From positions 248,001 through 312,000 of the forward strand of contig NZ_CP076458.1 of NCBI RefSeq assembly GCF_018866245.1: DNA of 64,000 nucleotides, in the 5' to 3' direction. The position numbers and the translations under genes were made by a program. The notes beneath the pieces were generated by a model. That model did no database searches and had not been told where the DNA came from. It was given only the letters and a program-made list of their open reading frames with translations. Positions within the stretch are counted from its first letter, which is position 1; each line of letters opens with the position of its first letter. This DNA is from Novisyntrophococcus fermenticellae. Its GTDB lineage: Bacteria > Bacillota > Clostridia > Lachnospirales > Lachnospiraceae. Below, in pieces: positions 1-64,000 of this stretch.

Positions 1-122
1 CAACAGCTGTCTACATAACAGATGTCCTCTACAGGTGCGTCATCTATAAGCTTCAATTCTCTGCCACAGCAATTGCAGACTACACGAATCAGCTTTTTTG
101 TTTTTTTATCATACGTTCTCAT
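1..122 (-). CDS. Partial small cysteine-containing protein (N-terminus)
   Basis: The first 40 codons of a minus-strand gene run off the left edge. The start ATG (120-122) follows a clear GGAGG. The visible peptide begins MRTYDKKTKKLIRVVC and contains Cys-x-Cys-Cys plus two later cysteines (CYVDSC), suggesting a small zinc-ribbon or metal-binding protein. It lies downstream of rimI in the same direction and may belong to the same operon. Function unknown. Confidence 0.6.
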   Translation of the reverse strand, partial: MRTYDKKTKKLIRVVCNCCGRELKLIDDAPVEDICYVDSC

Positions 123-196
123 TCCTATATCCTCCAAAAACTGCTTTTGTCTACGTCTTCAGTGTAAAGCACGGATGTCAAAATTTCCAGTGGGAA

Positions 197-643
197 CTAT
201 TGGGCAGGAAGCCGGCAGGTCATGAGAACCGCATTCTCAGTCGGAGATTCATAATAGCGGGGGCGGAGTCCGTCCTGATTAAATCCCAGTTTCCGATATA
301 AAGTGAGAGCCGGTAAGTTGCTTTCACGGACTTCCAGATGGATTTCCCGGATTCCCTGCTGCACGAGCTTTGAACTTAACTGCTCAAGCAGTTTGCGGGC
401 AACCCCTTTGCGGCGAAAGTCCTGAGCTACACAAATATTGGTAATATCTGACTCGGGAGGTGTGAGTATCACGCCGCAGTATCCCAGTATATGATTTCCT
501 TCCACAGCCACAAGAAAATAGGCGTCCTCCCGCATAAGAAAGGAAAGGAATCCATTGGCAGTCCACGGTACGGAAAAATTGGCTTCTTCTATAGACAGTA
601 CCTGATCCAAATCCTCAAACAGCATTTCTCTGATTGTAATCAT
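197..643 (-). CDS. rimI: Ribosomal protein S18-alanine N-acetyltransferase
   Basis: A 148-residue GNAT-fold acetyltransferase expected to acetylate the N-terminal alanine of ribosomal protein S18 in the cytoplasm with acetyl-CoA. The acetyl-CoA loop is visible as RRKGVARKLL (about residues 77-86), followed by the family signature NLPALTLYRKLGF and a C-terminal ENAVLM strand. Length is typical. Its start overlaps the end of tsaB by 4 bp. The tsaE-tsaB-rimI order is a classic bacterial arrangement and supports the name over a generic GNAT. Confidence 0.9.
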   Translation of the reverse strand: MITIREMLFEDLDQVLSIEEANFSVPWTANGFLSFLMREDAYFLVAVEGNHILGYCGVILTPPESDITNICVAQDFRRKGVARKLLEQLSSKLVQQGIREIHLEVRESNLPALTLYRKLGFNQDGLRPRYYESPTENAVLMTCRLPAQ

Positions 644-1371
644 AGATGTTCACCCTCTGTCTTTTCGGCCGATTTTACAGCTTCCTCCCGTTCTCTTTCT
701 GCCTGTGGTTTCCTTAAGTATTCCGGCCGGTGCGCCTCTGCGCTGACTACGATTCCCCTGGCATAATAAATTTCGCCCAATGCTCCGACAGCAGCAGCGC
801 GTTGCTTATTTACATGAGCGGGAGCATAGGAATATGGGATGATAAGACTGGATTCCAGCAAATCCCGGTAGACGGGGGCTCCATCTCCAAGAAAGATCAC
901 TTCACGTCCCAGCAAATTCAGTTTTTCTGCCAGATCCGTGACCCCGATTGCCATCTGATCCTCCAGGATTCTTAAAACATGATCCTCATAATCATAGATA
1001 CCGGTATAAACCTGAGAACGGCGGGCATCCATAATCGGACAGATGATTTTGTCACTGTCATAGATATTATAAGCCAGAGCCTCCACGGTGGGAACCTCGA
1101 TTAAAGGCTTACCCAGTGCCAGACCAAGGCCTTTAGCAGTTGCCGAACCGATTCTAAGGCCTGTAAATGAGCCGGGACCTGATGCAATCGCAATGGCATC
1201 TATCGTATTAAGATCCAGCTCAATCATCTGTGCGATGGTATCTAACATCGGCAGCAAAGTCTGTGAATGTGTCTTTTTATAGTTTACAGTATATTCTGCT
1301 AATAAGTTTTCATCTTCGAGTATGGCGACGGAAGCCACCAGCCCGGAGCTGTCCAGTGCTAAAAGTTTCAT
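640..1371 (-). CDS. tsaB: tRNA t6A37 threonylcarbamoyltransferase partner TsaB
   Basis: A 243-residue ASKHA-fold protein of the TsaB/YeaZ family, the non-catalytic partner of TsaD in N6-threonylcarbamoyladenosine formation at tRNA A37. It begins with the actin-like MKLLALDSS strand and carries the family hallmark SGPGSFTGLRIG near residue 65. The C-terminal 25 residues are highly charged. It overlaps tsaE upstream and rimI downstream by 4 bp each, so all three are probably translationally coupled. tsaD is not in this window. Confidence 0.93.
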   Translation of the reverse strand: MKLLALDSSGLVASVAILEDENLLAEYTVNYKKTHSQTLLPMLDTIAQMIELDLNTIDAIAIASGPGSFTGLRIGSATAKGLGLALGKPLIEVPTVEALAYNIYDSDKIICPIMDARRSQVYTGIYDYEDHVLRILEDQMAIGVTDLAEKLNLLGREVIFLGDGAPVYRDLLESSLIIPYSYAPAHVNKQRAAAVGALGEIYYARGIVVSAEAHRPEYLRKPQAEREREEAVKSAEKTEGEHL

Positions 1372-1835
1372 AACTGATATCCGGTCCCCCTTATATTCAG
1401 CACTTCATCCGGAAGTCCCTGAATCGTTATTTTCCTGTAATCAAAGCCCTTGTCCAGATTCTTTTCAATCATTACGGAGATAATATTTTCGGGAAGCAGT
1501 TCTTCAATCAGATTTGCCCATTCAATCATGGTTACACCCTGTCCGAAAAAATAATCATCATACCCGATCTCCTCCATCTCTTCAATATCTCCAATCCGAT
1601 ATACATCAAAATGATAGAATGGAAGCCGGCCGTCTTCATATACCTGTACGATGGTAAAGGTGGGGCTGCTGACTGGCTCTGTAATACCAAGCCCTTTGGC
1701 AAGGCCCTGTGTAAGGACGGTCTTGCCAACGCCGAGGTCACCAGTCAATGTATAAATCTGTCCCGGCAAAGCCTGTTCGCCAAGCCTTTGTCCAAGTGCG
1801 GATGTTTCTGCCGCACTGTGTGTTTCTATTTCCAT
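1368..1835 (-). CDS. tsaE: tRNA t6A biosynthesis ATPase TsaE
   Basis: A 155-residue P-loop ATPase needed with TsaB and TsaD for the t6A37 modification cycle. The Walker A motif GDLGVGKT lies near residues 32-39, followed by the family segment SSPTFTIVQVY and the FYHFDVYRI and MIEWA blocks. Length is normal. It is the first gene of the tsaE-tsaB-rimI operon and overlaps tsaB by 4 bp. The 160 bp upstream separate it from a divergent membrane-protein gene and should hold both promoters. Confidence 0.94.
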   Translation of the reverse strand: MEIETHSAAETSALGQRLGEQALPGQIYTLTGDLGVGKTVLTQGLAKGLGITEPVSSPTFTIVQVYEDGRLPFYHFDVYRIGDIEEMEEIGYDDYFFGQGVTMIEWANLIEELLPENIISVMIEKNLDKGFDYRKITIQGLPDEVLNIRGTGYQL

Positions 1836-1996
1836 AAGATACTCCTGCTTCTTTTTTTATCCTGGTATCATCATAGCACAAGTCAGATTCTGATACAATG
1901 TACATCTGCTCGACAAACGCAGTAAAATTTGTTATTCTATGTGTAATAAATTTAAATTGCAGCTTATCCATAAGCTTGATCAGGGGGTAGAATTAT

Positions 1997-2308
1997 ATGT
2001 TTTCAGAATCGTTTGACTGGGTGCTGGCTATCGTGCTGGCCGTTATCAGTGTATTAATGTTTAGTGACAAGGGAGAATTTATTCTCGACATGTTCGATGG
2101 CAAGAGAGAAAATCCCAGGAAAAAGTGGCCTCCTGAAAAACAGCGTAAATTCAGCAAGGTCATGGGTGTATTTACGGCCGGGCTTGCGCTGGCGGAGCTC
2201 TTGCTGGCTCTTTTCGGACAAACCTATCCTCTGGTTAATCTGGGGGTTTTGCTTGCTATGATTATATTCATAATTGCAGCCTTGGTATATATTAAGAAAA
2301 ACTTTTAA
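1997..2308 (+). CDS. Small three-helix membrane protein of unknown function
   Basis: A 103-residue protein preceded by an AGGGGG ribosome-binding site. Three hydrophobic stretches are visible: about residues 8-22, 56-70 and 79-99. A basic loop, KRENPRKKWPPEKQRKF, lies between the first two. No catalytic motif was seen. The gene is separated from pstS by the PhoP-box promoter region and is probably its own unit. Confidence 0.65.
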   Translation: MFSESFDWVLAIVLAVISVLMFSDKGEFILDMFDGKRENPRKKWPPEKQRKFSKVMGVFTAGLALAELLLALFGQTYPLVNLGVLLAMIIFIIAALVYIKKNF

Positions 2309-2363
2309 TTTACATGGATTTTACATTTCTCTGATTTTGGATTTTACAAAACCTTGCTATGAT
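2309..2363 (+). promoter_or_regulatory. PhoP-box repeats and promoter of the pst-pho operon
   Basis: TTTACA occurs at 2309-2314 and 2320-2325, an 11-bp period. A weaker CTGATT follows at 2331 and another TTTACA at 2343-2348. This matches the direct-repeat TT(A/T)ACA binding pattern of Gram-positive PhoP response regulators. A TATGAT -10 hexamer lies at 2358-2363, 55 bp upstream of pstS. The operon encodes its own two-component system, so phosphate-starvation activation and autoregulation are inferred. Confidence 0.7.
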
Positions 2364-2417
2364 GAATTTGCATAAAGAACTGATTTATGTGTAAAATGAT
2401 AGCAAGAGGAGAACATT

Positions 2418-3299
2418 ATGAAGAGAAAAAAAATAGCAGCAGCAATAGCGATAACAATAGCAGCTGTGATGGTCACAGGCTGTGGAAGCAGCAACGGCAA
2501 AAAGAGTGATGCAAAGGATAGTGCTGCGATTAACCTGATTTCCCGTGAAGACGGTTCCGGAACAAGAGGTGCGTTTATTGAATTGTTCGGTATTGAAGAG
2601 GAACAAAATGGTGAAAAGTCAGACATGACGTCTGAGGAGGCTCAGATTACGAATAATACATCGGTTATGATGACGACAGTGGCCGGTGATGCCTCTTCTA
2701 TTGGATATATCTCACTGGGATCTTTGAACGATACGGTAAAGGCCTTGAAGATTGACGGAGCTGTGGCCAGTGCCGACAGTGTAAAGACAGGCTCCTATAA
2801 GATTACCAGGCCATTTAATATAGTTACAAAGGATGATATCAGTGAAGCCGCACAGGAATTTGTAAATTATATCTTAAGCAGCGATGGACAAAAAGTCGTA
2901 GAAGCCGAAGGATATATTCCGCTGGATGGACTGGATGCTTATCAGGGTACAAATCCAAAAGGTAAGATTGTGGTGGCAGGCTCATCCTCTGTAACACCGG
3001 TTATGGAAAAACTGGCTGAAGCATATAAGACGGTCAATGCGAATGCAGAAATTGAGGTACAGCAGTCTGACTCCACGACAGGCGTTACTTCAACAAGAGA
3101 TGGACTTTGTGATATTGGTATGGCATCCCGTGAATTAAAAGATTCTGAATCCTCCTTTGGTCTTACTTCTACGGTAATTGCAACGGATGGTATAGCGGTC
3201 ATTGTTAATAAAGATAATGCAATTGACGAATTGAAAAGCAGCCAGGTGAAGGATATTTACACCGGTGAAATTACCGATTGGTCCGAACTTACACAGTGA
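2418..3299 (+). CDS. pstS: Phosphate-binding lipoprotein PstS (circularly permuted)
   Basis: A 293-residue extracellular phosphate-binding lipoprotein. The signal peptide ends in the lipobox VTGC (Cys22). Both PstS lobes are recognisable but in reversed order. The motif normally found in the C-terminal half, SREDGSGTRGAF, is at about residues 42-53 and is followed by the IGYISLGS block. The segment that normally opens the mature protein, VVAGSSSVTPVMEKL, appears only at about residue 184. It is followed by DIGMASRELKD and DGIAVIVNKDN. The gene heads the pst operon and is 19 bp from pstC, so it is surely the cognate receptor despite the permutation. Confidence 0.92.
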   Translation: MKRKKIAAAIAITIAAVMVTGCGSSNGKKSDAKDSAAINLISREDGSGTRGAFIELFGIEEEQNGEKSDMTSEEAQITNNTSVMMTTVAGDASSIGYISLGSLNDTVKALKIDGAVASADSVKTGSYKITRPFNIVTKDDISEAAQEFVNYILSSDGQKVVEAEGYIPLDGLDAYQGTNPKGKIVVAGSSSVTPVMEKLAEAYKTVNANAEIEVQQSDSTTGVTSTRDGLCDIGMASRELKDSESSFGLTSTVIATDGIAVIVNKDNAIDELKSSQVKDIYTGEITDWSELTQ

Positions 3300-3318
3300 T
3301 GTATAGGAGAATTCAGAT

Positions 3319-4185
3319 ATGAAAGTACGTGAAATGAAAGAGACACTTATGAAAATAGTGTTTTTGATAGCGGCCTGTGCCTCGGTACTGGCCGTAATTC
3401 TCATCTGTGTGTTTTTGTTTGCAAATGGTATTCCTGCTATCCGTCAGATTGGGGTCTTTGATTTCCTGCTGGGGAAAACCTGGAAACCGGGTAACAATTT
3501 GTATGGGGTTCTTCCTATGATTATGGGAAGTATTTATGTTACGGCAGGAGCAATCATTTTTGGAGTGCCGATTGCACTGCTGACCTCGATTTTTCTGGCA
3601 CGGTTTTGTCCCCATAAGATATACGGGTTCTGCCGTTCGGCGATTAACCTGATGGCCGGAGTTCCATCCGTGGTATATGGCTTTTTCGGTCTTGTAGTTT
3701 TGGTTCCGTTCGTAAAAGAAGTATTTGGAATCCCAAACGGGAACACAATGCTGACCGCCTCCATATTATTAGCTATTATGATTCTTCCCACAGTGGTAGG
3801 TGTAACAGAGTCAGCTCTTCAAAGTGTGCCTGACAGTTATTATGAGGGAGCATTAGCCCTTGGTGCCACACATACGCAGAGTGTATTCTTTATCGTTGTT
3901 CCGGCAGCAAAATCAGGCATTATAGCCGGAATTGTTCTTGGTATAGGACGTGCGGTTGGGGAGACGATGGCGGTAATCATGGTTGCCGGAAACCAGGCGC
4001 GCATGCCGAAAGGTCTTACAAAAGGAATACGGACACTTACCTCCAACATCGTGTTGGAAATGGGATATGCAGCTGATCTCCACAGAGAAGCCTTAATCGC
4101 AACCGGTGTTGTGCTTTTTGTATTTATCCTGATCATCAATCTGATTGTGACGGTACTGAATCGGAGGTCGGAGCATGGAAAATAA
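3319..4185 (+). CDS. pstC: Phosphate ABC transporter permease PstC
   Basis: A 288-residue inner-membrane permease of the PstSCAB phosphate importer. It has about six hydrophobic helices. The ABC-permease EAA-type loop is visible around residues 172-205 (YYEGALALGATHTQS followed by GIGRAVGETMAV), and the PstC-like segment NLMAGVPSVVYGFFGL is present. The start follows TAGGAGAA. Its 3' end overlaps pstA by 11 bp, indicating coupled synthesis of the two permease halves. Confidence 0.93.
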   Translation: MKVREMKETLMKIVFLIAACASVLAVILICVFLFANGIPAIRQIGVFDFLLGKTWKPGNNLYGVLPMIMGSIYVTAGAIIFGVPIALLTSIFLARFCPHKIYGFCRSAINLMAGVPSVVYGFFGLVVLVPFVKEVFGIPNGNTMLTASILLAIMILPTVVGVTESALQSVPDSYYEGALALGATHTQSVFFIVVPAAKSGIIAGIVLGIGRAVGETMAVIMVAGNQARMPKGLTKGIRTLTSNIVLEMGYAADLHREALIATGVVLFVFILIINLIVTVLNRRSEHGK

Positions 4186-5020
4186 CAAAATCGTGGTTAC
4201 TTATAGAAAGAGCTATACATCAAAACTGCTTACTGCACTTACCTGGGGAGCCTTTTGCCTTGCGATGGCAGTACTGGCATTTCTGGTATTGTTCATATTG
4301 ATAAAGGGACTGGGGAATATTACCCCGGATTTATTTGCTTTGGAATATACCAGTGAAAATGCATCACTGGTACCGGCAGTTGTAAATACGCTGTTTATGA
4401 CCATAATTTCTCTGCTCATCGCTGTGCCGCTGGGTGTGTTCGCCGCAATTTTTCTTGTTGAGTATACAGATAACAAGGGAAAATTGGTGAGTCTGATCCG
4501 CATCACGGCGGAAACGTTGTCCGGAATCCCATCCATTGTCTATGGATTATTCGGAATGTTGTTTTTTGCCACTGCTTTGAACTGGGGATATTCCATGCTC
4601 ACAGGTGCATTTACGATGGCAATCATGATACTGCCTCTTATTATGCGGACGTCAGAGGAGGCATTGTTGTCAGTTCCTGATTCTTACCGGGAGGCAAGCT
4701 TCGGACTGGGAGCCGGAAAACTGCGCACCATCTTCCGGATTGTGCTGCCCTCTGCAATACCCGGAATCCTTTCAGGCATTATATTGGGCACCGGCCGGGT
4801 GGTGGGGGAGACCGCAGCCTTAATTTTTACGGCTGGAACTGTGGCAAAATACGCCGGATTTATGGATTCGGGACGAACCCTTGCAGTTCATATGTATGTT
4901 TTGTCCAGCGAAGGACTCCATATGGATAAAGCCTATGCCACTGCAGTTATTCTCTTAGGTTTTGTCTTGCTCATCAATGGGCTGTCAGGACTTGCTGCCA
5001 AAAAAATCGCGAAAGGATAA
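4175..5020 (+). CDS. pstA: Phosphate ABC transporter permease PstA
   Basis: A 281-residue partner permease. It shows the PstA hallmarks [18 protein letters not shown] and the coupling loop [16 protein letters not shown], followed by [12 protein letters not shown]. Six hydrophobic helices are expected. It starts within the end of pstC after GGAGG and ends 5 bp before pstB. It forms the transmembrane channel together with PstC. Confidence 0.93.
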
Positions 5021-5025
5021 AGAGC

Positions 5026-5778
5026 ATGGATAAAATAACAGTTGAAAATATGAATCTTTACTACGGAGATTTTCAAGCCCTGAAGGATGTGAGTCTAAAA
5101 ATGCAGGAAAAGGAAATTACAGCGTTTATCGGTCCCAGTGGATGCGGTAAATCTACGCTTTTGAAATCCCTGAACCGAATGAATGACTTAATCAGTGGAT
5201 GTAAAATCACAGGGAAGATCTGTCTGGACGGAGAGGATATTTATGATAAAAAGATGGACGTAAATGCTTTGCGTAAAAGGGTGGGCATGGTATTTCAGAA
5301 ACCAAACCCATTTCCTATGAGCATCTATGACAATGTTGCATACGGGCCCAGGACACATGGGATTAAAAGCAAGGCAAAGCTGGATGAAATAGTGGAAACC
5401 TCTTTGCGTCAGGCGGCTATCTGGGATGAGGTAAAGGACAGATTGAAAAAAAGTGCGCTGGGAATGTCAGGTGGACAACAGCAGAGGCTTTGTATTGCCC
5501 GTGCACTGGCTGTACAGCCGGATGTTCTTTTGATGGATGAGCCTACTTCTGCACTGGATCCCATCTCCACCTCTAAAATTGAAGATTTGGCTGAGAAATT
5601 AAAGAAGCAATATACGATTATCATGGTAACCCATAACATGCAGCAGGCTGCACGAATTTCAGATAAGACCGTTTTCTTTTTGCTGGGTGAAGTCATTGAA
5701 TATGGGGATACGGAGCAGATATTCTCCATGCCCGGGGACAAAAGAACAGAGGACTACATTTCGGGAAGATTTGGTTGA
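5026..5778 (+). CDS. pstB: Phosphate ABC transporter ATPase PstB
   Basis: A 250-residue ABC ATPase powering phosphate import. Visible in order are Walker [10 protein letters not shown] (about residues 36-44), the Q-loop [11 protein letters not shown] typical of PstB, the signature [10 protein letters not shown], Walker [13 protein letters not shown] and the switch histidine in VTHNMQQA. Length is typical. It is immediately followed by phoU, and the four pst genes plus phoU form one operon. Confidence 0.96.
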
Positions 5779-5828
5779 ATGCAGCGCAGACTGATGCACA
5801 TAAAAAAGGAAAGGCTGAGTGCATATTT

Positions 5829-6479
5829 ATGAGAGAGTTATTTCAAAAACAACTGGAAGAACTGCATACCCTGCTGATTGAGATGGGAGCGCTGTGTGAA
5901 CAGGTCATTGAGCGCACCTATCAGGTATTGATGGCAGAAGACCGGAATGCTGCCTCTGAAATCATAAAAGGAGATGACATCATCGATAATAAGGAGCGCG
6001 AAATTGAGTCCCTGTGTCTTAAAATCCTTCTCCAGCAGCAGCCCGTGGCAAGTGATCTGCGCCGCGTATCTGCAGCACTTAAGATGATTACAGATATGGA
6101 AAGGATTGGGGATCAGGCAGCTGATATTGCTGAGATTATCATGACTTCGAATCTGAAGGCTCCTGTCAAAGAAATCGGGTTGAATGAGATGGCAAAGGCA
6201 ACTATGAAGATGGTGACGGAAAGTATTGATTCCTTTGTAAAACAGGATCTGAAAATCGCCCAGAAGGTGATTGCCGATGATGATATTGTGGATCAACTGT
6301 TCCTGGATGTGAGAAATCATCTGGCACAGGGTATGGCCGACGATGTTGCGACAAGGGAACAGCTTTTGGACCTCCTTATGATAGCTAAATATTATGAGCG
6401 TATCGGCGATCACGCCACAAATATTGCTGAATGGGTGGAATTTTCAATTTTGGGACAGCACAGAGAAGAAGACGAATAA
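5829..6479 (+). CDS. phoU: Phosphate signalling regulator PhoU
   Basis: A 216-residue all-helical protein with the two PhoU repeats. E-x-x-x-D metal-binding motifs are visible in both: EIIKGDDIIDNKE and DLRRVSAALKMITDMERIGD in the first, and VIADDDIVDQ with KYYERIGDHATNIAEW in the second. It links PstSCAB status to the PhoR kinase and represses the Pho response in phosphate excess. The ATG at 5829 gives the usual family length. A TTG at 5775 overlapping the pstB stop is also in frame but would add an atypical 18-residue tail. Confidence 0.93.
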   Translation: MRELFQKQLEELHTLLIEMGALCEQVIERTYQVLMAEDRNAASEIIKGDDIIDNKEREIESLCLKILLQQQPVASDLRRVSAALKMITDMERIGDQAADIAEIIMTSNLKAPVKEIGLNEMAKATMKMVTESIDSFVKQDLKIAQKVIADDDIVDQLFLDVRNHLAQGMADDVATREQLLDLLMIAKYYERIGDHATNIAEWVEFSILGQHREEDE

Positions 6480-6491
6480 GAAAGGCTGGTT

Positions 6492-7160
6492 ATGATTTAC
6501 TGCGTGGAAGATGAACGTAATATCAGGGAACTCATCGTATATACATTGGAATCCAGTGGCTACCCTGCAAAGGGTTTTGGGGGCGGCAAAGAACTTTATC
6601 AGAGTATAGAGGAGGAAATTCCGGAGCTCATACTGCTGGATATTATGCTTCCGGGCGATGATGGAATGAAAATACTGGAGAAACTAAAGTCTTCTGAGCG
6701 GACAAAATTCATTCCCGTGATTTTAGTGACAGCCAAAGGTGCCGAATATGATAAGGTGATGGGACTTAACTGTGGAGCCGATGATTATATCACGAAGCCG
6801 TTTGGCATGATGGAATTTATTGCGCGTGTAAAAGCGGTTCTTCGCCGGTCAGGAAGGGAGCGGCCTTTTGATATTTTGGAAAACGGCGAACTGAAACTTC
6901 TGGAAAAGCAGCATCAGGTAATAGCGGCAGGCCGGGAGGTGGCCTTGACGTTCAAGGAGTTTGAACTGTTAAAGTACCTGATGGAGAATCAAGGTATTGT
7001 ATTATCCAGGGACCGGATATTGAGTCACATCTGGGGATATGATTTTGACGGTGAAACTCGTACGGTAGACGTTCATATCCGTACACTCCGCCAAAAATTA
7101 GGTGCGTGTGGTGAACGGATTGAGACGGTACGCGGTGTGGGATATAAGATGGGCGATTGA
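6492..7160 (+). CDS. phoP: Phosphate-response OmpR-type regulator (PhoP/PhoB-like)
   Basis: A 222-residue response regulator. The receiver domain has acidic residues EDE near position 6, a phosphoacceptor aspartate in LILLDIMLPGDDG (about Asp52) and a conserved lysine in DDYITKPF. A winged-helix output domain follows (TFKEFELLKYL, then RTVDVHIRTLRQKLG and VRGVGYKM). Placement between phoU and phoR supports control of the Pho regulon, whose presumed box lies upstream of pstS. Confidence 0.9.
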   Translation: MIYCVEDERNIRELIVYTLESSGYPAKGFGGGKELYQSIEEEIPELILLDIMLPGDDGMKILEKLKSSERTKFIPVILVTAKGAEYDKVMGLNCGADDYITKPFGMMEFIARVKAVLRRSGRERPFDILENGELKLLEKQHQVIAAGREVALTFKEFELLKYLMENQGIVLSRDRILSHIWGYDFDGETRTVDVHIRTLRQKLGACGERIETVRGVGYKMGD

Positions 7161-7162
7161 GT

Positions 7163-8824
7163 ATGAAGAGAAAGATATTTAAACATACAGGTCTGCTGGT
7201 GGTTCTGGCGGTATTGTTTACATTTTTGATGATGCATATAGTGTTATATGACAGGACATCACGTGACATGAAGGATTCTGTACGCACGGAGTGCAGGAAT
7301 CTTAAGAGCATACTGGATCAGGTAGGAGAGGATTATCTTACACCGGAGACAGGTGATCTTACCTCAAGCCGGCTTACACTGATTGATGGAGAGGGCAAGG
7401 TACTGTTCGAATCTCTGGAGCCTGCGGATCGTATGGAGGCTCATGGGGACAGACCGGAGTTCCGACAAGCTATATCCACGGGTACGGGAAGCGATTTGAG
7501 AGCTTCAAAGACCTTTCATGAACAGGTTTACTACTATGCCATGCGCCTGGAGGATGGGAATGTGATTCGTGTGTCCAGAAGCATGGATACTGTGTTTAAG
7601 AATATGGAGTCCGGTTTTTTACTGGTATTGGGCTTACTTGCACTGTTCGGTACGCTTGCGCTGATTTTTGTTAACAGAACGGCAAAGCGGCTGATAGAGC
7701 CGATTAATCATCTGGATCTGGAACACCCTCTGGACAGCGTCGTGTATGAAGAGTTAAGCCCTCTGCTCGTAAGAATCGAACAGCAGAACCGGCAGATACA
7801 GGAGCAGATGTCCATGCTGAAGCGGAGCCAGGAAGAATATCTGGCAATCACAGAGTATATGAAGGACGGACTGATTGTGACAAACCGGAAAGTAGTATTA
7901 TCGATGAACCGGGCAGCACAGAATTTGTTTGATGTGACACAGGAAGAGTGTGTGAACCATGATATTATTACCGTCAGCCGGAATGAAAAGCTAAGAGTCG
8001 CCTTTCAGGCAGCACTTTCAGGAGAATCCGAAGACCTGATGATGGATATTCAGGGAAGAACTTATCAGCTGCTGGCGAATCCGGTAAGAGCGGGAGAAGC
8101 AAAAGTAACAGGTGTTGTGATTCTGATCCTGGATATTACGGAAAGACAAAAAGCAGAGATGATGAGAAAAGAGTTTTCGGCCAATGTATCTCACGAGTTG
8201 AAAACACCGCTTATGTCCATATCCGGCTATGCTGAAATCATCGAAAACGGTATGGTGAAACCCGGGGACATCCGGAAATTCGCAGGGAGAATCCACAGCG
8301 AAGCAAACAGACTTACAGCACTGGTGGAGGATATCATCAAGCTTTCCCGGCTGGATGAGCAGGAGAAATCCCTTTCCATGGAGAAGGTGGATCTGCTGGA
8401 AATTGCTAAAGAGGTGGAGAGACGTCTGACACTTAAGGCCGATAAAGCGCATGTACGGATGGAAATCCGGGGAGAAAAAGCAGTAGTGACAGGAAACTGT
8501 CAGGTGTTGTATGAGATGATTTTCAATCTCTGTGACAACGCTGTCAAGTATAACCATCCGGGTGGCTTTGTAGAGGTCTGTGTCCTGACGGGTTCTGCCG
8601 GAAAAGCAGAAGTCCGGGTACGTGACGATGGAATAGGAATCGCTAAAGAAGACCAGGAAAGAATCTTTGAGCGCTTTTACCGGGTGGATAAAAGCCATTC
8701 CAGGGAAACCGGAGGTACGGGCCTGGGGCTTTCAATTGTAAAGCATGGCGCCATATTGCATGATGCAAAGATTTATATGAAGAGTGCATTGGGAAAAGGG
8801 ACTACAGTTTCCCTTGTCTTTTGA
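7163..8824 (+). CDS. phoR: Phosphate-response sensor histidine kinase (PhoR-like)
   Basis: A 553-residue membrane sensor kinase. Two transmembrane helices (about residues 9-28 and 148-168) flank an extracellular sensor of about 120 residues. A PAS-like domain follows (YMKDGLIVTNRKVV to ILDITERQKAE). The kinase core shows the H box NVSHELKTPLMSI, N box FNLCDNAVKYN, G1 VRDDGIGI, F box ERFYRVDKSHS and G2 GTGLGLSI. ATG 7163 is preferred over the TTG at 7157 that overlaps the phoP stop. It should phosphorylate the adjacent regulator. Confidence 0.9.
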   Translation: MKRKIFKHTGLLVVLAVLFTFLMMHIVLYDRTSRDMKDSVRTECRNLKSILDQVGEDYLTPETGDLTSSRLTLIDGEGKVLFESLEPADRMEAHGDRPEFRQAISTGTGSDLRASKTFHEQVYYYAMRLEDGNVIRVSRSMDTVFKNMESGFLLVLGLLALFGTLALIFVNRTAKRLIEPINHLDLEHPLDSVVYEELSPLLVRIEQQNRQIQEQMSMLKRSQEEYLAITEYMKDGLIVTNRKVVLSMNRAAQNLFDVTQEECVNHDIITVSRNEKLRVAFQAALSGESEDLMMDIQGRTYQLLANPVRAGEAKVTGVVILILDITERQKAEMMRKEFSANVSHELKTPLMSISGYAEIIENGMVKPGDIRKFAGRIHSEANRLTALVEDIIKLSRLDEQEKSLSMEKVDLLEIAKEVERRLTLKADKAHVRMEIRGEKAVVTGNCQVLYEMIFNLCDNAVKYNHPGGFVEVCVLTGSAGKAEVRVRDDGIGIAKEDQERIFERFYRVDKSHSRETGGTGLGLSIVKHGAILHDAKIYMKSALGKGTTVSLVF

Positions 8825-8825
8825 T

Positions 8826-8849
8826 AAAAAAGTGCCTGGGCACTTTTTT
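8826..8849 (+). terminator. Rho-independent terminator after phoR
   Basis: A perfect 11-bp inverted repeat (8826-8836 and 8839-8849) with a two-base loop ends in six T residues, directly after the phoR stop. The mirrored A-tract means it could also act on the opposite strand. Confidence 0.85.
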
Positions 8850-8879
8850 ATTTTGTACTGTTTTGAATACAAATAATTC

Positions 8880-8943
8880 TTGAAATCAGGAGATTCATAT
8901 GGTAATCTTAGAACATGATTGGAAACGTTACCGGAAACGTTCC
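8880..8943 (+). promoter_or_regulatory. malQ promoter with downstream LacI/CcpA-type operators
   Basis: TTGAAA (8880-8885) and TAATCT (8903-8908) are 17 bp apart and make a good vegetative promoter. Just downstream of the expected start site lie two GGAAACGTT-type blocks with AACGTT cores at 8924-8929 and 8936-8941. The first (8920-8933) fits the catabolite-responsive element pattern at nearly every position. The LacI-family gene in the same operon is the likely ligand-responsive binder. A roadblock mode of repression is inferred. Confidence 0.65.
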
Positions 8944-8987
8944 TGGAATCAGACTATTGCAAAATTTATTTGAGTAAGGAGCGGATT

Positions 8988-10469
8988 ATGAGAACAAGCG
9001 GTGTATTACTCCCTATTTCGGCATTGCCTTCAAAATATGGGATTGGTAGTTTTTCAAAAGAGGCTTTTACGTTTGTGGATCAGCTGAAAAAGGGAGGACA
9101 GAGGAACTGGCAGATTCTCCCTTTGGGTGCCACCGGATATGGAGACTCCCCTTATCAGTCATTCTCGACCTATGCAGGTAATCCATATTATATTGATCTG
9201 GAAACTTTAATTGAGGAGGGCCTGTTAACAAAGACGGAATGTGAGGCTTGCGATTTTGGAGATAATCCCCGGTATATTGATTATAAGAGGATATATGACA
9301 GCAGATTTGATATCTTAAGAAAGGCGTTTGGGCGGTTTTCTCCGGACACGGAGTTTGAAACATTTGTAATGGAGAACTCCTGGTGGCTGAAGGATTACTG
9401 CCTCTATATGGCGGTAAAGAACAGTCTGGGGGGGATAAGCTGGAGCCAGTGGAGTGAGGAGCTGAAGCAAAGAGAAGCCGGAGCTTTGAAAGAAAAGCAG
9501 GAGGAGCTGGCGGAGGAGATTCAGTTCTTCCGTTTTCAGCAATATGAATTTATAAAGCAATGGAGGGCGCTTAAGTCTTATGCCAATGCGAACGGAATAC
9601 GCATTATCGGAGATATCCCCATCTACGTGGCATTTGACAGCGCGGATACATGGGCGAATCCGGAGCTGTTTCAGTTTGATGAGAAGGGAAATCCTGTGGC
9701 GGTGGCAGGCTGTCCCCCGGATGCATTTTCCAAAACAGGACAGCTATGGGGGAATCCGCTGTATCGCTGGGATTATCATAAGGCGACGGGATTCGAATGG
9801 TGGATTCGCCGGATGAAGTATTCCTTTACACTCTATGATACGGTGCGGGTCGATCATTTCCGGGGATTTGACGAGTATTATGCAATTCCCTATGGAGATG
9901 CCACAGCGGAGTTCGGCTGGTGGGAAAAAGGCCCGGGACTGTTCCTGTTTCAGGCTATGAAAGAAAAGCTTGGGACTGTGGATATTATTGCAGAGGATCT
10001 GGGTTATCTGACGGGGAGTGTCTTAAAACTGGTAAGGGATACAGGATATCCCGGGATGAAGGTATTGCAGTTTGCATTTGATTCAAGAGAAGAGAGTGAC
10101 TATCTGCCCCATAACTACCAGCATAATTGTGTTGTATATACGGGGACGCATGATAACAACACAATACTGGGGTGGCTGGGAGAGATGGCTCCTGAGGACC
10201 GGAAGTTTGCAAGACATTATATGCACAATGCAAAAACCGCAAGGAAGGAGCTTCCCTGGGACTTTATCCGTCTGGCTCTTGCCTCGGTAGCCGACCTCGC
10301 TGTAATTCCGATACAGGATTATCTTTGCCTGGGAAGCGAAGCCAGAATTAATACGCCCTCCACACTTGGAACAAACTGGAAGTGGAGACTGCTCCCCGGC
10401 GAGATTGGTGATAAATTATTGGACAGGATGAAGGATATTACAAAGCTGTATGGGAGGCTGCCTGCGTAA
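8988..10469 (+). CDS. malQ: 4-alpha-glucanotransferase (amylomaltase, GH77)
   Basis: A 493-residue GH77 disproportionating enzyme acting on maltodextrins in the cytoplasm. Visible motifs are the N-terminal GVLLPISALPSKYGIG, YQSFSTYAGNPY, DIPIYVAFDSADTWANPELF, the nucleophile region RVDHFRGFDEYYAIP, the acid/base region IIAEDLG and GTHDNNT. ATG 8988 follows AAGGAG; an upstream ATG in the same frame has no good site and would place the operator inside the gene. It is translationally adjacent to the LacI-type gene and co-transcribed with glgP, so it feeds glucan phosphorolysis. Confidence 0.95.
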   Translation: MRTSGVLLPISALPSKYGIGSFSKEAFTFVDQLKKGGQRNWQILPLGATGYGDSPYQSFSTYAGNPYYIDLETLIEEGLLTKTECEACDFGDNPRYIDYKRIYDSRFDILRKAFGRFSPDTEFETFVMENSWWLKDYCLYMAVKNSLGGISWSQWSEELKQREAGALKEKQEELAEEIQFFRFQQYEFIKQWRALKSYANANGIRIIGDIPIYVAFDSADTWANPELFQFDEKGNPVAVAGCPPDAFSKTGQLWGNPLYRWDYHKATGFEWWIRRMKYSFTLYDTVRVDHFRGFDEYYAIPYGDATAEFGWWEKGPGLFLFQAMKEKLGTVDIIAEDLGYLTGSVLKLVRDTGYPGMKVLQFAFDSREESDYLPHNYQHNCVVYTGTHDNNTILGWLGEMAPEDRKFARHYMHNAKTARKELPWDFIRLALASVADLAVIPIQDYLCLGSEARINTPSTLGTNWKWRLLPGEIGDKLLDRMKDITKLYGRLPA

Positions 10470-11534
10470 ATGACAATAAAAGATATAGCTAAAAGATGTA
10501 AAGTCGGCGTCAGTACTGTATCGAGAGCGATGAATGATCACCCGGATATCAATCCTGAGACGAAGGCAATGATTCTGCGTGTCATAAAAGAATCCAACTA
10601 TGTACCGAATAACAGTGCCCGCAACTTGAAGCGGTCAGATGCCAGGGCGATTGCAGTACTGATCAAGGGGATTGGGAATACGTTCTTCAATCAATTGCTA
10701 AGTGTAATTGAGAAGGCCTGTCACGACAGGGGCTATAGCTGTATCCTGCAGAGAGTGGAAGAAGGGGAGGATGAGATTGACGTGGCTCTTAAAGTTGCCA
10801 AAGAAAAGAAGCTGCGTGGGATTGTATTTCTGGGAGGAAACTTTTCACATCCCCGGGATAAGATGTTACAGATGGAAATTCCATATGTCTTAAGCACCAT
10901 CTATTCTACAGATGCTAAAGCAGATGACTGCGCAAGTGTGTCGGTAGATGATTTTACAGAAAGTTATAAGATGACTGACTATCTGATTGGACTAGGGCAT
11001 CGGAGAATTGCAATTATTACAGCGTGCAGGGAAGATGAAAGTATCGGTAAACTGCGCCTGATGGGCTATTGCAGGGCGTTGGAGGAACATGGGATTCCTT
11101 TGGATGAGAAGCTGGTCTGCTACATGGAAAAGAATGTGGATCAATACTCGTTCCGGTCAGGATATAAAATCACGAAAGAGTTGTTGAAACGCGATACCGC
11201 CTTTACTGCTCTGTATGCGACCTCGGATACTCTGGCGATCGGCGCCTGCAGGGCGTTGAAGGAAGAGGGAATCCGGGTACCGGAAGATTGTTCCGTGGCC
11301 GGGTTTGACGGCATGGATGCCGGAGAGTTTTATATTCCGGCCATTACAACAATCCGGCAGCCGGTGGAAAAAATCGCCCTGGCTACGGCTGATCTTTTAT
11401 TTGAGATGATTAAGAACAAGGAGCAGCCAAAGCGCGTGATTTTCGACGGTGAGCTTTTAGTCCGGGAATCAACGGCTGCGTGTAAAAAAACGGATACCAG
11501 GGTCAAAATACCTTTTGCCCCTTACATTATTTAA
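10470..11534 (+). CDS. LacI-family regulator of the glucan operon
   Basis: A 354-residue LacI/GalR repressor. The N-terminal helix-turn-helix begins TIKDIAKRCKVGVSTVSRAM and is followed by the hinge NNSARNLKRSDA. The rest is a periplasmic-binding-protein-like sensor domain (RIAIITACREDES, ALYATSDTLAIGACRAL, VAGFDGMDAG, TTIRQPVEKI). Its ATG directly follows the malQ TAA, so it is coupled to malQ. Repression of the malQ-lacI-glgP operon, relieved by a maltodextrin-type sugar, is inferred from position and from the two operator-like sites upstream of malQ. Confidence 0.88.
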   Translation: MTIKDIAKRCKVGVSTVSRAMNDHPDINPETKAMILRVIKESNYVPNNSARNLKRSDARAIAVLIKGIGNTFFNQLLSVIEKACHDRGYSCILQRVEEGEDEIDVALKVAKEKKLRGIVFLGGNFSHPRDKMLQMEIPYVLSTIYSTDAKADDCASVSVDDFTESYKMTDYLIGLGHRRIAIITACREDESIGKLRLMGYCRALEEHGIPLDEKLVCYMEKNVDQYSFRSGYKITKELLKRDTAFTALYATSDTLAIGACRALKEEGIRVPEDCSVAGFDGMDAGEFYIPAITTIRQPVEKIALATADLLFEMIKNKEQPKRVIFDGELLVRESTAACKKTDTRVKIPFAPYII

Positions 11535-11552
11535 CAGGAAAGGAATATATCC

Positions 11553-13817
11553 ATGGAAGAAAGATTGCAGAATATTTTACTTGAGCGTTTTGGGAGAGAT
11601 ATTGATTCTTGTACAAAGGAGGAAATTTTTGCAGCACTGCTGATTATCACCAGAGAGGAGACTTCCAATCTCCCTGAAAATGAAGGAAAGAAGAAGCTTT
11701 ACTATATTTCTGCGGAATTTCTGATTGGTAAGCTTTTGTCCAACAATCTGATTAATCTGGGACTCTACGAGGAGGTGGAGCAGACACTGGCCAGGCATGG
11801 CTTAAAGCTATGCGAAATTGAGGAGATAGAGATGGAACCTTCTCTTGGAAATGGGGGGCTGGGACGCCTTGCTGCCTGCTTTTTGGATTCGATAGCCACT
11901 TTAGGCCTGCCGGGAGACGGAATCGGGCTCAATTACCATTTTGGCCTGTTTCGTCAGCAATTTGTGAACAATAAGCAGAAAGAGACAAAAAATCCATGGA
12001 TTACACGAGACAGCTGGCTGATGCGCAAGCCGGTTACATTTACGGTTCCCTTTAAAAATTTCTCCATGCAGTCTGTACTGTATGATATCGATGTGCCGGG
12101 CTATGGATCCGGATGTAACAGACTGCACTTATTTGACGTGGACTCGGTGGATGAAAGTATCGTACCGGAAGACAGTATCGACTTTGATAAGTACCAGATT
12201 CAGAAGAACCTGACATTATTTCTTTACCCGGATGACTCCGATGATGCAGGGCGTATGCTCAGAATCTATCAGCAGTATTTTATGGTCAGCAATGGTGCAC
12301 AGTTGATTTTAAAAGAGTGTGAAGAGAAGGGGCATGATATTCACAGGCTGTATGATTATGTGGTGATACAGATCAACGACACCCATCCTTCCATGGTGAT
12401 TCCGGAATTAATACGCCTGCTTATACAAAGAGGTTTCTCCATGGATGAGGCAATTGAGGTTGTGAGTAAGACTTGTGCTTACACAAATCATACGATTCTG
12501 GCTGAAGCACTGGAAAAGTGGCCGATGGCTTATCTGGAACAGGTGGTACCTCATCTGCTTCCAATCATCAGGGAACTGGATAGCAGAGTGCGGGCAAAAT
12601 GTAAAGATGAAACCACATATATTATTGATGAAAAAAAGCGCGTACACATGGCCCATATGGATATCCACTATGGCTTTTCCGTAAACGGGGTAGCTGCACT
12701 GCATACGGAGATTTTAAAAAACACAGAACTGAAGAACTTTTATAAACTATATCCAAAGAAATTTAATAATAAAACAAATGGGATTACCTTCCGCCGGTGG
12801 CTGCTTCACTGTAACCGGGAACTTACTGCCTATATGGAAAGCTTGATTGGCAGCGGATTTAAGACGGATGCAAGGGAGCTGGAGAAGCTGCTGGATTTCC
12901 AGAAGGAGAAACGTGTCCTGAATCAGCTGGCCGATATCAAACTGCAGAAGAAAAAAGAGTTCAGGGAATATCTGTATGAAACACAGAACATTCTGGTGGA
13001 TGAACATTCTATTTTTGACGTTCAGGTAAAACGTCTGCACGAATACAAACGCCAGCAGATGAATGCTTTATACGCAATTTATAAATATCTGGACATTAAA
13101 AAGGGCAATAGGCCGGCCACGCCAATCACCCTTATTTTCGGTGCCAAAGCGGCTCCGGCATATGTAATAGCAAAGGATATTATTCATCTGATTCTCTGTC
13201 TGCAGCAGCTGATTGAACATAACCCAGAAGTCAGGCCATACTTCCGGGTGCTGATGCTTGAAAACTACAATGTATCAAAAGCGGCAAAGGTGATTCCGGC
13301 AGCCAATATCTCTGAGCAGATTTCACTGGCCTCCAAAGAGGCCTCCGGAACGGGTAACATGAAGTTCATGCTGAACGGCGCTGTGACCCTGGGTACGGAA
13401 GACGGGGCGAATGTGGAAATCGAAGAGCTTGTGGGAGAGGAGAATATCTATATCTTCGGAAAACGTCCGCAGGATGTCATAGATTTATACGAGGAAGAAG
13501 CTTACTGCTCAAAGGATATCTATGAAGAAGATGAACTGATTCATGAGCTGGTGGATTTTATCATCGGTGATGAGCTGAAGGCAATTGGCGATGAAGAGAA
13601 CCTGAAGCGCCTGCATAAGGAGCTGATCAGTAAAGACTGGTTTATGACCCTGCTGGATACGAGGGAATATATAAAGACAAAGGAAAAGGTATATGCAGAT
13701 TACGAAGACCAGTTGGAGTGGAATAGAAAAGCGCTTGTTAATATCGCAAAGGCGGGATTCTTTTCTTCTGACCGGACAATTGAACAGTACAATCAGGATA
13801 TCTGGCATCTGAGTTAA
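11553..13817 (+). CDS. glgP: Glycogen/maltodextrin phosphorylase
   Basis: A 754-residue GT35 phosphorylase that releases glucose-1-phosphate from alpha-1,4-glucans. Diagnostic blocks are [18 protein letters not shown], the NDTHPS segment, [15 protein letters not shown], and the PLP-lysine region [15 protein letters not shown], where the second lysine-containing block binds the cofactor. At 754 residues it is shorter than E. coli GlgP but within the clostridial range. It is the last gene of the malQ operon and is followed by a strong hairpin. Confidence 0.95.
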
Positions 13818-13827
13818 ATACCTATGG

Positions 13828-13870
13828 AAGGTCATCCTTTTCATGCTGGCATGAAAAAGGATGACCTTTT
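13828..13870. terminator. Terminator after glgP, possibly bidirectional
   Basis: A long inverted repeat (AAGGTCATCCTTTTCATGC and its complement, separated by a few bases) ends in TTTT on the plus strand, right after the glgP stop. Confidence 0.8.
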
Positions 13871-13874
13871 GATA

Positions 13875-14045
13875 CTATACTGCCGGAGTCTTTTTCAGCG
13901 TGCGCAGCCTTCTGCACATTTCATCTACGACGGCCGGCTCAGATGCATAACAGATACGGAACCAGCCTGGCTTATCTGTGGCAAATACACGGCCCGGTGA
14001 GATATTGATCTTTAACTCATCAAAGATTTTATGCCAGAGGCACTG
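13875..14045 (-). pseudogene. C-terminal remnant of a class I/II aminotransferase
   Basis: The last ~57 codons of the minus-strand frame read like the C-terminus of an ACC-synthase/MalY-type PLP enzyme: LWHKIFDELKINISPGRV, then KPGWFRICYA and an EMCRRLRTL tail. Upstream codons (14046-14174) do not continue the family and instead overlap an unrelated plus-strand remnant. No catalytic lysine region exists, so the gene is truncated. Assignment is by motif recognition only. Confidence 0.5.
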
Positions 14046-14213
14046 CTGGACGACCATAAGCTGGGAAAAAATCTTACATGCTTCTGTATGGTGACTCTGA
14101 AAGAACAGTCTTATGCCGCACAGAAGAAATTCCGCCAGCTCATTCAACAGATACCGGAAATTGTTGAATGTCATTGTATTACGTGGTTAAGAGTTACACT
14201 TATCCTGTTCTGA
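14031..14213 (+). pseudogene. Remnant of an Lrp/AsnC-family regulator
   Basis: The plus frame 14031-14213 contains LDDHKLGKNLTCFCMVTLKE and, later, IPEIVECHCIT. Together these are the start of the ligand-binding RAM domain of Lrp/AsnC regulators. The N-terminal helix-turn-helix is missing, and the frame ends soon after the first RAM strands. It abuts the aminotransferase remnant on the other strand at about 14,040, indicating a deletion or inversion joint between two formerly functional genes. Confidence 0.5.
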
Positions 14214-14260
14214 AAACAATAAAGAACTATCCGGGAGTGCAGCTATAAGACGCTTCCTTT

Positions 14261-15070
14261 TTAGCTTCGTCCCATTTCTCTGGACTTCTCCGTACAAACT
14301 TTTACCGCAGAAATCACGGCATCTCTCATCCCTTTCCGTTCTAACTCACATACTGCTGCAATTGTAGTGCCGCCGGGCGAGCATACCATGTCCTTTAATG
14401 CTCCGGGATGTTGGTTGGTATCCAGTACCATCTTAGCGGAACCCAAGACTGCCTGGGCAGAAAATTCATAAGCCAAAGCTCTTGGCATACCTTCCGCAAC
14501 CGCTGCATCAGCCATAGCCTCTATGAACATATATACGTAGGCGGGGGAGGAGCCGCTGATTCCGGTCACCACATCCATCAGATGTTCCGGAACAACCTCT
14601 GCCTTCCCGAGACTCTTGAAGATTTCCAGGACATCTGTAAGTTCCTCCTCATCAAGAAATTTATTAGGACTTATGGCGGCCATTCCTGCACCCACCAGAG
14701 CGGGGGTATTAGGCATTACTTTTGCCAGTTTAATATCCCGTTCGAAAAGCGCTTCGATTTTTTCTATGGACTGCCCTGCAGCGATTGCTACTATGATGGT
14801 GTTTTCTCTTATACTTTCTTTTATTTCTTTAATTACAACGGGGTATATATTCGGCTTTACAGATAAAAATAAGATATCCGAGTGAGCAGCCACGTGGAGA
14901 TTATCCGATGAGGTATGAATTCCAAATTTCTCTCTCAGGCTCTCAAGTGCAGACGGCGAGATATCTGCTGCCGTAATGTCAGAGGGTGAGACCAGATGAG
15001 AGGAAATAATACCTCCTATAATCGCACTTCCCATATTTCCGCTTCCGATAAAACCAATTGATTTTTTCAT
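14261..15070 (-). CDS. proC: Pyrroline-5-carboxylate reductase
   Basis: A 269-residue NAD(P)H-dependent reductase performing the last step of proline synthesis. The Rossmann motif IGFIGSGNMGSAIIGG is at the N-terminus. The family signature region reads DVVTGISGSSPAYVYMFIEA, with later GALKDMVCSPGGTTIAA. The start follows GGAGG. It stands alone between gene debris and the divergent ABC exporter operon. Confidence 0.95.
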   Translation of the reverse strand: MKKSIGFIGSGNMGSAIIGGIISSHLVSPSDITAADISPSALESLREKFGIHTSSDNLHVAAHSDILFLSVKPNIYPVVIKEIKESIRENTIIVAIAAGQSIEKIEALFERDIKLAKVMPNTPALVGAGMAAISPNKFLDEEELTDVLEIFKSLGKAEVVPEHLMDVVTGISGSSPAYVYMFIEAMADAAVAEGMPRALAYEFSAQAVLGSAKMVLDTNQHPGALKDMVCSPGGTTIAAVCELERKGMRDAVISAVKVCTEKSREMGRS

Positions 15071-15163
15071 ATTGAGCCTCCATGCTTTCGACTTTTAGAT
15101 AAATTATAAATGATTTGCTGAATAATGCAAGCGATAAATACCCTGGCAATCGGCCTTTTATTC

Positions 15164-15195
15164 TGTTACAATAATCTAAGGATAAAATTGTAACA
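15164..15195 (+). promoter_or_regulatory. Inverted repeat upstream of the ABC exporter
   Basis: TGTTACAAT (15164-15172) and ATTGTAACA (15187-15195) form a perfect 9-bp inverted repeat with a 14-bp spacer, 54 bp upstream of the exporter start. It looks like a repressor operator (MarR- or GntR-sized). No regulator gene is adjacent, so the binder is unknown. Confidence 0.5.
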
Positions 15196-15248
15196 AATCT
15201 GCATGGCTGAACTGTTGCAAAATATCATACAGGAAAAGGAAAAGATCT

Positions 15249-16985
15249 ATGAAGGAATTACTAAAGTATCTTAAAGGTCACATCAGGGAAAGTATCATAG
15301 CACCGTTGTTTAAGATGCTGGAGGCAAGTTTTGAACTGTTTGTGCCGGTAATTACGGCGCGGATTATTGACATCGGTATCAGGAATAAAGATAATCCGTA
15401 TATCTGGAAGCAGTGTGTGCTTCTGGTTGCATTGGGTGTTATCGGACTGGTATGTTCCGTGATTGCTCAGTATTTTGCTGCTACAGCGGCTTATGGCTTC
15501 GGAACAAATCTAAGAGCGGATATGTATCGGCACATTAACAGCCTGTCTTATACAGAATTGGATAAGGCAGGTATTCCAACACTTGTTACGAGGATTACCA
15601 GTGATGTTAACCAGGTACAGACTGGTGTGAACCTTTTTTTGAGATTATTTTTAAGATCCCCATTTCTTGTAGTGGGGGCTGTAATTATGGCATTCTCCAT
15701 CAGTGCAAGGCTCGCCGTGATCTTCCTGATCGCAGTTCCACTGATTTCATTGGCGATTTTTTTGATTGTGAAACTGACGATTCCCATCTATAAACGGGTC
15801 CAGAATATGTTGGATCGCGTGGTGCTGCTTACGAGAGAAAATTATGTAGGCGCCCGTGTCGTACGTGCATTTTCCAGGCAAAAGGACGAACAGGAAAAAT
15901 TCGGTGAGACAAATGAAGAACTAAAGGATATCCAGATGAGGGCAGGCCGGATTTCCGCTTTGATGAATCCGATTACCTATGTATTGGTGAACCTGGCAAT
16001 TATCGCCATCCTGATAGCAGGCGGGTATCAGGTAGATGAGGGAAATCTGACGCAGGGCGAAGTAATAGCGCTGATTAATTACATGAATCAGATCCTGCTG
16101 GCATTGCTGACACTGGCCAGTCTGGTGATTACCGTTACAAAGGCCTGGGCGAGCGCAATCAGGGTTAATGAGGTCTTTCAACTGTCCCCCAGCATGATAG
16201 AACCGGAGAACTCACTTGGAGCGCAGGAACAGACGGAAGATGCAGTAAGATTTGAACACGTGGATTTTTCCTATGCCGGGGCGCAGGCGCCATCCCTGAC
16301 AGATATTGACTTTCATGTCAGAAAGGGAGATACAATTGGAATCATAGGGGGTACAGGATCCGGAAAATCCACGTTGATTCATCTGATTCCCAGATTTTAT
16401 GATGTTGACGAGGGGAAAGTTCTCGTCAATGGAATTCCGGTGGAGAAGTATTCCTTTGATGAGCTCAGGGGACGGATTGGGATTGTCCCTCAGAAGTCTG
16501 TTCTCTTTCATGGGACGATTCGCGAAAACATGCAGTGGGGAAATAAAGATGCCACAGATGAGCAGATCTGGGAGGCTCTTTCCATCGCACAGGCAAAGGA
16601 ATTTGTAGAGAAGAAAGAATATGGTCTGGATGAACTTGTGACGACCGGAGGCAGAAATTTTTCGGGGGGCCAGCGTCAGAGACTTTGTATAGCCAGGGCA
16701 CTGGTGCGTAAGCCGGATATCCTGATACTGGATGACAGTGCTTCTGCACTGGATTACGCCACGGACGCAGCGCTTCGCAAATCAATCAAAGAAAAGACAA
16801 TTGGAATGACTACGTTTATCGTTTCGCAGAGAGCCGCATCGGTTCAGGGTGCCGATTTGATATTGGTACTGGACGATGGAGCGGTGGTGGGTATTGGAAC
16901 CCATGAAGAATTGATTAAAAACTGTGATGTGTACAGAGAAATTTGTCTGTCACAGTTTTCCAAAGAGGAGGTAGCAGGGCTTTGA
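15249..16985 (+). CDS. ABC exporter half-transporter, subunit A (degenerate ATP site)
   Basis: A 578-residue type-IV ABC exporter with an N-terminal six-helix domain and a C-terminal ATPase. Motifs: Walker A GGTGSGKST, signature FSGGQRQRL, and Walker B ILILDDSASALD, in which the usual catalytic glutamate after the Walker B aspartate is an aspartate; VSQRAAS replaces the switch-histidine segment. This is the typical degenerate half of heterodimeric multidrug exporters such as BmrCD, LmrCD or TM287/288. The partner gene overlaps its 3' end. Substrate unknown; drug or lipid export is inferred from the family. Confidence 0.88.
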   Translation: MKELLKYLKGHIRESIIAPLFKMLEASFELFVPVITARIIDIGIRNKDNPYIWKQCVLLVALGVIGLVCSVIAQYFAATAAYGFGTNLRADMYRHINSLSYTELDKAGIPTLVTRITSDVNQVQTGVNLFLRLFLRSPFLVVGAVIMAFSISARLAVIFLIAVPLISLAIFLIVKLTIPIYKRVQNMLDRVVLLTRENYVGARVVRAFSRQKDEQEKFGETNEELKDIQMRAGRISALMNPITYVLVNLAIIAILIAGGYQVDEGNLTQGEVIALINYMNQILLALLTLASLVITVTKAWASAIRVNEVFQLSPSMIEPENSLGAQEQTEDAVRFEHVDFSYAGAQAPSLTDIDFHVRKGDTIGIIGGTGSGKSTLIHLIPRFYDVDEGKVLVNGIPVEKYSFDELRGRIGIVPQKSVLFHGTIRENMQWGNKDATDEQIWEALSIAQAKEFVEKKEYGLDELVTTGGRNFSGGQRQRLCIARALVRKPDILILDDSASALDYATDAALRKSIKEKTIGMTTFIVSQRAASVQGADLILVLDDGAVVGIGTHEELIKNCDVYREICLSQFSKEEVAGL

Positions 16986-18733
16986 ATCGAACAGGAAAGA
17001 GTAAGGATACGATGAAGAGGGTCATCCAGTTAATCAGGCCACATGGATTTTACGTTGTTTTGAATCTTCTGTTGGCACTGGTTACAGTGATTGCTACTTT
17101 ATATGCACCAATTCTGATCGGAAAAGGCGTTGATATGATTGTAGGGCCGGGTCAGGTCAATGGGTCGGGGTTAATTACCCTGATTGTAACTTTTCTCGTT
17201 ATGATTGCAATTACGGCTCTTTCACAGTGGCTGATGAGCCTGGCAACAAATCATATCACCTATCAAATTGTGAGGGATATTCGAACCAAAGCATTTGACC
17301 ATATGGAGATTCTGCCCATCCGGTATATTGATGGTCATCAGCCAGGAGATGCAATCAGCCGTATTACAACCGACGTAGAACAGTTTTCCGACGGACTCTT
17401 GATGGGATTTACCCAGTTTTTTACCGGTGTGCTGACAATTATAGGAACGCTGGGATTTATGCTGACGATACATCCTGGAATTACACTGCTTGTAGTCTGC
17501 ATCACACCATTATCATTCTTTGTGGCAGGATTTATTGCCAAAAGGACGTACTCTATGTTTCGGATTTTATCAGAGGCCAGGGGAGATATGACCTCTCTTG
17601 TGGAGGAACTTGTGGGAAACCAGCAGGTGGTGAAAGCATTCTCTTATGAGGACAGGGCAGAAGAACGGTTTGCGGTAATCAATGAACGCTTGCGGGTATC
17701 TGGAATTAAAGCTGTATTCTTCTCCGCACTCTCGAACCCGAGCACCCGCTTTATCAATGGACTGGTTTATACGGGTGTATGTGTCTATGGAGCATTCCTG
17801 GCAATATCGGGTGGAATCAGTGTCGGACAGCTGTCCGCGTTTATGGCTTATGCAAACCAGTATACCAAACCATTTAATGAAATCTCCGGTGTGGTTACGG
17901 AGCTGCAAAATGCACTTGCCTGTGCCAGACGTATTTTTGACTTTATAGATGAAGAACCTATCCGTTCGGATGACGGGGATGCAGTAGTTATGGAACCGGG
18001 GCAGGGCAGTGTGGAGTTTCATCATGTGGATTTTTCTTATACACCGGAGATTCCATTAATCCAGGATATGAATCTGGCGGTAAGACCGGGACAGAGAATT
18101 GCTATTGTAGGACCCACGGGTTGTGGAAAGACTACGTTAATCAATCTGTTAATGCGTTTTTACGATATCAACCGCGGGGAGCTTTTGATTGACGGGCATG
18201 CGATTGACCACATAACCAGGGATTCCCTGAGGGCAAATTTTGGAATGGTGCTTCAGGATACATGGTTAAAGGCAGGGACTATTGCAGAAAATATTGCTTA
18301 TGGAAGACCGGATGCAGCCAGGGAGGAGATTGAAGAGGCGGCAAGGAAGGCTCATGCCCACAACTTTATCTCCCGTATGCCAAAGAAATATGACACAATT
18401 ATTACGGAAGATGGGGGGAATATTTCACAGGGTCAGAAACAGCTGCTCTGCATCGCAAGAGTGATGCTGATGAAGCCCCCGATTCTGATTCTGGACGAGG
18501 CGACCTCATCCATAGATACCAGGACGGAGATCAAGGTTCAGGAGGCCTTTCAGCGCTTGATGGAGGGCAGAACCAGCTTTGTGGTGGCACACCGGCTTTC
18601 CACAATCAAAGAGGCCGACGTGATTCTGGTGATGAAGGATGGTAAGATCATTGAGACCGGAAAACATGAGGATTTGTTGGATCGCGGCGGATTCTATGCA
18701 AAGCTATATCGGAGCCAGTTTGCCGGAAACTAA
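16982..18733 (+). CDS. ABC exporter half-transporter, subunit B (catalytic site)
   Basis: A 583-residue partner exporter. Walker A is GPTGCGKTT, Walker B ILILDEATSSID with an intact glutamate, and the switch histidine is in VVAHRLSTIKEAD. The signature is a divergent ISQGQKQLL, as expected for the half facing a degenerate site. The start is probably the TTG at 16982, 10 bases after AGGAGG and overlapping the upstream stop. The ATG at 17012 is the alternative. Its stop overlaps the convergent vanZ stop. Confidence 0.88.
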   Translation: MNRTGKSKDTMKRVIQLIRPHGFYVVLNLLLALVTVIATLYAPILIGKGVDMIVGPGQVNGSGLITLIVTFLVMIAITALSQWLMSLATNHITYQIVRDIRTKAFDHMEILPIRYIDGHQPGDAISRITTDVEQFSDGLLMGFTQFFTGVLTIIGTLGFMLTIHPGITLLVVCITPLSFFVAGFIAKRTYSMFRILSEARGDMTSLVEELVGNQQVVKAFSYEDRAEERFAVINERLRVSGIKAVFFSALSNPSTRFINGLVYTGVCVYGAFLAISGGISVGQLSAFMAYANQYTKPFNEISGVVTELQNALACARRIFDFIDEEPIRSDDGDAVVMEPGQGSVEFHHVDFSYTPEIPLIQDMNLAVRPGQRIAIVGPTGCGKTTLINLLMRFYDINRGELLIDGHAIDHITRDSLRANFGMVLQDTWLKAGTIAENIAYGRPDAAREEIEEAARKAHAHNFISRMPKKYDTIITEDGGNISQGQKQLLCIARVMLMKPPILILDEATSSIDTRTEIKVQEAFQRLMEGRTSFVVAHRLSTIKEADVILVMKDGKIIETGKHEDLLDRGGFYAKLYRSQFAGN

Positions 18734-19224
18734 AGCCTCTTTTTTCCGCCTCTTGCAATCCAACTGAAAAAGAGGGTCAGTATGATTCCGATAAAAGCGC
18801 CTATGCTGTCAATACAGACGTCCTTTGGAGAGGGTCCTCTTCCTCCGATAAAGGATTGATGGTATTCATCGCCGGCTGCGAACAGGACACAGATAGTGCC
18901 GGCAACAAGCAATAGCCCAAAGCCGCCAAGTCCGTAAACATGGAGTGGAATTGCAAGTGATATGGAAAGGATACAATATTCTGTCATATGGGCCGCCTTT
19001 CGCACATAGTAATGGTATTCTTCGACTTTGGCGGATTTTTCCGTATCACTCCACCCCCGGTCCAGAATACGGTTTGTGACAGTAACGATCGTTCTTGTAG
19101 CTTTCAGGCTGAGAGCGGAGGACTGTTCACCTGTCTGGGCAGAGAAGGTGAAGATCAGATACATCATACAGAGTGCCGGGAGAAAGGAAAGCGGTTTGCA
19201 TAAGGTGATTAATAGGCGTTTCAT
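18730..19224 (-). CDS. VanZ-family membrane protein
   Basis: A 164-residue protein with four hydrophobic segments. It has VanZ-family blocks: MYLIFTFSAQTGEQSS near the N-terminus, the KAAHMTEY histidine-containing helix, and the acidic DEYHQSFIGGRGPSPKDV motif. VanZ-like proteins are linked to teicoplanin resistance in VanA elements and to phosphate/lipid-coupled roles elsewhere. Nothing here suggests a glycopeptide cluster. The start follows AAGGAG. Confidence 0.85.
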   Translation of the reverse strand: MKRLLITLCKPLSFLPALCMMYLIFTFSAQTGEQSSALSLKATRTIVTVTNRILDRGWSDTEKSAKVEEYHYYVRKAAHMTEYCILSISLAIPLHVYGLGGFGLLLVAGTICVLFAAGDEYHQSFIGGRGPSPKDVCIDSIGAFIGIILTLFFSWIARGGKKRL

Positions 19225-19311
19225 ATGTACTCCTTTATCGTGTCTTATAAACGTGTGATTTTTTTAGAGTAGCACTTTTCCGTATAAATGTCCAGTAAGC
19301 GTAACGAGGTA

Positions 19312-19340
19312 TTGTGTTTTCACAATGGCTCTAGTATACT
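19312..19340 (+). promoter_or_regulatory. thyA promoter with palindrome over the -35
   Basis: TTGTGT (19312-19317) and TATACT (19335-19340) are 17 bp apart, 49 bp upstream of thyA. TTGTGTTTTCACAA forms a small palindrome covering the -35 region and may be an operator. Confidence 0.5.
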
Positions 19341-19388
19341 TAATAAAAAGTTTTGTGTTGTTCAAGTAACGAAAGAATGGAGGTTATT

Positions 19389-20237
19389 ATGAGTTATGCA
19401 GATCAGATTTTTATAGATATGTGCCAGGATATTCTGGACAATGGGGTGAGCACTGAAGGAGAAAAGGTGCGGCCAAAATGGGAAGATGGAACATCTGCCT
19501 ATACCATAAAAAGGTTTGGTGTGGTAAACCGCTACGATCTCTCCAAAGAGTTCCCGGCAGTCACCTTGAGACGTACGGCATTAAAAAGTGCTATGGATGA
19601 GATCTTATGGATATGGCAGAAAAAATCCAACAATATTCGGGATCTCAATTCTCATATCTGGGATGAATGGGCGGATGAGAACGGTTCGATCGGCAAGGCC
19701 TATGGATATCAGTTAGGTGTGAAGCATTTGTATAAAGAGGGGATGATGGATCAGGTAGACAGGGTCCTTTTTGACTTAAAGAACAATCCGTACAGCCGCA
19801 GGATTATGACAAATATATATGTGCATCAGGATCTTCATGAGATGGCCCTGTATCCTTGTGCATATTCCATGACATTTAATGTAACAAAGGAAAAGGACAG
19901 CGACAAGCTTACGTTGCATGCGGTTCTGAATCAGAGGTCAAATGACGTGCTGGCTGCCAATAACTGGAATGTGTGTCAGTATTCCCTGCTTCTGATGATG
20001 ATTGCCCAGGTCAGCGATATGAAGGTGGGAGAGCTGCTTCACGTGATTGCAGATGCCCATATCTATGACAGGCATATTCCGATTATACGGGAGATGATTG
20101 CGAGACCTGTCTATGATGCTCCGACTGTGAAGCTGAATCCGGATGTGAAGGATTTTTATGCGTTTACTACAGACGATCTGATTGTGGAAAATTATACGAC
20201 AGGGCCGCAGATTAAGAATATTCCGATAGCAATCTAA
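19389..20237 (+). CDS. thyA: Thymidylate synthase
   Basis: A 282-residue folate-dependent thymidylate synthase converting dUMP to dTMP. The catalytic cysteine lies in LYPCAYSMTF; the common PPCH context is altered to YPCA. The pyrimidine-binding region reads QRSNDVLAANNWNVCQYSLL and keeps the asparagine (WNV) expected for dUMP specificity. The DAHIYDRHIPI and RRIMTNIYVHQD segments fit the fold. Start ATG 19389 follows GGAGG. folA lies 24 bp downstream and regenerates the tetrahydrofolate consumed here. Confidence 0.9.
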   Translation: MSYADQIFIDMCQDILDNGVSTEGEKVRPKWEDGTSAYTIKRFGVVNRYDLSKEFPAVTLRRTALKSAMDEILWIWQKKSNNIRDLNSHIWDEWADENGSIGKAYGYQLGVKHLYKEGMMDQVDRVLFDLKNNPYSRRIMTNIYVHQDLHEMALYPCAYSMTFNVTKEKDSDKLTLHAVLNQRSNDVLAANNWNVCQYSLLLMMIAQVSDMKVGELLHVIADAHIYDRHIPIIREMIARPVYDAPTVKLNPDVKDFYAFTTDDLIVENYTTGPQIKNIPIAI

Positions 20238-20261
20238 CGTAAAACAAAAGGAGGGCAGCAG

Positions 20262-20756
20262 ATGAAGGCTATTGTTGCAGCAGATAAGAATTGGGGAATC
20301 GGATATGAGAACAAGCTTCTCACCAGCATTCCGTCAGATATGAAATTTTTCAGAGAAACAACCATGGGACACGTTGTGGTAATGGGGAGAAAAACACTGG
20401 AAAGCCTTCCAAATGGGCTTCCATTAGCGGGAAGGACGAATATCGTCCTAACCAGAGATACCAATTATAAGGTAAAGGGAGCAGTTATCGTACATTCCAA
20501 AGAGGAACTTCTGGAAGAAGTGAAAAAGTATGAGGACGAGAACATCTATTGTATAGGAGGCGGAAGTGTTTTTGAATTGCTGCTGCCTTTCTATAATACA
20601 GTCCTTGTCACGAAAATAGATGTTGCATATCAGGCGGATACGTATTTTCCCAATCTGGATAAACTTCCTGAGTGGGAGATGACAGAAGAAGGTGAGGAGC
20701 AGACGTGCTTCGATATTGAATTCAGATTTACAAAATATGAGAGGAAAGAAGTATAA
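20262..20756 (+). CDS. folA: Dihydrofolate reductase
   Basis: A 164-residue DHFR. Family blocks: MKAIVAADKNWGIGYENKLL, SDMKFFRETTMGHVVVMGRK, TNIVLTRD, IYCIGGGSVFELLLPF and a C-terminal TCFDIEFRFTKYER strand. It forms a dTMP-synthesis pair with thyA and overlaps the following gtrA-like gene. The sequence looks chromosomal, not a mobile trimethoprim-resistance type, but that cannot be settled by eye. Confidence 0.94.
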   Translation: MKAIVAADKNWGIGYENKLLTSIPSDMKFFRETTMGHVVVMGRKTLESLPNGLPLAGRTNIVLTRDTNYKVKGAVIVHSKEELLEEVKKYEDENIYCIGGGSVFELLLPFYNTVLVTKIDVAYQADTYFPNLDKLPEWEMTEEGEEQTCFDIEFRFTKYERKEV

Positions 20757-21168
20757 ATTGAAGGCTCAGACACAGCAAAAAGAGAAAACAAGCCTTTTAC
20801 AGCAGGTTGTCCGGTTTGGATTTGTGGGCGGTACGGCATTTTTGATTGACTACGGAATCATGATTCTGTTGACAGAGGTATTTAGTATCAACTATCTGGT
20901 TTCCAGCGGGATTTCATTTTCTATTTCTGTAATCTATAATTATATCATGAGCATTCATTGGGTGTTTAATGTAGATAAAGAGAAAAGCGGCACCGCAAAC
21001 TTTATGATATTTCTGATTTTAAGCATCATTGGATTGGGACTGAATCAGTTGATCATGTGGCTGATGGTGGACAAGGCAGATGTATTTTATATGATCAGTA
21101 AGATCGTGGCAACAGCAGTGGTTATGATATATAATTTCATTACAAGAAAGATTTTTTTGGAAAAATAG
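20737..21168 (+). CDS. GtrA-family membrane protein
   Basis: A 143-residue protein with four transmembrane helices. It opens with the GtrA hallmark VVRFGFVGGTAFLIDYGIMI and contains YNYIMSIHWVFN and a C-terminal YNFITRKIFL. GtrA-family proteins are thought to flip polyprenyl-linked sugars for surface glycosylation. Its start lies inside the folA end: ATG 20737 has no clear ribosome site, whereas TTG 20758 follows GAGGAAAG and may be the true start. No glycosyltransferase is adjacent. Confidence 0.82.
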   Translation: MRGKKYKLKAQTQQKEKTSLLQQVVRFGFVGGTAFLIDYGIMILLTEVFSINYLVSSGISFSISVIYNYIMSIHWVFNVDKEKSGTANFMIFLILSIIGLGLNQLIMWLMVDKADVFYMISKIVATAVVMIYNFITRKIFLEK

Positions 21169-21170
21169 CC

Positions 21171-21238
21171 GTTACTATTCAGCCATAAGCTCGATGTCGC
21201 TGTCAGATGCTATTCCTTGCGCATGGCTGAATGGTAAC
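21171..21238. repeat. Inverted repeat between gtrA and the DUF6128-like gene
   Basis: GTTACTATTCAGCCAT (21171-21186) is repeated inverted at 21223-21238 with one mismatch, enclosing a 36-bp loop. It sits between convergent genes and may end both transcripts, although there is no T-tract. It could also be a dispersed genomic repeat. Confidence 0.5.
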
Positions 21239-21267
21239 AAAACTTCAGATATTGGAGTCAAAAGATG

Positions 21268-22554
21268 TCATTTAATTGGCCGTAACCAGTAACCGGTTCT
21301 TCCGCTGCGGGGAGCTTCTTTTATGCGGGCAGGTTTAAAATAGTTGAAACCATGCATAGAGGCCATAAATTGCTCGTTGGAATTATAGACACCGGGTACC
21401 CCCAGGACATATTCACATGACTTGGAGCTGTTCATACGCCCGAGCAGCAGGTGATTATAGTTCTGATATCCATGATGGATAAACTGATTACATCCTAAAG
21501 GAAATCCGTATTTACGCAATTCCGGGAAGTCTCTGATAGAGATACGGACACAGTCCTCTATTTCATCATCGTAAAAAGGAGAACACGGAGGGTAATTTTT
21601 CTTTATTTCTGCCCACTCATTTGATACGGTTTTATCCATAACGAGAGAGTCTGCGGCCTGGACAGCTCCGTTTTTACCACGATAATCATATTCCCCGGAT
21701 GTTTGCTCTTTTGTATACGCATCGTCGTCAGAATGAGAAGCTTCAGAAGAAGATTCCGAAGCAGGCGCCATCTGAGGAGCAGTTTCTTCCGGAGCGGTTT
21801 CCATCTGTGGAGAAGAAGGTCCCGAAGCAGACGCCATCTGGAGAGCAGCTTCTTTCGGAGCAGTTTCCATCTGTGGAGAAGGAACTTCTGAAGCAGACGC
21901 CATCTGAGGAGCAGCTTCTTTCGGAGCGATTTCCATCTGTGGAGAAGAAGGTTCCGAAGCAGACGCCATCTGGAGAGCAGCTTCTTCCGGAGCGATTTCC
22001 ATCTGTGGAGAAGGAACTTCTGAAGCAGATTCCATCTGGAGAGCAGTCTTCTTCGAAGCAGCTTCCCCCCGTGAACCGGTGGCTTTACCAGTCTTCACCT
22101 GGGGAGACGGAGTTTCTTCAGAATGATTGTCTGAGGTCTCGGATGGTTGTTCTTCTGTGCTGTCGGGGAGTGGCTGGAATTGACTGGGAATAATGGGATT
22201 GTCATCCCATTGGCTGCAATAGAACTTTCCCTGAGGTTCCGTTAGAAGTAATCCGTTAAATTCCAGAATCGTGTATGTGGTACCCGGTATACGCTCAGAT
22301 ATGGTTAACGATCCGCTGATGCCATCTTTACCGGCATGAATACGCCCCAGTGGATAACCGGTCAATCGGCCATCACTGTAGGTGCAGCCATAGACCAATA
22401 CAGGGGTATGTTCAGGAAGTGAGAATACCTTTAACTGGAACTGCATACGACAGGTACCGGAGCGCAGTTCAATTCTTACAAAGCCCCGGTTGTCTGTCTT
22501 TTTGTCGGCTACATATTCGTATAGATAGGAGACAAAGCGTTTATAATTAGACAT
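21268..22554 (-). CDS. DUF6128-like protein with repetitive linker
   Basis: A 428-residue protein of unknown function resembling Lachnospiraceae DUF6128 proteins (recalled family, not searched). The N-terminal ~115 residues are beta-rich, beginning MSNYKRFVSYLYEYV. A low-complexity linker contains at least four 22-residue repeats of the type PSPQMEIAPEEAALQMASASE. The C-terminal ~115 residues form a second conserved block (CVRISIRDFPELRKYGF, HGYQNYNHLLLGR, GVPGVYNSNEQFMA, ending YWLRPIK). ATG 22554 is preferred over an earlier ATG. No signal peptide or membrane helix was seen. Confidence 0.7.
   Translation of the reverse strand: MSNYKRFVSYLYEYVADKKTDNRGFVRIELRSGTCRMQFQLKVFSLPEHTPVLVYGCTYSDGRLTGYPLGRIHAGKDGISGSLTISERIPGTTYTILEFNGLLLTEPQGKFYCSQWDDNPIIPSQFQPLPDSTEEQPSETSDNHSEETPSPQVKTGKATGSRGEAASKKTALQMESASEVPSPQMEIAPEEAALQMASASEPSSPQMEIAPKEAAPQMASASEVPSPQMETAPKEAALQMASASGPSSPQMETAPEETAPQMAPASESSSEASHSDDDAYTKEQTSGEYDYRGKNGAVQAADSLVMDKTVSNEWAEIKKNYPPCSPFYDDEIEDCVRISIRDFPELRKYGFPLGCNQFIHHGYQNYNHLLLGRMNSSKSCEYVLGVPGVYNSNEQFMASMHGFNYFKPARIKEAPRSGRTGYWLRPIK
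21767..22050. repeat. 66-bp coding minisatellite
   Basis: Four full and one partial copy of a 66-bp unit; the recurring CCATCTG core starts near 21768, 21834, 21900, 21966 and 22032. Alternate units share variants (EVPSP versus EPSSP/GPSSP), suggesting an older 132-bp duplication. The unit length is a multiple of three, so copy changes keep the frame. Confidence 0.85.
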
Positions 22555-22638
22555 AAAAGGTCCTTTTGTGAAACTTCTTACTGCAAGAATATGCACAAAT
22601 AATAAAGATTATGATTTCGTACAAGGAGTTTTTTTGAA

Positions 22639-23163
22639 TTGGATAAAGAATATTATATGAAAGAAGCTATCAGACAGGCAAGAAAAGCAGAAAAATTAAT
22701 GGAAGTACCGATTGGCTGTGTGATTGTCTATGAAGAGCGAATCATTGCACGGGGATATAACCGCCGAAATACGGATAAGAACACCCTGGCCCATGCCGAG
22801 ATGAGTGCGATCCGAAAGGCCAGTAAAAAGATGGGGGACTGGAGACTCGAAGGCTGTACCATGTATGTGACACTGGAGCCTTGTCAGATGTGCGCAGGTG
22901 CCATCGTTCAGTCCCGTATCGATGAGGTCGTGATTGGATGCATGAATCCGAAAGCGGGATGCGCCGGGTCAATCTTAAATCTGCTGGATGTGCCAGCCTT
23001 TAATCATCAGGTGAAAATCACACAGGGAATATTAGAAGAGGAGTGCAGTAAGATGATGCGTACTTTTTTCCACAGATTGAGGGGGCAGAAGAAAGCGGAA
23101 AAACTGAAGAAGAGAGAAGAAGCGCAGGGACTTATCTCAGAATCAGATAAGTCCCCGGAATAA
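22639..23163 (+). CDS. tadA: tRNA-specific adenosine deaminase
   Basis: A 174-residue deaminase converting A34 to inosine in tRNA-Arg(ACG). Zinc and catalytic motifs are visible: LAHAEMSAI (His and catalytic Glu) and LEPCQMCAGAI (two Cys). It is a little longer than usual because of a charged C-terminal tail. A TTG at 22639, 10 bases after AAGGAG, is the likely start; ATG 22657 is the alternative. A hairpin lies within the last codons but has no T-tract. Confidence 0.92.
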   Translation: MDKEYYMKEAIRQARKAEKLMEVPIGCVIVYEERIIARGYNRRNTDKNTLAHAEMSAIRKASKKMGDWRLEGCTMYVTLEPCQMCAGAIVQSRIDEVVIGCMNPKAGCAGSILNLLDVPAFNHQVKITQGILEEECSKMMRTFFHRLRGQKKAEKLKKREEAQGLISESDKSPE

Positions 23164-23180
23164 ATTCTTCATACTGCTTG

Positions 23181-23855
23181 TCAGAAATCCCTCTTTTTAT
23201 AAAATGCAAGTGATATAGAGTAAGAAATTCCGAAAATTATCAGCCACAAAGCAATGACGAAAAAGGCACTTAATGCCGGAGTACCTGAAAACCATGCGAA
23301 GAGATAATCAGCCTGCTTTTGCAGTTTAAAGCTTTTCATGAGACTTCCAACTCCCATGACCAGTAAAAACAAACCGATAAATGGCAAATAGGCGATAAAT
23401 TTGGCTTTTGTGTATCCGAGTTTAAAATAAATTGGAAGCTGTATAGATTGTATGATGCTGTAAACCAGAAATATAACAATTGTAACCATGAGAGATTCCC
23501 TTGAATTAAATTCTTTTTGCAGCAACAGTGATGCCAGAAAAGAAAAGACATAAGCCAGCAGACCAAAGCACATGTTGAGAAGCAGAGTGAACAGATATCT
23601 GCCTGAAACAACTGTTTTCCGCTCGATGGAGAGCACTGTATACAAGGAATCAATACCGGATTTTTCTCCAACGGCAAAGGGATAACCGGCGTATATGGAT
23701 GCATAGAACATAAGTATGCCAATCGCAGAAGCGCTGGAGTCCGAGCTGAAAAGCATAATCAGAGCAACGGCTGCAAATATCAGTAAATTCTTTTTCGTGA
23801 GATATGGCTTAATTGTAATATAATCCAGATGAATGAATGCAAGCGTCCTATTCAT
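23181..23855 (-). CDS. ABC-2 type transporter permease
   Basis: A 224-residue membrane protein with about six hydrophobic helices. It resembles the permease half of small GntR-controlled ABC-2 exporters (YhcI/BcrB-like). Its start overlaps the ATPase gene by 8 bp. Substrate unknown; antibiotic or peptide self-protection is a common role of such trios. Confidence 0.8.
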   Translation of the reverse strand: MNRTLAFIHLDYITIKPYLTKKNLLIFAAVALIMLFSSDSSASAIGILMFYASIYAGYPFAVGEKSGIDSLYTVLSIERKTVVSGRYLFTLLLNMCFGLLAYVFSFLASLLLQKEFNSRESLMVTIVIFLVYSIIQSIQLPIYFKLGYTKAKFIAYLPFIGLFLLVMGVGSLMKSFKLQKQADYLFAWFSGTPALSAFFVIALWLIIFGISYSISLAFYKKRDF

Positions 23856-24711
23856 ATACCTTTGCCCCCTTATTCATATAAACGATAATTTCATCCAACG
23901 TGACCGGCTCAGTTAAGAGACTTTTCGGAAGTTTTTTCAGGTTGGTTCTCTCTGTCATTCCTTCAAATCCTGTGCTGTGCTCCCGCAGCCCGATAAACAG
24001 GCTCTTCTGCTCTGTGCTTATCTCCCGGGGGCCGCCCTTTATCAAAACATATTTCTCCAGAAGGTTCTCTTTTGTACCCGTATAGATGATTTTACCACCC
24101 AGTATAAAGGTAATGTAATCCGCAATTTTCTCAAGATCTGTTGTTATATGTGTTGAGAAGAGGACGCTTTTATTTTCATCCGTCACAAATTCACTGAGTA
24201 AATCACAAAGCTCATCACGTGCCACGGGATCCAGTCCACTTGTCGGCTCATCGAGGATCAGCAGCCGGGCTTCGTGGGAGAGTGCCACGGCCATCATCAG
24301 CTTGACTTTCATACCACGTGAAAGCTCCTTCAGTTTTTTTCTGTGGTTGATGGAGAAGCGCTCCAGTAATTCCTTGTATTTTTCAGCATTCCAACGTGTG
24401 TAGAAAGGGGATACTGCCGCCTCCACATCAGAGGCAGTCCAATCCTCCACGTAGAAAGGAGCATCCATGACGATTCCAATCTGCTCATTAACCAGATCGG
24501 TTCTTTTACTGCTGTCTGCTCCCAACAATTTTACTTCTCCGGATTGATAATTTATCATATTGAGAATAGATTTTATGGTTGTAGTTTTACCTGCCCCATT
24601 AGGCCCTACAAATCCCATAATGTATCCTGCAGGTACTTGAAAGGACACATCTTTCAGTGCAAAGGAGTCATAACTCTTGCTGAGATTGCAGACTTCTAAA
24701 ATATTATCCAT
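23848..24711 (-). CDS. ABC transporter ATPase (ABC-2 partner)
   Basis: A 287-residue ATPase. Motifs: Walker A GPNGAGKTT, signature LSRGMKVKLMMA, Walker B LLILDEPTSGLDP and switch histidine in FSTHITTDLEKI. The last ~80 residues are the extra domain typical of BcrA/YhcH-type ATPases. Start ATG 24711 follows GGTGGGAAG. It lies between the GntR repressor and the permease, forming a three-gene operon. Confidence 0.9.
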   Translation of the reverse strand: MDNILEVCNLSKSYDSFALKDVSFQVPAGYIMGFVGPNGAGKTTTIKSILNMINYQSGEVKLLGADSSKRTDLVNEQIGIVMDAPFYVEDWTASDVEAAVSPFYTRWNAEKYKELLERFSINHRKKLKELSRGMKVKLMMAVALSHEARLLILDEPTSGLDPVARDELCDLLSEFVTDENKSVLFSTHITTDLEKIADYITFILGGKIIYTGTKENLLEKYVLIKGGPREISTEQKSLFIGLREHSTGFEGMTERTNLKKLPKSLLTEPVTLDEIIVYMNKGAKVYE

Positions 24712-24761
24712 AACTTCCCACCAGCTTTCTTCCAAAAATTCCTTCAACTTGATTTGTTACA

Positions 24762-25136
24762 TTAATTCTGCTCATACAAAACATTCAGAATTTCAAAAAC
24801 TTCATCTTTTGTTATCTCACCGGCTTTTGCAGCAACAATGGCATCCGTTAAACCGGCTTCTACTTTCCGTAAGGTATTTTCCCGTGTCATTTCCTTATTT
24901 TGAGGTAAAACATAGCACCCTTTACCCTGAACACTGATAATAAATCCTTCTGCCTCAAGATCGTTGTATGCACGTGTTGTTGTAATGACACTGATTTTCA
25001 AATCCTTAGCAAGCTGCCGGATTGAGGGAAGCAGGTCATCCTCCTGAAGTTCACCGGAAAAAATTGCTTCCTTAATTTGTGATTTTATCTGCTCGTAGAT
25101 TGGAATTCCCGAGCGGTTTGATACAATGAGCTTTAT
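24762..25136 (-). CDS. GntR/YtrA-family repressor, apparent AUA start
   Basis: A 124-residue regulator if read from an ATA at 25134-25136. The winged helix is complete: SGIPIYEQIKSQIKEAIFSG, then LLPSIRQLAKDLKISVITTT and AYNDLEAEGFI, followed by a short YtrA-type effector tail. No ATG, GTG or TTG lies between the in-frame stop just upstream and the conserved N-terminus. ATA occupies the position where relatives have ATG, a few bases after GGTGGTG. The first conventional start, inside the winged helix, would destroy DNA binding. It heads the ABC-2 operon and probably represses it. Confidence 0.75.
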   Translation of the reverse strand: MKLIVSNRSGIPIYEQIKSQIKEAIFSGELQEDDLLPSIRQLAKDLKISVITTTRAYNDLEAEGFIISVQGKGCYVLPQNKEMTRENTLRKVEAGLTDAIVAAKAGEITKDEVFEILNVLYEQN

Positions 25137-25169
25137 ATTATCACCACCATTCTATATACACATATATAC

Positions 25170-25197
25170 AGTATAAACACCCGAAGAGATTTGTCAA
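25170..25197 (-). promoter_or_regulatory. Promoter of the gntR-ABC operon
   Basis: On the minus strand TTGACA (25192-25197) and TATACT (25170-25175) are separated by 16 bp. Alternating TATATA/GTATAT sequence just downstream (about 25151-25170) resembles a GntR half-site palindrome, consistent with autoregulation. Confidence 0.65.
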
Positions 25198-25222
25198 GAG
25201 GAAAATGAAGAAAAATTTGGGA

Positions 25223-25251
25223 TTGACTGTAAATTGAAAAAAGCTTATAAT
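25223..25251 (+). promoter_or_regulatory. Promoter of the original tRNA-Ser locus
   Basis: TTGACT (25223-25228) and TATAAT (25246-25251) have an ideal 17-bp spacer. The promoter points at the first tRNA 5' half at 25294, suggesting this half is the ancestral chromosomal gene. Confidence 0.75.
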
Positions 25252-25293
25252 TAGGTATGTGTCTGGAATGTCCAGGCCGAATAATTATTAAAT

Positions 25294-25677
25294 GGAGAAG
25301 TATCGAAGTGGCCATAACGAGCCGCACTCGAAATCCACTCGGTCAATTGCCTTGAAAATGCCATAAATCCTTGTGTTTATGCGGGTTTGCGGGATTTTGA
25401 AAATTTAGTGTTTTACCGATTTCTACGGTTTTTCTACACTTTGCCTTGACTTCTACGAAAGGCTTTGTGTGTTAAAATAGAATATGGAGACGTATCGAAG
25501 TGGTCATAACGAGCCTGACTCGAAATCCACTCGGTCAATTGCCTTGAAAATGCCATAAATCCTTGTGTTTATGCGGGTTTGCGGGATTTTGAAAATTTAG
25601 TGTTTTACCGATTTCTACGGTTTTTCTACACTTTGCCTTGACTTCTACGAAAGGCTTTGTGTGTTAAAATAGAATAT
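25294..25677 (+). repeat. Two 192-bp units, each with a tRNA-Ser 5' half
   Basis: tRNA-like 5' halves start at 25294, 25486 and 25678, exactly 192 bp apart. Each of the first two stops at the anticodon-loop core CTCGAAATC and continues into the same ~150-bp non-tRNA sequence (CACTCGGTCAATTGCC onward), identical in both units. That sequence includes several TTCTACG motifs that also occur next to the integrase. Half-copy 1 differs from copies 2 and 3 at four positions and cannot pair with the surviving 3' half. This is read as an attachment-site scar from repeated integration. Confidence 0.85.
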
Positions 25678-25766
25678 GGAGACGTATCGAAGTGGTCATA
25701 ACGAGCCTGACTCGAAATCAGGTTGTCCTCACGGGCACGTGAGTTCGAATCTCACCGTCTCCGCCA
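25678..25766 (+). tRNA. tRNA-Ser (CGA anticodon)
   Basis: An intact cloverleaf. Acceptor stem GGAGACG pairs with CGTCTCC (25756-25762), followed by discriminator G and an encoded CCA. The anticodon stem CCTGA/TCAGG encloses CTCGAAA, giving anticodon CGA. A long variable arm (TTGTCCTCACGGGCAC) marks a class II serine tRNA, and the T arm reads GAGTTCGAATCTC. It decodes UCG. The ICE integrase lies directly downstream, so this gene is the integration target or an element-borne replacement. Confidence 0.95.
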
Positions 25767-25767
25767 T

Positions 25768-25812
25768 GAGCCTGTTTGCGGTCAATGTCCGCAGCAGGCT
25801 CTTCCTTTTTCC
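25768..25812 (+). terminator. tRNA-Ser terminator
   Basis: GAGCCTG...GCGG and CCGC...CAGGCTC (25768-25801) form a strong hairpin followed by TTCCTTTTT. A second small GC hairpin with a T-run lies at about 25821-25846. Confidence 0.8.
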
Positions 25813-25926
25813 TGAATTTCTACGCTCCCTTTTGGGGGCGTTTTTCTGTTTCTGTAGAAAACGGATATGCTTGAAACCTCATCGTATAAGGCTTTACCGT
25901 GTTCTTATAAAGCAGTCCGTAGAAAA

Positions 25927-27174
25927 TCAGTTGGCCGCTGCAAGTCCAGTAGGTTTCGCCACTCGGTTTCTTTCAAACATTCCATCCATGACCAAACCGG
26001 ATTCAATCTGTGCGTGGAAGTCCAGATGAGAGTAAATGTCTGCTGTCGTGGAAAAGGTGCTGTGCCCCAGCCATATCTGGATTTGCTTCATGGATATCCC
26101 ATTTGCGAGCAGTAAGCTGGCACAGGAATGTCTTAAATCGTGGAATCGGATTTTTTTGAGGTCTGCTTTTTCAAGCACCCAGCTAAAGTGATCCGTCACA
26201 TAATTAGGGCGCATGAGCTTCCCTGTTTGGTCGAGGCAGATGTAGTCGAGATAATCTCGGCAGTAAGAGCGCTTGAATAACTTTCGGTACTTTTCCTGCT
26301 TTTCTTTTTCTGCAAGCAGTAGCTTTTCCACCGATGGCAGTAACGGAAGGGTGCGGAAGCTGGATTTGGTTTTCAGTACATCCTCACCGACCGCTATGGA
26401 TTTGCCGTCTACCGTGTCCTCAATCACCTTGTGCTTAATGGAGATAGTCTTTTGCTCAAGGTTAATCGCATCCCACTTTAATCCCAAGACTTCGCTTCGG
26501 CGCAAGCCATAGTAAGCTGCCAACTTCACACAAATCTCCAATGGATCATCTGATACCGCATCAAACAGAGCCATCATTTCCTCTGCGGAATAAAACTGAG
26601 CCTGATATACATTCTTTTTGGGTCGGTCTACCCGGTCAGCAGGGTTGCTACCTATGATTCCTTTTTTTACAGCATTCTGCAATGCTCTGCGAAGGACAGC
26701 GTGATAATGAATTACTGTATTGGGTGTGTGTCCTTCATCAAAGATTGATTGATGAAAGTCCTGGATGTGCTGTGGAGTAACCTCCGCCAAGGTAATGTTC
26801 AGTTCAGTAAAGTACCGGCTGATCCGTCCGTCCAGCATCGTTTGATAGCCCTTAAATGTTGTTTTGGCTATCGTGGGCTTTGCCTGTATCAGCCATTTCT
26901 GAAGGTAGTCGGTAAACAGTACCTCTGCTTGGGGATTCCGTTTGCCCTCAATTAGTTCTCTGGCTCGTTCCTCGGCATCCCGACGCTCTTTTTCTTCCTG
27001 CTCCTGTTCGTATTCCAACCGGATCTGGTCAAAGGCTTTTTTTGCTTTTCTGTCACTGGTTCCTTCCACCGGAAGTCCGGTAGGAACCCATTTGGTTTTT
27101 CTTTTGCCGTCCACCTTGATGTATAGAACGGCATAGTAAGTATTGTTTTTTTGCTGTAGACAGCCTGCTATCAT
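25927..27174 (-). CDS. int: ICE tyrosine recombinase (integrase)
   Basis: A 415-residue tyrosine recombinase of the Tn916/phage type. An N-terminal arm-binding segment and a SAM-like core-binding domain precede the catalytic domain. Catalytic residues are seen as Arg in YYGLRRSEVLGL, Lys in LKTKSSFRTLPL, HDLRH, and LGHS followed by the nucleophile Tyr in TTADIYSHL. It points toward the tRNA-Ser 3' end, with TTCTACG-type arm motifs on both sides. It should integrate and excise the element at the CTCGAAATC core. The start follows GGAGGG. Confidence 0.94.
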   Translation of the reverse strand: MIAGCLQQKNNTYYAVLYIKVDGKRKTKWVPTGLPVEGTSDRKAKKAFDQIRLEYEQEQEEKERRDAEERARELIEGKRNPQAEVLFTDYLQKWLIQAKPTIAKTTFKGYQTMLDGRISRYFTELNITLAEVTPQHIQDFHQSIFDEGHTPNTVIHYHAVLRRALQNAVKKGIIGSNPADRVDRPKKNVYQAQFYSAEEMMALFDAVSDDPLEICVKLAAYYGLRRSEVLGLKWDAINLEQKTISIKHKVIEDTVDGKSIAVGEDVLKTKSSFRTLPLLPSVEKLLLAEKEKQEKYRKLFKRSYCRDYLDYICLDQTGKLMRPNYVTDHFSWVLEKADLKKIRFHDLRHSCASLLLANGISMKQIQIWLGHSTFSTTADIYSHLDFHAQIESGLVMDGMFERNRVAKPTGLAAAN

Positions 27175-27321
27175 TGTTACCCTCCTTTGAAATAACAGCG
27201 TATTTGCCTACCATTGACAACACCACAATACCACAGAAAGCATGGGATAGCTACTGTTTTACGCGGAAGCAATCCAACGGATTTTTCTACGGTTCATGTC
27301 CAATAGTAAGCAAAAACCACA

Positions 27322-27540
27322 TCAAAAAATCTTGATGTGGCACATTTCTTCGCCCAGCAAATATTCCATAATGCACACTTTGGGAATCTTATAGGTTCGT
27401 CCAACGCGAACACTATGTATCTCTTTTTCCGAAAGCAGTTTATAAGCCAGCTTCCGGCTGATACCGCCAAGCATTTCTCGCAATTGATTTACCTCGACTA
27501 CATCAGGGTATTTTTCAAACATCATTGTTTTGTTGCTCAT
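27322..27540 (-). CDS. Excisionase-like small DNA-binding protein
   Basis: A 72-residue helix-turn-helix protein of the MerR/excisionase (HTH_17) type: VVEVNQLREMLGGISRKLAY followed by VRVGRTYKIPK. Such proteins sit next to integrases and bias recombination toward excision. It lies about 150 bp upstream of int on the same strand. A regulatory role is possible instead. Confidence 0.75.
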   Translation of the reverse strand: MSNKTMMFEKYPDVVEVNQLREMLGGISRKLAYKLLSEKEIHSVRVGRTYKIPKVCIMEYLLGEEMCHIKIF

Positions 27541-27553
27541 AAAAATTCTCCCT

Positions 27554-27922
27554 TCATGAAAAAAATGCCGGACTAAGTCCGACGCTGATAGAAAGTGCCT
27601 GATTTATTTTCTTCATGTCATGGTCGGAAAGATTTCCAACCTTTTCTCTGAGCCGAGCCCTATCAATGGTACGTATCTGTTCTAAAAGGGCAAAGGATTC
27701 TATGGACAGTCTGCCTACTCCGGCAATGGCTGAATGGGTGGGCAAAGGCTTTTTCGGTTTGCCGGTGATGGCACAGACGATGGTGGTAGGGCTGTAGCGG
27801 TTGCCGATGTCGTTTTGCAGGATAAGTACGGGACGGATGCCCCCTTGCTCACAGCCCACAACGGGGCTTAAGTCGGCATAAAAAATATCGCCGCGGCTGA
27901 TGCCTTTCTTTATCGTGTTCAA
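27554..27922 (-). CDS. PemK/MazF-type toxin without visible antitoxin
   Basis: A 122-residue protein with the PemK/MazF fold: RGDIFYADLSPVVGCEQGG, RPVLILQND, a PTTIVCAIT strand and a C-terminal helix. MazF toxins are sequence-specific mRNA endonucleases. A TTG at 27922, 8 bases after GGAGG, is the likely start; a GTG three codons earlier overlaps the ribosome site. No RHH or AbrB-type antitoxin gene precedes it; the upstream 600 bp are non-coding. It may stabilise the ICE or have become a regulator. Confidence 0.85.
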   Translation of the reverse strand: MNTIKKGISRGDIFYADLSPVVGCEQGGIRPVLILQNDIGNRYSPTTIVCAITGKPKKPLPTHSAIAGVGRLSIESFALLEQIRTIDRARLREKVGNLSDHDMKKINQALSISVGLSPAFFS

Positions 27923-27960
27923 ATTTTGCACCTCCTTGGTTTGTAATTCCTTTGGTTTTT

Positions 27961-28096
27961 CTTAATGTCACAAAAATAAGAACCTCACGCCGTTTGCAAA
28001 ATCAAAGATTTTGACGGCTGAGAGAACCTTGTTGCTTCGCAATATGGGACCGCCTATCCCTGATGGCGTGAGGTTCTCATGGCTTCTGACATTAAG
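27961..28096. repeat. Long inverted repeat / structured element, copy A
   Basis: Outer arms CTTAATGTCA (27961-27970) and TGACATTAAG (28087-28096) and inner arms AGAACCTCACGCC (about 27979-27991) and GGCGTGAGGTTCT (28065-28077) can fold into one long stem. Inside is a hairpin with GCCGT/ACGGC and the core CAAAATC-TTT-GATTTTG. A related ~58-bp element recurs at 61,999-62,056. It lies just upstream of the MazF-like gene on its template side. Confidence 0.7.
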
Positions 28097-28591
28097 ATTT
28101 TTCTCGCTGTGCTTAATTCGACACTACTCCCCAAGCACTCTGTGCAGAGCATGGTGCTTTGCACAACAAAGGCGACGGCCTGAACTGCGGCTGGCTAATG
28201 CCATGCAAGCATGGTATACCGCATCATAGGAATCTCACCTCCACCGGGATCTCCGCTGGCTGCCCTCATTGCGTGATCCCCCGTTCAGGGGGGCTGTGAC
28301 TGGACAGAAGTATCAATATAGGCTGACGGGGTCATTGCGAAGCAGGCTGCCACAGCCTGCTTTTCGGACGGATGGGTACCGCTCTGCACCTTATTTGGCC
28401 GTCTTTGATAGGCTGGAAAATGAGAAACCATAAACAGAATAAAATTAATATGGTTGATTTCATGTTCTCATCGCCGTCCTACAGGTGGTCTTGGCGCATC
28501 CTCCGGGGTCGCTTTCCCTTTTGGGGTCCGTCAGCTAACGTATTCAGGTCGTCGGATATGAAATTTTCAAAGAGCCATGAGGGTGAATAAA
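28097..28591. other. Non-coding region with several hairpins
   Basis: About 500 bp without a convincing gene on either strand. Visible structures: palindrome ATGCCATGC/GCATGGTAT (about 28,200-28,220), a C6/G6 hairpin near 28,290, and a GCAGGCTG/CAGCCTGC hairpin with TTTT at 28,342-28,364 that could terminate plus-strand transcripts. The function is unknown. Confidence 0.5.
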
Positions 28592-28628
28592 AACCCCCTC
28601 ACTACTAAGCCGATTTCGTGAGGGGGTT
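28592..28628 (-). terminator. Terminator after the sigma-like gene
   Basis: AACCCCCTCAC (28592-28602) pairs with GTGAGGGGGTT (28618-28628). On the minus strand the stem is followed by TTTTTATT, 15 bp after the sigma-like gene stop. Confidence 0.85.
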
Positions 28629-28642
28629 GCACGGAAAAAATT

Positions 28643-29062
28643 TTACTTTTCTATCATTTTTTTTAGTTTGCCAAGAATTTTGATCTTACGATCATGGATG
28701 GTCATATAGTGAAGACCCGTTTCTGAGCTCCACTGGCGCTCACTGATTCCCCTGAAAAACAGGGCGTAAATCAGTTCCTGTTCTTCCTTGGAAAGTTGGG
28801 CAAGGCATTGTTGGAGCTTTTCCGCTATGAGCTTGTCCACAACCAAATCCTCTACGCGTGGAGAAGTAAGGTCTGGAATCCCATCCTCGCCTGTGGTTTC
28901 GCCCGTATCCATGGCACTGTAATGAAAAACGCCGTTTGCGGTATCTCTTTCCTCCAGATAGGTTTCCCGGCGCTTCATGCGGTGATAGGTAACATAGACT
29001 TCTTCGGTGACGGGAACAAGCTGTCCCTGCACCTTGATTCGATACTCTTTCTTTTCTGCCAT
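28643..29062 (-). CDS. Sigma-70 region-4-like ICE regulator
   Basis: A 139-residue protein. The C-terminal half resembles sigma region 4: LAQLSKEEQELIYALFFRG followed by the helix-turn-helix SERQWSSETGLHYMTIHDRK. The N-terminal half (YRIKVQGQLVPVTEEVYVTY, RRETYLEER) is the region found in sigma-like regulators of Tn916/Tn1549-type elements. Start ATG 29062 follows GGAGG; an upstream ATG at 29104 is less likely. It probably controls element genes. A c-di-GMP riboswitch lies about 410 bp upstream on the same strand. Confidence 0.78.
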   Translation of the reverse strand: MAEKKEYRIKVQGQLVPVTEEVYVTYHRMKRRETYLEERDTANGVFHYSAMDTGETTGEDGIPDLTSPRVEDLVVDKLIAEKLQQCLAQLSKEEQELIYALFFRGISERQWSSETGLHYMTIHDRKIKILGKLKKMIEK

Positions 29063-29160
29063 ATGGCTTGTCCTCCATTTTCTGAAATTTTGATGGTGAA
29101 TCAAAATGTCAGAAACGGAGGGGAACGGCAGCGTGGAATTAACCTGTTTGCATTAGAAGC

Positions 29161-29258
29161 ACACCATATTTTACCTAATATTGTAAAATATGGTGTGTAG
29201 GTTTTCTTGTCGAAAGAAAAAAGTCAGCACTGCGCCCATGGCGAAATGCTGACTTTTT
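29161..29258. terminator. Two hairpins upstream of the sigma-like gene
   Basis: ACACCATATTTTAC/GTAAAATATGGTGT (29161-29174 and 29183-29196) is a 14-bp stem. AAAAAAGTCAGCA/TGCTGACTTTTT (29217-29229 and 29247-29258) is a bidirectional terminator-like stem. On the minus strand both lie between the riboswitch and the sigma-like gene, so read-through would be limited unless a promoter lies below them. Confidence 0.7.
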
Positions 29259-29316
29259 CAAAATTATAATATAAAATTGTTTAGGTGGTAAATAATATGT
29301 ACGAGCTTTGTCTGCT

Positions 29317-29349
29317 CTATTTCCACCTCTTATAAGTATAAAATCTCAT
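29317..29349 (-). CDS. Possible 10-residue leader peptide
   Basis: ATG 29347-29349 sits 6 bases after GAGAGGAG and opens a 10-codon frame, MRFYTYKRWK, ending TAG. It lies between the riboswitch terminator and the 29217-29258 hairpin. The excellent ribosome site and basic/aromatic content are consistent with a leader peptide or a truncated gene start. No homologue is recalled. Confidence 0.35.
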   Translation of the reverse strand: MRFYTYKRWK

Positions 29350-29432
29350 AGGATACTCCTCTCGCCGAAGCATGGCGAAAGCCGGTATCCCGATATCCTG
29401 TTTATCCGTCAAAAACCGACAGACATAAATAA

Positions 29433-29462
29433 GAGCCTGCCCTCTGAAACGAGGGCAGGCTC
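29433..29462 (-). terminator. Expression-platform terminator of riboswitch copy 1
   Basis: A 12-bp perfect stem (GAGCCTGCCCTC and its complement) with a 6-base loop, 12 nt after the aptamer on the minus strand, followed by TTATTT. The T-tract is short, so termination strength is uncertain. Confidence 0.7.
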
Positions 29463-29474
29463 CGCATAGCTTTT

Positions 29475-29556
29475 GGCAACCAGGCTATCGTAGTGCAGTA
29501 ATACACCTTAGACCCTATAGCTTTGCGTCCCCACCTTTTAGTGGGTTTGCCCTTGG
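29475..29556 (-). promoter_or_regulatory. Cyclic-di-GMP-I (GEMM) riboswitch aptamer, copy 1
   Basis: Read on the minus strand, the sequence contains GGGCAAACC, a CCCAC/GTGGG hairpin with an A-rich loop, GGGACGCAAAGC, the second hairpin GCUAU...AUAGC, and the closing GGUUGCC that pairs with GGCAA. This is the order and sequence of the GEMM-I aptamer. The base equivalent to Vc2 G20 (middle G of GGG before CAAACC) is G, favouring c-di-GMP over cGAMP. A terminator hairpin follows. Downstream on the same strand are a 10-codon frame and the ICE sigma-like gene; what it controls is inferred. Confidence 0.9.
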
Positions 29557-29725
29557 CTTTGATATTCTATTTTTATTAATACTCACGATCCTTACTTATA
29601 GATTGATGCGGCTACGGCTAACTTCTCCTTCTTGCGCCGTTTTCGTCTACTTCATTTGATATTATTAGAAAGAACATCAGTCATTTGCTCGCCATCCAAT
29701 AATGACGAAATTGCCTTTAGTATGT

Positions 29726-29943
29726 TTATCCACCTTGATTTAAGACCATTTCCGCTTTAGCAGGCTCCCTGCCAAGATAGGCGGCATGGTCAAGACGGGA
29801 AAGTAATCCACGCTTGATAACTGTATTTGCAATATCTTCGGCGCTTTCTCCTCTAATTCGTTGATAAGCGAATCAACTTTGCAAAACCAAGTATTGCGCC
29901 CCCTTAAAGCCAATTTGTCTGAACGATTATCTATGCGTATCAA
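29726..29943 (-). pseudogene. Frameshifted fragment downstream of the ZIP gene
   Basis: The minus strand opens with an ATG overlapping the ZIP stop (RIDNRSDKLALRGRNTWFC). After a frameshift near 29,870 it continues in another frame as IANTVIKRGLLSRLDHAAYL and GREPAKAE, ending at 29726. The DHAAYLGRExxKAE stretch resembles the C-terminus of DUF4346-type proteins (recall only). Either the gene is broken or this is a fused scar from cargo insertion. Confidence 0.4.
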
Positions 29944-30680
29944 CCACTTATCGCCACAATCCCGATAATTATTCCAAGCAATGTAAAGACCGTTGTTAAT
30001 CGTGTCTTAAGAATTGCGGCACCCTTCGGAAGTATTTCTTCAAAAATCATATACAGGATAATTCCCGCCACAGCCGAAGTAGTCAATGCCATTGCAACGT
30101 CTGACATATTCCCGACAAAGTAACCAATTGTCGCGCCAAGAATGGTCGGCACTCCTGTTAGTGTTGACAGCAAAACCGCGTTACGCTTTTTTGCTCCACC
30201 CGCCAATAACAGAGCGGCAGTAGCCACACCCTCAGGGATATTATGCAGAGCAAGGGTAAGAGCCATTGTCGCCGCAAACCCGATATGGTGTTCCGCTCCC
30301 GCGCCGATTGCAAGTCCGGCGGGTAAATTATGAATACCAACAGCTACAAGCATAATATAGCCGGAGCGCAAAATCTCGATTTTCACTTTCGCCTGTGGGA
30401 TTTCTCCGTCTTTGCCGTCCGCCATTTTATCGGAAACCGTGTCGAATATCAGAATTACGGCAATCCCGATTCCAATTCCCAAAATTGTTAGAGGAACGCT
30501 TGCAATCTCCAACACTTCGGGAACAAGGTCGAAAAACACAAGGCTCAACATAAACCCTGCGGCAAGTGACAGTAGATAATTGATGATTTTCGGAGAACGG
30601 TTTCCTGCCCAAACCGCTATCAGACTTCCGAGCAATGTTCCCAAAATGGTGGCAAGCAAACTGAATAAAACAGCTTGCAT
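29940..30680 (-). CDS. ZIP-family divalent metal transporter
   Basis: A 246-residue, roughly eight-helix membrane protein. The two metal-binding helix motifs are explicit: HNLPAGLAIGAGAE and HNIPEGVATA. An acidic cytoplasmic loop (DKMADGKDGEIPQ) sits between helices. ZIP proteins usually import Zn or other divalent metals. Its place 16 bp after the P-type ATPase in a Cd operon is notable, because importer and exporter share one transcript. The start follows GGAGGGGG. Confidence 0.88.
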   Translation of the reverse strand: MQAVLFSLLATILGTLLGSLIAVWAGNRSPKIINYLLSLAAGFMLSLVFFDLVPEVLEIASVPLTILGIGIGIAVILIFDTVSDKMADGKDGEIPQAKVKIEILRSGYIMLVAVGIHNLPAGLAIGAGAEHHIGFAATMALTLALHNIPEGVATAALLLAGGAKKRNAVLLSTLTGVPTILGATIGYFVGNMSDVAMALTTSAVAGIILYMIFEEILPKGAAILKTRLTTVFTLLGIIIGIVAISG

Positions 30681-30696
30681 TATATACCCCCTCCGT

Positions 30697-32538
30697 TCAC
30701 AGCTTTTTCGTATTAAGCGCGCGGAAAGAGTTCAGTACCGCGAGAACAGTCACGCCAACGTCTGCGAAAACCGCCATCCACATATCAGTAATACCTAGCG
30801 CGCTGAGGACGAGAACAACTGCCTTTATACCGAGTGCAAGCCAAGTGTTTTGCGTGGCAATGCCGAGCGTCTTTTTTGATATTCTGATAGCCGACGCAAT
30901 CTTTGACGGTTCATCGGTCATAATCACAATATCGGCGGCTTCAATCGCCGCGTCCGAGCCTAAACCGCCCATAGCTATCCCTATATCCGAACGAGCGAGA
31001 ACAGGCGCATCATTGATGCCGTCGCCGACAAAAGCGAGTTTGCCTTTCGCGGATTTGGCGGCAAGCAGTTCTTCCAATTTGGCCACCTTATCACCGGGCA
31101 AAAGTTCCGTGTAAATCTTGTCTACACCGAGTTCGCGTCCGACCTTTTGACCGACCGAGTTACTGTCGCCAGTGAGTATGACCGTTTGCTTAATTCCCAT
31201 AGCTTTAAGGCGGCGGATTGCTTCTGCGGAATCCTCTTTTACTTCGTCTGCAATAACGATATATCCGGCGTATTTGCTGTCAATGGCAACGTGGACAACC
31301 GTGCCGATTATTTCATCTTTACAGTAATCTACGCCGATTTTTTTCATCAGCCTTGTGTTCCCTGCAAAGACCTTTTTGCCAAACACCGTTACGCTGATAC
31401 CGTGACCCGCAATGTCCTCCGTGTCGGTCACTTTGCTCTTGTCAATCTCCTTGCCGTATGCGGTTTTTAGGGAGAGCGAAATCGGGTGATTGGAATAGCT
31501 TTCAGCGTATGCGGTCAACTCTAATAGTTCGTCTGCCGACACTTCAACAGGGTGGATTTCCTGTACCTTAAACACGCCTTTGGTGAGAGTTCCTGTCTTA
31601 TCGAACACAACCGTTTCAGTCTTTGCCAAAGCCTCAAGATAGTTGCTCCCCTTTACCAAAATACCGCTTCTTGAAGCCCCGCCAATACCACCGAAGAAAC
31701 TAAGCGGGATAGACACAACGAGCGCGCAAGGGCAGGACACCACAAGGAAAGTCAAGGCGCGAAGCGTCCACACGCTCCATTCACCTGTAATGAGCGAGGG
31801 AATAACGGCAAGTAAAACTGCGGCTCCCACGACAACAGGAGTATAAATCCGAGCAAACTTCGTAATGAAGTTTTCGGAATTGGATTTTTTACTGCTTGCG
31901 TTTTCAACAAGGTCAAGAATTTTTGAAACGGTTGATTCGCCAAATTCCTTTTGCACTTCAATGGTTAGAACGCCGCTGACATTGATACAACCGCTTAACG
32001 CTTCGCCGCCTACGGAAACTTCGCGGGGAACGGATTCGCCCGTCAAGGCTTTGGTGTCTACCATTGAGTTGCCCTCAATGATTATGCCGTCAAGCGGTAT
32101 TTTCTCACCCGGCTGTACGACGATAATATCGCCAATATTCACATCATAGGGATCAACCCTTTCTAAGCTGCCGTCACCGCGTTTTACATTAGCGTAATCG
32201 GGGCGAATATCCATAAGTCCGGCGATAGACTTCCTCGATTTAGAAACGGCGTAACTTTGGAATAACTCGCCGACTTGATAAAACAGCATAACTGCAACGC
32301 CCTCCGGGTACTCCCCCGCGATGAGCGCGCCGACTGTGGCGATAGTCATTAAGAAGTTTTCGTCAAAGACTTCTCCGTGCGTAATATTCTTGACCGCCTT
32401 AAAAATAATTTCGTAGCCGACGACAACGTAAGCGGCAAGAAACAGAATTATCGAAAGCCACTCCGGGTCTTTCGGAGCAAGCAGACCTGCCACGAAAATG
32501 ACAGCCGCTATGATGATTTTGGTTAGACGCTTATTCAC
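30697..32538 (-). CDS. cadA: Cd2+/Zn2+-exporting P1B-type ATPase
   Basis: A 613-residue heavy-metal P-type ATPase. The metal-site helix has SCPCALVVSIPL, the phosphorylation site is DKTGTLTKG, the HP locus is SYSNHPISLS, and the hinge is GDGINDAPVLA. The actuator loop is LTGESVPREV. There is no N-terminal metal-binding domain; a separate HMA protein is encoded just upstream. A GTG at 32538 after GAGGAGGG is the likely start. The SPC motif and CadC-type partner indicate Cd/Zn/Pb efflux. Confidence 0.92.
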   Translation of the reverse strand: MNKRLTKIIIAAVIFVAGLLAPKDPEWLSIILFLAAYVVVGYEIIFKAVKNITHGEVFDENFLMTIATVGALIAGEYPEGVAVMLFYQVGELFQSYAVSKSRKSIAGLMDIRPDYANVKRGDGSLERVDPYDVNIGDIIVVQPGEKIPLDGIIIEGNSMVDTKALTGESVPREVSVGGEALSGCINVSGVLTIEVQKEFGESTVSKILDLVENASSKKSNSENFITKFARIYTPVVVGAAVLLAVIPSLITGEWSVWTLRALTFLVVSCPCALVVSIPLSFFGGIGGASRSGILVKGSNYLEALAKTETVVFDKTGTLTKGVFKVQEIHPVEVSADELLELTAYAESYSNHPISLSLKTAYGKEIDKSKVTDTEDIAGHGISVTVFGKKVFAGNTRLMKKIGVDYCKDEIIGTVVHVAIDSKYAGYIVIADEVKEDSAEAIRRLKAMGIKQTVILTGDSNSVGQKVGRELGVDKIYTELLPGDKVAKLEELLAAKSAKGKLAFVGDGINDAPVLARSDIGIAMGGLGSDAAIEAADIVIMTDEPSKIASAIRISKKTLGIATQNTWLALGIKAVVLVLSALGITDMWMAVFADVGVTVLAVLNSFRALNTKKL

Positions 32539-32679
32539 TTTAAATCCCTCCTCTATATTGGTTGAGAGCTCACTCAACTGTTAGTGTAAAAAAATTCTTT
32601 AGTCAGCGGCATTAAGCAATTGTATAGGGCGTTAATCGAGAGTATCGCCCTATACAATCTCGCCGTTCGCGATGGCACA

Positions 32680-32904
32680 TCACGCCCGTTTCATTACGAC
32701 TTCCGGTTCGTACTTGTGAACGATTTTTTCAGCTTCGGCAACGATATAATCAATGTCTGCTCCCTCGGCGGTTTCAAAGACAAGTTTCGTTGTCATATGG
32801 TTGACACTTGCGGTTGTCACACCGGAAAGCGCGCCGATGTCCTTTTCCATTTTCGCGGCGCAGTTGGCGCAGTCAAGTCCTTCGAGTCTAAATTGCTTTT
32901 TCAT
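32680..32904 (-). CDS. Free-standing heavy-metal-associated (HMA) protein
   Basis: A 74-residue ferredoxin-fold metal-binding domain with the GLDCANCAAKME motif (CxxC) and the ASVNHMTTKLVF strand. It equals the N-terminal domain usually fused to CadA, here a separate gene between the repressor and the ATPase. It may act as a metallochaperone for the ATPase. The start follows GGAGG. Confidence 0.9.
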   Translation of the reverse strand: MKKQFRLEGLDCANCAAKMEKDIGALSGVTTASVNHMTTKLVFETAEGADIDYIVAEAEKIVHKYEPEVVMKRA

Positions 32905-32926
32905 AGTGATTTCCTCCTTAAAATTA

Positions 32927-33283
32927 TTATTCTGTGATATGGCTCAAACTTTGTTTTAGAATAATGTTTACGTGATCATCTACAAGAGAATAGTAGACCA
33001 CTTTGCCGTCTTTTCGGAACTTTACCAAGTTGGCCGCTTTCAAAGTTCGCAATTGATGTGAGATTGCGGATTTTGTCATCTTTAGCAAATATGCCAAATC
33101 ACACACGCACATTTCGCTGACACCCAAAGCCCAAAGCATCTTAACTCTTGTAGGGTCTCCGATTGCTTTTAGAAAATCAGAAGCGGCAATCATAGTTGTA
33201 TCTGAAAGCATTTGTGACTTCACATTCGCAACGATTTCTTCGTGGATAACATCGCAATCGCACACGTCTCCTTTAACGGGCAT
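32927..33283 (-). CDS. cadC: CadC-type ArsR-family metal repressor
   Basis: A 118-residue winged-helix repressor. The N-terminal extension carries CDCD and the recognition-helix region reads EMCVCDLAYLLKMTKSAISH, giving the Cd/Pb-site cysteines of CadC. The segment DPTRVKMLWAL is conserved in the family. ATG 33283 follows AAAGGAGG. It is first in the operon, downstream of a strong palindrome that overlaps the promoter, so it should release the DNA on Cd(II), Pb(II) or Zn(II). Confidence 0.9.
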   Translation of the reverse strand: MPVKGDVCDCDVIHEEIVANVKSQMLSDTTMIAASDFLKAIGDPTRVKMLWALGVSEMCVCDLAYLLKMTKSAISHQLRTLKAANLVKFRKDGKVVYYSLVDDHVNIILKQSLSHITE

Positions 33284-33309
33284 AGAAAGCACCTCCTTTG
33301 CATTTGATT

Positions 33310-33363
33310 GAGTGACTGTTCAACCATATTCATATTATAGTTGAACAGTCACTCATTTGTCAA
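33310..33363 (-). promoter_or_regulatory. cad promoter and CadC operator
   Basis: On the minus strand TTGACA (33358-33363) and TATAAT (33334-33339) are 18 bp apart. A perfect 15-bp inverted repeat, GAGTGACTGTTCAAC (33310-33324) and its complement (33340-33354), brackets the -10 element. This is the expected CadC/ArsR operator layout. Confidence 0.88.
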
Positions 33364-33652
33364 GGGGCTTTTGAATTTTTTTATAGCATCTGTCCTTTTC
33401 GTCTACCACGTTCAGCGAACGCGTGAAATTAACACGACAATGGTGTATGTACATTGCATATTCGGCTTTTGGGACAAGTTGGAGTTTTTCCATTAAACAG
33501 GATAGTTTTGGGTTAATTCAACATTGTGAAAGAAAGTCTGTAAAACGATGAATATGTGAAAATTTCCACTACCGCTGAACGAGCAAAAGCAGGGCGGGTG
33601 CATCTTTTCACGCTTTCCGTTCGGCGGGTGCATAAATGCTCGTTATGTGTAA
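33364..33652. other. Non-coding stretch beyond the cad promoter
   Basis: About 290 bp upstream of the cad operon with no convincing gene. It contains short duplicated pieces (two GGCGGGTGCAT copies near 33,595-33,632) and looks like recombination debris at the edge of the Cd module. Confidence 0.5.
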
Positions 33653-33808
33653 GATGGCAAGGACAAATTCGCCCTCAAAAACGCTTTGAAAAATCTCCTT
33701 GAACGCAAAAAAACCAGTATTACTGGGCTTTCAGGGTACATCGGGCTTCTATTAATCGCAATGTACAAATATGGCAGAGAAGAAGGACTCGAACTCTTAA
33801 AACCGTAG
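33653..33808 (+). pseudogene. C-terminal fragment of an unrecognised protein
   Basis: An open plus-strand frame of 51 codons without its own start follows an in-frame stop. It reads like a genuine C-terminus (ALKNALKNLLERKKTSITG, then YKYGREEGLELLKP) and is followed 10 bp later by a GC hairpin (ACCACCCG/CGGGTGGT, 33818-33838) with T-rich sequence. The parent gene was not recognised. Confidence 0.4.
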
Positions 33809-33911
33809 GCAGTCAAGACCACCCGTAAAGCGGGTGGTTTATTATTTCACATGGATTGATTTCTCCTAAAGAGAAACTCACCCATGTTCAACAGGCTAAA
33901 GCCCATAATAA

Positions 33912-33941
33912 GAGCCTGCCCTCTGAAACGAGGGCAGGCTC
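33912..33941 (-). terminator. Expression-platform terminator of riboswitch copy 2
   Basis: The same 12-bp stem as at 29433-29462, followed on the minus strand by TTATTATG. It may also end transcripts from the ars operon. Confidence 0.7.
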
Positions 33942-33953
33942 CGCATAGCTTTT

Positions 33954-34035
33954 GGCAACCAGGCTATCGTAGTGCAGTAATACACCTTAGACCCTATAGC
34001 TTTGCGTCCCCACCTTTTAGTGGGTTTGCCCTTGG
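33954..34035 (-). promoter_or_regulatory. Cyclic-di-GMP-I (GEMM) riboswitch aptamer, copy 2
   Basis: Sequence-identical to copy 1, with all GEMM-I landmarks (GGGCAAACC, GGGACGCAAAGC, GGUUGCC). It lies 140 bp downstream of the arsA stop on the same strand. The next same-strand gene is the cadC repressor, more than 650 bp away and with its own promoter, so this copy has no obvious target. It may be a scar of the cassette exchange. Confidence 0.9.
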
Positions 34036-34175
34036 CTGCAGTATTTATTTTTGACAGTTACTTCTTTCACGCTACTTTAAAACATCACCCAAGTTGGCGA
34101 TTCATCGTCTCAGCGGTCTGGCTGCCACAAGAATTATGGAAACATATAAATATGACTTTTACTATGTTTTCCACC

Positions 34176-35912
34176 TTACAGATTTAACAGGCGGTCGCCT
34201 TTAATTTCTTCAGCACTCCATGCAATTAGTGCAAATTTCCCCTTTGCGTGTTCATCAATACGGTTGAGCCACTCTACTTCGCCTGCCGCTTTTGCCGCAA
34301 GCATTGGGTTCGTGGTATTCGTGCCATAAAGAGACTGATTGACAACCCACCATTTGGCAGCAATGCCCGCCCGCTGCAAATCATCCTCCAGCCGCAACGC
34401 TTCATAAACGGGAGTTGCTTCGGGCAAGGTCACAATTAAAACCTCGGTTTCATCGGATTTCAGTCGGGGCAATAACCTCTTGACCGATTCGGGAATTTCG
34501 CCCTTGGTGCGCTGAATTTCGTGGTTGTAACTTTGGGTAGATTCAAGCAAAAGCAGAGTGTGACCAGTAGGAGCGGTGTCAATAACCACCACCTGATCAT
34601 TGGCTCTTTCCACAATCTCCGCAAAGGCACGGAACACAGCGATTTCCTGTGTACAAGGGGAACGCAAATCTTCTTCCACGTAGGCGATGTCCTCATCGCT
34701 CATGCCGGAAGCACGCGCTTTGGAAAGCACCTCAGATTGGTACTTCTTCAATTCTTCTGCTTCATCGATATGGCTCATTGACACACCGCTTTCTTCGTTC
34801 AGCACAAATTTCAGGTGAGCGGCGGGATCGGTGGTGGTGAGGTGGACTTTTTTACCACGCTTGGCAAGCCCTAATGCAACAGCAGCAGCAACAGTAGTCT
34901 TTCCCACGCCACCTTTGCCCATCGTGAAGATGACACGTTTGCCCTCTATCGCCAGTTCATCTATCACATCATTCAGCGCAGGAATATGTGTAGCATTCAG
35001 CGTTTGGACATGTGCGGTCACACGGTCAGTATGCAGCAAGGCACGCACATTTTCAAGCCCTGTCACATTATAGGTCCGCAGAGGAACCATACGGATTGGA
35101 AGTGTCCTTAGACTCTCTGGCATGGCAGCAAGGGCCGCCTGCTGCTTTGAGTACAGGTTGGAGGATAGGGTGTCGGTATATTCCATTAATACGCCGTTGA
35201 TCACCAGCATTTGATTGTTCACGCCCAATGCGGAGAGCTCGCCGGAAGCCCGTTCTGCTTCCTTGAAGGGAGCAGTTTCAGAGCGGCTGACGAGAATCAG
35301 CGTGGTCAGGCTACCGTTTGCCAGTGTTTCAACCGCCTGTTTGTAAATGGCCTTTTTGCTTTCTAATCCAGAAAGCTGGCCCAGGCAGGAGGCACCGTGT
35401 GTGCTTTCGCTGATGAAATTGCTCCATGCAGACGGGAGCTGAAGCATACGCAGGGTATGGCCGGTAGGGGCAGTATCAAAAATAATATGGTCGTATTCCT
35501 GCTGAACCTTATCATCCGTAATGAAGTTGGAAAACTCATTGAACGCCGCAATCTCAATCGTGCAGGAACCGGAAAGCTGTTCCTCCATATTGGCAAGGAC
35601 AGATTCCGGCAACTTGCCACGATAGGGAGCAATCACGCTCTCCCGATATTCGGCTGCTGCCTGTATGGGGTCCAAATTTGCAACCACCAAGTTGGGAACA
35701 TCAGGGATGGGAATACCCTTGTTGGTCAGTTCCATCGAGAATACATCCTGCAAGTTGGATGCCGGGTCGGTACTGATAAGCAGTACACTCTTGCCGCTGT
35801 CTGCAAGGGATACTGCGGTGGCACAGGCAACGCTGGTCTTGCCAACGCCGCCCTTGCCGGTATAGAAAAGGTACTTTGTTAGGTTGATGTTACGTGGGTC
35901 GAATAATTTCAT
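34176..35912 (-). CDS. arsA: Arsenite-transporting ATPase ArsA
   Basis: A 578-residue protein made of two homologous ATPase halves, each with a deviant Walker A GKGGVGKT (about residues 17-24 and 329-336) and the ArsA signature DTAPTGHTLR/DTAPTGHTLL. It energises As(III) efflux by a membrane carrier. The carrier here is Acr3, not ArsB, as in several Firmicutes operons. ATG 35912 overlaps the end of arsD's terminator codon region and follows GGAGG; the longer frame to 36014 is antisense-like overlap with arsD. Confidence 0.93.
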   Translation of the reverse strand: MKLFDPRNINLTKYLFYTGKGGVGKTSVACATAVSLADSGKSVLLISTDPASNLQDVFSMELTNKGIPIPDVPNLVVANLDPIQAAAEYRESVIAPYRGKLPESVLANMEEQLSGSCTIEIAAFNEFSNFITDDKVQQEYDHIIFDTAPTGHTLRMLQLPSAWSNFISESTHGASCLGQLSGLESKKAIYKQAVETLANGSLTTLILVSRSETAPFKEAERASGELSALGVNNQMLVINGVLMEYTDTLSSNLYSKQQAALAAMPESLRTLPIRMVPLRTYNVTGLENVRALLHTDRVTAHVQTLNATHIPALNDVIDELAIEGKRVIFTMGKGGVGKTTVAAAVALGLAKRGKKVHLTTTDPAAHLKFVLNEESGVSMSHIDEAEELKKYQSEVLSKARASGMSDEDIAYVEEDLRSPCTQEIAVFRAFAEIVERANDQVVVIDTAPTGHTLLLLESTQSYNHEIQRTKGEIPESVKRLLPRLKSDETEVLIVTLPEATPVYEALRLEDDLQRAGIAAKWWVVNQSLYGTNTTNPMLAAKAAGEVEWLNRIDEHAKGKFALIAWSAEEIKGDRLLNL

Positions 35913-35913
35913 T

Positions 35914-36285
35914 TTAACAGCAACCTCCTTCACAGCAACAGCCGCCAGATGCGGTTTTATTCTGCTTGCCCAACACATCTTCGGGAAGGTCGAGCAACTT
36001 CGTAAATTCCTCATTGGTAGGATAGCGGCCAGTAATCACGATTTTGCCATCGACCATCACAGCGGGCAATCCCTCTGTTCCTTTTTCGTTGATATACGCA
36101 TTGATAGTCTGGTCGGTGATAAACTCAGCCGGTGCGCTGTTAAGGTTGAAGCGGTCAATATTCATGCCTTTCTTTTTCAGCGTTTCCAATACTGTGGAGA
36201 TGCGCAGCAGTTCAGTATCAACTCCCACGCCGCAAAGGCCGGTTGAGCAACACATAGCGGGTTCAAAGATTTTCATTTTTTTCAT
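35914..36285 (-). CDS. arsD: Arsenic metallochaperone ArsD
   Basis: A 123-residue protein. The As(III)-binding cysteines are in MCCSTGLCG (Cys12, Cys13, Cys18), and the C-terminus has a further cysteine cluster (GGCCCEGGCC). The thioredoxin-like core includes GLPAVMVDGKIVITG. It delivers As(III) to ArsA, encoded directly downstream. The start follows GGAG. Confidence 0.93.
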   Translation of the reverse strand: MKKMKIFEPAMCCSTGLCGVGVDTELLRISTVLETLKKKGMNIDRFNLNSAPAEFITDQTINAYINEKGTEGLPAVMVDGKIVITGRYPTNEEFTKLLDLPEDVLGKQNKTASGGCCCEGGCC

Positions 36286-36308
36286 AGTAAAATATCTCCT
36301 TTATATAA

Positions 36309-36800
36309 TTAATTGAAATTGCTTCTTCGTTCCATAAGAACGGTATTGCGCCATTGTCCAAATCGGTCTTTTCCGATTCGCTCACGGAATCCCACCTGAC
36401 GAAATCCGCATTTTTCATGTAATCGAATGCTTGCTTTGTTGTCAGCCATAATTCCTGATTGCAGTGTCCAGAAATCCTCTTTCTCGGATTGGTCGGAAAG
36501 AAAATTTAGCAGTTGGGTTCCCACACCTTTTCCTCTGTAAGTGTCATGAATATAGATGCTGACTTCAGCCACACCGCGATATACACAACGGCTTGATACA
36601 GGCGTTAACGCCGCCCAACCAATAATGACATCATCATCGGTTATTACAAAGCGGCATTGCCTCATATGCGACTGATCAAATTCCTCATAGGTGGGGCATT
36701 CCGTTTGAAATGTTGCAAGATTTGTATGCATACCTTGCTGGTATATTTCGCTGACTGGCTTCCAGTCATCCTTTTGCATTGCTCTAATTTTGTAATTCAT
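36309..36800 (-). CDS. ArsN-like GNAT acetyltransferase
   Basis: A 163-residue GNAT of the phosphinothricin-acetyltransferase type: YRGVAEVSIYIHDTYRGKGV with the acetyl-CoA loop, ADNKASIRLHEKCGFRQVG and a C-terminal WRNTVLMERR. Members in ars operons (ArsN1) acetylate arsinothricin. Overlap with acr3 by 17 bp and position before arsD support an arsenic-linked role. Resistance to phosphinothricin-like compounds is an alternative. Activity is inferred, not shown. Confidence 0.78.
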   Translation of the reverse strand: MNYKIRAMQKDDWKPVSEIYQQGMHTNLATFQTECPTYEEFDQSHMRQCRFVITDDDVIIGWAALTPVSSRCVYRGVAEVSIYIHDTYRGKGVGTQLLNFLSDQSEKEDFWTLQSGIMADNKASIRLHEKCGFRQVGFRERIGKDRFGQWRNTVLMERRSNFN

Positions 36801-37845
36801 TTTGAGGAAACCAGCCTTTCGTTTTGTTTATAAATTTGACGAGCAAGAGCATGACCGGAACCTCGGTTAACACGCCGACCGTACAGGCAAGCACAACCGG
36901 CGAATTTGGACCTAAAAGAGTAATTGCTACTGCCACAGAAAGTTCGAAGAAGTCCGAGGCAGCAATCAGAGAAGCCGGAGCCGCAATGTTGTGTGGTTGT
37001 TTCGTCCACTTGCATATCAAGTAGGTAAAGGTGGCTGAGATTACATTTTGCAGAATCAGCGGTACTGCGATCAACAAAACGAACAGAGGCTGTTCCAAAA
37101 TAATATCGCCTTGGAAGGAAAAAATTATGATCAGGGTGAGCAGCAGCCCCAAGGTCGTGACACCGTCAAACTTTGGGAGAAACCTTTCATTGAAATACTC
37201 TATGCCTTTTTTCTTTATCATCAAAAAGCGCGTAAGTGCGCCGCCAACCAGCGGAACGACAACGAATAATACGATGGAAAAGAAGAGCGTATCCCAAGGA
37301 ATCGTAACGCCATTTACTCCCAGCAAGAATTGAACCAGCGGCACAAACAGCACGAGGATTAAGAGATCATTGACTGAAACCTGTACAAGCGTATGCGCCG
37401 GATCGCCTTTCGTCAGATGACTCCATACAAACACCATCGCCGTGCAGGGTGCTACGCCCAGCAATACTGCGCCTGTCACGAAGTCCTGTGCCAACTCTGC
37501 TGGGATAAGAGGTTGGAAGATGACCTTGAAAAACAAAGTCGCCAGCCCAAACATGAGGAATGGTTTAATGAGCCAGCTGCTTCCGCTGGAAATGAGGATG
37601 CCCAAAGGATTTTTCCGCACATTCTTGATAGACTGGAAATCAATTTTCATCATCATGGGGAAAATCATAATCCAAATGAGGATGGCAATCGGGAGGTTCT
37701 GCCCGGCATATTGAAATTTTTCTAAGACATCCGGAATGCCGGGCAGGAATTTTCCGATCAGGATACCAGCTGCCATGCACAGCAGAACCCAGACGGTTAG
37801 ATATTTTTCAAAAAAACCAATGCCTTGTGTCTTTTCTTGTTCCAT
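36784..37845 (-). CDS. acr3: Arsenite efflux carrier Acr3
   Basis: A 353-residue, ten-helix membrane carrier of the BASS superfamily. The essential cysteine is in GVAPCTAMVFVWSHLTKGDP, and the conserved glutamate in GVLTEVPVMLLLV. Start ATG 37845 lies 8 bases after GGAG; the GTG at 37854 overlaps the ribosome site. It is the As(III) exporter that ArsA may drive. Confidence 0.93.
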   Translation of the reverse strand: MEQEKTQGIGFFEKYLTVWVLLCMAAGILIGKFLPGIPDVLEKFQYAGQNLPIAILIWIMIFPMMMKIDFQSIKNVRKNPLGILISSGSSWLIKPFLMFGLATLFFKVIFQPLIPAELAQDFVTGAVLLGVAPCTAMVFVWSHLTKGDPAHTLVQVSVNDLLILVLFVPLVQFLLGVNGVTIPWDTLFFSIVLFVVVPLVGGALTRFLMIKKKGIEYFNERFLPKFDGVTTLGLLLTLIIIFSFQGDIILEQPLFVLLIAVPLILQNVISATFTYLICKWTKQPHNIAAPASLIAASDFFELSVAVAITLLGPNSPVVLACTVGVLTEVPVMLLLVKFINKTKGWFPQNELQN

Positions 37846-37858
37846 TGTTATCACTCCT

Positions 37859-38209
37859 TTAATGAGGTTTTTTGTTGCACTCGCATAAGCCTTGTAATTT
37901 GCATTTCTGATATTCTTCGCAATCCGAAGGATAGGACGGCAGTGTCCTCAACCTGCCTTTCAAGTACTCCCATAGTTCTGTATTTTTCTGAATGAAACCA
38001 TCGCTTATTTTGTAGTAGGTCCATTGCGCTTTTTTATTGCTTTCTAGAATTCCACATCTCTTTAGTGCGGTCAAATGCCGAGATGCATTTGATTGAGTCA
38101 TTCTCAGACAGGCTTCAATTTCGCAGACACACAACTCACCTTCCAGCAGTAGTGACAATATACGCAATCTGCTTTCTTCTGACAATGCCTTGAAAATATC
38201 CACCATCAT
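37859..38209 (-). CDS. arsR: ArsR-family arsenic repressor (first)
   Basis: A 116-residue winged-helix repressor with the As(III)-binding ELCVCEIEACLRMTQSNASR region and extra C-terminal cysteines (DCEEYQKCKLQGLCEC). It is first in the acr3-arsN-arsD-arsA operon. ATG 38209 follows GGAGG; a second ATG is adjacent. A palindrome just upstream is its probable operator. Confidence 0.9.
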   Translation of the reverse strand: MMVDIFKALSEESRLRILSLLLEGELCVCEIEACLRMTQSNASRHLTALKRCGILESNKKAQWTYYKISDGFIQKNTELWEYLKGRLRTLPSYPSDCEEYQKCKLQGLCECNKKPH

Positions 38210-38231
38210 CTTCACCTCCAGTTTTATTCTT

Positions 38232-38251
38232 ATATGAGCATGCACTCATAT
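38232..38251 (-). promoter_or_regulatory. Probable ArsR operator
   Basis: ATATGAG and CTCATAT form a perfect 7-bp inverted repeat with a 6-bp spacer, about 25 bp upstream of arsR. Confidence 0.65.
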
Positions 38252-38297
38252 AGTATGCCTTTCAAAAGCCATTGGTTACAATGGCCTAAATACAAAT

Positions 38298-39941
38298 TCA
38301 ATTCTCGCCGTGTGTTTTTCTGTACTGTTTCTGTCCGCCAGAAAGGTTAAATACTCGTTTAAAACCCTTTCCAAGCAGGATGTTCTGAGCTGCGTTGCCA
38401 GTTGTTCCTTTATTACAATAGGTGACAGTAACCGTATCTTTATCAAGCGATTCGGCTGTTTTTCGAAGTTTTTCATGGGGGATACTCTGTGCCGTATCAA
38501 CATGATCTTTTTCATATTGGGTGAGAACTCTTGCGTCAATCAGTGTGTACTTTTCGCCGGACTGTACAAGAACATCCAACTCCTGTGCCGTCATCAGTGG
38601 CCTGCCCTTGTGGATAGCATTTTCAAGTATCATACCGGTATACATCACAGGGTCTTTCGTCGTTGAGAAAGGCGGGGCATAGGCCAAATCAAGATGGAAA
38701 AGATCTTCGACTTTCGCTTTGAAGGTGATTGCTGTTACAAAAACATCTACCCGCTTATCAACGCCCTCATATCCAACGATTTGAACCCCCAAAAGTCTGC
38801 CGGTCTTTTTATCGGCTATCCCCTTAATGATCATTTCCTTGCCTTGCATATATTCGGGTTTATTGGGTTTGATATTGTGGCATACCACCACATCGTATCC
38901 CAACTCATGTGCTTCACGCTCAGAAAGACCGGTTTGCGCTACCGTCATGTCGAAGATTTTGAAAATACCTGTACCAAGGATGCCTCTAAATTCCAAACCA
39001 CCGCCCGTCATGCTATCACCCGCGATTCTACCTGTTTTGTTAGCAGTAGAGCCAAGCGGCCTATAAACCGGCTTTCCCGTTACAACATGGAATTGCTGGG
39101 TGCAGTCACCGCAAGCATAAATATCCGGCAAATTTGTTTCCATCTTGGTGTTCACCCGGATTGCACCAGAGGCTCCAAGATCAATTCCAACCGCTGCCGC
39201 CAACTCCGTGTTGGGACGCACACCGGTGGATACAAGAACCATATCTGCTTTGATTTCTGTGCCGTCTGATAAAACCACGCTGCTATTTGTAATTTCAAAA
39301 GCAGAAACGCCTGTCAACACAGAAACACCATTCTTTACAATGTGATCCTGAACATAAATGGCCATATCGGCATCCAGTCCCGGCGTGACCTGCGATAATT
39401 TCTCCAGCATGGTCACTTCGATGCCAAGCCTCTTGAGATTTTCACAAACCTCAAGGCCAATAAAGCCTGTGCCGATGATGACCGCCGCACGGGGCTGAGT
39501 TAAATCTATATGACTCTTTATGCGGTTCATATCGTTAATATTGCGCAGTGTAAAAACATTTGGACCGTCTGCGCCCTTTATCGGAGGGACGACCGCTCTT
39601 GCCCCAGTAGCGATAACGAGCTTATCATAATGGTCAATGAATTCGTCTCCTGTAGTCATGTTTTTAATTGTGATGCTCTTTATATCCGGAGAGATGGAAA
39701 GCACTTCGTGCAGGATATGAATATCTACATTGTATTTGCTCTTAAAGAAAGCGGGCGTGCGGGGGATCAGTTGATCTGCACTTTCAACCTCGTCCCCGAT
39801 ATAGTAAGGCATACCGCAGCCGGAGTAAGAAATAAAACTATCCTTTTCATAAATTACGATTTCCGCATCCTCGTTGTTTCTTCTTGCTTTAGCAGCGGCA
39901 GAGGTTCCCGCAGCTACCGCACCGATAATTACAATTCGCAT
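38298..39941 (-). CDS. CoA-disulfide reductase/NADH oxidase with rhodanese domain
   Basis: A 547-residue flavoprotein. It has an N-terminal FAD motif (IVIIGAVAAGTSAAAKARR), the single redox cysteine in SYSGCGMPYYIG, a central NAD motif (VIIGTGFIGLEVCENLKRLG) and a dimerisation domain. A C-terminal rhodanese domain has a cysteine loop TYCNKGTTGNAA. The architecture matches CoA-disulfide reductase-rhodanese (CDR-RHD) fusions. In an ars region it may maintain thiol or persulfide pools, which is inference. It follows the DUF2703 pseudogene on the same strand. Confidence 0.87.
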   Translation of the reverse strand: MRIVIIGAVAAGTSAAAKARRNNEDAEIVIYEKDSFISYSGCGMPYYIGDEVESADQLIPRTPAFFKSKYNVDIHILHEVLSISPDIKSITIKNMTTGDEFIDHYDKLVIATGARAVVPPIKGADGPNVFTLRNINDMNRIKSHIDLTQPRAAVIIGTGFIGLEVCENLKRLGIEVTMLEKLSQVTPGLDADMAIYVQDHIVKNGVSVLTGVSAFEITNSSVVLSDGTEIKADMVLVSTGVRPNTELAAAVGIDLGASGAIRVNTKMETNLPDIYACGDCTQQFHVVTGKPVYRPLGSTANKTGRIAGDSMTGGGLEFRGILGTGIFKIFDMTVAQTGLSEREAHELGYDVVVCHNIKPNKPEYMQGKEMIIKGIADKKTGRLLGVQIVGYEGVDKRVDVFVTAITFKAKVEDLFHLDLAYAPPFSTTKDPVMYTGMILENAIHKGRPLMTAQELDVLVQSGEKYTLIDARVLTQYEKDHVDTAQSIPHEKLRKTAESLDKDTVTVTYCNKGTTGNAAQNILLGKGFKRVFNLSGGQKQYRKTHGEN

Positions 39942-39955
39942 AAAAATCCTCCTTT

Positions 39956-40461
39956 TTACAGTGATTCTTTACCGTTGAAAACACTTCCAAATTGTGCGGT
40001 AATGTATAGTGGGGCGGGTTCCTCCATTGAATTGCCTCCGTATACTTCTTGGAGAACTGCGTTTACAATAAGCTCTTGGGAAGGCCCTGTATATTCTATG
40101 CCGCCAATACCCACACGCGACAATCCACATTATCGCCACAGAGGTCTCCGTAGTCCTCGCAGACCGATTCCCGTAACTCCACAACAATGTCGTTTCCGTT
40201 CACACGAATGGTAGGTGAACTAATAAACTGATATTGGATAGCCAGCTCTTTCGTTGTGATATTCACTTTATTTACCTTTACCTCATACCCCGCTGCGTTC
40301 AGGACAACTGTAACACTGGAAACCGCTCCAGCCAGAGCCTTTTAAGTATCCTGGCACCTACTGCAAATGGTTGTGTCCAAATACAAAAAATCAGTATTAA
40401 TTGTCTTTTTCGGCTGTGGCTGGCAACAGCTATTTTTAGAAGAACAACAGCATTTACTCAT
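39956..40461 (-). pseudogene. DUF2703-family protein, broken by a stop and a frameshift
   Basis: From ATG 40461 the frame reads SKCCCSSKNSCCQPQ and FLYLDTTICSRCQD, then hits TAA at 40342-40344 where a Leu codon is expected. It continues in the same frame (KALAGAVSSVTVVLNAAGYE, FISSPTIRVNG, SVCEDYGDLCGDNVDCRV). A frameshift near 40,105 leads to EYTGPSQELIVNAVLQEVYG and a stop at 39956. This matches the cysteine-rich DUF2703 family seen near ars genes (recall). Unless the sequence is in error, the gene is inactive. Confidence 0.75.
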
Positions 40462-40789
40462 TTTCAGCACACTCCTTACAACAATTTTCATTTTCCATGC
40501 AAATACAATTTTCCTTATTGGATGTGATAGCGCGAAAAAACTGCTTTGTTTTACTGATTGCATCCTCATCTAATGAATAGTACGTCCATTTTCCCTCGTT
40601 TCTCCCTTTTACAAGACCACACTCACACAGAATTTTCATGTGATGGGATAGAGTAGATTGAGACATTTCAAATTTCTCAAGAATATCGCAGGCGCATAAT
40701 TCGCCGCAGGAGAGCATATCAACAATCAGCGCCCTCTTAGGGTCGCCTAACGCTTTGAACACTTTTGTGTTCTCCATATAGTAGTCCAT
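40454..40789 (-). CDS. arsR: ArsR-family regulator (second)
   Basis: A 111-residue winged-helix repressor with the metal-site region GELCACDILEKFEMSQSTLS and a cysteine-rich C-terminus (ENCICMENENCCKEC). It overlaps the DUF2703 pseudogene start by 8 bp, so it heads a second ars operon: arsR2, broken DUF2703, CDR-RHD. The start follows GAGGTG. AT-rich repeats carrying ATATCGA and AGATAT upstream may hold its operator. Confidence 0.87.
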   Translation of the reverse strand: MDYYMENTKVFKALGDPKRALIVDMLSCGELCACDILEKFEMSQSTLSHHMKILCECGLVKGRNEGKWTYYSLDEDAISKTKQFFRAITSNKENCICMENENCCKECAENE

Positions 40790-41014
40790 ATTGACACCTC
40801 ATATCTAAAAACTTCGATATGACTATTGTATTCCTCAAATCGATAAATGTCAATATAAAATTGTATTTTTTATTCGCCATAATTACTCATAAGATGACCG
40901 ACTTGCGTTAGACATATAAAACCTTATTACTACTCCGTGTCTATAAAAATAGGCTTTTACTTTGTTCAAACCACCCACAGGGGCGAAGGTACTACTTTAT
41001 CATCGTCCTTTTTC

Positions 41015-41231
41015 TTAAAACTGCGATCTGTATTTTAAATGCTCCTGCTCTAAATGCTTCCATTCTTGATCTGCTTTTTGAAACTCATCCAGAGCTACTT
41101 TTGGGCGAATCGTAGGGAATCTTTTTCTCTACCAATCAACTCAGCTTTTCCCTGCATTTTTCTACGGTCAGGCCAAGGGTATAGAACTTTCCCGCCTGGC
41201 TGACCAGCTTTGCTTTTTCTTTTGCCGTCAT
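41015..41231 (-). pseudogene. Small ICE protein, broken by a stop and a frameshift
   Basis: ATG 41231 follows AAGGAG and encodes TAKEKAKLVSQAGKFYTLGL and VEKCREKLS, then a TGA at 41136 where a Trp is plausible. The sequence continues (LVEKKIPYDSP) and, after a frameshift, gives ALDEFQKADQEWKHLEQEH and a TAA at 41015. It looks like a small coiled-coil protein of conjugative elements. It lies next to the IS1182-like insertion. Confidence 0.55.
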
Positions 41232-41326
41232 TGCGATCTCCTTCCCATGTAACCTACTATTTAATTTTGTATCATTATAAACTACATCGAGGGACAACTG
41301 AAAGACAAAACAGGACAAAGGAAAGA

Positions 41327-43195
41327 GGGTGTCGCAAAAATAGCCGATTTATAGCTATTGAGCGGCACCTTTCCTTTTGCAGATAAAATCAGGATAAAAA
41401 TCCTCTTGTGCGGATTTTTATCCTGATTTTTTGCATACCTTAATAAAGCCTTTCTTTCTGGCTGCTTTTTTACGCCATTTTTAATTCGAACAGATGACTT
41501 TTTAGTCTTTCATTCTGGATTTTCCCATGTAGCTTATTGATGTTATAACCCATACATAGCAATAGAATCTCCAGTTTTACTTTGGTTTTCCCTCTCAGCA
41601 GAAATCTTTGAAATTCATAATCACTTTTCAACACTCCAAATGCACCTTCTACCTGAATGGAACGATTCATTCGATAAAGTATTCCACGCTCACTTGTGAT
41701 GTTTTCATAGGATTTCTGGCGTTTCTCTATGAACTTCTTTGATACATACAGCCGCTTGTTTCCCTTTGCCTTTGTACACTTGTCTTTTTCCGGGCAGCCA
41801 CTGCAATCCTCGCATTCATATACCGTCACTTCGGATTCATATCCATTTTTGCTCTTCTGTTTCTTTTTATATAGGGCTTTCAGCTTCCGGCCGCTATGGC
41901 AGGTATAAGTATCTGTTTCTTCCTCATACCCCATATTCTCCCGCTTGCTGATATCTTTTTTGAAGCTTCGCTTTTTCCACCTTTCATAAATCTGTGGCTT
42001 GATATAATAAGTCTGTTGTTTCTCATCTAAGGAGCAATACGCTTCCTCGCTTTCGTATCCGGCATCTGCTGTCACGCTGGGATACTGAAATCCCAGATTT
42101 TCCTCCATATGTTTTAAAAATGGCACCAGGGTCCAGACATCATTCCGGTCCTGAAAGATATCTGCCGCCACCACGTATTCGCTGTCCACTGCGATCTGTA
42201 CGTTATAACCCGGTTTTAGCTGGGCGTTTCTCATGTGGTCATCCTTCATGTGCATAAACGTGGCATCAACATCCGTCTTAGAATAACTGTTTCTTCCATG
42301 AAATTTTGAGTTATGCAGATCATAAAGAAGCTGCCTGTCCAGAAAACGCCGGAATAATTCATGGTACTTTTGATGATTGCACTTACGTTTTCCTCTTCCA
42401 TAAACAAATCGAATTCCCTGTTCTTTGCAATAGGAATCCAGGAAGTCAAATACTCTCTGTAAATCTTTGCCGCGATTTTCTCTCGCAATGGAAAAGTCCT
42501 TTATGTATTCCCGGTTTACCAAATCTACAGCCTGTGTGATTCTGGCAAACATTTTTTCTTCCCATTTCCCTACAGATTTTTTCCAGACAAACGTGTATTT
42601 ATTAGCACAGGCTTCTAACTTTGTTCCGTCAATAAATACGGTCTCTTTCCCCAGTTCCCCCATGGCAGCTAAGTTTCTGACCATCTGATAGAACAGATCT
42701 TCACAGGCATCAGCCAAAAACCCGGTACGGAATCTTGCGATGGTACTGTGATCCGGAGCTTTCTGACCGGCCAGAAGCCACATGAAGTTGATATCTCTTT
42801 TGCAGGCTTTTTCGATTTTTCTGGAAGAGTAAATGTTTTGGGAATAAGCGTAGGTCAGGATCTTGAACATAGTCTTAGGGTCCACTGCCGGATTTCTGCC
42901 TTTGGCAGAGTAAGCCAGATATAACTTCGCGTAATCTAAATCCTCCAATTCATGGCTCAGCAGTCGGATAGAGTCATCATCAGGAACGAGACCTTCCAAA
43001 CTTAATGGCAAAACCAGTTGAAAAGTTTGGCCAAGTTCGGTATAATCTTTAGTGGTGTATTTTGTTATTCGCATAATTAATTATACCATGAAAGGCGGGT
43101 TCTTCGGAATCTGTCTTTTTCATTTTTTGAGGTTTTTACACAGAAGAAGGGCCATTGCTCCATAAGTGATGATTCACTTATTTTGCAACGGCCCC
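41327..43195 (-). mobile_element. IS1182-like insertion sequence
   Basis: A ~1.87-kb element with one transposase gene. The ends read inward GGGTGTCGCAAAAATAG (left, from about 41327) and GGGGCCGTTGCAAAATAAG (right, complement of about 43177-43195), imperfect inverted repeats. Exact borders and target duplication were not determined. It separates the cargo region from the transfer module and is flanked by two broken genes. Confidence 0.75.
41470..43074 (-). CDS. IS1182-family DDE transposase
   Basis: A 534-residue transposase. N-terminal blocks (RLLSHELEDLDYAKLYLAYS, AVDPKTMFKILTYAY, KACKRDINFMWLLAG, PDHSTIARFR) and the catalytic acidic motifs (ETVFIDGTKLEA, VTADAGYESEEAY) are typical of IS1182. 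A cysteine cluster ECEDCSGCPEKDKC precedes the C-terminal RSIQVEGAFGVLKSDYEFQR, which contains the last catalytic Glu. The gene is intact, so the copy may be active. Confidence 0.93.
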   Translation of the reverse strand: MRITKYTTKDYTELGQTFQLVLPLSLEGLVPDDDSIRLLSHELEDLDYAKLYLAYSAKGRNPAVDPKTMFKILTYAYSQNIYSSRKIEKACKRDINFMWLLAGQKAPDHSTIARFRTGFLADACEDLFYQMVRNLAAMGELGKETVFIDGTKLEACANKYTFVWKKSVGKWEEKMFARITQAVDLVNREYIKDFSIARENRGKDLQRVFDFLDSYCKEQGIRFVYGRGKRKCNHQKYHELFRRFLDRQLLYDLHNSKFHGRNSYSKTDVDATFMHMKDDHMRNAQLKPGYNVQIAVDSEYVVAADIFQDRNDVWTLVPFLKHMEENLGFQYPSVTADAGYESEEAYCSLDEKQQTYYIKPQIYERWKKRSFKKDISKRENMGYEEETDTYTCHSGRKLKALYKKKQKSKNGYESEVTVYECEDCSGCPEKDKCTKAKGNKRLYVSKKFIEKRQKSYENITSERGILYRMNRSIQVEGAFGVLKSDYEFQRFLLRGKTKVKLEILLLCMGYNINKLHGKIQNERLKSHLFELKMA

Positions 43196-43211
43196 AATCA
43201 TTTTTCACCCT

Positions 43212-43546
43212 TTATTCCTTGCCGGTTGTGTGCCGGATCATGACCTCTACCATCTCATTGATCATGTCGATCTGATTGAGTTCCAGATGCTTCAACTGCT
43301 TGCCAAGCTGCTCCACGCTGTCGGGTATCACGGGATGCTCCAGAAGATATCCCAGCAGATAATCCGCAGAGCTTCCCAGCACGTTACATACATATCTTCA
43401 GAAAAAGAGAAAAGCCGGGCAGGCTGCCACTGCTTTCAATTCTGCGGATATGCACCGCATTCACTCCGCACAGCTCCGATAACTGCTCGGAGGTCAAGCC
43501 CTTGTCCTTTCTCAATTGGTTGACCCTTTTACCTAATGCCTGTCGC
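43212..43546 (-). pseudogene. XRE-type HTH regulator, frameshifted
   Basis: The minus strand encodes GKRVNQLRKDKGLTSEQLSE followed by CGVNAVHIRRIES, a Cro/C1-type helix-turn-helix. A stop interrupts the first frame near 43,394, and a second frame supplies VLGSSADYLLGYLLEHPVIP to TTGKE with the stop at 43212. No valid start is in frame. It was probably an element repressor; loss could deregulate transfer. Confidence 0.65.
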
Positions 43547-43737
43547 TTTCAATCCCCACCTCTCTTTGTAACATTAAAATTTTATTTGTATGTTTATAGT
43601 TTACAAAAATAGAACTGTTATAAATAGCTTTTGACATGTTACATAAAAACACAAAGTTACATTTCTCTTTTTCTGTAATAAATATTTTTAGAGTGAGAGG
43701 TTCTGGTGTGTTCACCATGAACCGCACCTGGGTTCAG

Positions 43738-43782
43738 CGAAAAGACGGAGTATCCCCTTGGCGGGAAATCCGTCTTTTCGCT
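43738..43782. terminator. Hairpin between XRE remnant and winged-helix gene
   Basis: GCGAAAAGACGGA and TCCGTCTTTTCGC form a perfect 13-bp stem with a 19-base loop, just downstream of the winged-helix gene on the minus strand. T-tracts are weak on both strands. Confidence 0.6.
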
Positions 43783-43797
43783 TTGCCGCAAGTCCGG

Positions 43798-44064
43798 CTA
43801 TTTTTTTAAAATCAGCCTGTTGCTGGTATTGCTGCCGTTCTCTCGGTAGCGAGACTCTTTTTCAATCAGCCCCGCTTTCACCAAATCATGCAGAGCGCGC
43901 TTGACAGTGCTTCGGGAAAGCTGCAAGTCGGCAGCAATGGTCTTGACCGCAGGCCAGCAGTCTGCGCCCTTTCCCGCGCGGTCACGGAGGTAAATATAAA
44001 CCGCCCTTGCCCGATGGGGGAGCTCATCGGGCGGGGCAGAATAAATGTGGTTAAAGTAGCTCAT
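43798..44064 (-). CDS. Winged-helix DNA-binding protein
   Basis: An 88-residue winged-helix protein: ELPHRARAVYIYLRDRAGKG, DCWPAVKTIAADLQLSRSTV and KRALHDLVKAGLIEKE. This resembles the DnaD/RepA-like wHTH proteins beside VirD4 in Tn1549-type ICEs. It is the last gene of the transfer operon and may regulate it. The start follows GGAG. Confidence 0.8.
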   Translation of the reverse strand: MSYFNHIYSAPPDELPHRARAVYIYLRDRAGKGADCWPAVKTIAADLQLSRSTVKRALHDLVKAGLIEKESRYRENGSNTSNRLILKK

Positions 44065-44079
44065 GGTTCATCGGCTCCT

Positions 44080-45903
44080 TTACGTTCTGAGGTGGCTGCG
44101 CCGCTTCTGCGGCTCTGCGGGCGGTTCCGCCACGGGTGTATGGAGCGCTCCGGTGCCGGTGGGCGGTTCAAGGAGCTCCCCGGTTTCCTCACCCACCATC
44201 AGGCAGGCCGTGTGCTTGCGGACGATGTTTTCCTCCAGCGTCTGCTTATCGGCATAGATCACTTTCCGGTGCGCCTTTTCCGCCACGGTATAGGGCTTTC
44301 CGAAACGGATGCCCCAATCCAGAAACAGCCGCAGTCTTGTCCGCATGGGATGGGTGCCGGTTTTCATGACGACAAAGCTGCCCTTGGGAATGGATTTCAG
44401 CTCATCCGGCGTCATGAGAGGGCGCTCCATCATCTGCAGGGATTGGCTGGGATCATTTTTACCCCGGCTTATACTGCCGCTCATCACGGTGCGGCTGCCC
44501 AATGCCTTACTCAGCACTTCGGCAGTCTGGCTGTTGGGAGCGAAGCCGCCGAAGATGGTATCCTGGCAGTTGTCCACGATGATTTCCGAACCCTCCTTGC
44601 CATAATTTTTTTCAAGCTGGCCGAAGGACTGGATAATGGGTACCATGGAAAGGCGGCGGGAACGGCTGGCTGAAAAAATCAGCTCCAGCGATTCGATGGC
44701 GGGCAGTGTACCCAGCTCATCACAGTAAAACATGACCCGGTTTTTCAGCTTGCCGCCGTTCTCGTCCGCCACCGCAAGGATTTCCCGGTAGAGCTGCTGG
44801 ATCATCAAGCTGACCATGAAATATTTTGTCAGATCTTCTTCAGGAAGTACAATAAACAGTGCGGATTTTTCATTGCAGAATTTCTCCGCGTCAATGGCTG
44901 TATCAAAACACAGAATCTGCTCCATTTCCGAATCAAGAAAGGCATTCAGGCGGGATAGTACGGTGGACAGCACCGATGCCATGGCCTGCTCCGCGGAGTT
45001 GAGGGCAGCTCCCGCAAACCAGCGGGCCTTATGATCGGGCGGCAGCTTTTCCATGAGAAGCTGAAACTGGCTTTTTCCCTTTACCTTGCTGGGTGCCAGC
45101 AAATCCTGCACCAGCTTGAACACGCTGATGATATGGCGGCAGTCCACCTTTTTTCCATCCACTTTGGTGGGCGGCAGATATTCCGCAATCAGCAGAATGA
45201 TGGAGGACAGAAGCCCCTCGGCGGCATCATAGAAAAACTGATTCTGTCCGTAGTTCTCGCCGCTAGCGTTTATGATGGTTTTGGAGATGATTTTGGCGTA
45301 TTTCTCCGCCTTAGCCTTTGCCACAAGGTTGTTTTCGTCGGCAAGATACGCATCCATGTAGGTGTTAACCAGCTGGAGCATATTGTTGCCGTCCGAGCGG
45401 GTAGGATTTCGAAGGTCGATAACCGCCACATGGTAGCCATAATAGTCACGGGCAATGGCGCCGTAGTTGCGGTACAGGTCCCCCTTGGTATCGGTAGTCA
45501 GAAAGCTCATTCCCGAAGCGCAGGCATATTCCAGATTCGGATACAGGAAGAATGCCGTCTTGCCCACGCCGGATGCGCCGATCATAAGGCAGTGGACGTC
45601 GTCGGTATCCACCAGCGCCGTGACCTTGTTTTTAGATCCCGTGCTGCCGAGGATGATTCCCTGCTCCGAAACAGCTGGGAGGTTTTCTCCCTTCCGCCAC
45701 AGCTCCGGCTGAAAGGGAATGTGCTTGTAGATGCTTTTGATTTCCTTTTTGGTAGAAAAGCGCGCGGTACCATGTTGGCCGTCACCCACTGTGCGGGACT
45801 TGATTCCGTTGAGGGTGTAATAATGGGCTAAAAGAGAAAGGCCGCCGATGACGAGAAACATCACGGCGGCCGCTGCGAATAAGATGTAGACTTGGGATTG
45901 CAT
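44080..45903 (-). CDS. virD4: VirD4/TraG-family coupling ATPase
   Basis: A 607-residue type IV coupling protein. Two N-terminal transmembrane segments are followed by Walker A IGASGVGKTAFFLYPN (about residues 108-123), FLTTDTKGDLYRNYG, and Walker B VMFYCDELGTLPAIESL. The NCQDTIFGGFAPNSQTAE segment is typical of TraG/VirD4. It brings the relaxase-DNA complex to the secretion channel. The proline-rich C-terminus may contact partners. Confidence 0.93.
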   Translation of the reverse strand: MQSQVYILFAAAAVMFLVIGGLSLLAHYYTLNGIKSRTVGDGQHGTARFSTKKEIKSIYKHIPFQPELWRKGENLPAVSEQGIILGSTGSKNKVTALVDTDDVHCLMIGASGVGKTAFFLYPNLEYACASGMSFLTTDTKGDLYRNYGAIARDYYGYHVAVIDLRNPTRSDGNNMLQLVNTYMDAYLADENNLVAKAKAEKYAKIISKTIINASGENYGQNQFFYDAAEGLLSSIILLIAEYLPPTKVDGKKVDCRHIISVFKLVQDLLAPSKVKGKSQFQLLMEKLPPDHKARWFAGAALNSAEQAMASVLSTVLSRLNAFLDSEMEQILCFDTAIDAEKFCNEKSALFIVLPEEDLTKYFMVSLMIQQLYREILAVADENGGKLKNRVMFYCDELGTLPAIESLELIFSASRSRRLSMVPIIQSFGQLEKNYGKEGSEIIVDNCQDTIFGGFAPNSQTAEVLSKALGSRTVMSGSISRGKNDPSQSLQMMERPLMTPDELKSIPKGSFVVMKTGTHPMRTRLRLFLDWGIRFGKPYTVAEKAHRKVIYADKQTLEENIVRKHTACLMVGEETGELLEPPTGTGALHTPVAEPPAEPQKRRSHLRT

Positions 45904-45978
45904 CGGGCGCTCCTTTCAGTTTAGAGGATTTTATAGTAGGATAATCTTATATAATGAAAAATAAGAGAGGTGCTATGA

Positions 45979-46419
45979 ATGCCTGATTATGAAAAGCCAA
46001 ACATGATACTGCCGGTGAGTTTGCATGATGCCAGGCTTAATCACATCGAAATAGCAGACGATACCATCTGTTTTGTAATAGAGGACGGAATTCGCACGAT
46101 TCAGGATGATCAAGTGGAACAAACCGGGAAAACTCAAATCTTTTTTCCAAAAGTAGATTTTGATTTTTGCCGGGTATATTGCACTGGGAAAGACAAATTT
46201 CGAAAACAATGGGATATCCGAGACTTTGCCAAACAGATGCGGAACAATCAAATGATGATTGACATCATTGACGAAACCTATGGTTACAACCAAGCCAAAT
46301 TCGGCTGCAATATGACGATGGGCAGAAATTGGTTTGACTGCGAAATTGAAATCTATCATTTCGGACTCGTGAAATATTTGTGGGAAGAACAGCGCGGAGA
46401 AACGGAGCGGCTACCTTAA
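45979..46419 (+). CDS. Isolated plus-strand protein, immunity-like, unknown function
   Basis: A 146-residue soluble, acidic protein on the strand opposite to all neighbouring transfer genes. It starts after GAGAGGTG: MPDYEKPNMILPVSLHDARL. It is beta-rich in its first half, with a conserved-looking FGCNMTMGRNWFDCEIEIYH. The base composition is more AT-rich than the flanking module. No family was recognised. Orientation, size and composition resemble stand-alone immunity or cargo genes. Confidence 0.6.
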   Translation: MPDYEKPNMILPVSLHDARLNHIEIADDTICFVIEDGIRTIQDDQVEQTGKTQIFFPKVDFDFCRVYCTGKDKFRKQWDIRDFAKQMRNNQMMIDIIDETYGYNQAKFGCNMTMGRNWFDCEIEIYHFGLVKYLWEEQRGETERLP

Positions 46420-46435
46420 GTGCCGCTCCATTTTT

Positions 46436-47380
46436 CTATGACATCCTCATTTCAAAGCTACCCGGCTTTTGCTGTGCGGCTTCCGTTAAATCGTCATTCC
46501 AATCCTTCCCTTGAGACATGAGCCGCTCCGATTCATAGCCCTGTTCCGCAAGCTGCTGTTTCAGCCGTTCGCTGGCCTTGTGCCCGGCTTCATCGTTATC
46601 CAAACAGAGAGACACCTGCCGGAGCTGCGGATACTGCTCCAGCATCCACAGCATTGCCTGGCCTCCAACGCCGCAGAGGGATACATAGCTGTGCCGCTGC
46701 CACTCCTGCGGGTTCAGCGTGATGAACGACAGCATATCCACCGGCGCTTCAAAAACATACAGATGCCCGCTTTCGCCGAGCCAGTGAAAGCTGTGGCGGG
46801 GATTGCAGCCATCCACATTTCCTTTGAATGCCTGCCCCAAGGTGTAAATTCCACGTTTATGGGCATGGCGGGCAACTCCGTTTTCATCCAAGCCCACGAA
46901 TACCGCGTTGTGATATTCCTTCGTACCGTCCTGAGATTTTTCACAGCTTTCATAGAGGAGCTTCTGCTTTGCAAAGAAGCTGACCACCTCTCGGCCGATA
47001 TGCCGGGTTTTTACCAGATACGCATAAACACGGCGCATATCCGTATGGGTCGGTGGGAGCGCAAAGGGCTTTTTCGGTTCCTGTTTCTTTTGCGAGGCGG
47101 GCCGATAGATCTCGCCCTGCTCACCTCCCAGCAGCAGGGTCACGGCTTCGGGATACGAGCATCCATAAAACTTCCGCACGAAATCAATGGCATACCCGCC
47201 GCTCTCCGCGGAGTGATCATACCATTCGTTTCCCCGGACGGTGATGCTGTGGTCGGAGGCCAGCCGCTTATCCCGTCCGCTGGGCAGGAGCTTTTCGCCG
47301 CGCCGCTGGAGAAAGTCCGCCAGATCCACATTGTTGGCACGGTATTTCTGTTCATCCGTAAAATGCACATAGGCACCCAT
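46436..47380 (-). CDS. DUF3991/TOPRIM primase-like protein
   Basis: A 314-residue protein. The N-terminal part has zinc-finger-like primase features (NVDLADFLQRRGEKLLPSG, WYDHSAESGGYAIDFV), and the C-terminal TOPRIM domain shows YVFEAPVDMLSF and VSLCLDNDEAGHKASERL, then GKDWNDDL. It matches DUF3991-Toprim proteins of conjugative elements, thought to aid priming or replication of transferred DNA. ATG 47380 lies 7 bases after GGAGG. Confidence 0.87.
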   Translation of the reverse strand: MGAYVHFTDEQKYRANNVDLADFLQRRGEKLLPSGRDKRLASDHSITVRGNEWYDHSAESGGYAIDFVRKFYGCSYPEAVTLLLGGEQGEIYRPASQKKQEPKKPFALPPTHTDMRRVYAYLVKTRHIGREVVSFFAKQKLLYESCEKSQDGTKEYHNAVFVGLDENGVARHAHKRGIYTLGQAFKGNVDGCNPRHSFHWLGESGHLYVFEAPVDMLSFITLNPQEWQRHSYVSLCGVGGQAMLWMLEQYPQLRQVSLCLDNDEAGHKASERLKQQLAEQGYESERLMSQGKDWNDDLTEAAQQKPGSFEMRMS

Positions 47381-47530
47381 GGACATACCTCCTATCTGTG
47401 GCGATTGCCGATTCGATGAAAAAATGCCGCCCTTTTTGCAGGACGGCATAACTTTGGGTACCGGTTTTTCTGGATGGGTATCCGCCCTGTTTTCTTTTTC
47501 TGCTTTTTCATGGTGTTCCTCCCATCGTTT

Positions 47531-50458
47531 TTAGAGTGACATGGTCTGTTCGTGATCGTTCCGTGCATGACCCTGCGCCTGCTTCTTCTCCCGGAGCCTG
47601 CGCAGGAGCTTGCGGTCGGTGCGCTGTCCGGGCGGTTTCAAGGGCGGAGCGTTGTCCGTAAACACCCGGCTCATGTGATGCAGGAGTCGGGTGCCCGCCA
47701 GCAGGACAGAGGGGTCTTTGAACTCGTCTATATGGTCAAGGAAAAACTGCGCATAAATGTTGCCCTGCGCCGCTGACAGGGTAAACCACTGAGCGGCGGC
47801 TTCCTTATCTTTTGGTACGTCTTTTCCCATCAGGTACAGCTTGCCGAGGGTGTACTGCGCATATTGGTTGCCCTGTTCTACGGCATCCGTCAGAAATTGC
47901 AGGGCAGCTGGAATGTCCTTTTGCACATCTTCTCCTATGAGGTAAACCTTGCCCAACCGGTATTGTGCGAACTGATTTCCCTGTGCGGCGGAGCGTTTCA
48001 GGTATTCCAATGCCTCGGGCACATCCTTCGGAACATCTTCCCCCTTGAGGTAGAGAACGCCAAGGGCATATTCGGCAAATGGATTCTTCCGGTCGGAGGC
48101 AAAGGTCAGCCAGCGGATAGCGGCTTCCACATCCTTGAGGACGCCCTCGCCGCCAAGGTACAGCTTGCCGAGCCGGTATGCAGCAAAGTCGTTGTCCTGC
48201 TCTGCCGAAAGGGTATAGAGCCGTACTGCCTCGGCCGTGTTCTGCGGGACGTGCTGCCCCTTTTCATAGAGCTTGCCGAGAAAATATGCGGCGTAGGGAT
48301 TTTCAGCCTCCACCGCCTGCCGGAGATAACCGAGAGCCTTTTCCACCTCCTGTAGCGGCGCTGCTTCATCTGCAAGAATGAGCTTGGCGAGCTGGTAGCA
48401 GGCAAAGGGATTTCCTACCGTCGCCGCCTTTTCAAAGTATTCCTTGGCTCCGGCCTCATCCTTTTCTGTGCCGACGCCATTCAGAAGCATCCAGCCCAGC
48501 CGGTACTGGAGCTTATCGTCGTGCCCTTTTTCCTCCAGAGAAACAAAGCCGTGGAAGGCCTCTCTGAAACGACGGTCAGCGTCCGGCTGGTTTTTCACAC
48601 AGCCGATGCCGTCCCGCAGCATTTTACCAAGCTCGAAGCTGGCATAGGGAAAGCTCTGGTCTGCCGAACGGGTGTAGAGGTCAAAGGCGGTTTCATGATC
48701 TTGGCCCAGGCCACCTTCTCTTGCCCCTTCGGGGCAATTCACCTTGTGCTCCACGCCCTTACCGTGATAATACAGACCGCCGAGGGAATACTGTGCATAT
48801 TTGTAATTCTCGTTTGCGGACAGGGTGAGCCAGTCCGCCGCCTGCAGATAATCCTGCTCTGTTCCAAGCCCAGCGGCAACCATTTTGCCGATGCGGTACT
48901 CGGTGTATTTCCAAGGCTTTTCTTCCTCGGCAGCATGGAACACCGCAAGTGCCTTTTCGTACCAGCGATATGCTTCAGCCGTATCCGCTTCGCACCCAAG
49001 CCCGTCGGCGGTCATACGACCAAGGTCATAGAGCGCCAGGGGATTATCTTTATCCGCTTCCGTGAGGAAGAGTTCACGGGCTGTGTGAAAATCCTGCGGG
49101 ATTCCGGCGTCCTCATCGCCGTGCAGATGTTGCTTTGCCAGCTTGTATTCTTCCGTCCACCATGAGCCGGAGGATTTCTCTCCATCGGAGGAAGACATTC
49201 GGGGCAGCGGTTCGGACGCATCCTCCGGTTCGGCTGATGCATTCTCCGGTGGAGCCTCCACGGCGGATGTATCGTCATCCGGGGCGGCATCCGGCAGAGC
49301 GGTTTCCACAGAGGCCGGTTCCTCAAAGGTCATGACACCGCTGCCAAGGTTCATGGCTTCCTGAATGACCCTATTGCGGATGGACTTAAAATCCTCGCAG
49401 CGGGAAAGGGGCGGCGGATCGGATGGTGTTTCAGTGTAGATGGATTCGATCCTGCCCCTCACCTCCCACCACAGGCGGTAGGCTTCGGCAATGCGGCTGT
49501 CCTTTCCAAGCTCATCCACAATTTCATCCACGAGATTTTTCAGGTCAGCTTTTAGATAGCCGTACTGTTTTTTGCCGCTGACCGTTTGCAGACGTTCGGC
49601 AAGGTGCGTGAGGAGCTGCTCCATTCGCTCGCTGACCAAAACGCCGCCCTTCATCTGCCAGATCATTTCCCGCAGGGACTCGGCCGCCTGTTCCTTCAGC
49701 TCGTCCCGACGCTGAGTCTTTTCACCGTACAGCGGAATCAGCTCCTGACGGAAAATCTCATTTGCCAGAGAGGACTTCATTTTGCGGATGCCCTGTTTCG
49801 TGAGGTAGCCCTCTTTTGGATCGGTGCTGTAGCAAATCATGTGAATATGCGGATGGTGCGATTCATTGTGAAATGCCGCGTACCATTTCAGATGGTCGGG
49901 ATGGATTTTCAGGTTCTCCGCCAGCTCCATCGCTTTGGAGGAAAGCAGGGCTTTCCATACACGGGCGCTATCATAGCCCAGCCGCGTGGCGTCCTCCCGG
50001 CGCAGAGAAATAATCGGCGTCCACACATTGCCAGTGTGGGCGGCCACTTCCTCCGCCACCTGTGACAAGACCAGCGGCGCATCCCCGGCTGTAAACAAAC
50101 CGTGGGTATCAAACTTTTCTACGCGGGGACGGTTTGCAATGTAGTCCAGATATTTTTCCCGACCGCTGATTTGATCAAGATTCTGTTCCAGCGCAATGGA
50201 AATAAACTCCGAGGCGTTTCCCCGGTTGGGGGTATCACAGTAATCCTCGTATTCAAATAAATCCTTGGTATCCGGAAACTCCCGGAGTATCTGCGCGATC
50301 AGCTCCTTTTGCTTTTTGGTGGAGTGCCAGAGTCGGTGGGCGCTCTCCATTTTTTCCACGCCGTCACGGGTGGCAATGTATTTGACCAGGTTACTTAAGT
50401 GGGCGGCGTTTTTTTCATTGCCCTTGAGGTAGGGGCACTTGAGAATAATCCGCGCCAT
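47531..50458 (-). CDS. MobP-type relaxase fused to a Sel1-repeat array
   Basis: A 975-residue protein. The first ~330 residues form a relaxase: YIATRDG near the N-terminus and the metal-binding three-His motif in AAFHNESHHPHIHMICYS (about residues 196-213). A charged linker (~380-460) leads to about eleven Sel1-like repeats (patterns such as AQYRLGKVYLIGEDVQKD and YAAYFLGKLYEKGQHVPQN) up to residue ~920. It nicks oriT and pilots the strand; the Sel1 array is likely a protein-interaction scaffold. One repeat holds an unusual ~15-residue insertion encoded by a palindrome near 48,730. Its ATG overlaps the RHH gene stop. Confidence 0.88.
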   Translation of the reverse strand: MARIILKCPYLKGNEKNAAHLSNLVKYIATRDGVEKMESAHRLWHSTKKQKELIAQILREFPDTKDLFEYEDYCDTPNRGNASEFISIALEQNLDQISGREKYLDYIANRPRVEKFDTHGLFTAGDAPLVLSQVAEEVAAHTGNVWTPIISLRREDATRLGYDSARVWKALLSSKAMELAENLKIHPDHLKWYAAFHNESHHPHIHMICYSTDPKEGYLTKQGIRKMKSSLANEIFRQELIPLYGEKTQRRDELKEQAAESLREMIWQMKGGVLVSERMEQLLTHLAERLQTVSGKKQYGYLKADLKNLVDEIVDELGKDSRIAEAYRLWWEVRGRIESIYTETPSDPPPLSRCEDFKSIRNRVIQEAMNLGSGVMTFEEPASVETALPDAAPDDDTSAVEAPPENASAEPEDASEPLPRMSSSDGEKSSGSWWTEEYKLAKQHLHGDEDAGIPQDFHTARELFLTEADKDNPLALYDLGRMTADGLGCEADTAEAYRWYEKALAVFHAAEEEKPWKYTEYRIGKMVAAGLGTEQDYLQAADWLTLSANENYKYAQYSLGGLYYHGKGVEHKVNCPEGAREGGLGQDHETAFDLYTRSADQSFPYASFELGKMLRDGIGCVKNQPDADRRFREAFHGFVSLEEKGHDDKLQYRLGWMLLNGVGTEKDEAGAKEYFEKAATVGNPFACYQLAKLILADEAAPLQEVEKALGYLRQAVEAENPYAAYFLGKLYEKGQHVPQNTAEAVRLYTLSAEQDNDFAAYRLGKLYLGGEGVLKDVEAAIRWLTFASDRKNPFAEYALGVLYLKGEDVPKDVPEALEYLKRSAAQGNQFAQYRLGKVYLIGEDVQKDIPAALQFLTDAVEQGNQYAQYTLGKLYLMGKDVPKDKEAAAQWFTLSAAQGNIYAQFFLDHIDEFKDPSVLLAGTRLLHHMSRVFTDNAPPLKPPGQRTDRKLLRRLREKKQAQGHARNDHEQTMSL

Positions 50459-50874
50459 TATTCAGACCCTTCGGCGCTGTTTTGGAACTCCACCGCATCG
50501 TCTAGACGGATTTTCCCTTTGGTGCGTTTGACCTCGGAAACACATCGTCCACGGAGTCGGAGCAGTTCCTCATCGGTAACCTCCAGCGTGGCTGCTAAGA
50601 GATGCATCATCATGCTGATTTCCACCGAAAGGCGAAACAGATTACTTGCCACCCGGTTTTCGGTTTTCTGCAGCGTTCCCTCCATGCAGGAAAGCAGGGC
50701 CTTGGAAAGATAGGAGGAGGTGTCCTCCGTTCCAAGGTAGCCCATGTAAAAGCAGAGCGCCTTTTCAATAAACTCGCTGCGGCTTTTGCAGTTGTCCTGA
50801 TTCAGCCAGCCGTCCAGCCGTTCCATGGTTTCGGGATACAGCCAGACTGCCGTTCGTTCTTTGTTGTTTTTCAT
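50458..50874 (-). CDS. Ribbon-helix-helix relaxosome accessory protein
   Basis: A 138-residue protein. The N-terminus is a CopG/RHH DNA-binding motif (TAVWLYPETMERLDGWL, SRSEFIEKALCFYMGYL), followed by a helical domain. Such proteins bind oriT and recruit the relaxase. ATG 50874 follows GGAGG. The stop overlaps the relaxase start (TAATG), indicating coupling, and the presumed oriT lies directly upstream. Confidence 0.82.
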   Translation of the reverse strand: MKNNKERTAVWLYPETMERLDGWLNQDNCKSRSEFIEKALCFYMGYLGTEDTSSYLSKALLSCMEGTLQKTENRVASNLFRLSVEISMMMHLLAATLEVTDEELLRLRGRCVSEVKRTKGKIRLDDAVEFQNSAEGSE

Positions 50875-50929
50875 GGTAAAACCTCCATTTTTGTGGGTGT
50901 TCACCTGTGAGGTGACCGTATAAAATCCT

Positions 50930-51255
50930 TTGTGTCCCTGCGTTTTCGCAGATTCCGACCACCCTGACCGTGCCAAAGTCCCAATCCGACCACCTCATGG
51001 GAAGGTGCGAAAAACGCCCAGCACTGCTGGGCGAAGTGGTTGGCGGGAGGACGCTTGCGACCACCCGCCTTTATCCTGCTCTTTTTTCGACCGTGGGAAG
51101 CTGCCGGATTTGGGAGCCGGCGCGCTTTTCCAAACGCCCCGCACACAGCCTTTACGTTGCCGTTTAGGGCGGGATGGGTGCATGGATGCCACCCCGCCTG
51201 TCAAAGCGGCACACAGGGGCGAACGGGGGGCAACGCGGGGGGACGGGTGTGTGCC
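50930..51255. other. Candidate origin of transfer (oriT) region
   Basis: About 325 GC-rich, non-coding bases upstream of the RHH and relaxase genes, with nested palindromes. CGCCCAGCA-C-TGCTGGGCG is near 51,015-51,033. GGCGGG...CCCGCC brackets 51,043-51,068. CTGCG-TTTT-CGCAG is near 50,940-50,950. Repeats of GACCACC/GGTGGTC recur. This is the place and style expected for an oriT; the nic site was not identified. Confidence 0.5.
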
Positions 51256-51522
51256 TTAATGTGCCGACCCGTTCTGTGTTCCGTCGGCGGCAGCAGCGGC
51301 CTTCTCTTTTTCCTTCTGCTTTTTGAACGAAGCGGCGGCGGGAGCATCTTCGCAGCCCTCGTCAATATATTCCCGGACGGAAGATGGAACGTATTTTTCA
51401 TAGAGCTTTTGCAGAGAATCGCAAAGTTCCTGTTCCAAGTCCGCGTCCTTTTTCTCCATGTAGCGTTTGACGGCACGGAGCTTTTCGCCGTCCATTTGTA
51501 TGGTGATGCTTTCTTTTTTCAT
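51256..51522 (-). CDS. Small conserved ICE protein (DUF6103-like)
   Basis: An 88-residue protein: KKESITIQMDGEKLRAVKRY and MEKKDADLEQELCDSLQKLY, then an alanine/lysine-rich tail. The N-terminus resembles DUF6103 proteins (recall). ATG 51522 lies 8 bases after GGAGG; the longer overlapping frame is discarded because it overlaps DUF3846. Probably an accessory transfer protein. Confidence 0.7.
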   Translation of the reverse strand: MKKESITIQMDGEKLRAVKRYMEKKDADLEQELCDSLQKLYEKYVPSSVREYIDEGCEDAPAAASFKKQKEKEKAAAAADGTQNGSAH

Positions 51523-51535
51523 CTGAGTGCCCTCC

Positions 51536-51910
51536 TTAATACTCAAATCCAATAAAGGTAATGCCGGGTTCCAGCTCCGGCTCCTGCCCGGTGAATTCGG
51601 GAATGTCAGCAAAAATCTGGCTGTATTCCGCGATTTTACTCTTGCCGAGCGAGGTGAAATTCCCATCACGGGTGGTGTCGCAGACAAAAAACGGGCCGCA
51701 GATAATGTCCGCGCCCAGCCTTCTGTTGGGCGGCATTCCGTTTAATTTACCTTCCTCATTGCAGACGGCAACACAGCCGTTTGGAAAGCGGATGCATTCA
51801 ATCAGGCCGCCCACCTCCGCCTGCAGGCTGGCAAGGTCGTTTTGGATTTCCTTGACTTGGGGTGCCTGCCCCGGCTCAATTTTGAGTACCGTGATCTTGT
51901 TTTCACTCAT
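51536..51910 (-). CDS. DUF3846 protein
   Basis: A 124-residue protein with the DUF3846 pattern: ITVLKIEPGQAPQVKEIQND, LQAEVGGLIECIRFP, VAVCNEEGKLNGMPPNRRLG and IICGPFFVCDTT. Common in Firmicutes mobile elements; biochemical role unknown. It lies between the small DUF6103-like gene and the wall hydrolase. Confidence 0.88.
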   Translation of the reverse strand: MSENKITVLKIEPGQAPQVKEIQNDLASLQAEVGGLIECIRFPNGCVAVCNEEGKLNGMPPNRRLGADIICGPFFVCDTTRDGNFTSLGKSKIAEYSQIFADIPEFTGQEPELEPGITFIGFEY

Positions 51911-51933
51911 AAAATCATCCCTTCTTTCTTTTT

Positions 51934-53442
51934 TTATGGCAGATAGCTTCTCGGATTCTGCTTCACGCCGTTCACCCGCACCTCAAAGTGCAGATGATTT
52001 CCGGTGCTGCGCCCGGTGGAGCCCACCTTGGCAACGGTTTCTCCGGCTTTCACGGTCTGCCCCTCCTGGACGAGAATCCCCGAACAGTGACCGTATAAAG
52101 TCACCAGCCCACCGCCGTGGTCAATGGTCAGATAGTAGCCGTAGCCGGTACTGCCATAGACCACGGTTTTCACCGTTCCCGCCTGTGCCGCACGGATGGA
52201 GGTGCCCTTGGAGGCACCGAGGTCAAGACCGGAATGTCCCGCCTGCTGTCCGGTGATGGGGTCCGTCCTGCCGCCGAATTCGGAGGTCACCATGGAGCGC
52301 CAGCTCTTTCCCAGCGGAGAAATTAAGCCAGAGGCGAAGCTTTCTGGCGCTTCGGCATAGGGCCTTGCGTACAGCACCTGCTTGCCGGAATCAAATAAAT
52401 CCCGGTAGACGACCTGTCCTTTGGAGGAGGATGCATCCACCACCTTGCCGTCCCCGGCATAGATGCCAACATGGGTAATGTTCATGAAGCGGCCGTTGGG
52501 CTTGTGGCTCCAAAACACCAAATCGCCGGGAGCAAGGCTGGATTTCGGAATGGTCAGCCCGTTGTCCACGCAGTATTTTCCCTGCGCCGCAGCGGTGCCG
52601 GGGAGATTTACCCCCAGCTTTTTGTACACCCACTGCACAAGATAGCTGCAGTCGGTGTAGCTGCCCTGTCCGCGCTTTTCCTGCGAATACGGGTCGCCAA
52701 GGCGGGAAAGCCCCAGCCGGACAGCCTCCGAACCCACTTCTCCGATGGGCAAATCGGAATAAAAGCCGTCTATCTGATCCGGTGACCAGTCCTCCCAAAG
52801 CCCGGAACCGTCTCCCTCCATGGGTGCGCCGGTACCGTACCGGGCGCGGTAATAGATTTCATTGGCGTTGGCCTGATCCTCATAGGTGATGGCTCTGCCC
52901 AGCAGCGTGCGGATGTTGTTGTAGACGGTGGGCAGCGAAGCAATGGGAACAGCCACGGTGTAGGTTTCCTCCGAGGTGGTGCCGTCGCCGTTCTCCACGG
53001 TGCGGGTGCGTTCCTCGTAGGTCACGAAGCAGTTCACATAGCGCCGGTGTTCCAGCCGGGAGGGGGACGCTGCGCCGAAGAACAGAGAATAAAAAATCGC
53101 CTTGACCCGGTAATCGTCAAGGCTGTCCCCATCCTCCATTTCTGCGTTCACGCTGGCAATAGCACCGTCTATGAGGGTGAAGCTTTGACGCATATCCCCG
53201 ATGTATTCCCGGTACTCCGCAGGCATACTTGACGGAATGACACCGCCGTGAAAGCACAGCTCCACAGCGGTGTTGTTGTGGTTTGTGGTGCCGGAAAGCA
53301 ACGAGCAGACCAGCACAATGATTAAAATCAGCGGGGACAGAACGGCGGCGATCACCCAGCCGATGGTTTTTCGGATGCGCTCATCCGAGAGCACGGCAAC
53401 GGCGGCTTTGGCAACCGCTGTGATGGTTGCGGGATCTGCCAT
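51934..53442 (-). CDS. Conjugative cell-wall hydrolase with NlpC/P60 and M23 domains
   Basis: A 502-residue protein with one N-terminal transmembrane helix (about residues 28-48). The NlpC/P60 domain shows catalytic Cys in YTDCSYLVQWVYKKLGV and His in ITHVGIYAGDGKVVDAS. The M23 domain has HSGLDLGA and GNHLHFEVRVNG. It should cut peptidoglycan at two bond types to open the wall for the transfer channel, equivalent to VirB1/Tn916 Orf14 but with both enzymes in one chain. Confidence 0.92.
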   Translation of the reverse strand: MADPATITAVAKAAVAVLSDERIRKTIGWVIAAVLSPLILIIVLVCSLLSGTTNHNNTAVELCFHGGVIPSSMPAEYREYIGDMRQSFTLIDGAIASVNAEMEDGDSLDDYRVKAIFYSLFFGAASPSRLEHRRYVNCFVTYEERTRTVENGDGTTSEETYTVAVPIASLPTVYNNIRTLLGRAITYEDQANANEIYYRARYGTGAPMEGDGSGLWEDWSPDQIDGFYSDLPIGEVGSEAVRLGLSRLGDPYSQEKRGQGSYTDCSYLVQWVYKKLGVNLPGTAAAQGKYCVDNGLTIPKSSLAPGDLVFWSHKPNGRFMNITHVGIYAGDGKVVDASSSKGQVVYRDLFDSGKQVLYARPYAEAPESFASGLISPLGKSWRSMVTSEFGGRTDPITGQQAGHSGLDLGASKGTSIRAAQAGTVKTVVYGSTGYGYYLTIDHGGGLVTLYGHCSGILVQEGQTVKAGETVAKVGSTGRSTGNHLHFEVRVNGVKQNPRSYLP

Positions 53443-53446
53443 GCTG

Positions 53447-53950
53447 TCACCACCATTTCATTCCGCCAAAACCAAACAGACTCTGCTGTTCCGGCTCCGG
53501 CTCGCTCTCCATGAGCTGCTCGGTATAGTCCACCGCCTGCTCCAGAACAGCGGTGTCAAACCCTGCGGTTTTGTAGCCCTCACGGATGGTGTTGTAGTAA
53601 TACTCCGAAGGGTGCCCCAAGCGATGCCCCTGCGTCATCACATAGACCATGGCGGACACCGACTGACCGTCCAGAGGCAGCTCCATCATCTCCTTGTCAT
53701 AGAACCGGGGAAAGCCCTCGTAAACATCCAGCGCCGCTTCATCCTTTGGCGTGATTTTCCACAGCAGAGCAGGGACAAAGGCGCCCTCGCAGGGTTCGAT
53801 GGTGGCGACGGCACCGTTTCGGCCGCCCCGAAACACAAGGGCATAATCCTTGATTTCGGATGCGCCCACCACCTTGGCGGAGGGGCATCGGTGCGCCATC
53901 TGCGGCAGATTGAGATTGCTGCCGTAGGCAATATACAGTTTGTTTTTCAT
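53447..53950 (-). CDS. Gamma-glutamylcyclotransferase/AIG2-like protein
   Basis: A 167-residue GGCT-fold protein: LYIAYGSNLNLPQMAHRCP with the substrate loop and a candidate acidic catalytic residue in LDVYEGFPRFYDKE. GGCT-like enzymes release 5-oxoproline from gamma-glutamyl amines. It lies 13 bp from an amidoligase gene, the pairing described in comparative-genomics work on amidoligase systems. It probably reverses or edits gamma-glutamyl links made by that enzyme. Confidence 0.85.
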   Translation of the reverse strand: MKNKLYIAYGSNLNLPQMAHRCPSAKVVGASEIKDYALVFRGGRNGAVATIEPCEGAFVPALLWKITPKDEAALDVYEGFPRFYDKEMMELPLDGQSVSAMVYVMTQGHRLGHPSEYYYNTIREGYKTAGFDTAVLEQAVDYTEQLMESEPEPEQQSLFGFGGMKWW

Positions 53951-53962
53951 ACGTTCTCCCTT

Positions 53963-55000
53963 CTACATGGACATAGTAAAAGCGGAGGAATGTTCATCCT
54001 CCGCTTCCATTTCGGTTTCCGGTACCGCTTCCTCCGGTGGTGTCTGTGCCTGTGAACGCTCCGCCTCCCGCTTCTGCCGCAGCCTATCTTTTTGCCTTTC
54101 CGCTTGCGCCGGATCTTTCCACGCAATGCAGCCCTCCAAGTGATCCAACAGATGCTTGCGGGCGGTTTTGAACTCGTCCCCAATCATGCCGAGGCGCAGA
54201 AGCCACACACGAAAGGTATATTTTTCGTTGCTGGACTGTGTTTTGGTAGGGCTTGCCGACCGTTGGTTAAGCGCCTGCGCGGTCATGGCAAGGCAGAACT
54301 GGATGTATGCCTTGATTTTTCCGGCGTGCAAATCTCCGTTGAACGCCCGGAATTCCACTGTGCCTTTTTGAAACACGCTGTGCAGATTCAGGCAGTGGTA
54401 GCGGCTGTGGTGGTAATGTTCCCGGCTGCCGTCGCTGCCGTTGTACCAGAGGCTTTTCAGCCGGTCGAGTGTGGCGGGCTTCTGCCGGTTGAGCCGCTCT
54501 AAAAAGGCGGGGTCAATCTTCTGGCAATAGTGGCTTTCCCGCCCCCGCGAAACCTTTAATGCCTTATAAATCATATCCTCCTTGGCCGCCATGATGTTGA
54601 CCAGATTGCGCAGATGGGGTGCGTCAAAGGGGGCGGCGTTGATGTGAATGTGAATCCCACAGGAAGAGTTCACAAATGCCCCGGCCTCTCGGAGCTTGCG
54701 GATCAGCTCCTGCACTGTTTCGATATCCCCGTACTGACAGATGGGGCTGACCAGCTCCACGCTGTAGTTTCGGTCGGCGCTGACCTTCCTGCGCCCCTCC
54801 TTCCGCTGGCAGTCCAGGCTGCCGTCGCTCATGACCTTCCATTTGCGCCCGGTGGTATCCCTTGCGAAATAGGCATCGTAGAAGCTGCCCTCATATTCTT
54901 TTGTGGTGCCGAAATGCTCGGCAATAACCTCGGCGGCGCGGCTTCTGGTAAGCCCGGTCATTTCAATTTCGATTCCAAAATCCTGACCCTGTATCTCCAT
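53963..55000 (-). CDS. Amidoligase (glutamine-synthetase-like fold)
   Basis: A 345-residue Amidoligase_2-type enzyme. Motifs: FGIEIEMTGLTRSRAAEVIA with metal-binding glutamates, WKVMSDGSL, VELVSPIC, CGIHIHINAAPF and GTVEFRAFNGDLHAGKI. It is expected to form amide bonds using ATP, probably gamma-glutamyl or peptide-tag links. The last ~60 residues are a charged tail. Partner: the adjacent GGCT-like gene. Targets are unknown. Confidence 0.85.
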   Translation of the reverse strand: MEIQGQDFGIEIEMTGLTRSRAAEVIAEHFGTTKEYEGSFYDAYFARDTTGRKWKVMSDGSLDCQRKEGRRKVSADRNYSVELVSPICQYGDIETVQELIRKLREAGAFVNSSCGIHIHINAAPFDAPHLRNLVNIMAAKEDMIYKALKVSRGRESHYCQKIDPAFLERLNRQKPATLDRLKSLWYNGSDGSREHYHHSRYHCLNLHSVFQKGTVEFRAFNGDLHAGKIKAYIQFCLAMTAQALNQRSASPTKTQSSNEKYTFRVWLLRLGMIGDEFKTARKHLLDHLEGCIAWKDPAQAERQKDRLRQKREAERSQAQTPPEEAVPETEMEAEDEHSSAFTMSM

Positions 55001-55013
55001 GTCATCACCGCCT

Positions 55014-55493
55014 TTACCACATCCTGTGCTGCTGGGTCAGGTCTTTTTCCTGAGACAGTCCCGCCAGCTCCGCTGCGGAATTGATGAAGCCGCACAGCCG
55101 CTCCCTGCGCCATGTGTCGATGAGATACCGTCCGCATTCCTCGTTGAGCGCATTGATTTTCAGTACCGTATCCCGCACACACTCAGAAACGGCGGCGGGA
55201 TCGCCCTGTGCCAAGGTGAGAGCGTCGATGTAATCATCCAGAATCTGCCCCATGAGAGACACATCCTCCGGGGTGTAATGATAGCTCCCGGCATAGGGAT
55301 CGGGGTATTCCTTACCGTCCATGCAGCGCCGAAGCTGCTCCAGAACAGCGGGGCGTTCGTCGCAGTCCGCTTTCTGGTACTTCTCCATAAAGGCTAAAAG
55401 ATCCGCTTCCCGGTTGGGGGTGTAGCGGATGAAGGACAGCATATCTTCGAGGAGTCCTGATTTGTTTTCTTTCTGCTGCTGCAGTCTGTTCAT
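55014..55493 (-). CDS. Conserved ICE protein of unknown function
   Basis: A 159-residue, mostly helical acidic protein (MNRLQQQKENKSGLLEDML; later DVSLMGQILDDYIDALTLAQ). ATG 55493 has a good AGGGAG site; an ATG at 55514 overlaps the virB4 stop. No motif was recognised. It is in the transfer operon between VirB4 and the amidoligase. Confidence 0.65.
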   Translation of the reverse strand: MNRLQQQKENKSGLLEDMLSFIRYTPNREADLLAFMEKYQKADCDERPAVLEQLRRCMDGKEYPDPYAGSYHYTPEDVSLMGQILDDYIDALTLAQGDPAAVSECVRDTVLKINALNEECGRYLIDTWRRERLCGFINSAAELAGLSQEKDLTQQHRMW

Positions 55494-55513
55494 GATTTTT
55501 TCTCCCTTCTTCA

Positions 55514-57343
55514 TTATCTGCCGCCCGCCGTTCCGAACAATTTCTCCTTATACGCCGGAGCGTGAACCGCAAGGTTATACCGCTCAATACCGCATTTGTA
55601 AAGGCACACGCCGCGCTGGGGAAAGCGGATGAGGTTATATTCGGATTCCTCCAGCTGGAGGGAATCGATATAGAACCGCTTGTCGATGTTGCCTGCGTTA
55701 AACAGAAACGCATGAGATGGAATGGAAAACAGGGGCTTTGTCAGCTCCCGGATGTGCTCGATGTTGAAGTCCTCCAAGTTCTGCGACGAAAGAATCACCG
55801 CCGACTCCTTCTTGCGCACACGCTTCATAAAATTGCGGATATATTCGATGGCCGTCAGGTTGGTGAGGAACAGGTACAACTCGTCAATGGAGGCGGCGGT
55901 GTTGCCCTCGGTCAGCAACTTGTCGCTCATGAAGGAAAGCACATTAAATAGTAGGGCGTTTTTCACGTTTCGGCTGGCCTGCAAAAGTCCCTTAACGCCG
56001 AACACGATAAAGCGGTCGGAGGTCACGTTGGTGTGGCCGTTGAAAAATTGGCTTTCCGCACCCATGCACATGGAGTGGAGCCCCAGCAGGATTTCCTGCA
56101 GTAGCTCCGGCGGATAGAGCTGGTATTTGGTTTTGTCGTAGCCCTTGTACTCGGCTTCAATCAGGGCATACAGGTCGGACAAAATGGGGTAGTCCGTGGC
56201 GGCAAGGCTCCTGAAATCGGTGCGGTCACTGATGCCGAAGCTTTCGTACAGCTTACCCAGCATGATTTCAATGGCGTCAATATGCCGGTCGGAAAAATCC
56301 TTGTAGCACCGGAAGAAATCCTTGAGAAAGCTGATGTGCTGACTGAGCTTGGTGGACTGGCGGAATGCCTGGGGTGCGTCGGCGTCCTCCGGGCTGCCGC
56401 CTTCGTCCCACGTTTTCGGCTCCAGCGGGTTGATCCGGTACCGGCCCGACATAAGGTCAATGAAACAGCCGCCGAGGTTTTCGGCCAGCTCCACATATTC
56501 GTGTTCGGGGTCCAGGCAAAGAACAGACTTGCCCGATTCGAGGATGTTGCAGAGGATAAGCTTGAGAAGATAGCTCTTGCCTTGGCCGGAGTTGCCCAAA
56601 ATCATCACATTGGCGTTTGTTTTATCATCGTCGCGCTTGTCAAAATCCGCAATGATATTGGAGCCGAATTTATCTCTGCCGAGGTAAAAGCCGTGAGGAT
56701 CGGTCTTGCCGCTGTAGTTGAAGGGATACAAATTGGCCACAGAGCTTGCCGGGAGCACCCGTTCAAACTGGCTGGCGAACACATTCCATCCGGCAGGGCC
56801 CACGGCGAGAAAGCCCTCCCGCTGGCGCAGCATGAGCCGGTCCACATTGAGCTTGGAACGCACCAGCTCCGTGAGCACATCGGTTTGAAGGAGCTTTAGT
56901 CCATCAAGATCATGGGCGGTCAGCTCAAGAAACACAGCGCAGTGCAGGAGCGGCTCCCGGTTTCGGTGCATGGAGGATACCAGCGTGACCACATCCTGCA
57001 GATTACTTTCGGCGGTGACGGTCTGCTGGAGGTCGTTGGTGGAGCTCTTATCCATGCGGTTCTTGTTGGCGGCATTGTGGATGATCTTCCTTTCCTCTGC
57101 CGCCGTTACCTGACGGGTGTAGATGCGCAGGGTCACGCCGTCCTTTTCTCCAAGGTGACGTAGGATGGCCTGTTCCTCCGTGGCGGTGGGATATTCCCGC
57201 AACACCCATACGCAGCGGTAGGTGTTGCCGCAGAGGAAGTGGTCGGTGTTGAATTTGATGATGCCCGGTGCGATCATGTCAAGGAAATCCTTGATTTTCA
57301 CATCCTCCTGTGGCGGGGATTGGGGCTTTCTTTTTCTTGCCAT
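55514..57343 (-). CDS. virB4: VirB4-family conjugation ATPase
   Basis: A 609-residue T4SS ATPase. The N-terminal domain has DHFLCGNTYRCVWVLREYP and LNVDRLMLRQREGF. Walker A is MILGNSGQGKSYLLKLILCN, Walker B SIDELYLFL, and the C-terminal SSQNLEDFNI is typical of VirB4. It powers channel assembly and substrate translocation. ATG 57343 follows AAGGAAG. A minus-strand terminator-like hairpin lies just upstream. Confidence 0.93.
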   Translation of the reverse strand: MARKRKPQSPPQEDVKIKDFLDMIAPGIIKFNTDHFLCGNTYRCVWVLREYPTATEEQAILRHLGEKDGVTLRIYTRQVTAAEERKIIHNAANKNRMDKSSTNDLQQTVTAESNLQDVVTLVSSMHRNREPLLHCAVFLELTAHDLDGLKLLQTDVLTELVRSKLNVDRLMLRQREGFLAVGPAGWNVFASQFERVLPASSVANLYPFNYSGKTDPHGFYLGRDKFGSNIIADFDKRDDDKTNANVMILGNSGQGKSYLLKLILCNILESGKSVLCLDPEHEYVELAENLGGCFIDLMSGRYRINPLEPKTWDEGGSPEDADAPQAFRQSTKLSQHISFLKDFFRCYKDFSDRHIDAIEIMLGKLYESFGISDRTDFRSLAATDYPILSDLYALIEAEYKGYDKTKYQLYPPELLQEILLGLHSMCMGAESQFFNGHTNVTSDRFIVFGVKGLLQASRNVKNALLFNVLSFMSDKLLTEGNTAASIDELYLFLTNLTAIEYIRNFMKRVRKKESAVILSSQNLEDFNIEHIRELTKPLFSIPSHAFLFNAGNIDKRFYIDSLQLEESEYNLIRFPQRGVCLYKCGIERYNLAVHAPAYKEKLFGTAGGR

Positions 57344-57384
57344 CGGCGTTTCTTCCTTTCTGTTTTTGATTTTGGATATAAGAA

Positions 57385-57408
57385 AAGCCGCCACGTTTGT
57401 GACGGCTT
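57385..57408 (-). terminator. Terminator-like hairpin upstream of virB4
   Basis: GCCG-C-CAC and GTG-A-CGGC fold into a stem followed on the minus strand by TTTTCTT. It would end transcripts coming from prgI before they reach virB4, unless read through. Confidence 0.6.
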
Positions 57409-57514
57409 GCGGTAAATGGGTTCACTTTGATAAAGATGTGAGGTATAATAAGTATCATAAAAACACGTTTTAGATAAATGAAGTTTTAGACCCTATGGAG
57501 GAGAATATGATTGT

Positions 57515-58198
57515 TTGGAGGTAATTGATATAAACAATACTTTAATACAATTTGTTGATGATACACTATCAAATATTGGTATGCCGGTATTAGAGCATCC
57601 CATCTTCTATCATTGTCCTATAGGTTTACGGTTTGAGATATCAGAGCCTTGGGGCGATAATAAACATTTTGCTTACTTTGAAAATGCATATCAGAAAGCA
57701 TTTCAAGTTTATAGTGATTTTCCAGCAGGCTTTGATATCCTGAGAATCGATGTACATCTTGATGCGGAAAAAAGCCGTGAGAAACAGCTCGCGGATAAAC
57801 GTGAAAACTTGAATATTATTTGCAGCACAACAGGTTTGCCTTTGCCTGCAGATGAAAGGGAAATCTTGATTACCCATAATTCAATGAAAAATGAAACGGA
57901 TTTTCTCTTGCAAGTGGAGTGCTATTGGAACCTAAAAGACATTTCATTTGATATAAAGTCTTTACTGATGCAAATCATTCTTTCAGACTTCCCATCACAG
58001 GGCGGCGGAAATTCACAGTTTGAAAGTTCCGTATTTCTATTTGATACCGATCAAAATATATTGTTTCACTTATATGATGACCGTGGTCTTGACCTTGTTG
58101 CAAAGGAAAAAAGCACACTTTATCCGTTCTATGAAAAATATAAACACTGGATAATGGATTATGATAAGAAACAGATAGAGAGCATGTTTAAGAAGTGA
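57515..58198 (+). CDS. DUF3885-family protein, isolated plus-strand gene
   Basis: A 227-residue protein with the DUF3885 pattern: HPIFYHCPIGLRFEI near the N-terminus and LFHLYDDRGLDLVA plus YEKYKHWIMDYDKKQIESMF at the end. It is AT-rich and inserted on the opposite strand between virB4 and its usual upstream partners. The apparent start is TTG after GGAGG-rich sequence. Family role uncertain; immunity to toxins is one possibility. Confidence 0.75.
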   Translation: MEVIDINNTLIQFVDDTLSNIGMPVLEHPIFYHCPIGLRFEISEPWGDNKHFAYFENAYQKAFQVYSDFPAGFDILRIDVHLDAEKSREKQLADKRENLNIICSTTGLPLPADEREILITHNSMKNETDFLLQVECYWNLKDISFDIKSLLMQIILSDFPSQGGGNSQFESSVFLFDTDQNILFHLYDDRGLDLVAKEKSTLYPFYEKYKHWIMDYDKKQIESMFKK

Positions 58199-58245
58199 AA
58201 AACAGGAAGCCAAGATTAAAAGTATTGGCTTCCTGTTTTATTTGC

Positions 58246-58833
58246 TCACTCATTCAAAATAACCCAACGTTCCCCATCGTAATCCTCGTACACCTCGGTG
58301 GTGACATTCTGCTCATAATAGACACCCAGCAGGCGCTTGATGTCCGATTCATCCGCCTTGCGTACCGTGAAGCCCTGATCCTTGAGGCTCTTTTCGATAC
58401 GGGAAAGGTAAGGCTGAACATCGCTTTCCTTTTCATTTTTCAGCCGGATGATGATTAAGAATTCCCTTGCCGTCGCCATCTGCACCTGCATACGGTCAAG
58501 GGCGGTCTGATCCTGCATAAGCAGCTTTCGGATGACGGGGTTCTGCTCGGCGTCCATTCTGGCTTTCAGGTAGCTTTTGTTGTCCTCAAAGTTTTCGCGG
58601 CTGTTTAAGCACAGCATTTCGATATCCGAGATGCCCTTGAGCACATTCATTAGGGCATAAATCCTTGCCCCGATGCTGGAATCGGACAAAACACTGATAT
58701 TCGTAGGCTTAATCATAAAAAATACCAGCTCGCCGTGGGGAGTCACAAGGCTGTGATCCGTGATACCCTCAATGCCCATGAGCTGGCGGGTGGAGGCTTT
58801 TTCTCTGGCTTCCTGTTTCTTTTCTCGGTTCAT
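58246..58833 (-). CDS. T4SS protein resembling the TrsE/VirB4 N-terminal domain
   Basis: A 195-residue soluble protein: STRQLMGIEGITDHSLVTPH, GELVFFMIKPTNISVLSDSS, and a later AREFLIIIRLKNEKESDVQP. The layout recalls the N-terminal part of VirB4/TrsE ATPases without the P-loop. ATG 58833 lies 8 bases after GGAGG. It sits between prgI and the DUF3885 insertion, normally adjacent to virB4. Function inferred from context. Confidence 0.7.
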   Translation of the reverse strand: MNREKKQEAREKASTRQLMGIEGITDHSLVTPHGELVFFMIKPTNISVLSDSSIGARIYALMNVLKGISDIEMLCLNSRENFEDNKSYLKARMDAEQNPVIRKLLMQDQTALDRMQVQMATAREFLIIIRLKNEKESDVQPYLSRIEKSLKDQGFTVRKADESDIKRLLGVYYEQNVTTEVYEDYDGERWVILNE

Positions 58834-58835
58834 AT

Positions 58836-59093
58836 TCACGGCCTCCATTCATAGGTCTGCTGCTTTCCGAAAAAGAAAGCGGCGGAGTAGCGGATAAAAT
58901 CAAGGATGCTCACATCCTCGAAGCGGATGGATAAAAAGGCATAGACCGCTGTCAGGACAATGGGCGGCAGCCAGCCCAGCCTGGAAAAAGCGAAGACAGA
59001 AATCAGGCAGCCAATGCCGATGATTCCGATATCCCGTAGCTCCCACAGCCACAGGGTAGCCTTGGATTTTAGGTTGTCGGGGTAGATGTACAT
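58836..59093 (-). CDS. PrgI-family T4SS membrane protein
   Basis: An 85-residue protein with two transmembrane helices. The N-terminus MYIYPDNLKSKATLWLWELR and the C-terminal FFFGKQQTYEW are PrgI/VirB3-like. It is an inner-membrane part of the transfer channel. Its start lies within the 3' end of the methyltransferase gene (25-bp overlap), after GGAGG. Confidence 0.85.
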   Translation of the reverse strand: MYIYPDNLKSKATLWLWELRDIGIIGIGCLISVFAFSRLGWLPPIVLTAVYAFLSIRFEDVSILDFIRYSAAFFFGKQQTYEWRP

Positions 59094-61585
59094 GGGGGTA
59101 ATTCCTCCTGTTCCTCATCAATTTTTCGCAAAAAATAGGCGATGCCGCGGAGGACAAAGTCCACACAGGGTATCGCCACGCTGTTGCCCAGCGCCTTGTA
59201 CCGGGCGCTGTCCGATGCACCGGGAATCAGCGTCCAGCCATCGGGGAAGCCTTGGAGTCTTTCGCATTCCAGCGGGGTCAGCCTGCGAATGAGGTTGCGC
59301 CTTTCCACGATGCATTTGTTCTGACTGACATACTGGCTGCCGATGCCTTTCTCGTCCCCACGGCACAGCGCACCCACCACCTCTTGGTATGGCTCACACA
59401 CTGCATGCCGGTCAGAGGTCGTAATGGTGTAGCTGATGTCCGGCTGACAGCCAAGACCGTTGCCACCGTTTTCCGGTTCCCGATCGATGGTGTTGCCCGC
59501 AATGCAGATGGTTTCCTGCAAGATGGCAATGCCGCCCTGGTTCTTGCTGGGGTCGGGGTTGGTTGTGTCAATGGTTCTGGCAACATCCGTTTCCCGGCAT
59601 CCCGAATGGGGATTTGCCGATTTCATGCTGTTGGATTCTTTCGAATCCAACGAAAAGGCAACGGCACTCCCCACCAGCGGAACATTGTTGCCACCGGTTC
59701 CCATCCGGGCAGACATGGTGGGCGCCACAGCATGCGGGCCGGTGTAGCGGCTGTCAATGCCGTGATTTTCAAACAGCACCGGCTGGTTATTGCCGGAGGT
59801 TCCTGCGGTAGAGGTAATGGTCGGGCAGATGCCCTCGCCAATTTCAGCGCCGCCCTGCTGAGTCGCCATGACCAGCGGCTGGTTGTTTCCTCCCTGACCG
59901 AAGCCTGCGGATACCGTTTGCGATACCGCCACCGGCCCAGTAAAACGAGAGTCTTGTGCATGGTTGTCAAACACCAACGGTTGATGTCCATGCTCCTGGG
60001 CACGGAGCGTACCGGTGATATCCTCCGTGCAGTGCATCTGGCTGCCGCCCTGATCGTTGAGGCAGAGCACCGATGGTGCCGTGCCTGTTTTAATGGTAGG
60101 GGAACACTCCGCCTGATAGCCGATTCCTCTGGCCTCGGCGCTGGCGCTGCCGCAGAAGCCTGCGGTAAGCACACAGGGGTAGCCCTGTCCGGCCTGCCCA
60201 CCGCCGCCGGTTAGCGAGGTGTGCGTTTCAGGGGTCAAAAAACAATCCCCGTCACCCTTGCTGACAACTCCTGCCGCAAACAGAAGCCCTGCCGGGTTTC
60301 TGCCTCCGCCGCCGTCCGCACCGGCAAGCGTAGGCGCCACGCCTTCCGGTGTGAACACACGGCTTTGCTGGGTGTCCCATCCGTTCATGCAATTGGGCTG
60401 GGATACCAGCGGAGGATGCCCTCCCATACCAGCGCGCAGTGTAGACGAAACATCCTCGGTGACATCCATCCGTTCGCCGCCCTGATCGTTTAAGCAGAAC
60501 AGCGGCTGTCGGGTGACAAAGGTCTGCATCTGCATATTTCGGGTTGCTAACAGCGCACCAGATATGCCATCTAAATCAATTACCTCATCCCTTTGGTTGA
60601 CATGAAAGGCACTGATTTTCTCGATATCCGCTACAAAGGTCTGCTGCTTCATCCCCGGCTGAGCCTGTATTGCCCCTGCAACATCGTGCAAATTCCGTAC
60701 TTCATCACGCTGGTTGGCGGCAAACGCTATCGCTGTTTTTTCTTCTGTCTGGATATATCCGTGCCCGCCCCCCTCGCCTCCATAAAGGGCAGGCCATGTT
60801 CCGGTTTCTTCAAAAATGCGGCGGCTTTGTACGTCCCACGGGGTCAGGCAAGCCCCGCCTGTATCATCAGCGCATCCCTGAGCTGGGGCGGCAGCTCCTT
60901 GCCTCTGGCCTCCGCTCTGCGCAATATCCCCAAACAGGCTGTCTTGCTTAAATAGTATTTCTGGTGCGGTTGTGCCTCCAAAATCTGCGACAAGGAAGAT
61001 GCGACGGCGACGCTGGGCGACTCCCCAGAATTGAGCGTCCATGACTCTCCAAGCCAGGCTGAATTCATCTCCCAATAGGATAGCCCCAGCAGATTCCCAG
61101 CGCCCGGACTCAGGTCGAGGCACATCACAGGCACTGTACTTAATGCGGACGATCTCCTCGATGACCGCCCGGAAGTCCTCCCCCTCTGCGGAGCTGAAGG
61201 CCCCGGGGACATTTTCCCAAACGAGGTATCGAGGTCGAACAAGGTAAGCTGGTACGTTTCGCTGCTCATCGGATTTTCTCATCTCCTTCGCAATTCGGGT
61301 CTGCTCCATAAACAGGCCGGAGCGCGCTCCCGCCAAGCCAGCCCTCTGGCCAGCCACACTAAGGTCTTGACATGGGCTGCCGCCGCAAATGACATCCACG
61401 GGCGGCAATTTCGCTCCGTCCAGCTTTGTAATATCCCCGACATGGCGCATTTCGGGGAATCGGATTTTCGTCACTTCGATAGGAAAGGCTTCGATTTCAC
61501 TGGCCCATACGGGAGTGAACCCATTGCGGACGGCGGCAAGGGGAAAGCCTCCAATCCCATCGAAGAGGCTCCCCATGCGCATCAT
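59069..61585 (-). CDS. DNA cytosine-C5 methyltransferase with giant repetitive insertion
   Basis: An 838-residue enzyme. Motif I FDGIGGFPLAAV, motif IV GGSPCQDLSVAGQ (catalytic Cys), motif VI VWENVPGAFSS, motif VIII AQRRRRIFLV. Motifs IX-X are at the far C-terminus: RRLTPLECERLQGFPDGWT and YKALGNSVAIPCV. Between residues ~215 and ~770 is a glycine-rich insertion with recurring blocks (DVSSTLRAGMGGHPPLV, DITGTLRAQEHGHQPLV, PTMSARMGTGGNNVPLV). It probably protects ICE DNA from restriction. No endonuclease is adjacent. It overlaps prgI and DUF4406. Confidence 0.9.
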   Translation of the reverse strand: MMRMGSLFDGIGGFPLAAVRNGFTPVWASEIEAFPIEVTKIRFPEMRHVGDITKLDGAKLPPVDVICGGSPCQDLSVAGQRAGLAGARSGLFMEQTRIAKEMRKSDEQRNVPAYLVRPRYLVWENVPGAFSSAEGEDFRAVIEEIVRIKYSACDVPRPESGRWESAGAILLGDEFSLAWRVMDAQFWGVAQRRRRIFLVADFGGTTAPEILFKQDSLFGDIAQSGGQRQGAAAPAQGCADDTGGACLTPWDVQSRRIFEETGTWPALYGGEGGGHGYIQTEEKTAIAFAANQRDEVRNLHDVAGAIQAQPGMKQQTFVADIEKISAFHVNQRDEVIDLDGISGALLATRNMQMQTFVTRQPLFCLNDQGGERMDVTEDVSSTLRAGMGGHPPLVSQPNCMNGWDTQQSRVFTPEGVAPTLAGADGGGGRNPAGLLFAAGVVSKGDGDCFLTPETHTSLTGGGGQAGQGYPCVLTAGFCGSASAEARGIGYQAECSPTIKTGTAPSVLCLNDQGGSQMHCTEDITGTLRAQEHGHQPLVFDNHAQDSRFTGPVAVSQTVSAGFGQGGNNQPLVMATQQGGAEIGEGICPTITSTAGTSGNNQPVLFENHGIDSRYTGPHAVAPTMSARMGTGGNNVPLVGSAVAFSLDSKESNSMKSANPHSGCRETDVARTIDTTNPDPSKNQGGIAILQETICIAGNTIDREPENGGNGLGCQPDISYTITTSDRHAVCEPYQEVVGALCRGDEKGIGSQYVSQNKCIVERRNLIRRLTPLECERLQGFPDGWTLIPGASDSARYKALGNSVAIPCVDFVLRGIAYFLRKIDEEQEELPPCTSTPTT

Positions 61586-61968
61586 CAGACCATCCTCATC
61601 GCCTGTATGGGAGCCTCGGCCGGTACGGTGTTTTTTACTCTGCCAATGACAAAGCCATTTTCCTGTTCCGTTACCCGGCGCACCGGGATGCCGAGCCTGA
61701 CCGCTTCCTCGATTTCAAGGTGTATTCCATGGGAGCTGCGGTCGCCGTAGCACCATAGCTCGTCACAGCGGGGCAGCATGGCAAGCCCCATGTCCAGACC
61801 TGCCTGACGCTCCCGCGGATTGGAATCATCAAGGAGCTGCGGATATAGCAGATGGGGCGCAAAAAAAGCGTGCCCCTCGTTCATCACATGGCGGCACGCT
61901 CTCCTGGCATATTCGGTATTTTGTTCGATGTCCCCAGCGTAGGGGGACGCTACATAAATTACTTTCAT
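61585..61968 (-). CDS. DUF4406 protein (nucleoside deoxyribosyltransferase-like)
   Basis: A 127-residue protein: MKVIYVASPYAGDIEQNTEY, ACRHVMNEGHAFFAPHLLYP and CDELWCYGDRSSHGIHLEIE. This is DUF4406, related to nucleoside 2-deoxyribosyltransferases. Its stop overlaps the methyltransferase start. A DNA-modification or nucleotide role is inferred from the pair. Confidence 0.87.
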   Translation of the reverse strand: MKVIYVASPYAGDIEQNTEYARRACRHVMNEGHAFFAPHLLYPQLLDDSNPRERQAGLDMGLAMLPRCDELWCYGDRSSHGIHLEIEEAVRLGIPVRRVTEQENGFVIGRVKNTVPAEAPIQAMRMV

Positions 61969-61998
61969 AGGCTTTTTCCTTTCTGCGTTATTACGAGA

Positions 61999-62056
61999 GT
62001 AACAAGGTTCTCGTTACGGTCAAAATCTTTGATTTTGGGAACCGTAGAGGTTCTTA
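61999..62056. repeat. Structured hairpin element, copy B
   Basis: Closely similar to the complement of 27,975-28,035. Shared blocks are AACAAGGTTCTC, GTCAAAATCTTTGATTTTG and GAGGTTCTTATTT. The closing stem here is ACGGT/ACCGT, where copy A has GCCGT/ACGGC, so both strands changed together. It lies between virB6 and DUF4406. Confidence 0.75.
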
Positions 62057-62959
62057 TTTCGGCGCTACCGCCTGTACGATGGTGCGGGTGGTGTTGACGG
62101 CTGCCTGTGCGGTATACACGGCGCTCATCACATTGGCCTTTGTGCTGGTGTCCAGCCCGAAGGCTCCGGCGATTCGCGGCACTTCTCCGGCGGCCAGCAT
62201 CAGTCCAAGTCCCAGCAGGGCATGGGTTCGCAGGACCATAAGCCCTGCCGTGAGGATGGTTGCCTGCAAAAATGTGGTCAGGCACAGGCCGATAATCTGC
62301 TTGCACCACTGTGTAAAGCCGTCGATATAGCCGCGGGGAACGGAAAACATATACAGGCTGCCCACGGCGATCTGGATCAGCAAAATGCCGCCGCGCTTCA
62401 GATTAGCAAAGAACACCTTAATGACCGCATAGCCCATCATGATAATCATAAAGAGCAGCAGGATGGGGCTGGTAATGACAGACAGTCCGCCGAACACGCC
62501 GGAGCCCATGGCGCCGCCGATGTCCGCCGAGCTGCCAAGCTCGGAAATGATGTTTCCGGCAAGGTCGCCAAAGCTGGTTCCATACCCGGTGATGCCCGCC
62601 GTGAGGCTGCTCTGGAGATTGACCGAAAGCTTGAACAGCTCCACCGGTACGATGGTAAAAAGAGACACCGCCATAAAGCCCTTGATGGCGTTTAAAGCGG
62701 TGTCCTTTACGCTGCCCCGGCCGTGCTGGTATTCTATGCCGGTTTCAAACACCGACACCACCAGCCCGGTTCCGTACAGCGCCCAAGCCAGATAGGAGAA
62801 AAACAGGACGATGGACTGTACCCAGCTCATCTCAAACAGCTCCACGCCCATGTTCCCCATCTGTGCAAAGAAGTCGGCCAGAAAGCCGACCACCTGTCCG
62901 TAGAGCCATTCGATGATCTGATCCATCACGGTTCCAAGGACGAAGTCCCATATGAACAT
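62054..62959 (-). CDS. VirB6/TrbL-like polytopic channel protein
   Basis: A 301-residue membrane protein with about six hydrophobic helices (for example IVLFFSYLAWALYGTGLVVS and PILLLFMIIMMGYAVIKVFF). It has the CD0411/TrbL-like layout found in Tn1549-type elements. It forms part of the inner-membrane transfer channel. ATG 62959 follows AGAGGTG; the longer frame runs through a terminator hairpin. Confidence 0.87.
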   Translation of the reverse strand: MFIWDFVLGTVMDQIIEWLYGQVVGFLADFFAQMGNMGVELFEMSWVQSIVLFFSYLAWALYGTGLVVSVFETGIEYQHGRGSVKDTALNAIKGFMAVSLFTIVPVELFKLSVNLQSSLTAGITGYGTSFGDLAGNIISELGSSADIGGAMGSGVFGGLSVITSPILLLFMIIMMGYAVIKVFFANLKRGGILLIQIAVGSLYMFSVPRGYIDGFTQWCKQIIGLCLTTFLQATILTAGLMVLRTHALLGLGLMLAAGEVPRIAGAFGLDTSTKANVMSAVYTAQAAVNTTRTIVQAVAPK

Positions 62960-62990
62960 TGGATTTTCACCTCTTTTCTGTAGAAATAAA

Positions 62991-63025
62991 AAAGGCACAC
63001 CATAGCAATGCTGCGGTGTGCCTTT
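62991..63025 (-). terminator. Terminator upstream of virB6
   Basis: AAAGGCACACC/GGTGTGCCTTT (11-bp stem); on the minus strand it is followed by TTTTTTATTT. A near-copy lies at 63,411-63,447, and the two flank the plus-strand small gene. Confidence 0.8.
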
Positions 63026-63159
63026 GTATCTGCCTGAACGGATTTCAGGCAGGGCGCAATGATTCATAAAACTTCAAAAACGACTTGACAATCTGTTCGT
63101 TCAGAGCTTCAATACCACACAACGGTGGCCGCCGAAATAAGGAAAAGGAGGTCAGTTGC

Positions 63160-63327
63160 GTGGCAGATTACAAAAAAATGTATGATTCGCTGTTTAACGA
63201 TGTGACAGATGCCATTTCGCTGCTTCAGCGTGCGCAGCAAAAGACGGAGGAGCTTTTCATCTCCGGCGATGACGGTGTTGTGCTGGAACTCAAAAGAGAT
63301 TCAGAACCCGACGGCAACGATAAATAA
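63160..63327 (+). CDS. Small conserved ICE protein, plus strand
   Basis: A 55-residue protein starting at GTG 63160, 8 bases after GGAGG (ADYKKMYDSLFNDVTDAISL, then a QQKTEELFI segment). It is a short coiled-coil-like helix protein found in related elements (CD0410-like by recall). It is the only plus-strand gene here with its own terminator and is flanked on both sides by minus-strand terminators. Confidence 0.7.
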   Translation: MADYKKMYDSLFNDVTDAISLLQRAQQKTEELFISGDDGVVLELKRDSEPDGNDK

Positions 63328-63347
63328 CAAAGTCCGTTTGCAAAAAG

Positions 63348-63376
63348 CAAGGAGAGCGGTTCTGCCGCTCTCCTTG
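63348..63376 (+). terminator. Terminator of the small plus-strand gene
   Basis: CAAGGAGAGCGG and CCGCTCTCCTTG form a 12-bp stem with a 5-base loop, then TTTTG. Confidence 0.85.
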
Positions 63377-63410
63377 TTTTGCTGCTGCAAACGCCTTTTG
63401 GGAGAAATAA

Positions 63411-63447
63411 AAAAGGCGCACCGTGGGTTCATTCACAGTGCGCCTTG
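63411..63447 (-). terminator. Terminator at the end of the 63.4-63.8 kb gene
   Basis: AAGGCGCAC and GTGCGCCTT form a stem that overlaps the gene's 3' end; on the minus strand TTTTTTATTTCT follows. It closely resembles the terminator at 62,991-63,025. Confidence 0.8.
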
Positions 63448-63851
63448 GAAAGTATTTGTGATTGTTGTTTTAGCTCGCTCACTCTGACAGGGTTTATATA
63501 ATGGGTGGCATAGGCTTTTTCAATGTCCTCGCCGCCGCTTTTGGAAAACCGGAGTTTCTTTGCATGGGGGAAGCTTTTCAGTCCCCACTGTTTATAAAAA
63601 GTCCACGAAGCCTTGAGTTTGTTTTTGGCGGCATAGCTTCGGATTTCCCGCATGATAAGGGACAGCTCGGAGAGGTTCACCTTGCAGACACGCTCCAAAT
63701 AATCCACCTTGCCGAAGCGCCACCGCTCATAATCCTCTTTGGAGAGGATGCTCAGATCCATCAGCACCTGCACCGGTGCCGCTATACCGCTCTTTTGGAG
63801 CTGCTGATACATGGAGTTATGAATTTTCCCCACAATTTCGCCGTGCTTCAT
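63429..63851 (-). CDS. Conserved ICE protein of unknown function
   Basis: A 140-residue basic helical protein (HGEIVGKIHNSMYQQLQKSG, APVQVLMDLSILSKEDYERW). It follows AGGAGG and lies 18 bp after the partial gene at the window edge. It is probably part of the transfer operon. No recognised motif. Confidence 0.65.
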   Translation of the reverse strand: MKHGEIVGKIHNSMYQQLQKSGIAAPVQVLMDLSILSKEDYERWRFGKVDYLERVCKVNLSELSLIMREIRSYAAKNKLKASWTFYKQWGLKSFPHAKKLRFSKSGGEDIEKAYATHYINPVRVSELKQQSQILSKAHCE

Positions 63852-63869
63852 CGCATCGCCTCCTGTGCG

Positions 63870-64000
63870 TTACAGCATTTTCTGCTGGGTATGCTCACCG
63901 GGAGCCTGCGTCCTTTCAAGACCCTCATCCAACTGGAGTAGGGTTTGGTTCAAGACTGCCATGCTTTCAGAGAGCTGTGCCGGAGAAAGAATGTCTCTTT
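63870..64000 (-). CDS. C-terminal part of an ICE protein (runs off the window)
   Basis: The last 43 codons of a minus-strand gene are visible: ILSPAQLSESMAVLNQTLLQ, then LDEGLERTQAPGEHTQQKML and TAA at 63870-63872. The helical, glutamine-rich tail is not diagnostic. It may be a mobilisation or DUF3801/PcfB-type protein, but this cannot be decided here. Confidence 0.6.
   Translation of the reverse strand, partial: RDILSPAQLSESMAVLNQTLLQLDEGLERTQAPGEHTQQKML

Follow-up and report, generated by a model that had tools for sequence, protein, structure and literature searches.

The window analysed here, 64,000 nucleotides of Novisyntrophococcus fermenticellae NZ_CP076458.1 (GCF_018866245.1; positions 248,001-312,000, forward strand), carries the gene set of an ICE, with integrase, excisionase, relaxase, coupling protein and transfer ATPase all present and with the element domains Phage_integrase, HTH_17/excise-like, MobL, T4SS-DNA_transf, AAA_10/TraG P-loop and TrbL_5. 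A tRNA-Ser adjoins the integrase, and the 3' end of this tRNA was not found a second time in the window and the next 40 kb; by gene order, we take the element to resemble the Tn1549 group. Two c-di-GMP-I aptamers lie on either side of a metal cassette, among the following features (window coordinates):

34176-38245, minus strand: arsenic operon (ArsR-type, SBF/Acr3-type, GNAT, ArsD, ArsA), upstream of aptamer copy 2
33951-34040, minus strand: c-di-GMP-I aptamer copy 2 (RF01051, 74.7 bits, E 7.9e-13)
33911-33942, minus strand: hairpin T1 of copy 2, identical to that of copy 1 at an offset of 4479 bases
33334-33363, minus strand: promoter of the metal cassette, consensus TTGACA-18-TATAAT (12/12, pattern match only)
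29940-33292, minus strand: metal cassette of ArsR-type regulator, HMA protein, CadA/ZntA-type ATPase and ZIP (profile scans)
29472-29561, minus strand: c-di-GMP-I (GEMM-I) aptamer copy 1 (RF01051, 76.2 bits, E 3.4e-13)
29432-29463, minus strand: hairpin T1 of copy 1, terminator-like with a moderately U-rich tail (perfect 12 bp, 13 pairs with the outer G-U)
29351-29391, minus strand: hairpin with the leader ORF Shine-Dalgarno (helix 5; 96.6% of cells paired; both-side changes in 3 of 12 pairs)
29317-29349, minus strand: leader ORF MRFYTYKRWK*, a short in-frame ORF whose end is conserved in 17/17 aligned leaders
29217-29258, minus strand: strong intrinsic-type terminator T2 (attenuator; helix 6; 98.3% paired; both-side changes in 3 of 17 pairs)
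29072-29121, minus strand: hairpin over the regulator Shine-Dalgarno (helix 7; 99.1% paired; both-side changes in 0 pairs)
28643-29062, minus strand: sigma-70 region-4-like regulator P0001, 139 aa
28224-28319, minus strand: pemK RNA (RF02913, 64.6 bits)
25927-27931, minus strand: PemK toxin gene, excisionase-like gene and tyrosine integrase (profile scans)

Two identical aptamers in different surroundings

Both aptamers are real, in agreement with the earlier note, which had recognised two GEMM-I aptamers and proposed an Infernal search as a check: their RF01051 scores lie above the gathering score of 35 bits in the covariance search, and they are the only two matches in the host genome. The observation that they are identical and followed by the same 12-bp hairpin also held, both being covered by an exact 131-bp repeat (100%; 29428-29558 and 33907-34037) that consists of aptamer plus hairpin and has unrelated flanks. 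The word terminator, used earlier for these hairpins, is apt only in part: a perfect 12-bp hairpin follows each aptamer, but the tail (TTATTTAT in copy 1, TTATTATG in copy 2) is only moderately U-rich, so that the term suits the hairpin better than its tail.

No gene of its own was found for copy 2, for which the earlier note had likewise seen no plausible target; the next gene downstream is the metal cassette arsR, ~660 nt past the aptamer and behind its own 12/12 promoter. That copy 2 is nevertheless a working second switch on this cassette would fit its intact state and its identity to copy 1, but given that distance, that promoter and a sequence past its hairpin unrelated to the leader, we regard it as very improbable. 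Copy 2 is best read, from the sequences at hand, as a by-product of the joining of ars and cad cargoes at the aptamer sequence; in related elements ars genes precede the aptamer in L067, L069 and L074, and cad genes in L056-L060. With this probable history, it would at most give the arsenic transcript a 3' end tuned by c-di-GMP. A Campbell-type insertion was also considered as its origin; what lies past the copy 2 hairpin is not leader. As a correction to the earlier note, the two copies differ in standing, copy 1 belonging to a conserved leader and copy 2 resembling a duplicate behind the arsenic operon.

The copy 1 leader and its conservation

Copy 1 opens a leader of ~500 nt in a module ordered as aptamer, T1, leader ORF of 10-13 codons, T2, hairpin over the regulator Shine-Dalgarno, regulator, pemK RNA (also present in many relatives), PemK, xis and int. 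The 10-codon frame and the sigma-like gene that had been placed below copy 1 were both found there, the former with its start codon picked by eye next to the Shine-Dalgarno. An ORF at 28740-29078, scanned as the sigma-like gene, gave nothing and is in the wrong frame; 28643-29062 is the correct one. Sigma70_r4 (Pfam) is reached by the relatives P0022 and P0043, P0001 itself falling short of 0.001, and the regulator family profile matches PDB sigma factors weakly. To describe the leader as aptamer plus terminator is accurate for what it names but incomplete, as it also holds the leader ORF, the stronger T2 and the hairpin over the regulator ribosome-binding site. T2 ends in a T run, part of which pairs with a leading A run.

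Related ICEs were surveyed at the aptamer position, as the earlier note had suggested. Of the close loci whose upstream sequence was long enough, 25 with the window, 24 have the aptamer ~400 nt ahead of the same sigma-like gene. The window and L040 were reached through the aptamer itself, and without these two the aptamer precedes the regulator in 22/23. Among 40 distant loci, 5 have it in the leader, 410-592 nt before the start, and 35 have none there; L117, with a regulator 76% identical, has no aptamer. In L077 the aptamer lies 1.9 kb upstream, before an HD-GYP-like gene (by eye), and it was not counted as a distant riboswitch leader. The family was found in named Clostridia and one Bacillaceae genome, with Caproiciproducens galactitolivorans and Clostridium viride among the cultured hosts of relatives. 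Loci were taken from 30 of 49 listed places in one survey of relatives, and L039 and L046-L051 were compared by BLAST only; L062 (contig shared with L082) and L071, L072, L111 and L113 (ending before the leader) were dropped. The regulator start, searched as an exact 19-mer, matched a single contig, that of L111. Searches for the module DNA in plasmid and phage records and for the exact aptamer pattern in viral_contigs gave no match. By its position in these loci, copy 1 is no stray but part of a conserved leader of the ICE regulator gene.

The alignment of 17 leaders omits L068 and L069 (N runs of 366 and 105 in the leader) and the duplicates L059, L060 and L116 (of L058) and L066 (of L065). 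In it, 97.5% of helix cells are paired and 20 pairs are changed on both sides, compared to 9.6 in shuffles (0 of 500 reaching 20) and 2-5 when slid. The module order and most helices are conserved; the hairpin over the regulator Shine-Dalgarno, with no pair changed on both sides, is without covariation support. Within the aptamer, contact positions are nearly invariant across diverged leaders, and helices P2 and P3b vary by compensation, which argues against an aptamer that merely travels in a block with the element or acts as a recombination site, with no regulatory role. Points in favour of such an aptamer are the duplication of copy 2 without a target, repeat limits that coincide with the edges of aptamer and hairpin, the degenerate aptamer of L052 (40.2 bits with RF01051) and a host with no detectable c-di-GMP synthesis (see below), but on balance we find it improbable.

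T1 as a candidate switch

The T1 5' arm, TGCCCT, is complementary to the aptamer 5' strand AGGGCA, the ligand-binding strand, and the two arms of T1 differ in constancy. In the 17 leaders the 5' arm TGCCC is changed in 0/85 cells and its 3' partners in 7/85 (Fisher p 0.014); with seven added leaders the counts are 0/120 and 15/120 (p 4e-5), p values that are rough because the sequences are related and the added leaders were located by the TGCCC motif. With only the 5' arm transcribed, a folding model gives AGGGCA/TGCCCT a pairing probability of at least 0.6 in 14/17 leaders; for L053 (0.15), L063 (0.37) and L055 (0.00) the predicted pairing is weak or missing. At equilibrium, the model forms T1 with a probability of 1.00 in 17/17 leaders, and an OFF switch at T1 must therefore be kinetic.

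The same equilibrium result can be turned the other way. If T1 always forms and its tail is weak, the decision may be taken elsewhere; this tail is U-poor in the window and several relatives, and in the distant relatives L121 and L078 the hairpin ends in 7 T (3 inside the stem) and 6 T, respectively. An ON switch would then have the ligand favour read-through past T1 or free the leader ORF Shine-Dalgarno, and so raise the regulator. The T1 3' arm and tail can pair with this Shine-Dalgarno (columns 134-139 and 213-218; both-side changes in 4 pairs, 93% paired), a pairing that pyrimidine-purine columns yield easily. An OFF switch would, however, be expected to show just such a T1 5' arm, invariant and complementary to the strand that binds the ligand, and we consider the ON sense unlikely, though worth keeping in mind.

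As to how polymerase reaches the leader, 15 of 19 close entries have no promoter-like site in the 350 nt upstream, and the scarcity of close leaders with a nearby sigma-70-like promoter suggests entry mostly by read-through. A promoter-like site at 29292-29263 was rejected as the leader promoter, its -10 not being kept in relatives (by eye).

For the predicted OFF switch, we propose that polymerase enters the leader mainly through read-through from the upstream operon, here the metal-resistance cargo. Without c-di-GMP, AGGGCA of the aptamer would hold the T1 5' arm, delaying the formation of T1 and letting polymerase through; with c-di-GMP, the AGGGCA strand would be locked in the binding pocket, T1 would fold at once and transcription would stop more often. 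Polymerase that gets past this kinetic gate would then meet the leader ORF with the strong T2, followed by the hairpin over the regulator ribosome-binding site. Regulator output would accordingly need cargo transcription, low c-di-GMP and a leader-ORF condition together, and the regulator may be an activator of excision, by analogy with Orf7 of Tn916. We think it probable that this explanation as a whole is right, namely a regulator leader with an OFF switch and a leader-ORF attenuator, and copy 2 as a duplicate.

The signal in the host and known systems

A profile search of the closed host genome gave no GGDEF, EAL or SMODS match. In a host without GGDEF, selection can hardly act on the switch; it is probably without ligand here, and the first gate would stand open. 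The earlier proposal that a second-messenger switch controls an element regulator is strongly backed by the conserved position; biofilm or motility state as its input is excluded in this host by the usual route. Hosts of relatives have up to 30 GGDEF matches, and 16/17 of them bear GGDEF, no commoner than in the background (52/61).

The aptamer position that we take to be position 20, by mapping to Vc2 numbering, is G in 16/17 aligned leaders, the window among them, and A in L055. The window aptamers are predicted to bind c-di-GMP. Passages of PMC10333796 describe position 20 as decisive for c-di-GMP versus cGAMP preference. The A of L055 would suit 3',3'-cGAMP as the natural ligand instead, but with G in nearly all leaders and no SMODS or GGDEF match in the host this seems extremely improbable.

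More broadly, the conjugative-element family may read host c-di-GMP by riboswitch and combine it with cargo transcription and a leader-peptide attenuator to time its leaving, which would couple transfer to the change between moving and settling; in hosts that have lost c-di-GMP, the element would be permanently freed from this brake; we offer this tentatively, with the balance slightly against it. If true, a second-messenger riboswitch would be a core control of a conjugative-element family, and the spread of cargo genes would be tied to the biofilm-motility signal. The present host, without GGDEF/EAL, and the GGDEF-bearing hosts of relatives would offer a natural comparison without and with ligand.

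In targeted full-text literature searches, no conjugative element with a c-di-GMP riboswitch was found. The present aptamers match known c-di-GMP-I/GEMM-I riboswitches (RF01051) in sequence and structure, in G at position 20 and in the terminator-type hairpin that follows, but copy 1 is fixed in the leader of a conjugative-element regulator and stacked with a leader-ORF attenuator; known targets of this riboswitch class (PMC6200980) are motility, surface and virulence genes. According to excerpts of PMC10333796, phage PhiCD119 carries a c-di-GMP riboswitch, likewise on a mobile element, but one that is a phage and not a family-wide conjugative-element regulator leader. The same excerpts have V. 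cholerae conjugative elements encoding c-di-GMP turnover proteins; these too are tied to c-di-GMP, but they make or break the signal, whereas the present family would sense it through RNA. The pemK RNA (RF02913), a conserved RNA of the same module, is a separate element 3' of the regulator, before PemK. Similar in layout is the tet(M)/orf7 control of Tn916, with cargo transcription, a stem-loop leader and a regulator that is reported to increase xis and int (sections of PMC7288454); the control described there is without a riboswitch, and the likeness is one of arrangement.

Paired aptamers and their setting

The earlier note's claim of two c-di-GMP-I (GEMM-I) riboswitches in a conjugative element was borne out in a covariance check against Rfam RF01051, where copy 1 and copy 2 scored 76.2 and 74.7 bits, respectively (cmscan; gathering score 35). 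The hairpin that it placed behind both is indeed the same, being included with the aptamers in an exact 131-bp repeat (29428-29558 and 33907-34037) that runs from just ahead of the aptamer to just past the next hairpin, in otherwise unrelated surroundings. The aptamer is an ordinary member of a known riboswitch class, and these two copies are the only RF01051 matches in the single-contig, 3.42-Mb genome of the host. In minus-strand order, the features are:

38245-34176, minus: arsenic operon (ArsR-type, SBF/Acr3-type, GNAT, ArsD, ArsA)
34040-33951, minus: copy 2
33292-29940, minus: metal cassette (ArsR-type, HMA, CadA/ZntA-type ATPase, ZIP), between copy 2 and copy 1
29561-29472, minus: copy 1, followed by a leader ORF
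29062-28643, minus: sigma-like regulator P0001 (139 aa)

Beyond the regulator come a pemK RNA, PemK, an excisionase-like gene and a tyrosine integrase; genes of TraG/VirD4-type, Toprim, MobL, VirB4-like and TrbL occupy the element's other side, whose far end was not found. Adjoining the integrase (25292-25763) are a tRNA-Ser with a CGA anticodon and arrayed ~192-bp units, each including 44 bp of the tRNA-Ser 5' half, with similar repeats in loci L054, L057, L058, L060, L070 and L072. A dinG RNA (RF03082) lies roughly at the pemK RNA place in distant sigma-like loci (L115, 1146-1248; L118 and L119, 2162-2263).

A protein search returned 221 regulator relatives at E 0.001 or better. Sigma70_r4 was matched by relatives P0022 and P0043, P0001's own match does not reach E 0.001, and a 30-member family profile gave weak PDB matches to sigma factors (best E 0.00045). 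By analogy with Orf7 of Tn916, the regulator may be an excision activator.

The upstream flank of copy 2 matches ars-carrying L067, L069 and L074 at 88.5-90.2% over 174 bp; the match begins 38 bp ahead of the aptamer and stops just past the hairpin. The copy 1 leader is nearest to L074 (92% over 599 bp). The metal cassette 3' of copy 2 has its own 12-of-12 promoter by pattern match. In the simplest history, an ars element and cad cargo would have joined at the aptamer-hairpin sequence, and recently, because both copies are identical.

Place of the aptamer in related elements

Regulator searches yielded 23 loci from genome_contigs, using two short peptide patterns and hence not exhaustively, and six from viral_contigs; three further samples, taken at class, order and phylum level, covered 391, 392 and 398 genomes, with 30 of 49 listed places in the class-level sample turned into loci. 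Regulator-bearing organisms include Youngiibacter, Lacrimispora, Faecalicatena, Clostridium viride, Caproiciproducens, Sedimentibacter, Marasmitruncus, Butyricicoccus and a Bacillaceae bacterium. Loci were scanned with Rfam for the aptamer. The close set (n=25), with at least 66% regulator identity and enough upstream sequence, comprises the window, L040, L052-L061, L063-L070, L074 (identity from 33 residues only, the gene being cut there), L075, L112, L116 and L117; L062/L082, L071, L072, L111 and L113 were left out as cut before the leader.

In this survey, which the earlier note had proposed, the aptamer stood at copy 1's place in 24 of the 25 close loci (identical copies among them being L058 = L059 = L060 = L116 and L065 = L066), and in 22/23 without the window and L040, both reached via the aptamer itself. 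The sole close locus lacking it, L117, has a leader of different sequence. The aptamer ends 396-421 nt ahead of the start codon; the distance is longer only in L068 (666 nt) and L069 (489 nt), both of which contain runs of N. Among 40 distant loci (below ~55% identity or short partial matches), five have it in the leader, 410-592 nt ahead of the start (L076, L078, L085, L120, L121), and 34 have none (L073, L079, L080, L083, L084, L086-L110, L114, L115, L118, L119; L103 has only ~560 nt of upstream sequence). L077 was rejected as a riboswitch leader: its aptamer (2502-2588) sits 1.9 kb upstream of a distant sigma-like gene and before another gene, which by eye reads HD-GYP-like.

Elsewhere, in L034/L041 (genome G342), aptamer, adjoining hairpin and leader ORF are present and no regulator gene was seen behind them, which may mark the remnant of an element of this kind; L036/L043 (G290) has a tandem pair of c-di-GMP-I aptamers, ~150 nt start to start; and the L052 aptamer (5491-5579) is degenerate at 40.2 bits, with the rest of its leader complete.

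Leader anatomy and predicted sense of the switch

Seventeen leaders were aligned from aptamer to start codon (mean column identity 78%), and L112 was used in addition. A seven-helix structure pairs 97.5% of cells, with 20 pairs changed on both sides versus 9.6 in shuffles (0/500 reach 20) and 2-5 in slid versions, in a test biased in its favour by picking the structure on the same alignment. Such pairs occur in aptamer helices P2 (4/6), P3b (4/5) and P3 (1/9), in T1, the hairpin right after the aptamer (5/13), in the leader-ORF hairpin (3/12) and in T2, a strong terminator-type hairpin after the leader ORF (3/17); a hairpin over the regulator's Shine-Dalgarno is without covariation support (0/19). 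The leader ORF frame is open in 17/17, spans 10-13 codons from the start nearest a Shine-Dalgarno (chosen by eye; GTG in L052), with an in-frame start further upstream available in several leaders, and ends R (G in L052) - W/C/S - K/R/Q/N - stop, or E-C-K in L112 by eye. Much of this order is kept, by eye, in distant leaders: in L121 the aptamer is followed by T1 and its long run of T, a short ORF, another terminator and, at the start, a hairpin resembling that of the close leaders, and L076 has a small zinc-ribbon-like ORF in the leader ORF's place. An extra long hairpin lies between T2 and the start hairpin (29159-29198); several relatives keep one there by eye, different in sequence and sometimes followed by a T run.

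At the base of T1, both arms vary. The T1 5' TGCCC is changed in 0/85 cells (17/17 leaders) versus 7/85 for the 3' partners, some pairs being broken (Fisher p 0.014). With G342, L112, L076, L085, L120, L121 and L078 added, the counts are 0/120 vs 15/120 (p 4e-5), a rough value given the relatedness of the leaders (one change is common to L076, L085 and L120) and the use of the TGCCC motif itself to find those added. A natural second partner of TGCCC is AGGGCA in the aptamer 5' strand that holds position 20, a ligand-contact base, and its neighbours. When transcripts ending after the T1 5' arm were folded, AGGGCA pairing probability was at least 0.6 in 14/17, and low in L063 (0.37), L053 (0.15) and L055 (0.00); with T1 complete, T1 prevailed in 17/17. 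The unchanged TGCCC arm and its predicted pairings favour a kinetic OFF switch, in which c-di-GMP would lower the regulator; the opposite sense, an ON switch with c-di-GMP raising it, is less likely. In L055, an element of Lacrimispora defluvii, position 20 of the aptamer (5514-5602) is A, which hints at a possible preference for cGAMP.

Ligand, transcription input and known systems

The host genome (given as 98.23% complete) has no GGDEF, EAL or SMODS match. Among 61 relatives, GGDEF occurs in 52 and a c-di-GMP-I riboswitch, scanned for with stricter filters, in 29; a riboswitch occurs in just two of the nine lacking GGDEF, the host and its congener G003. The single G003 aptamer (L038, 14401-14489, minus) differs in sequence and lies, by eye, near radical-SAM-like and transporter-like genes. 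GGDEF is present in 16/17 genomes holding regulator relatives, or 15/16 leaving out that of L073 (no riboswitch leader), the lone miss being the 1.0-Mb assembly of L057; there is no evidence of enrichment, because 16/17 is no real excess over the background 52/61.

No sigma-70-like site was found within 350 nt upstream in 15/19 close entries (both window copies counted), and the other four have weak ones. Perfect TTGACA-17-TATAAT sites start 187-198 nt upstream in distant L076, L085 and L120, and distant L121 has no sigma-70-like site within 350 nt. The operon before the leader carries ars genes in L067, L069 and L074 and cad genes in L056-L060. As promoter-like sites upstream are few in the close family, its leader may be fed by read-through from the preceding operon.

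A full-text literature search, covering mostly titles and abstract starts and few subscription papers, gave no description of a c-di-GMP riboswitch in a conjugative element, nor did passages of PMC6200980, PMC9050547 and PMC5749029. The review PMC10333796 reports c-di-GMP turnover proteins on V. cholerae conjugative elements and a riboswitch on phage PhiCD119, and PMC7438776 notes that conjugative transposons of C. difficile carry sigma factors, none of them tied to a riboswitch in the passages covered. Within the literature searched, the aptamer's fixed place in this conjugative element family thus appears unreported. For Tn916, PMC7288454 describes orf7 as released by transcription through tet(M) and as raising xis and int; by that description, cargo transcription feeding a regulator resembles, as a likeness only, the read-through proposed here.
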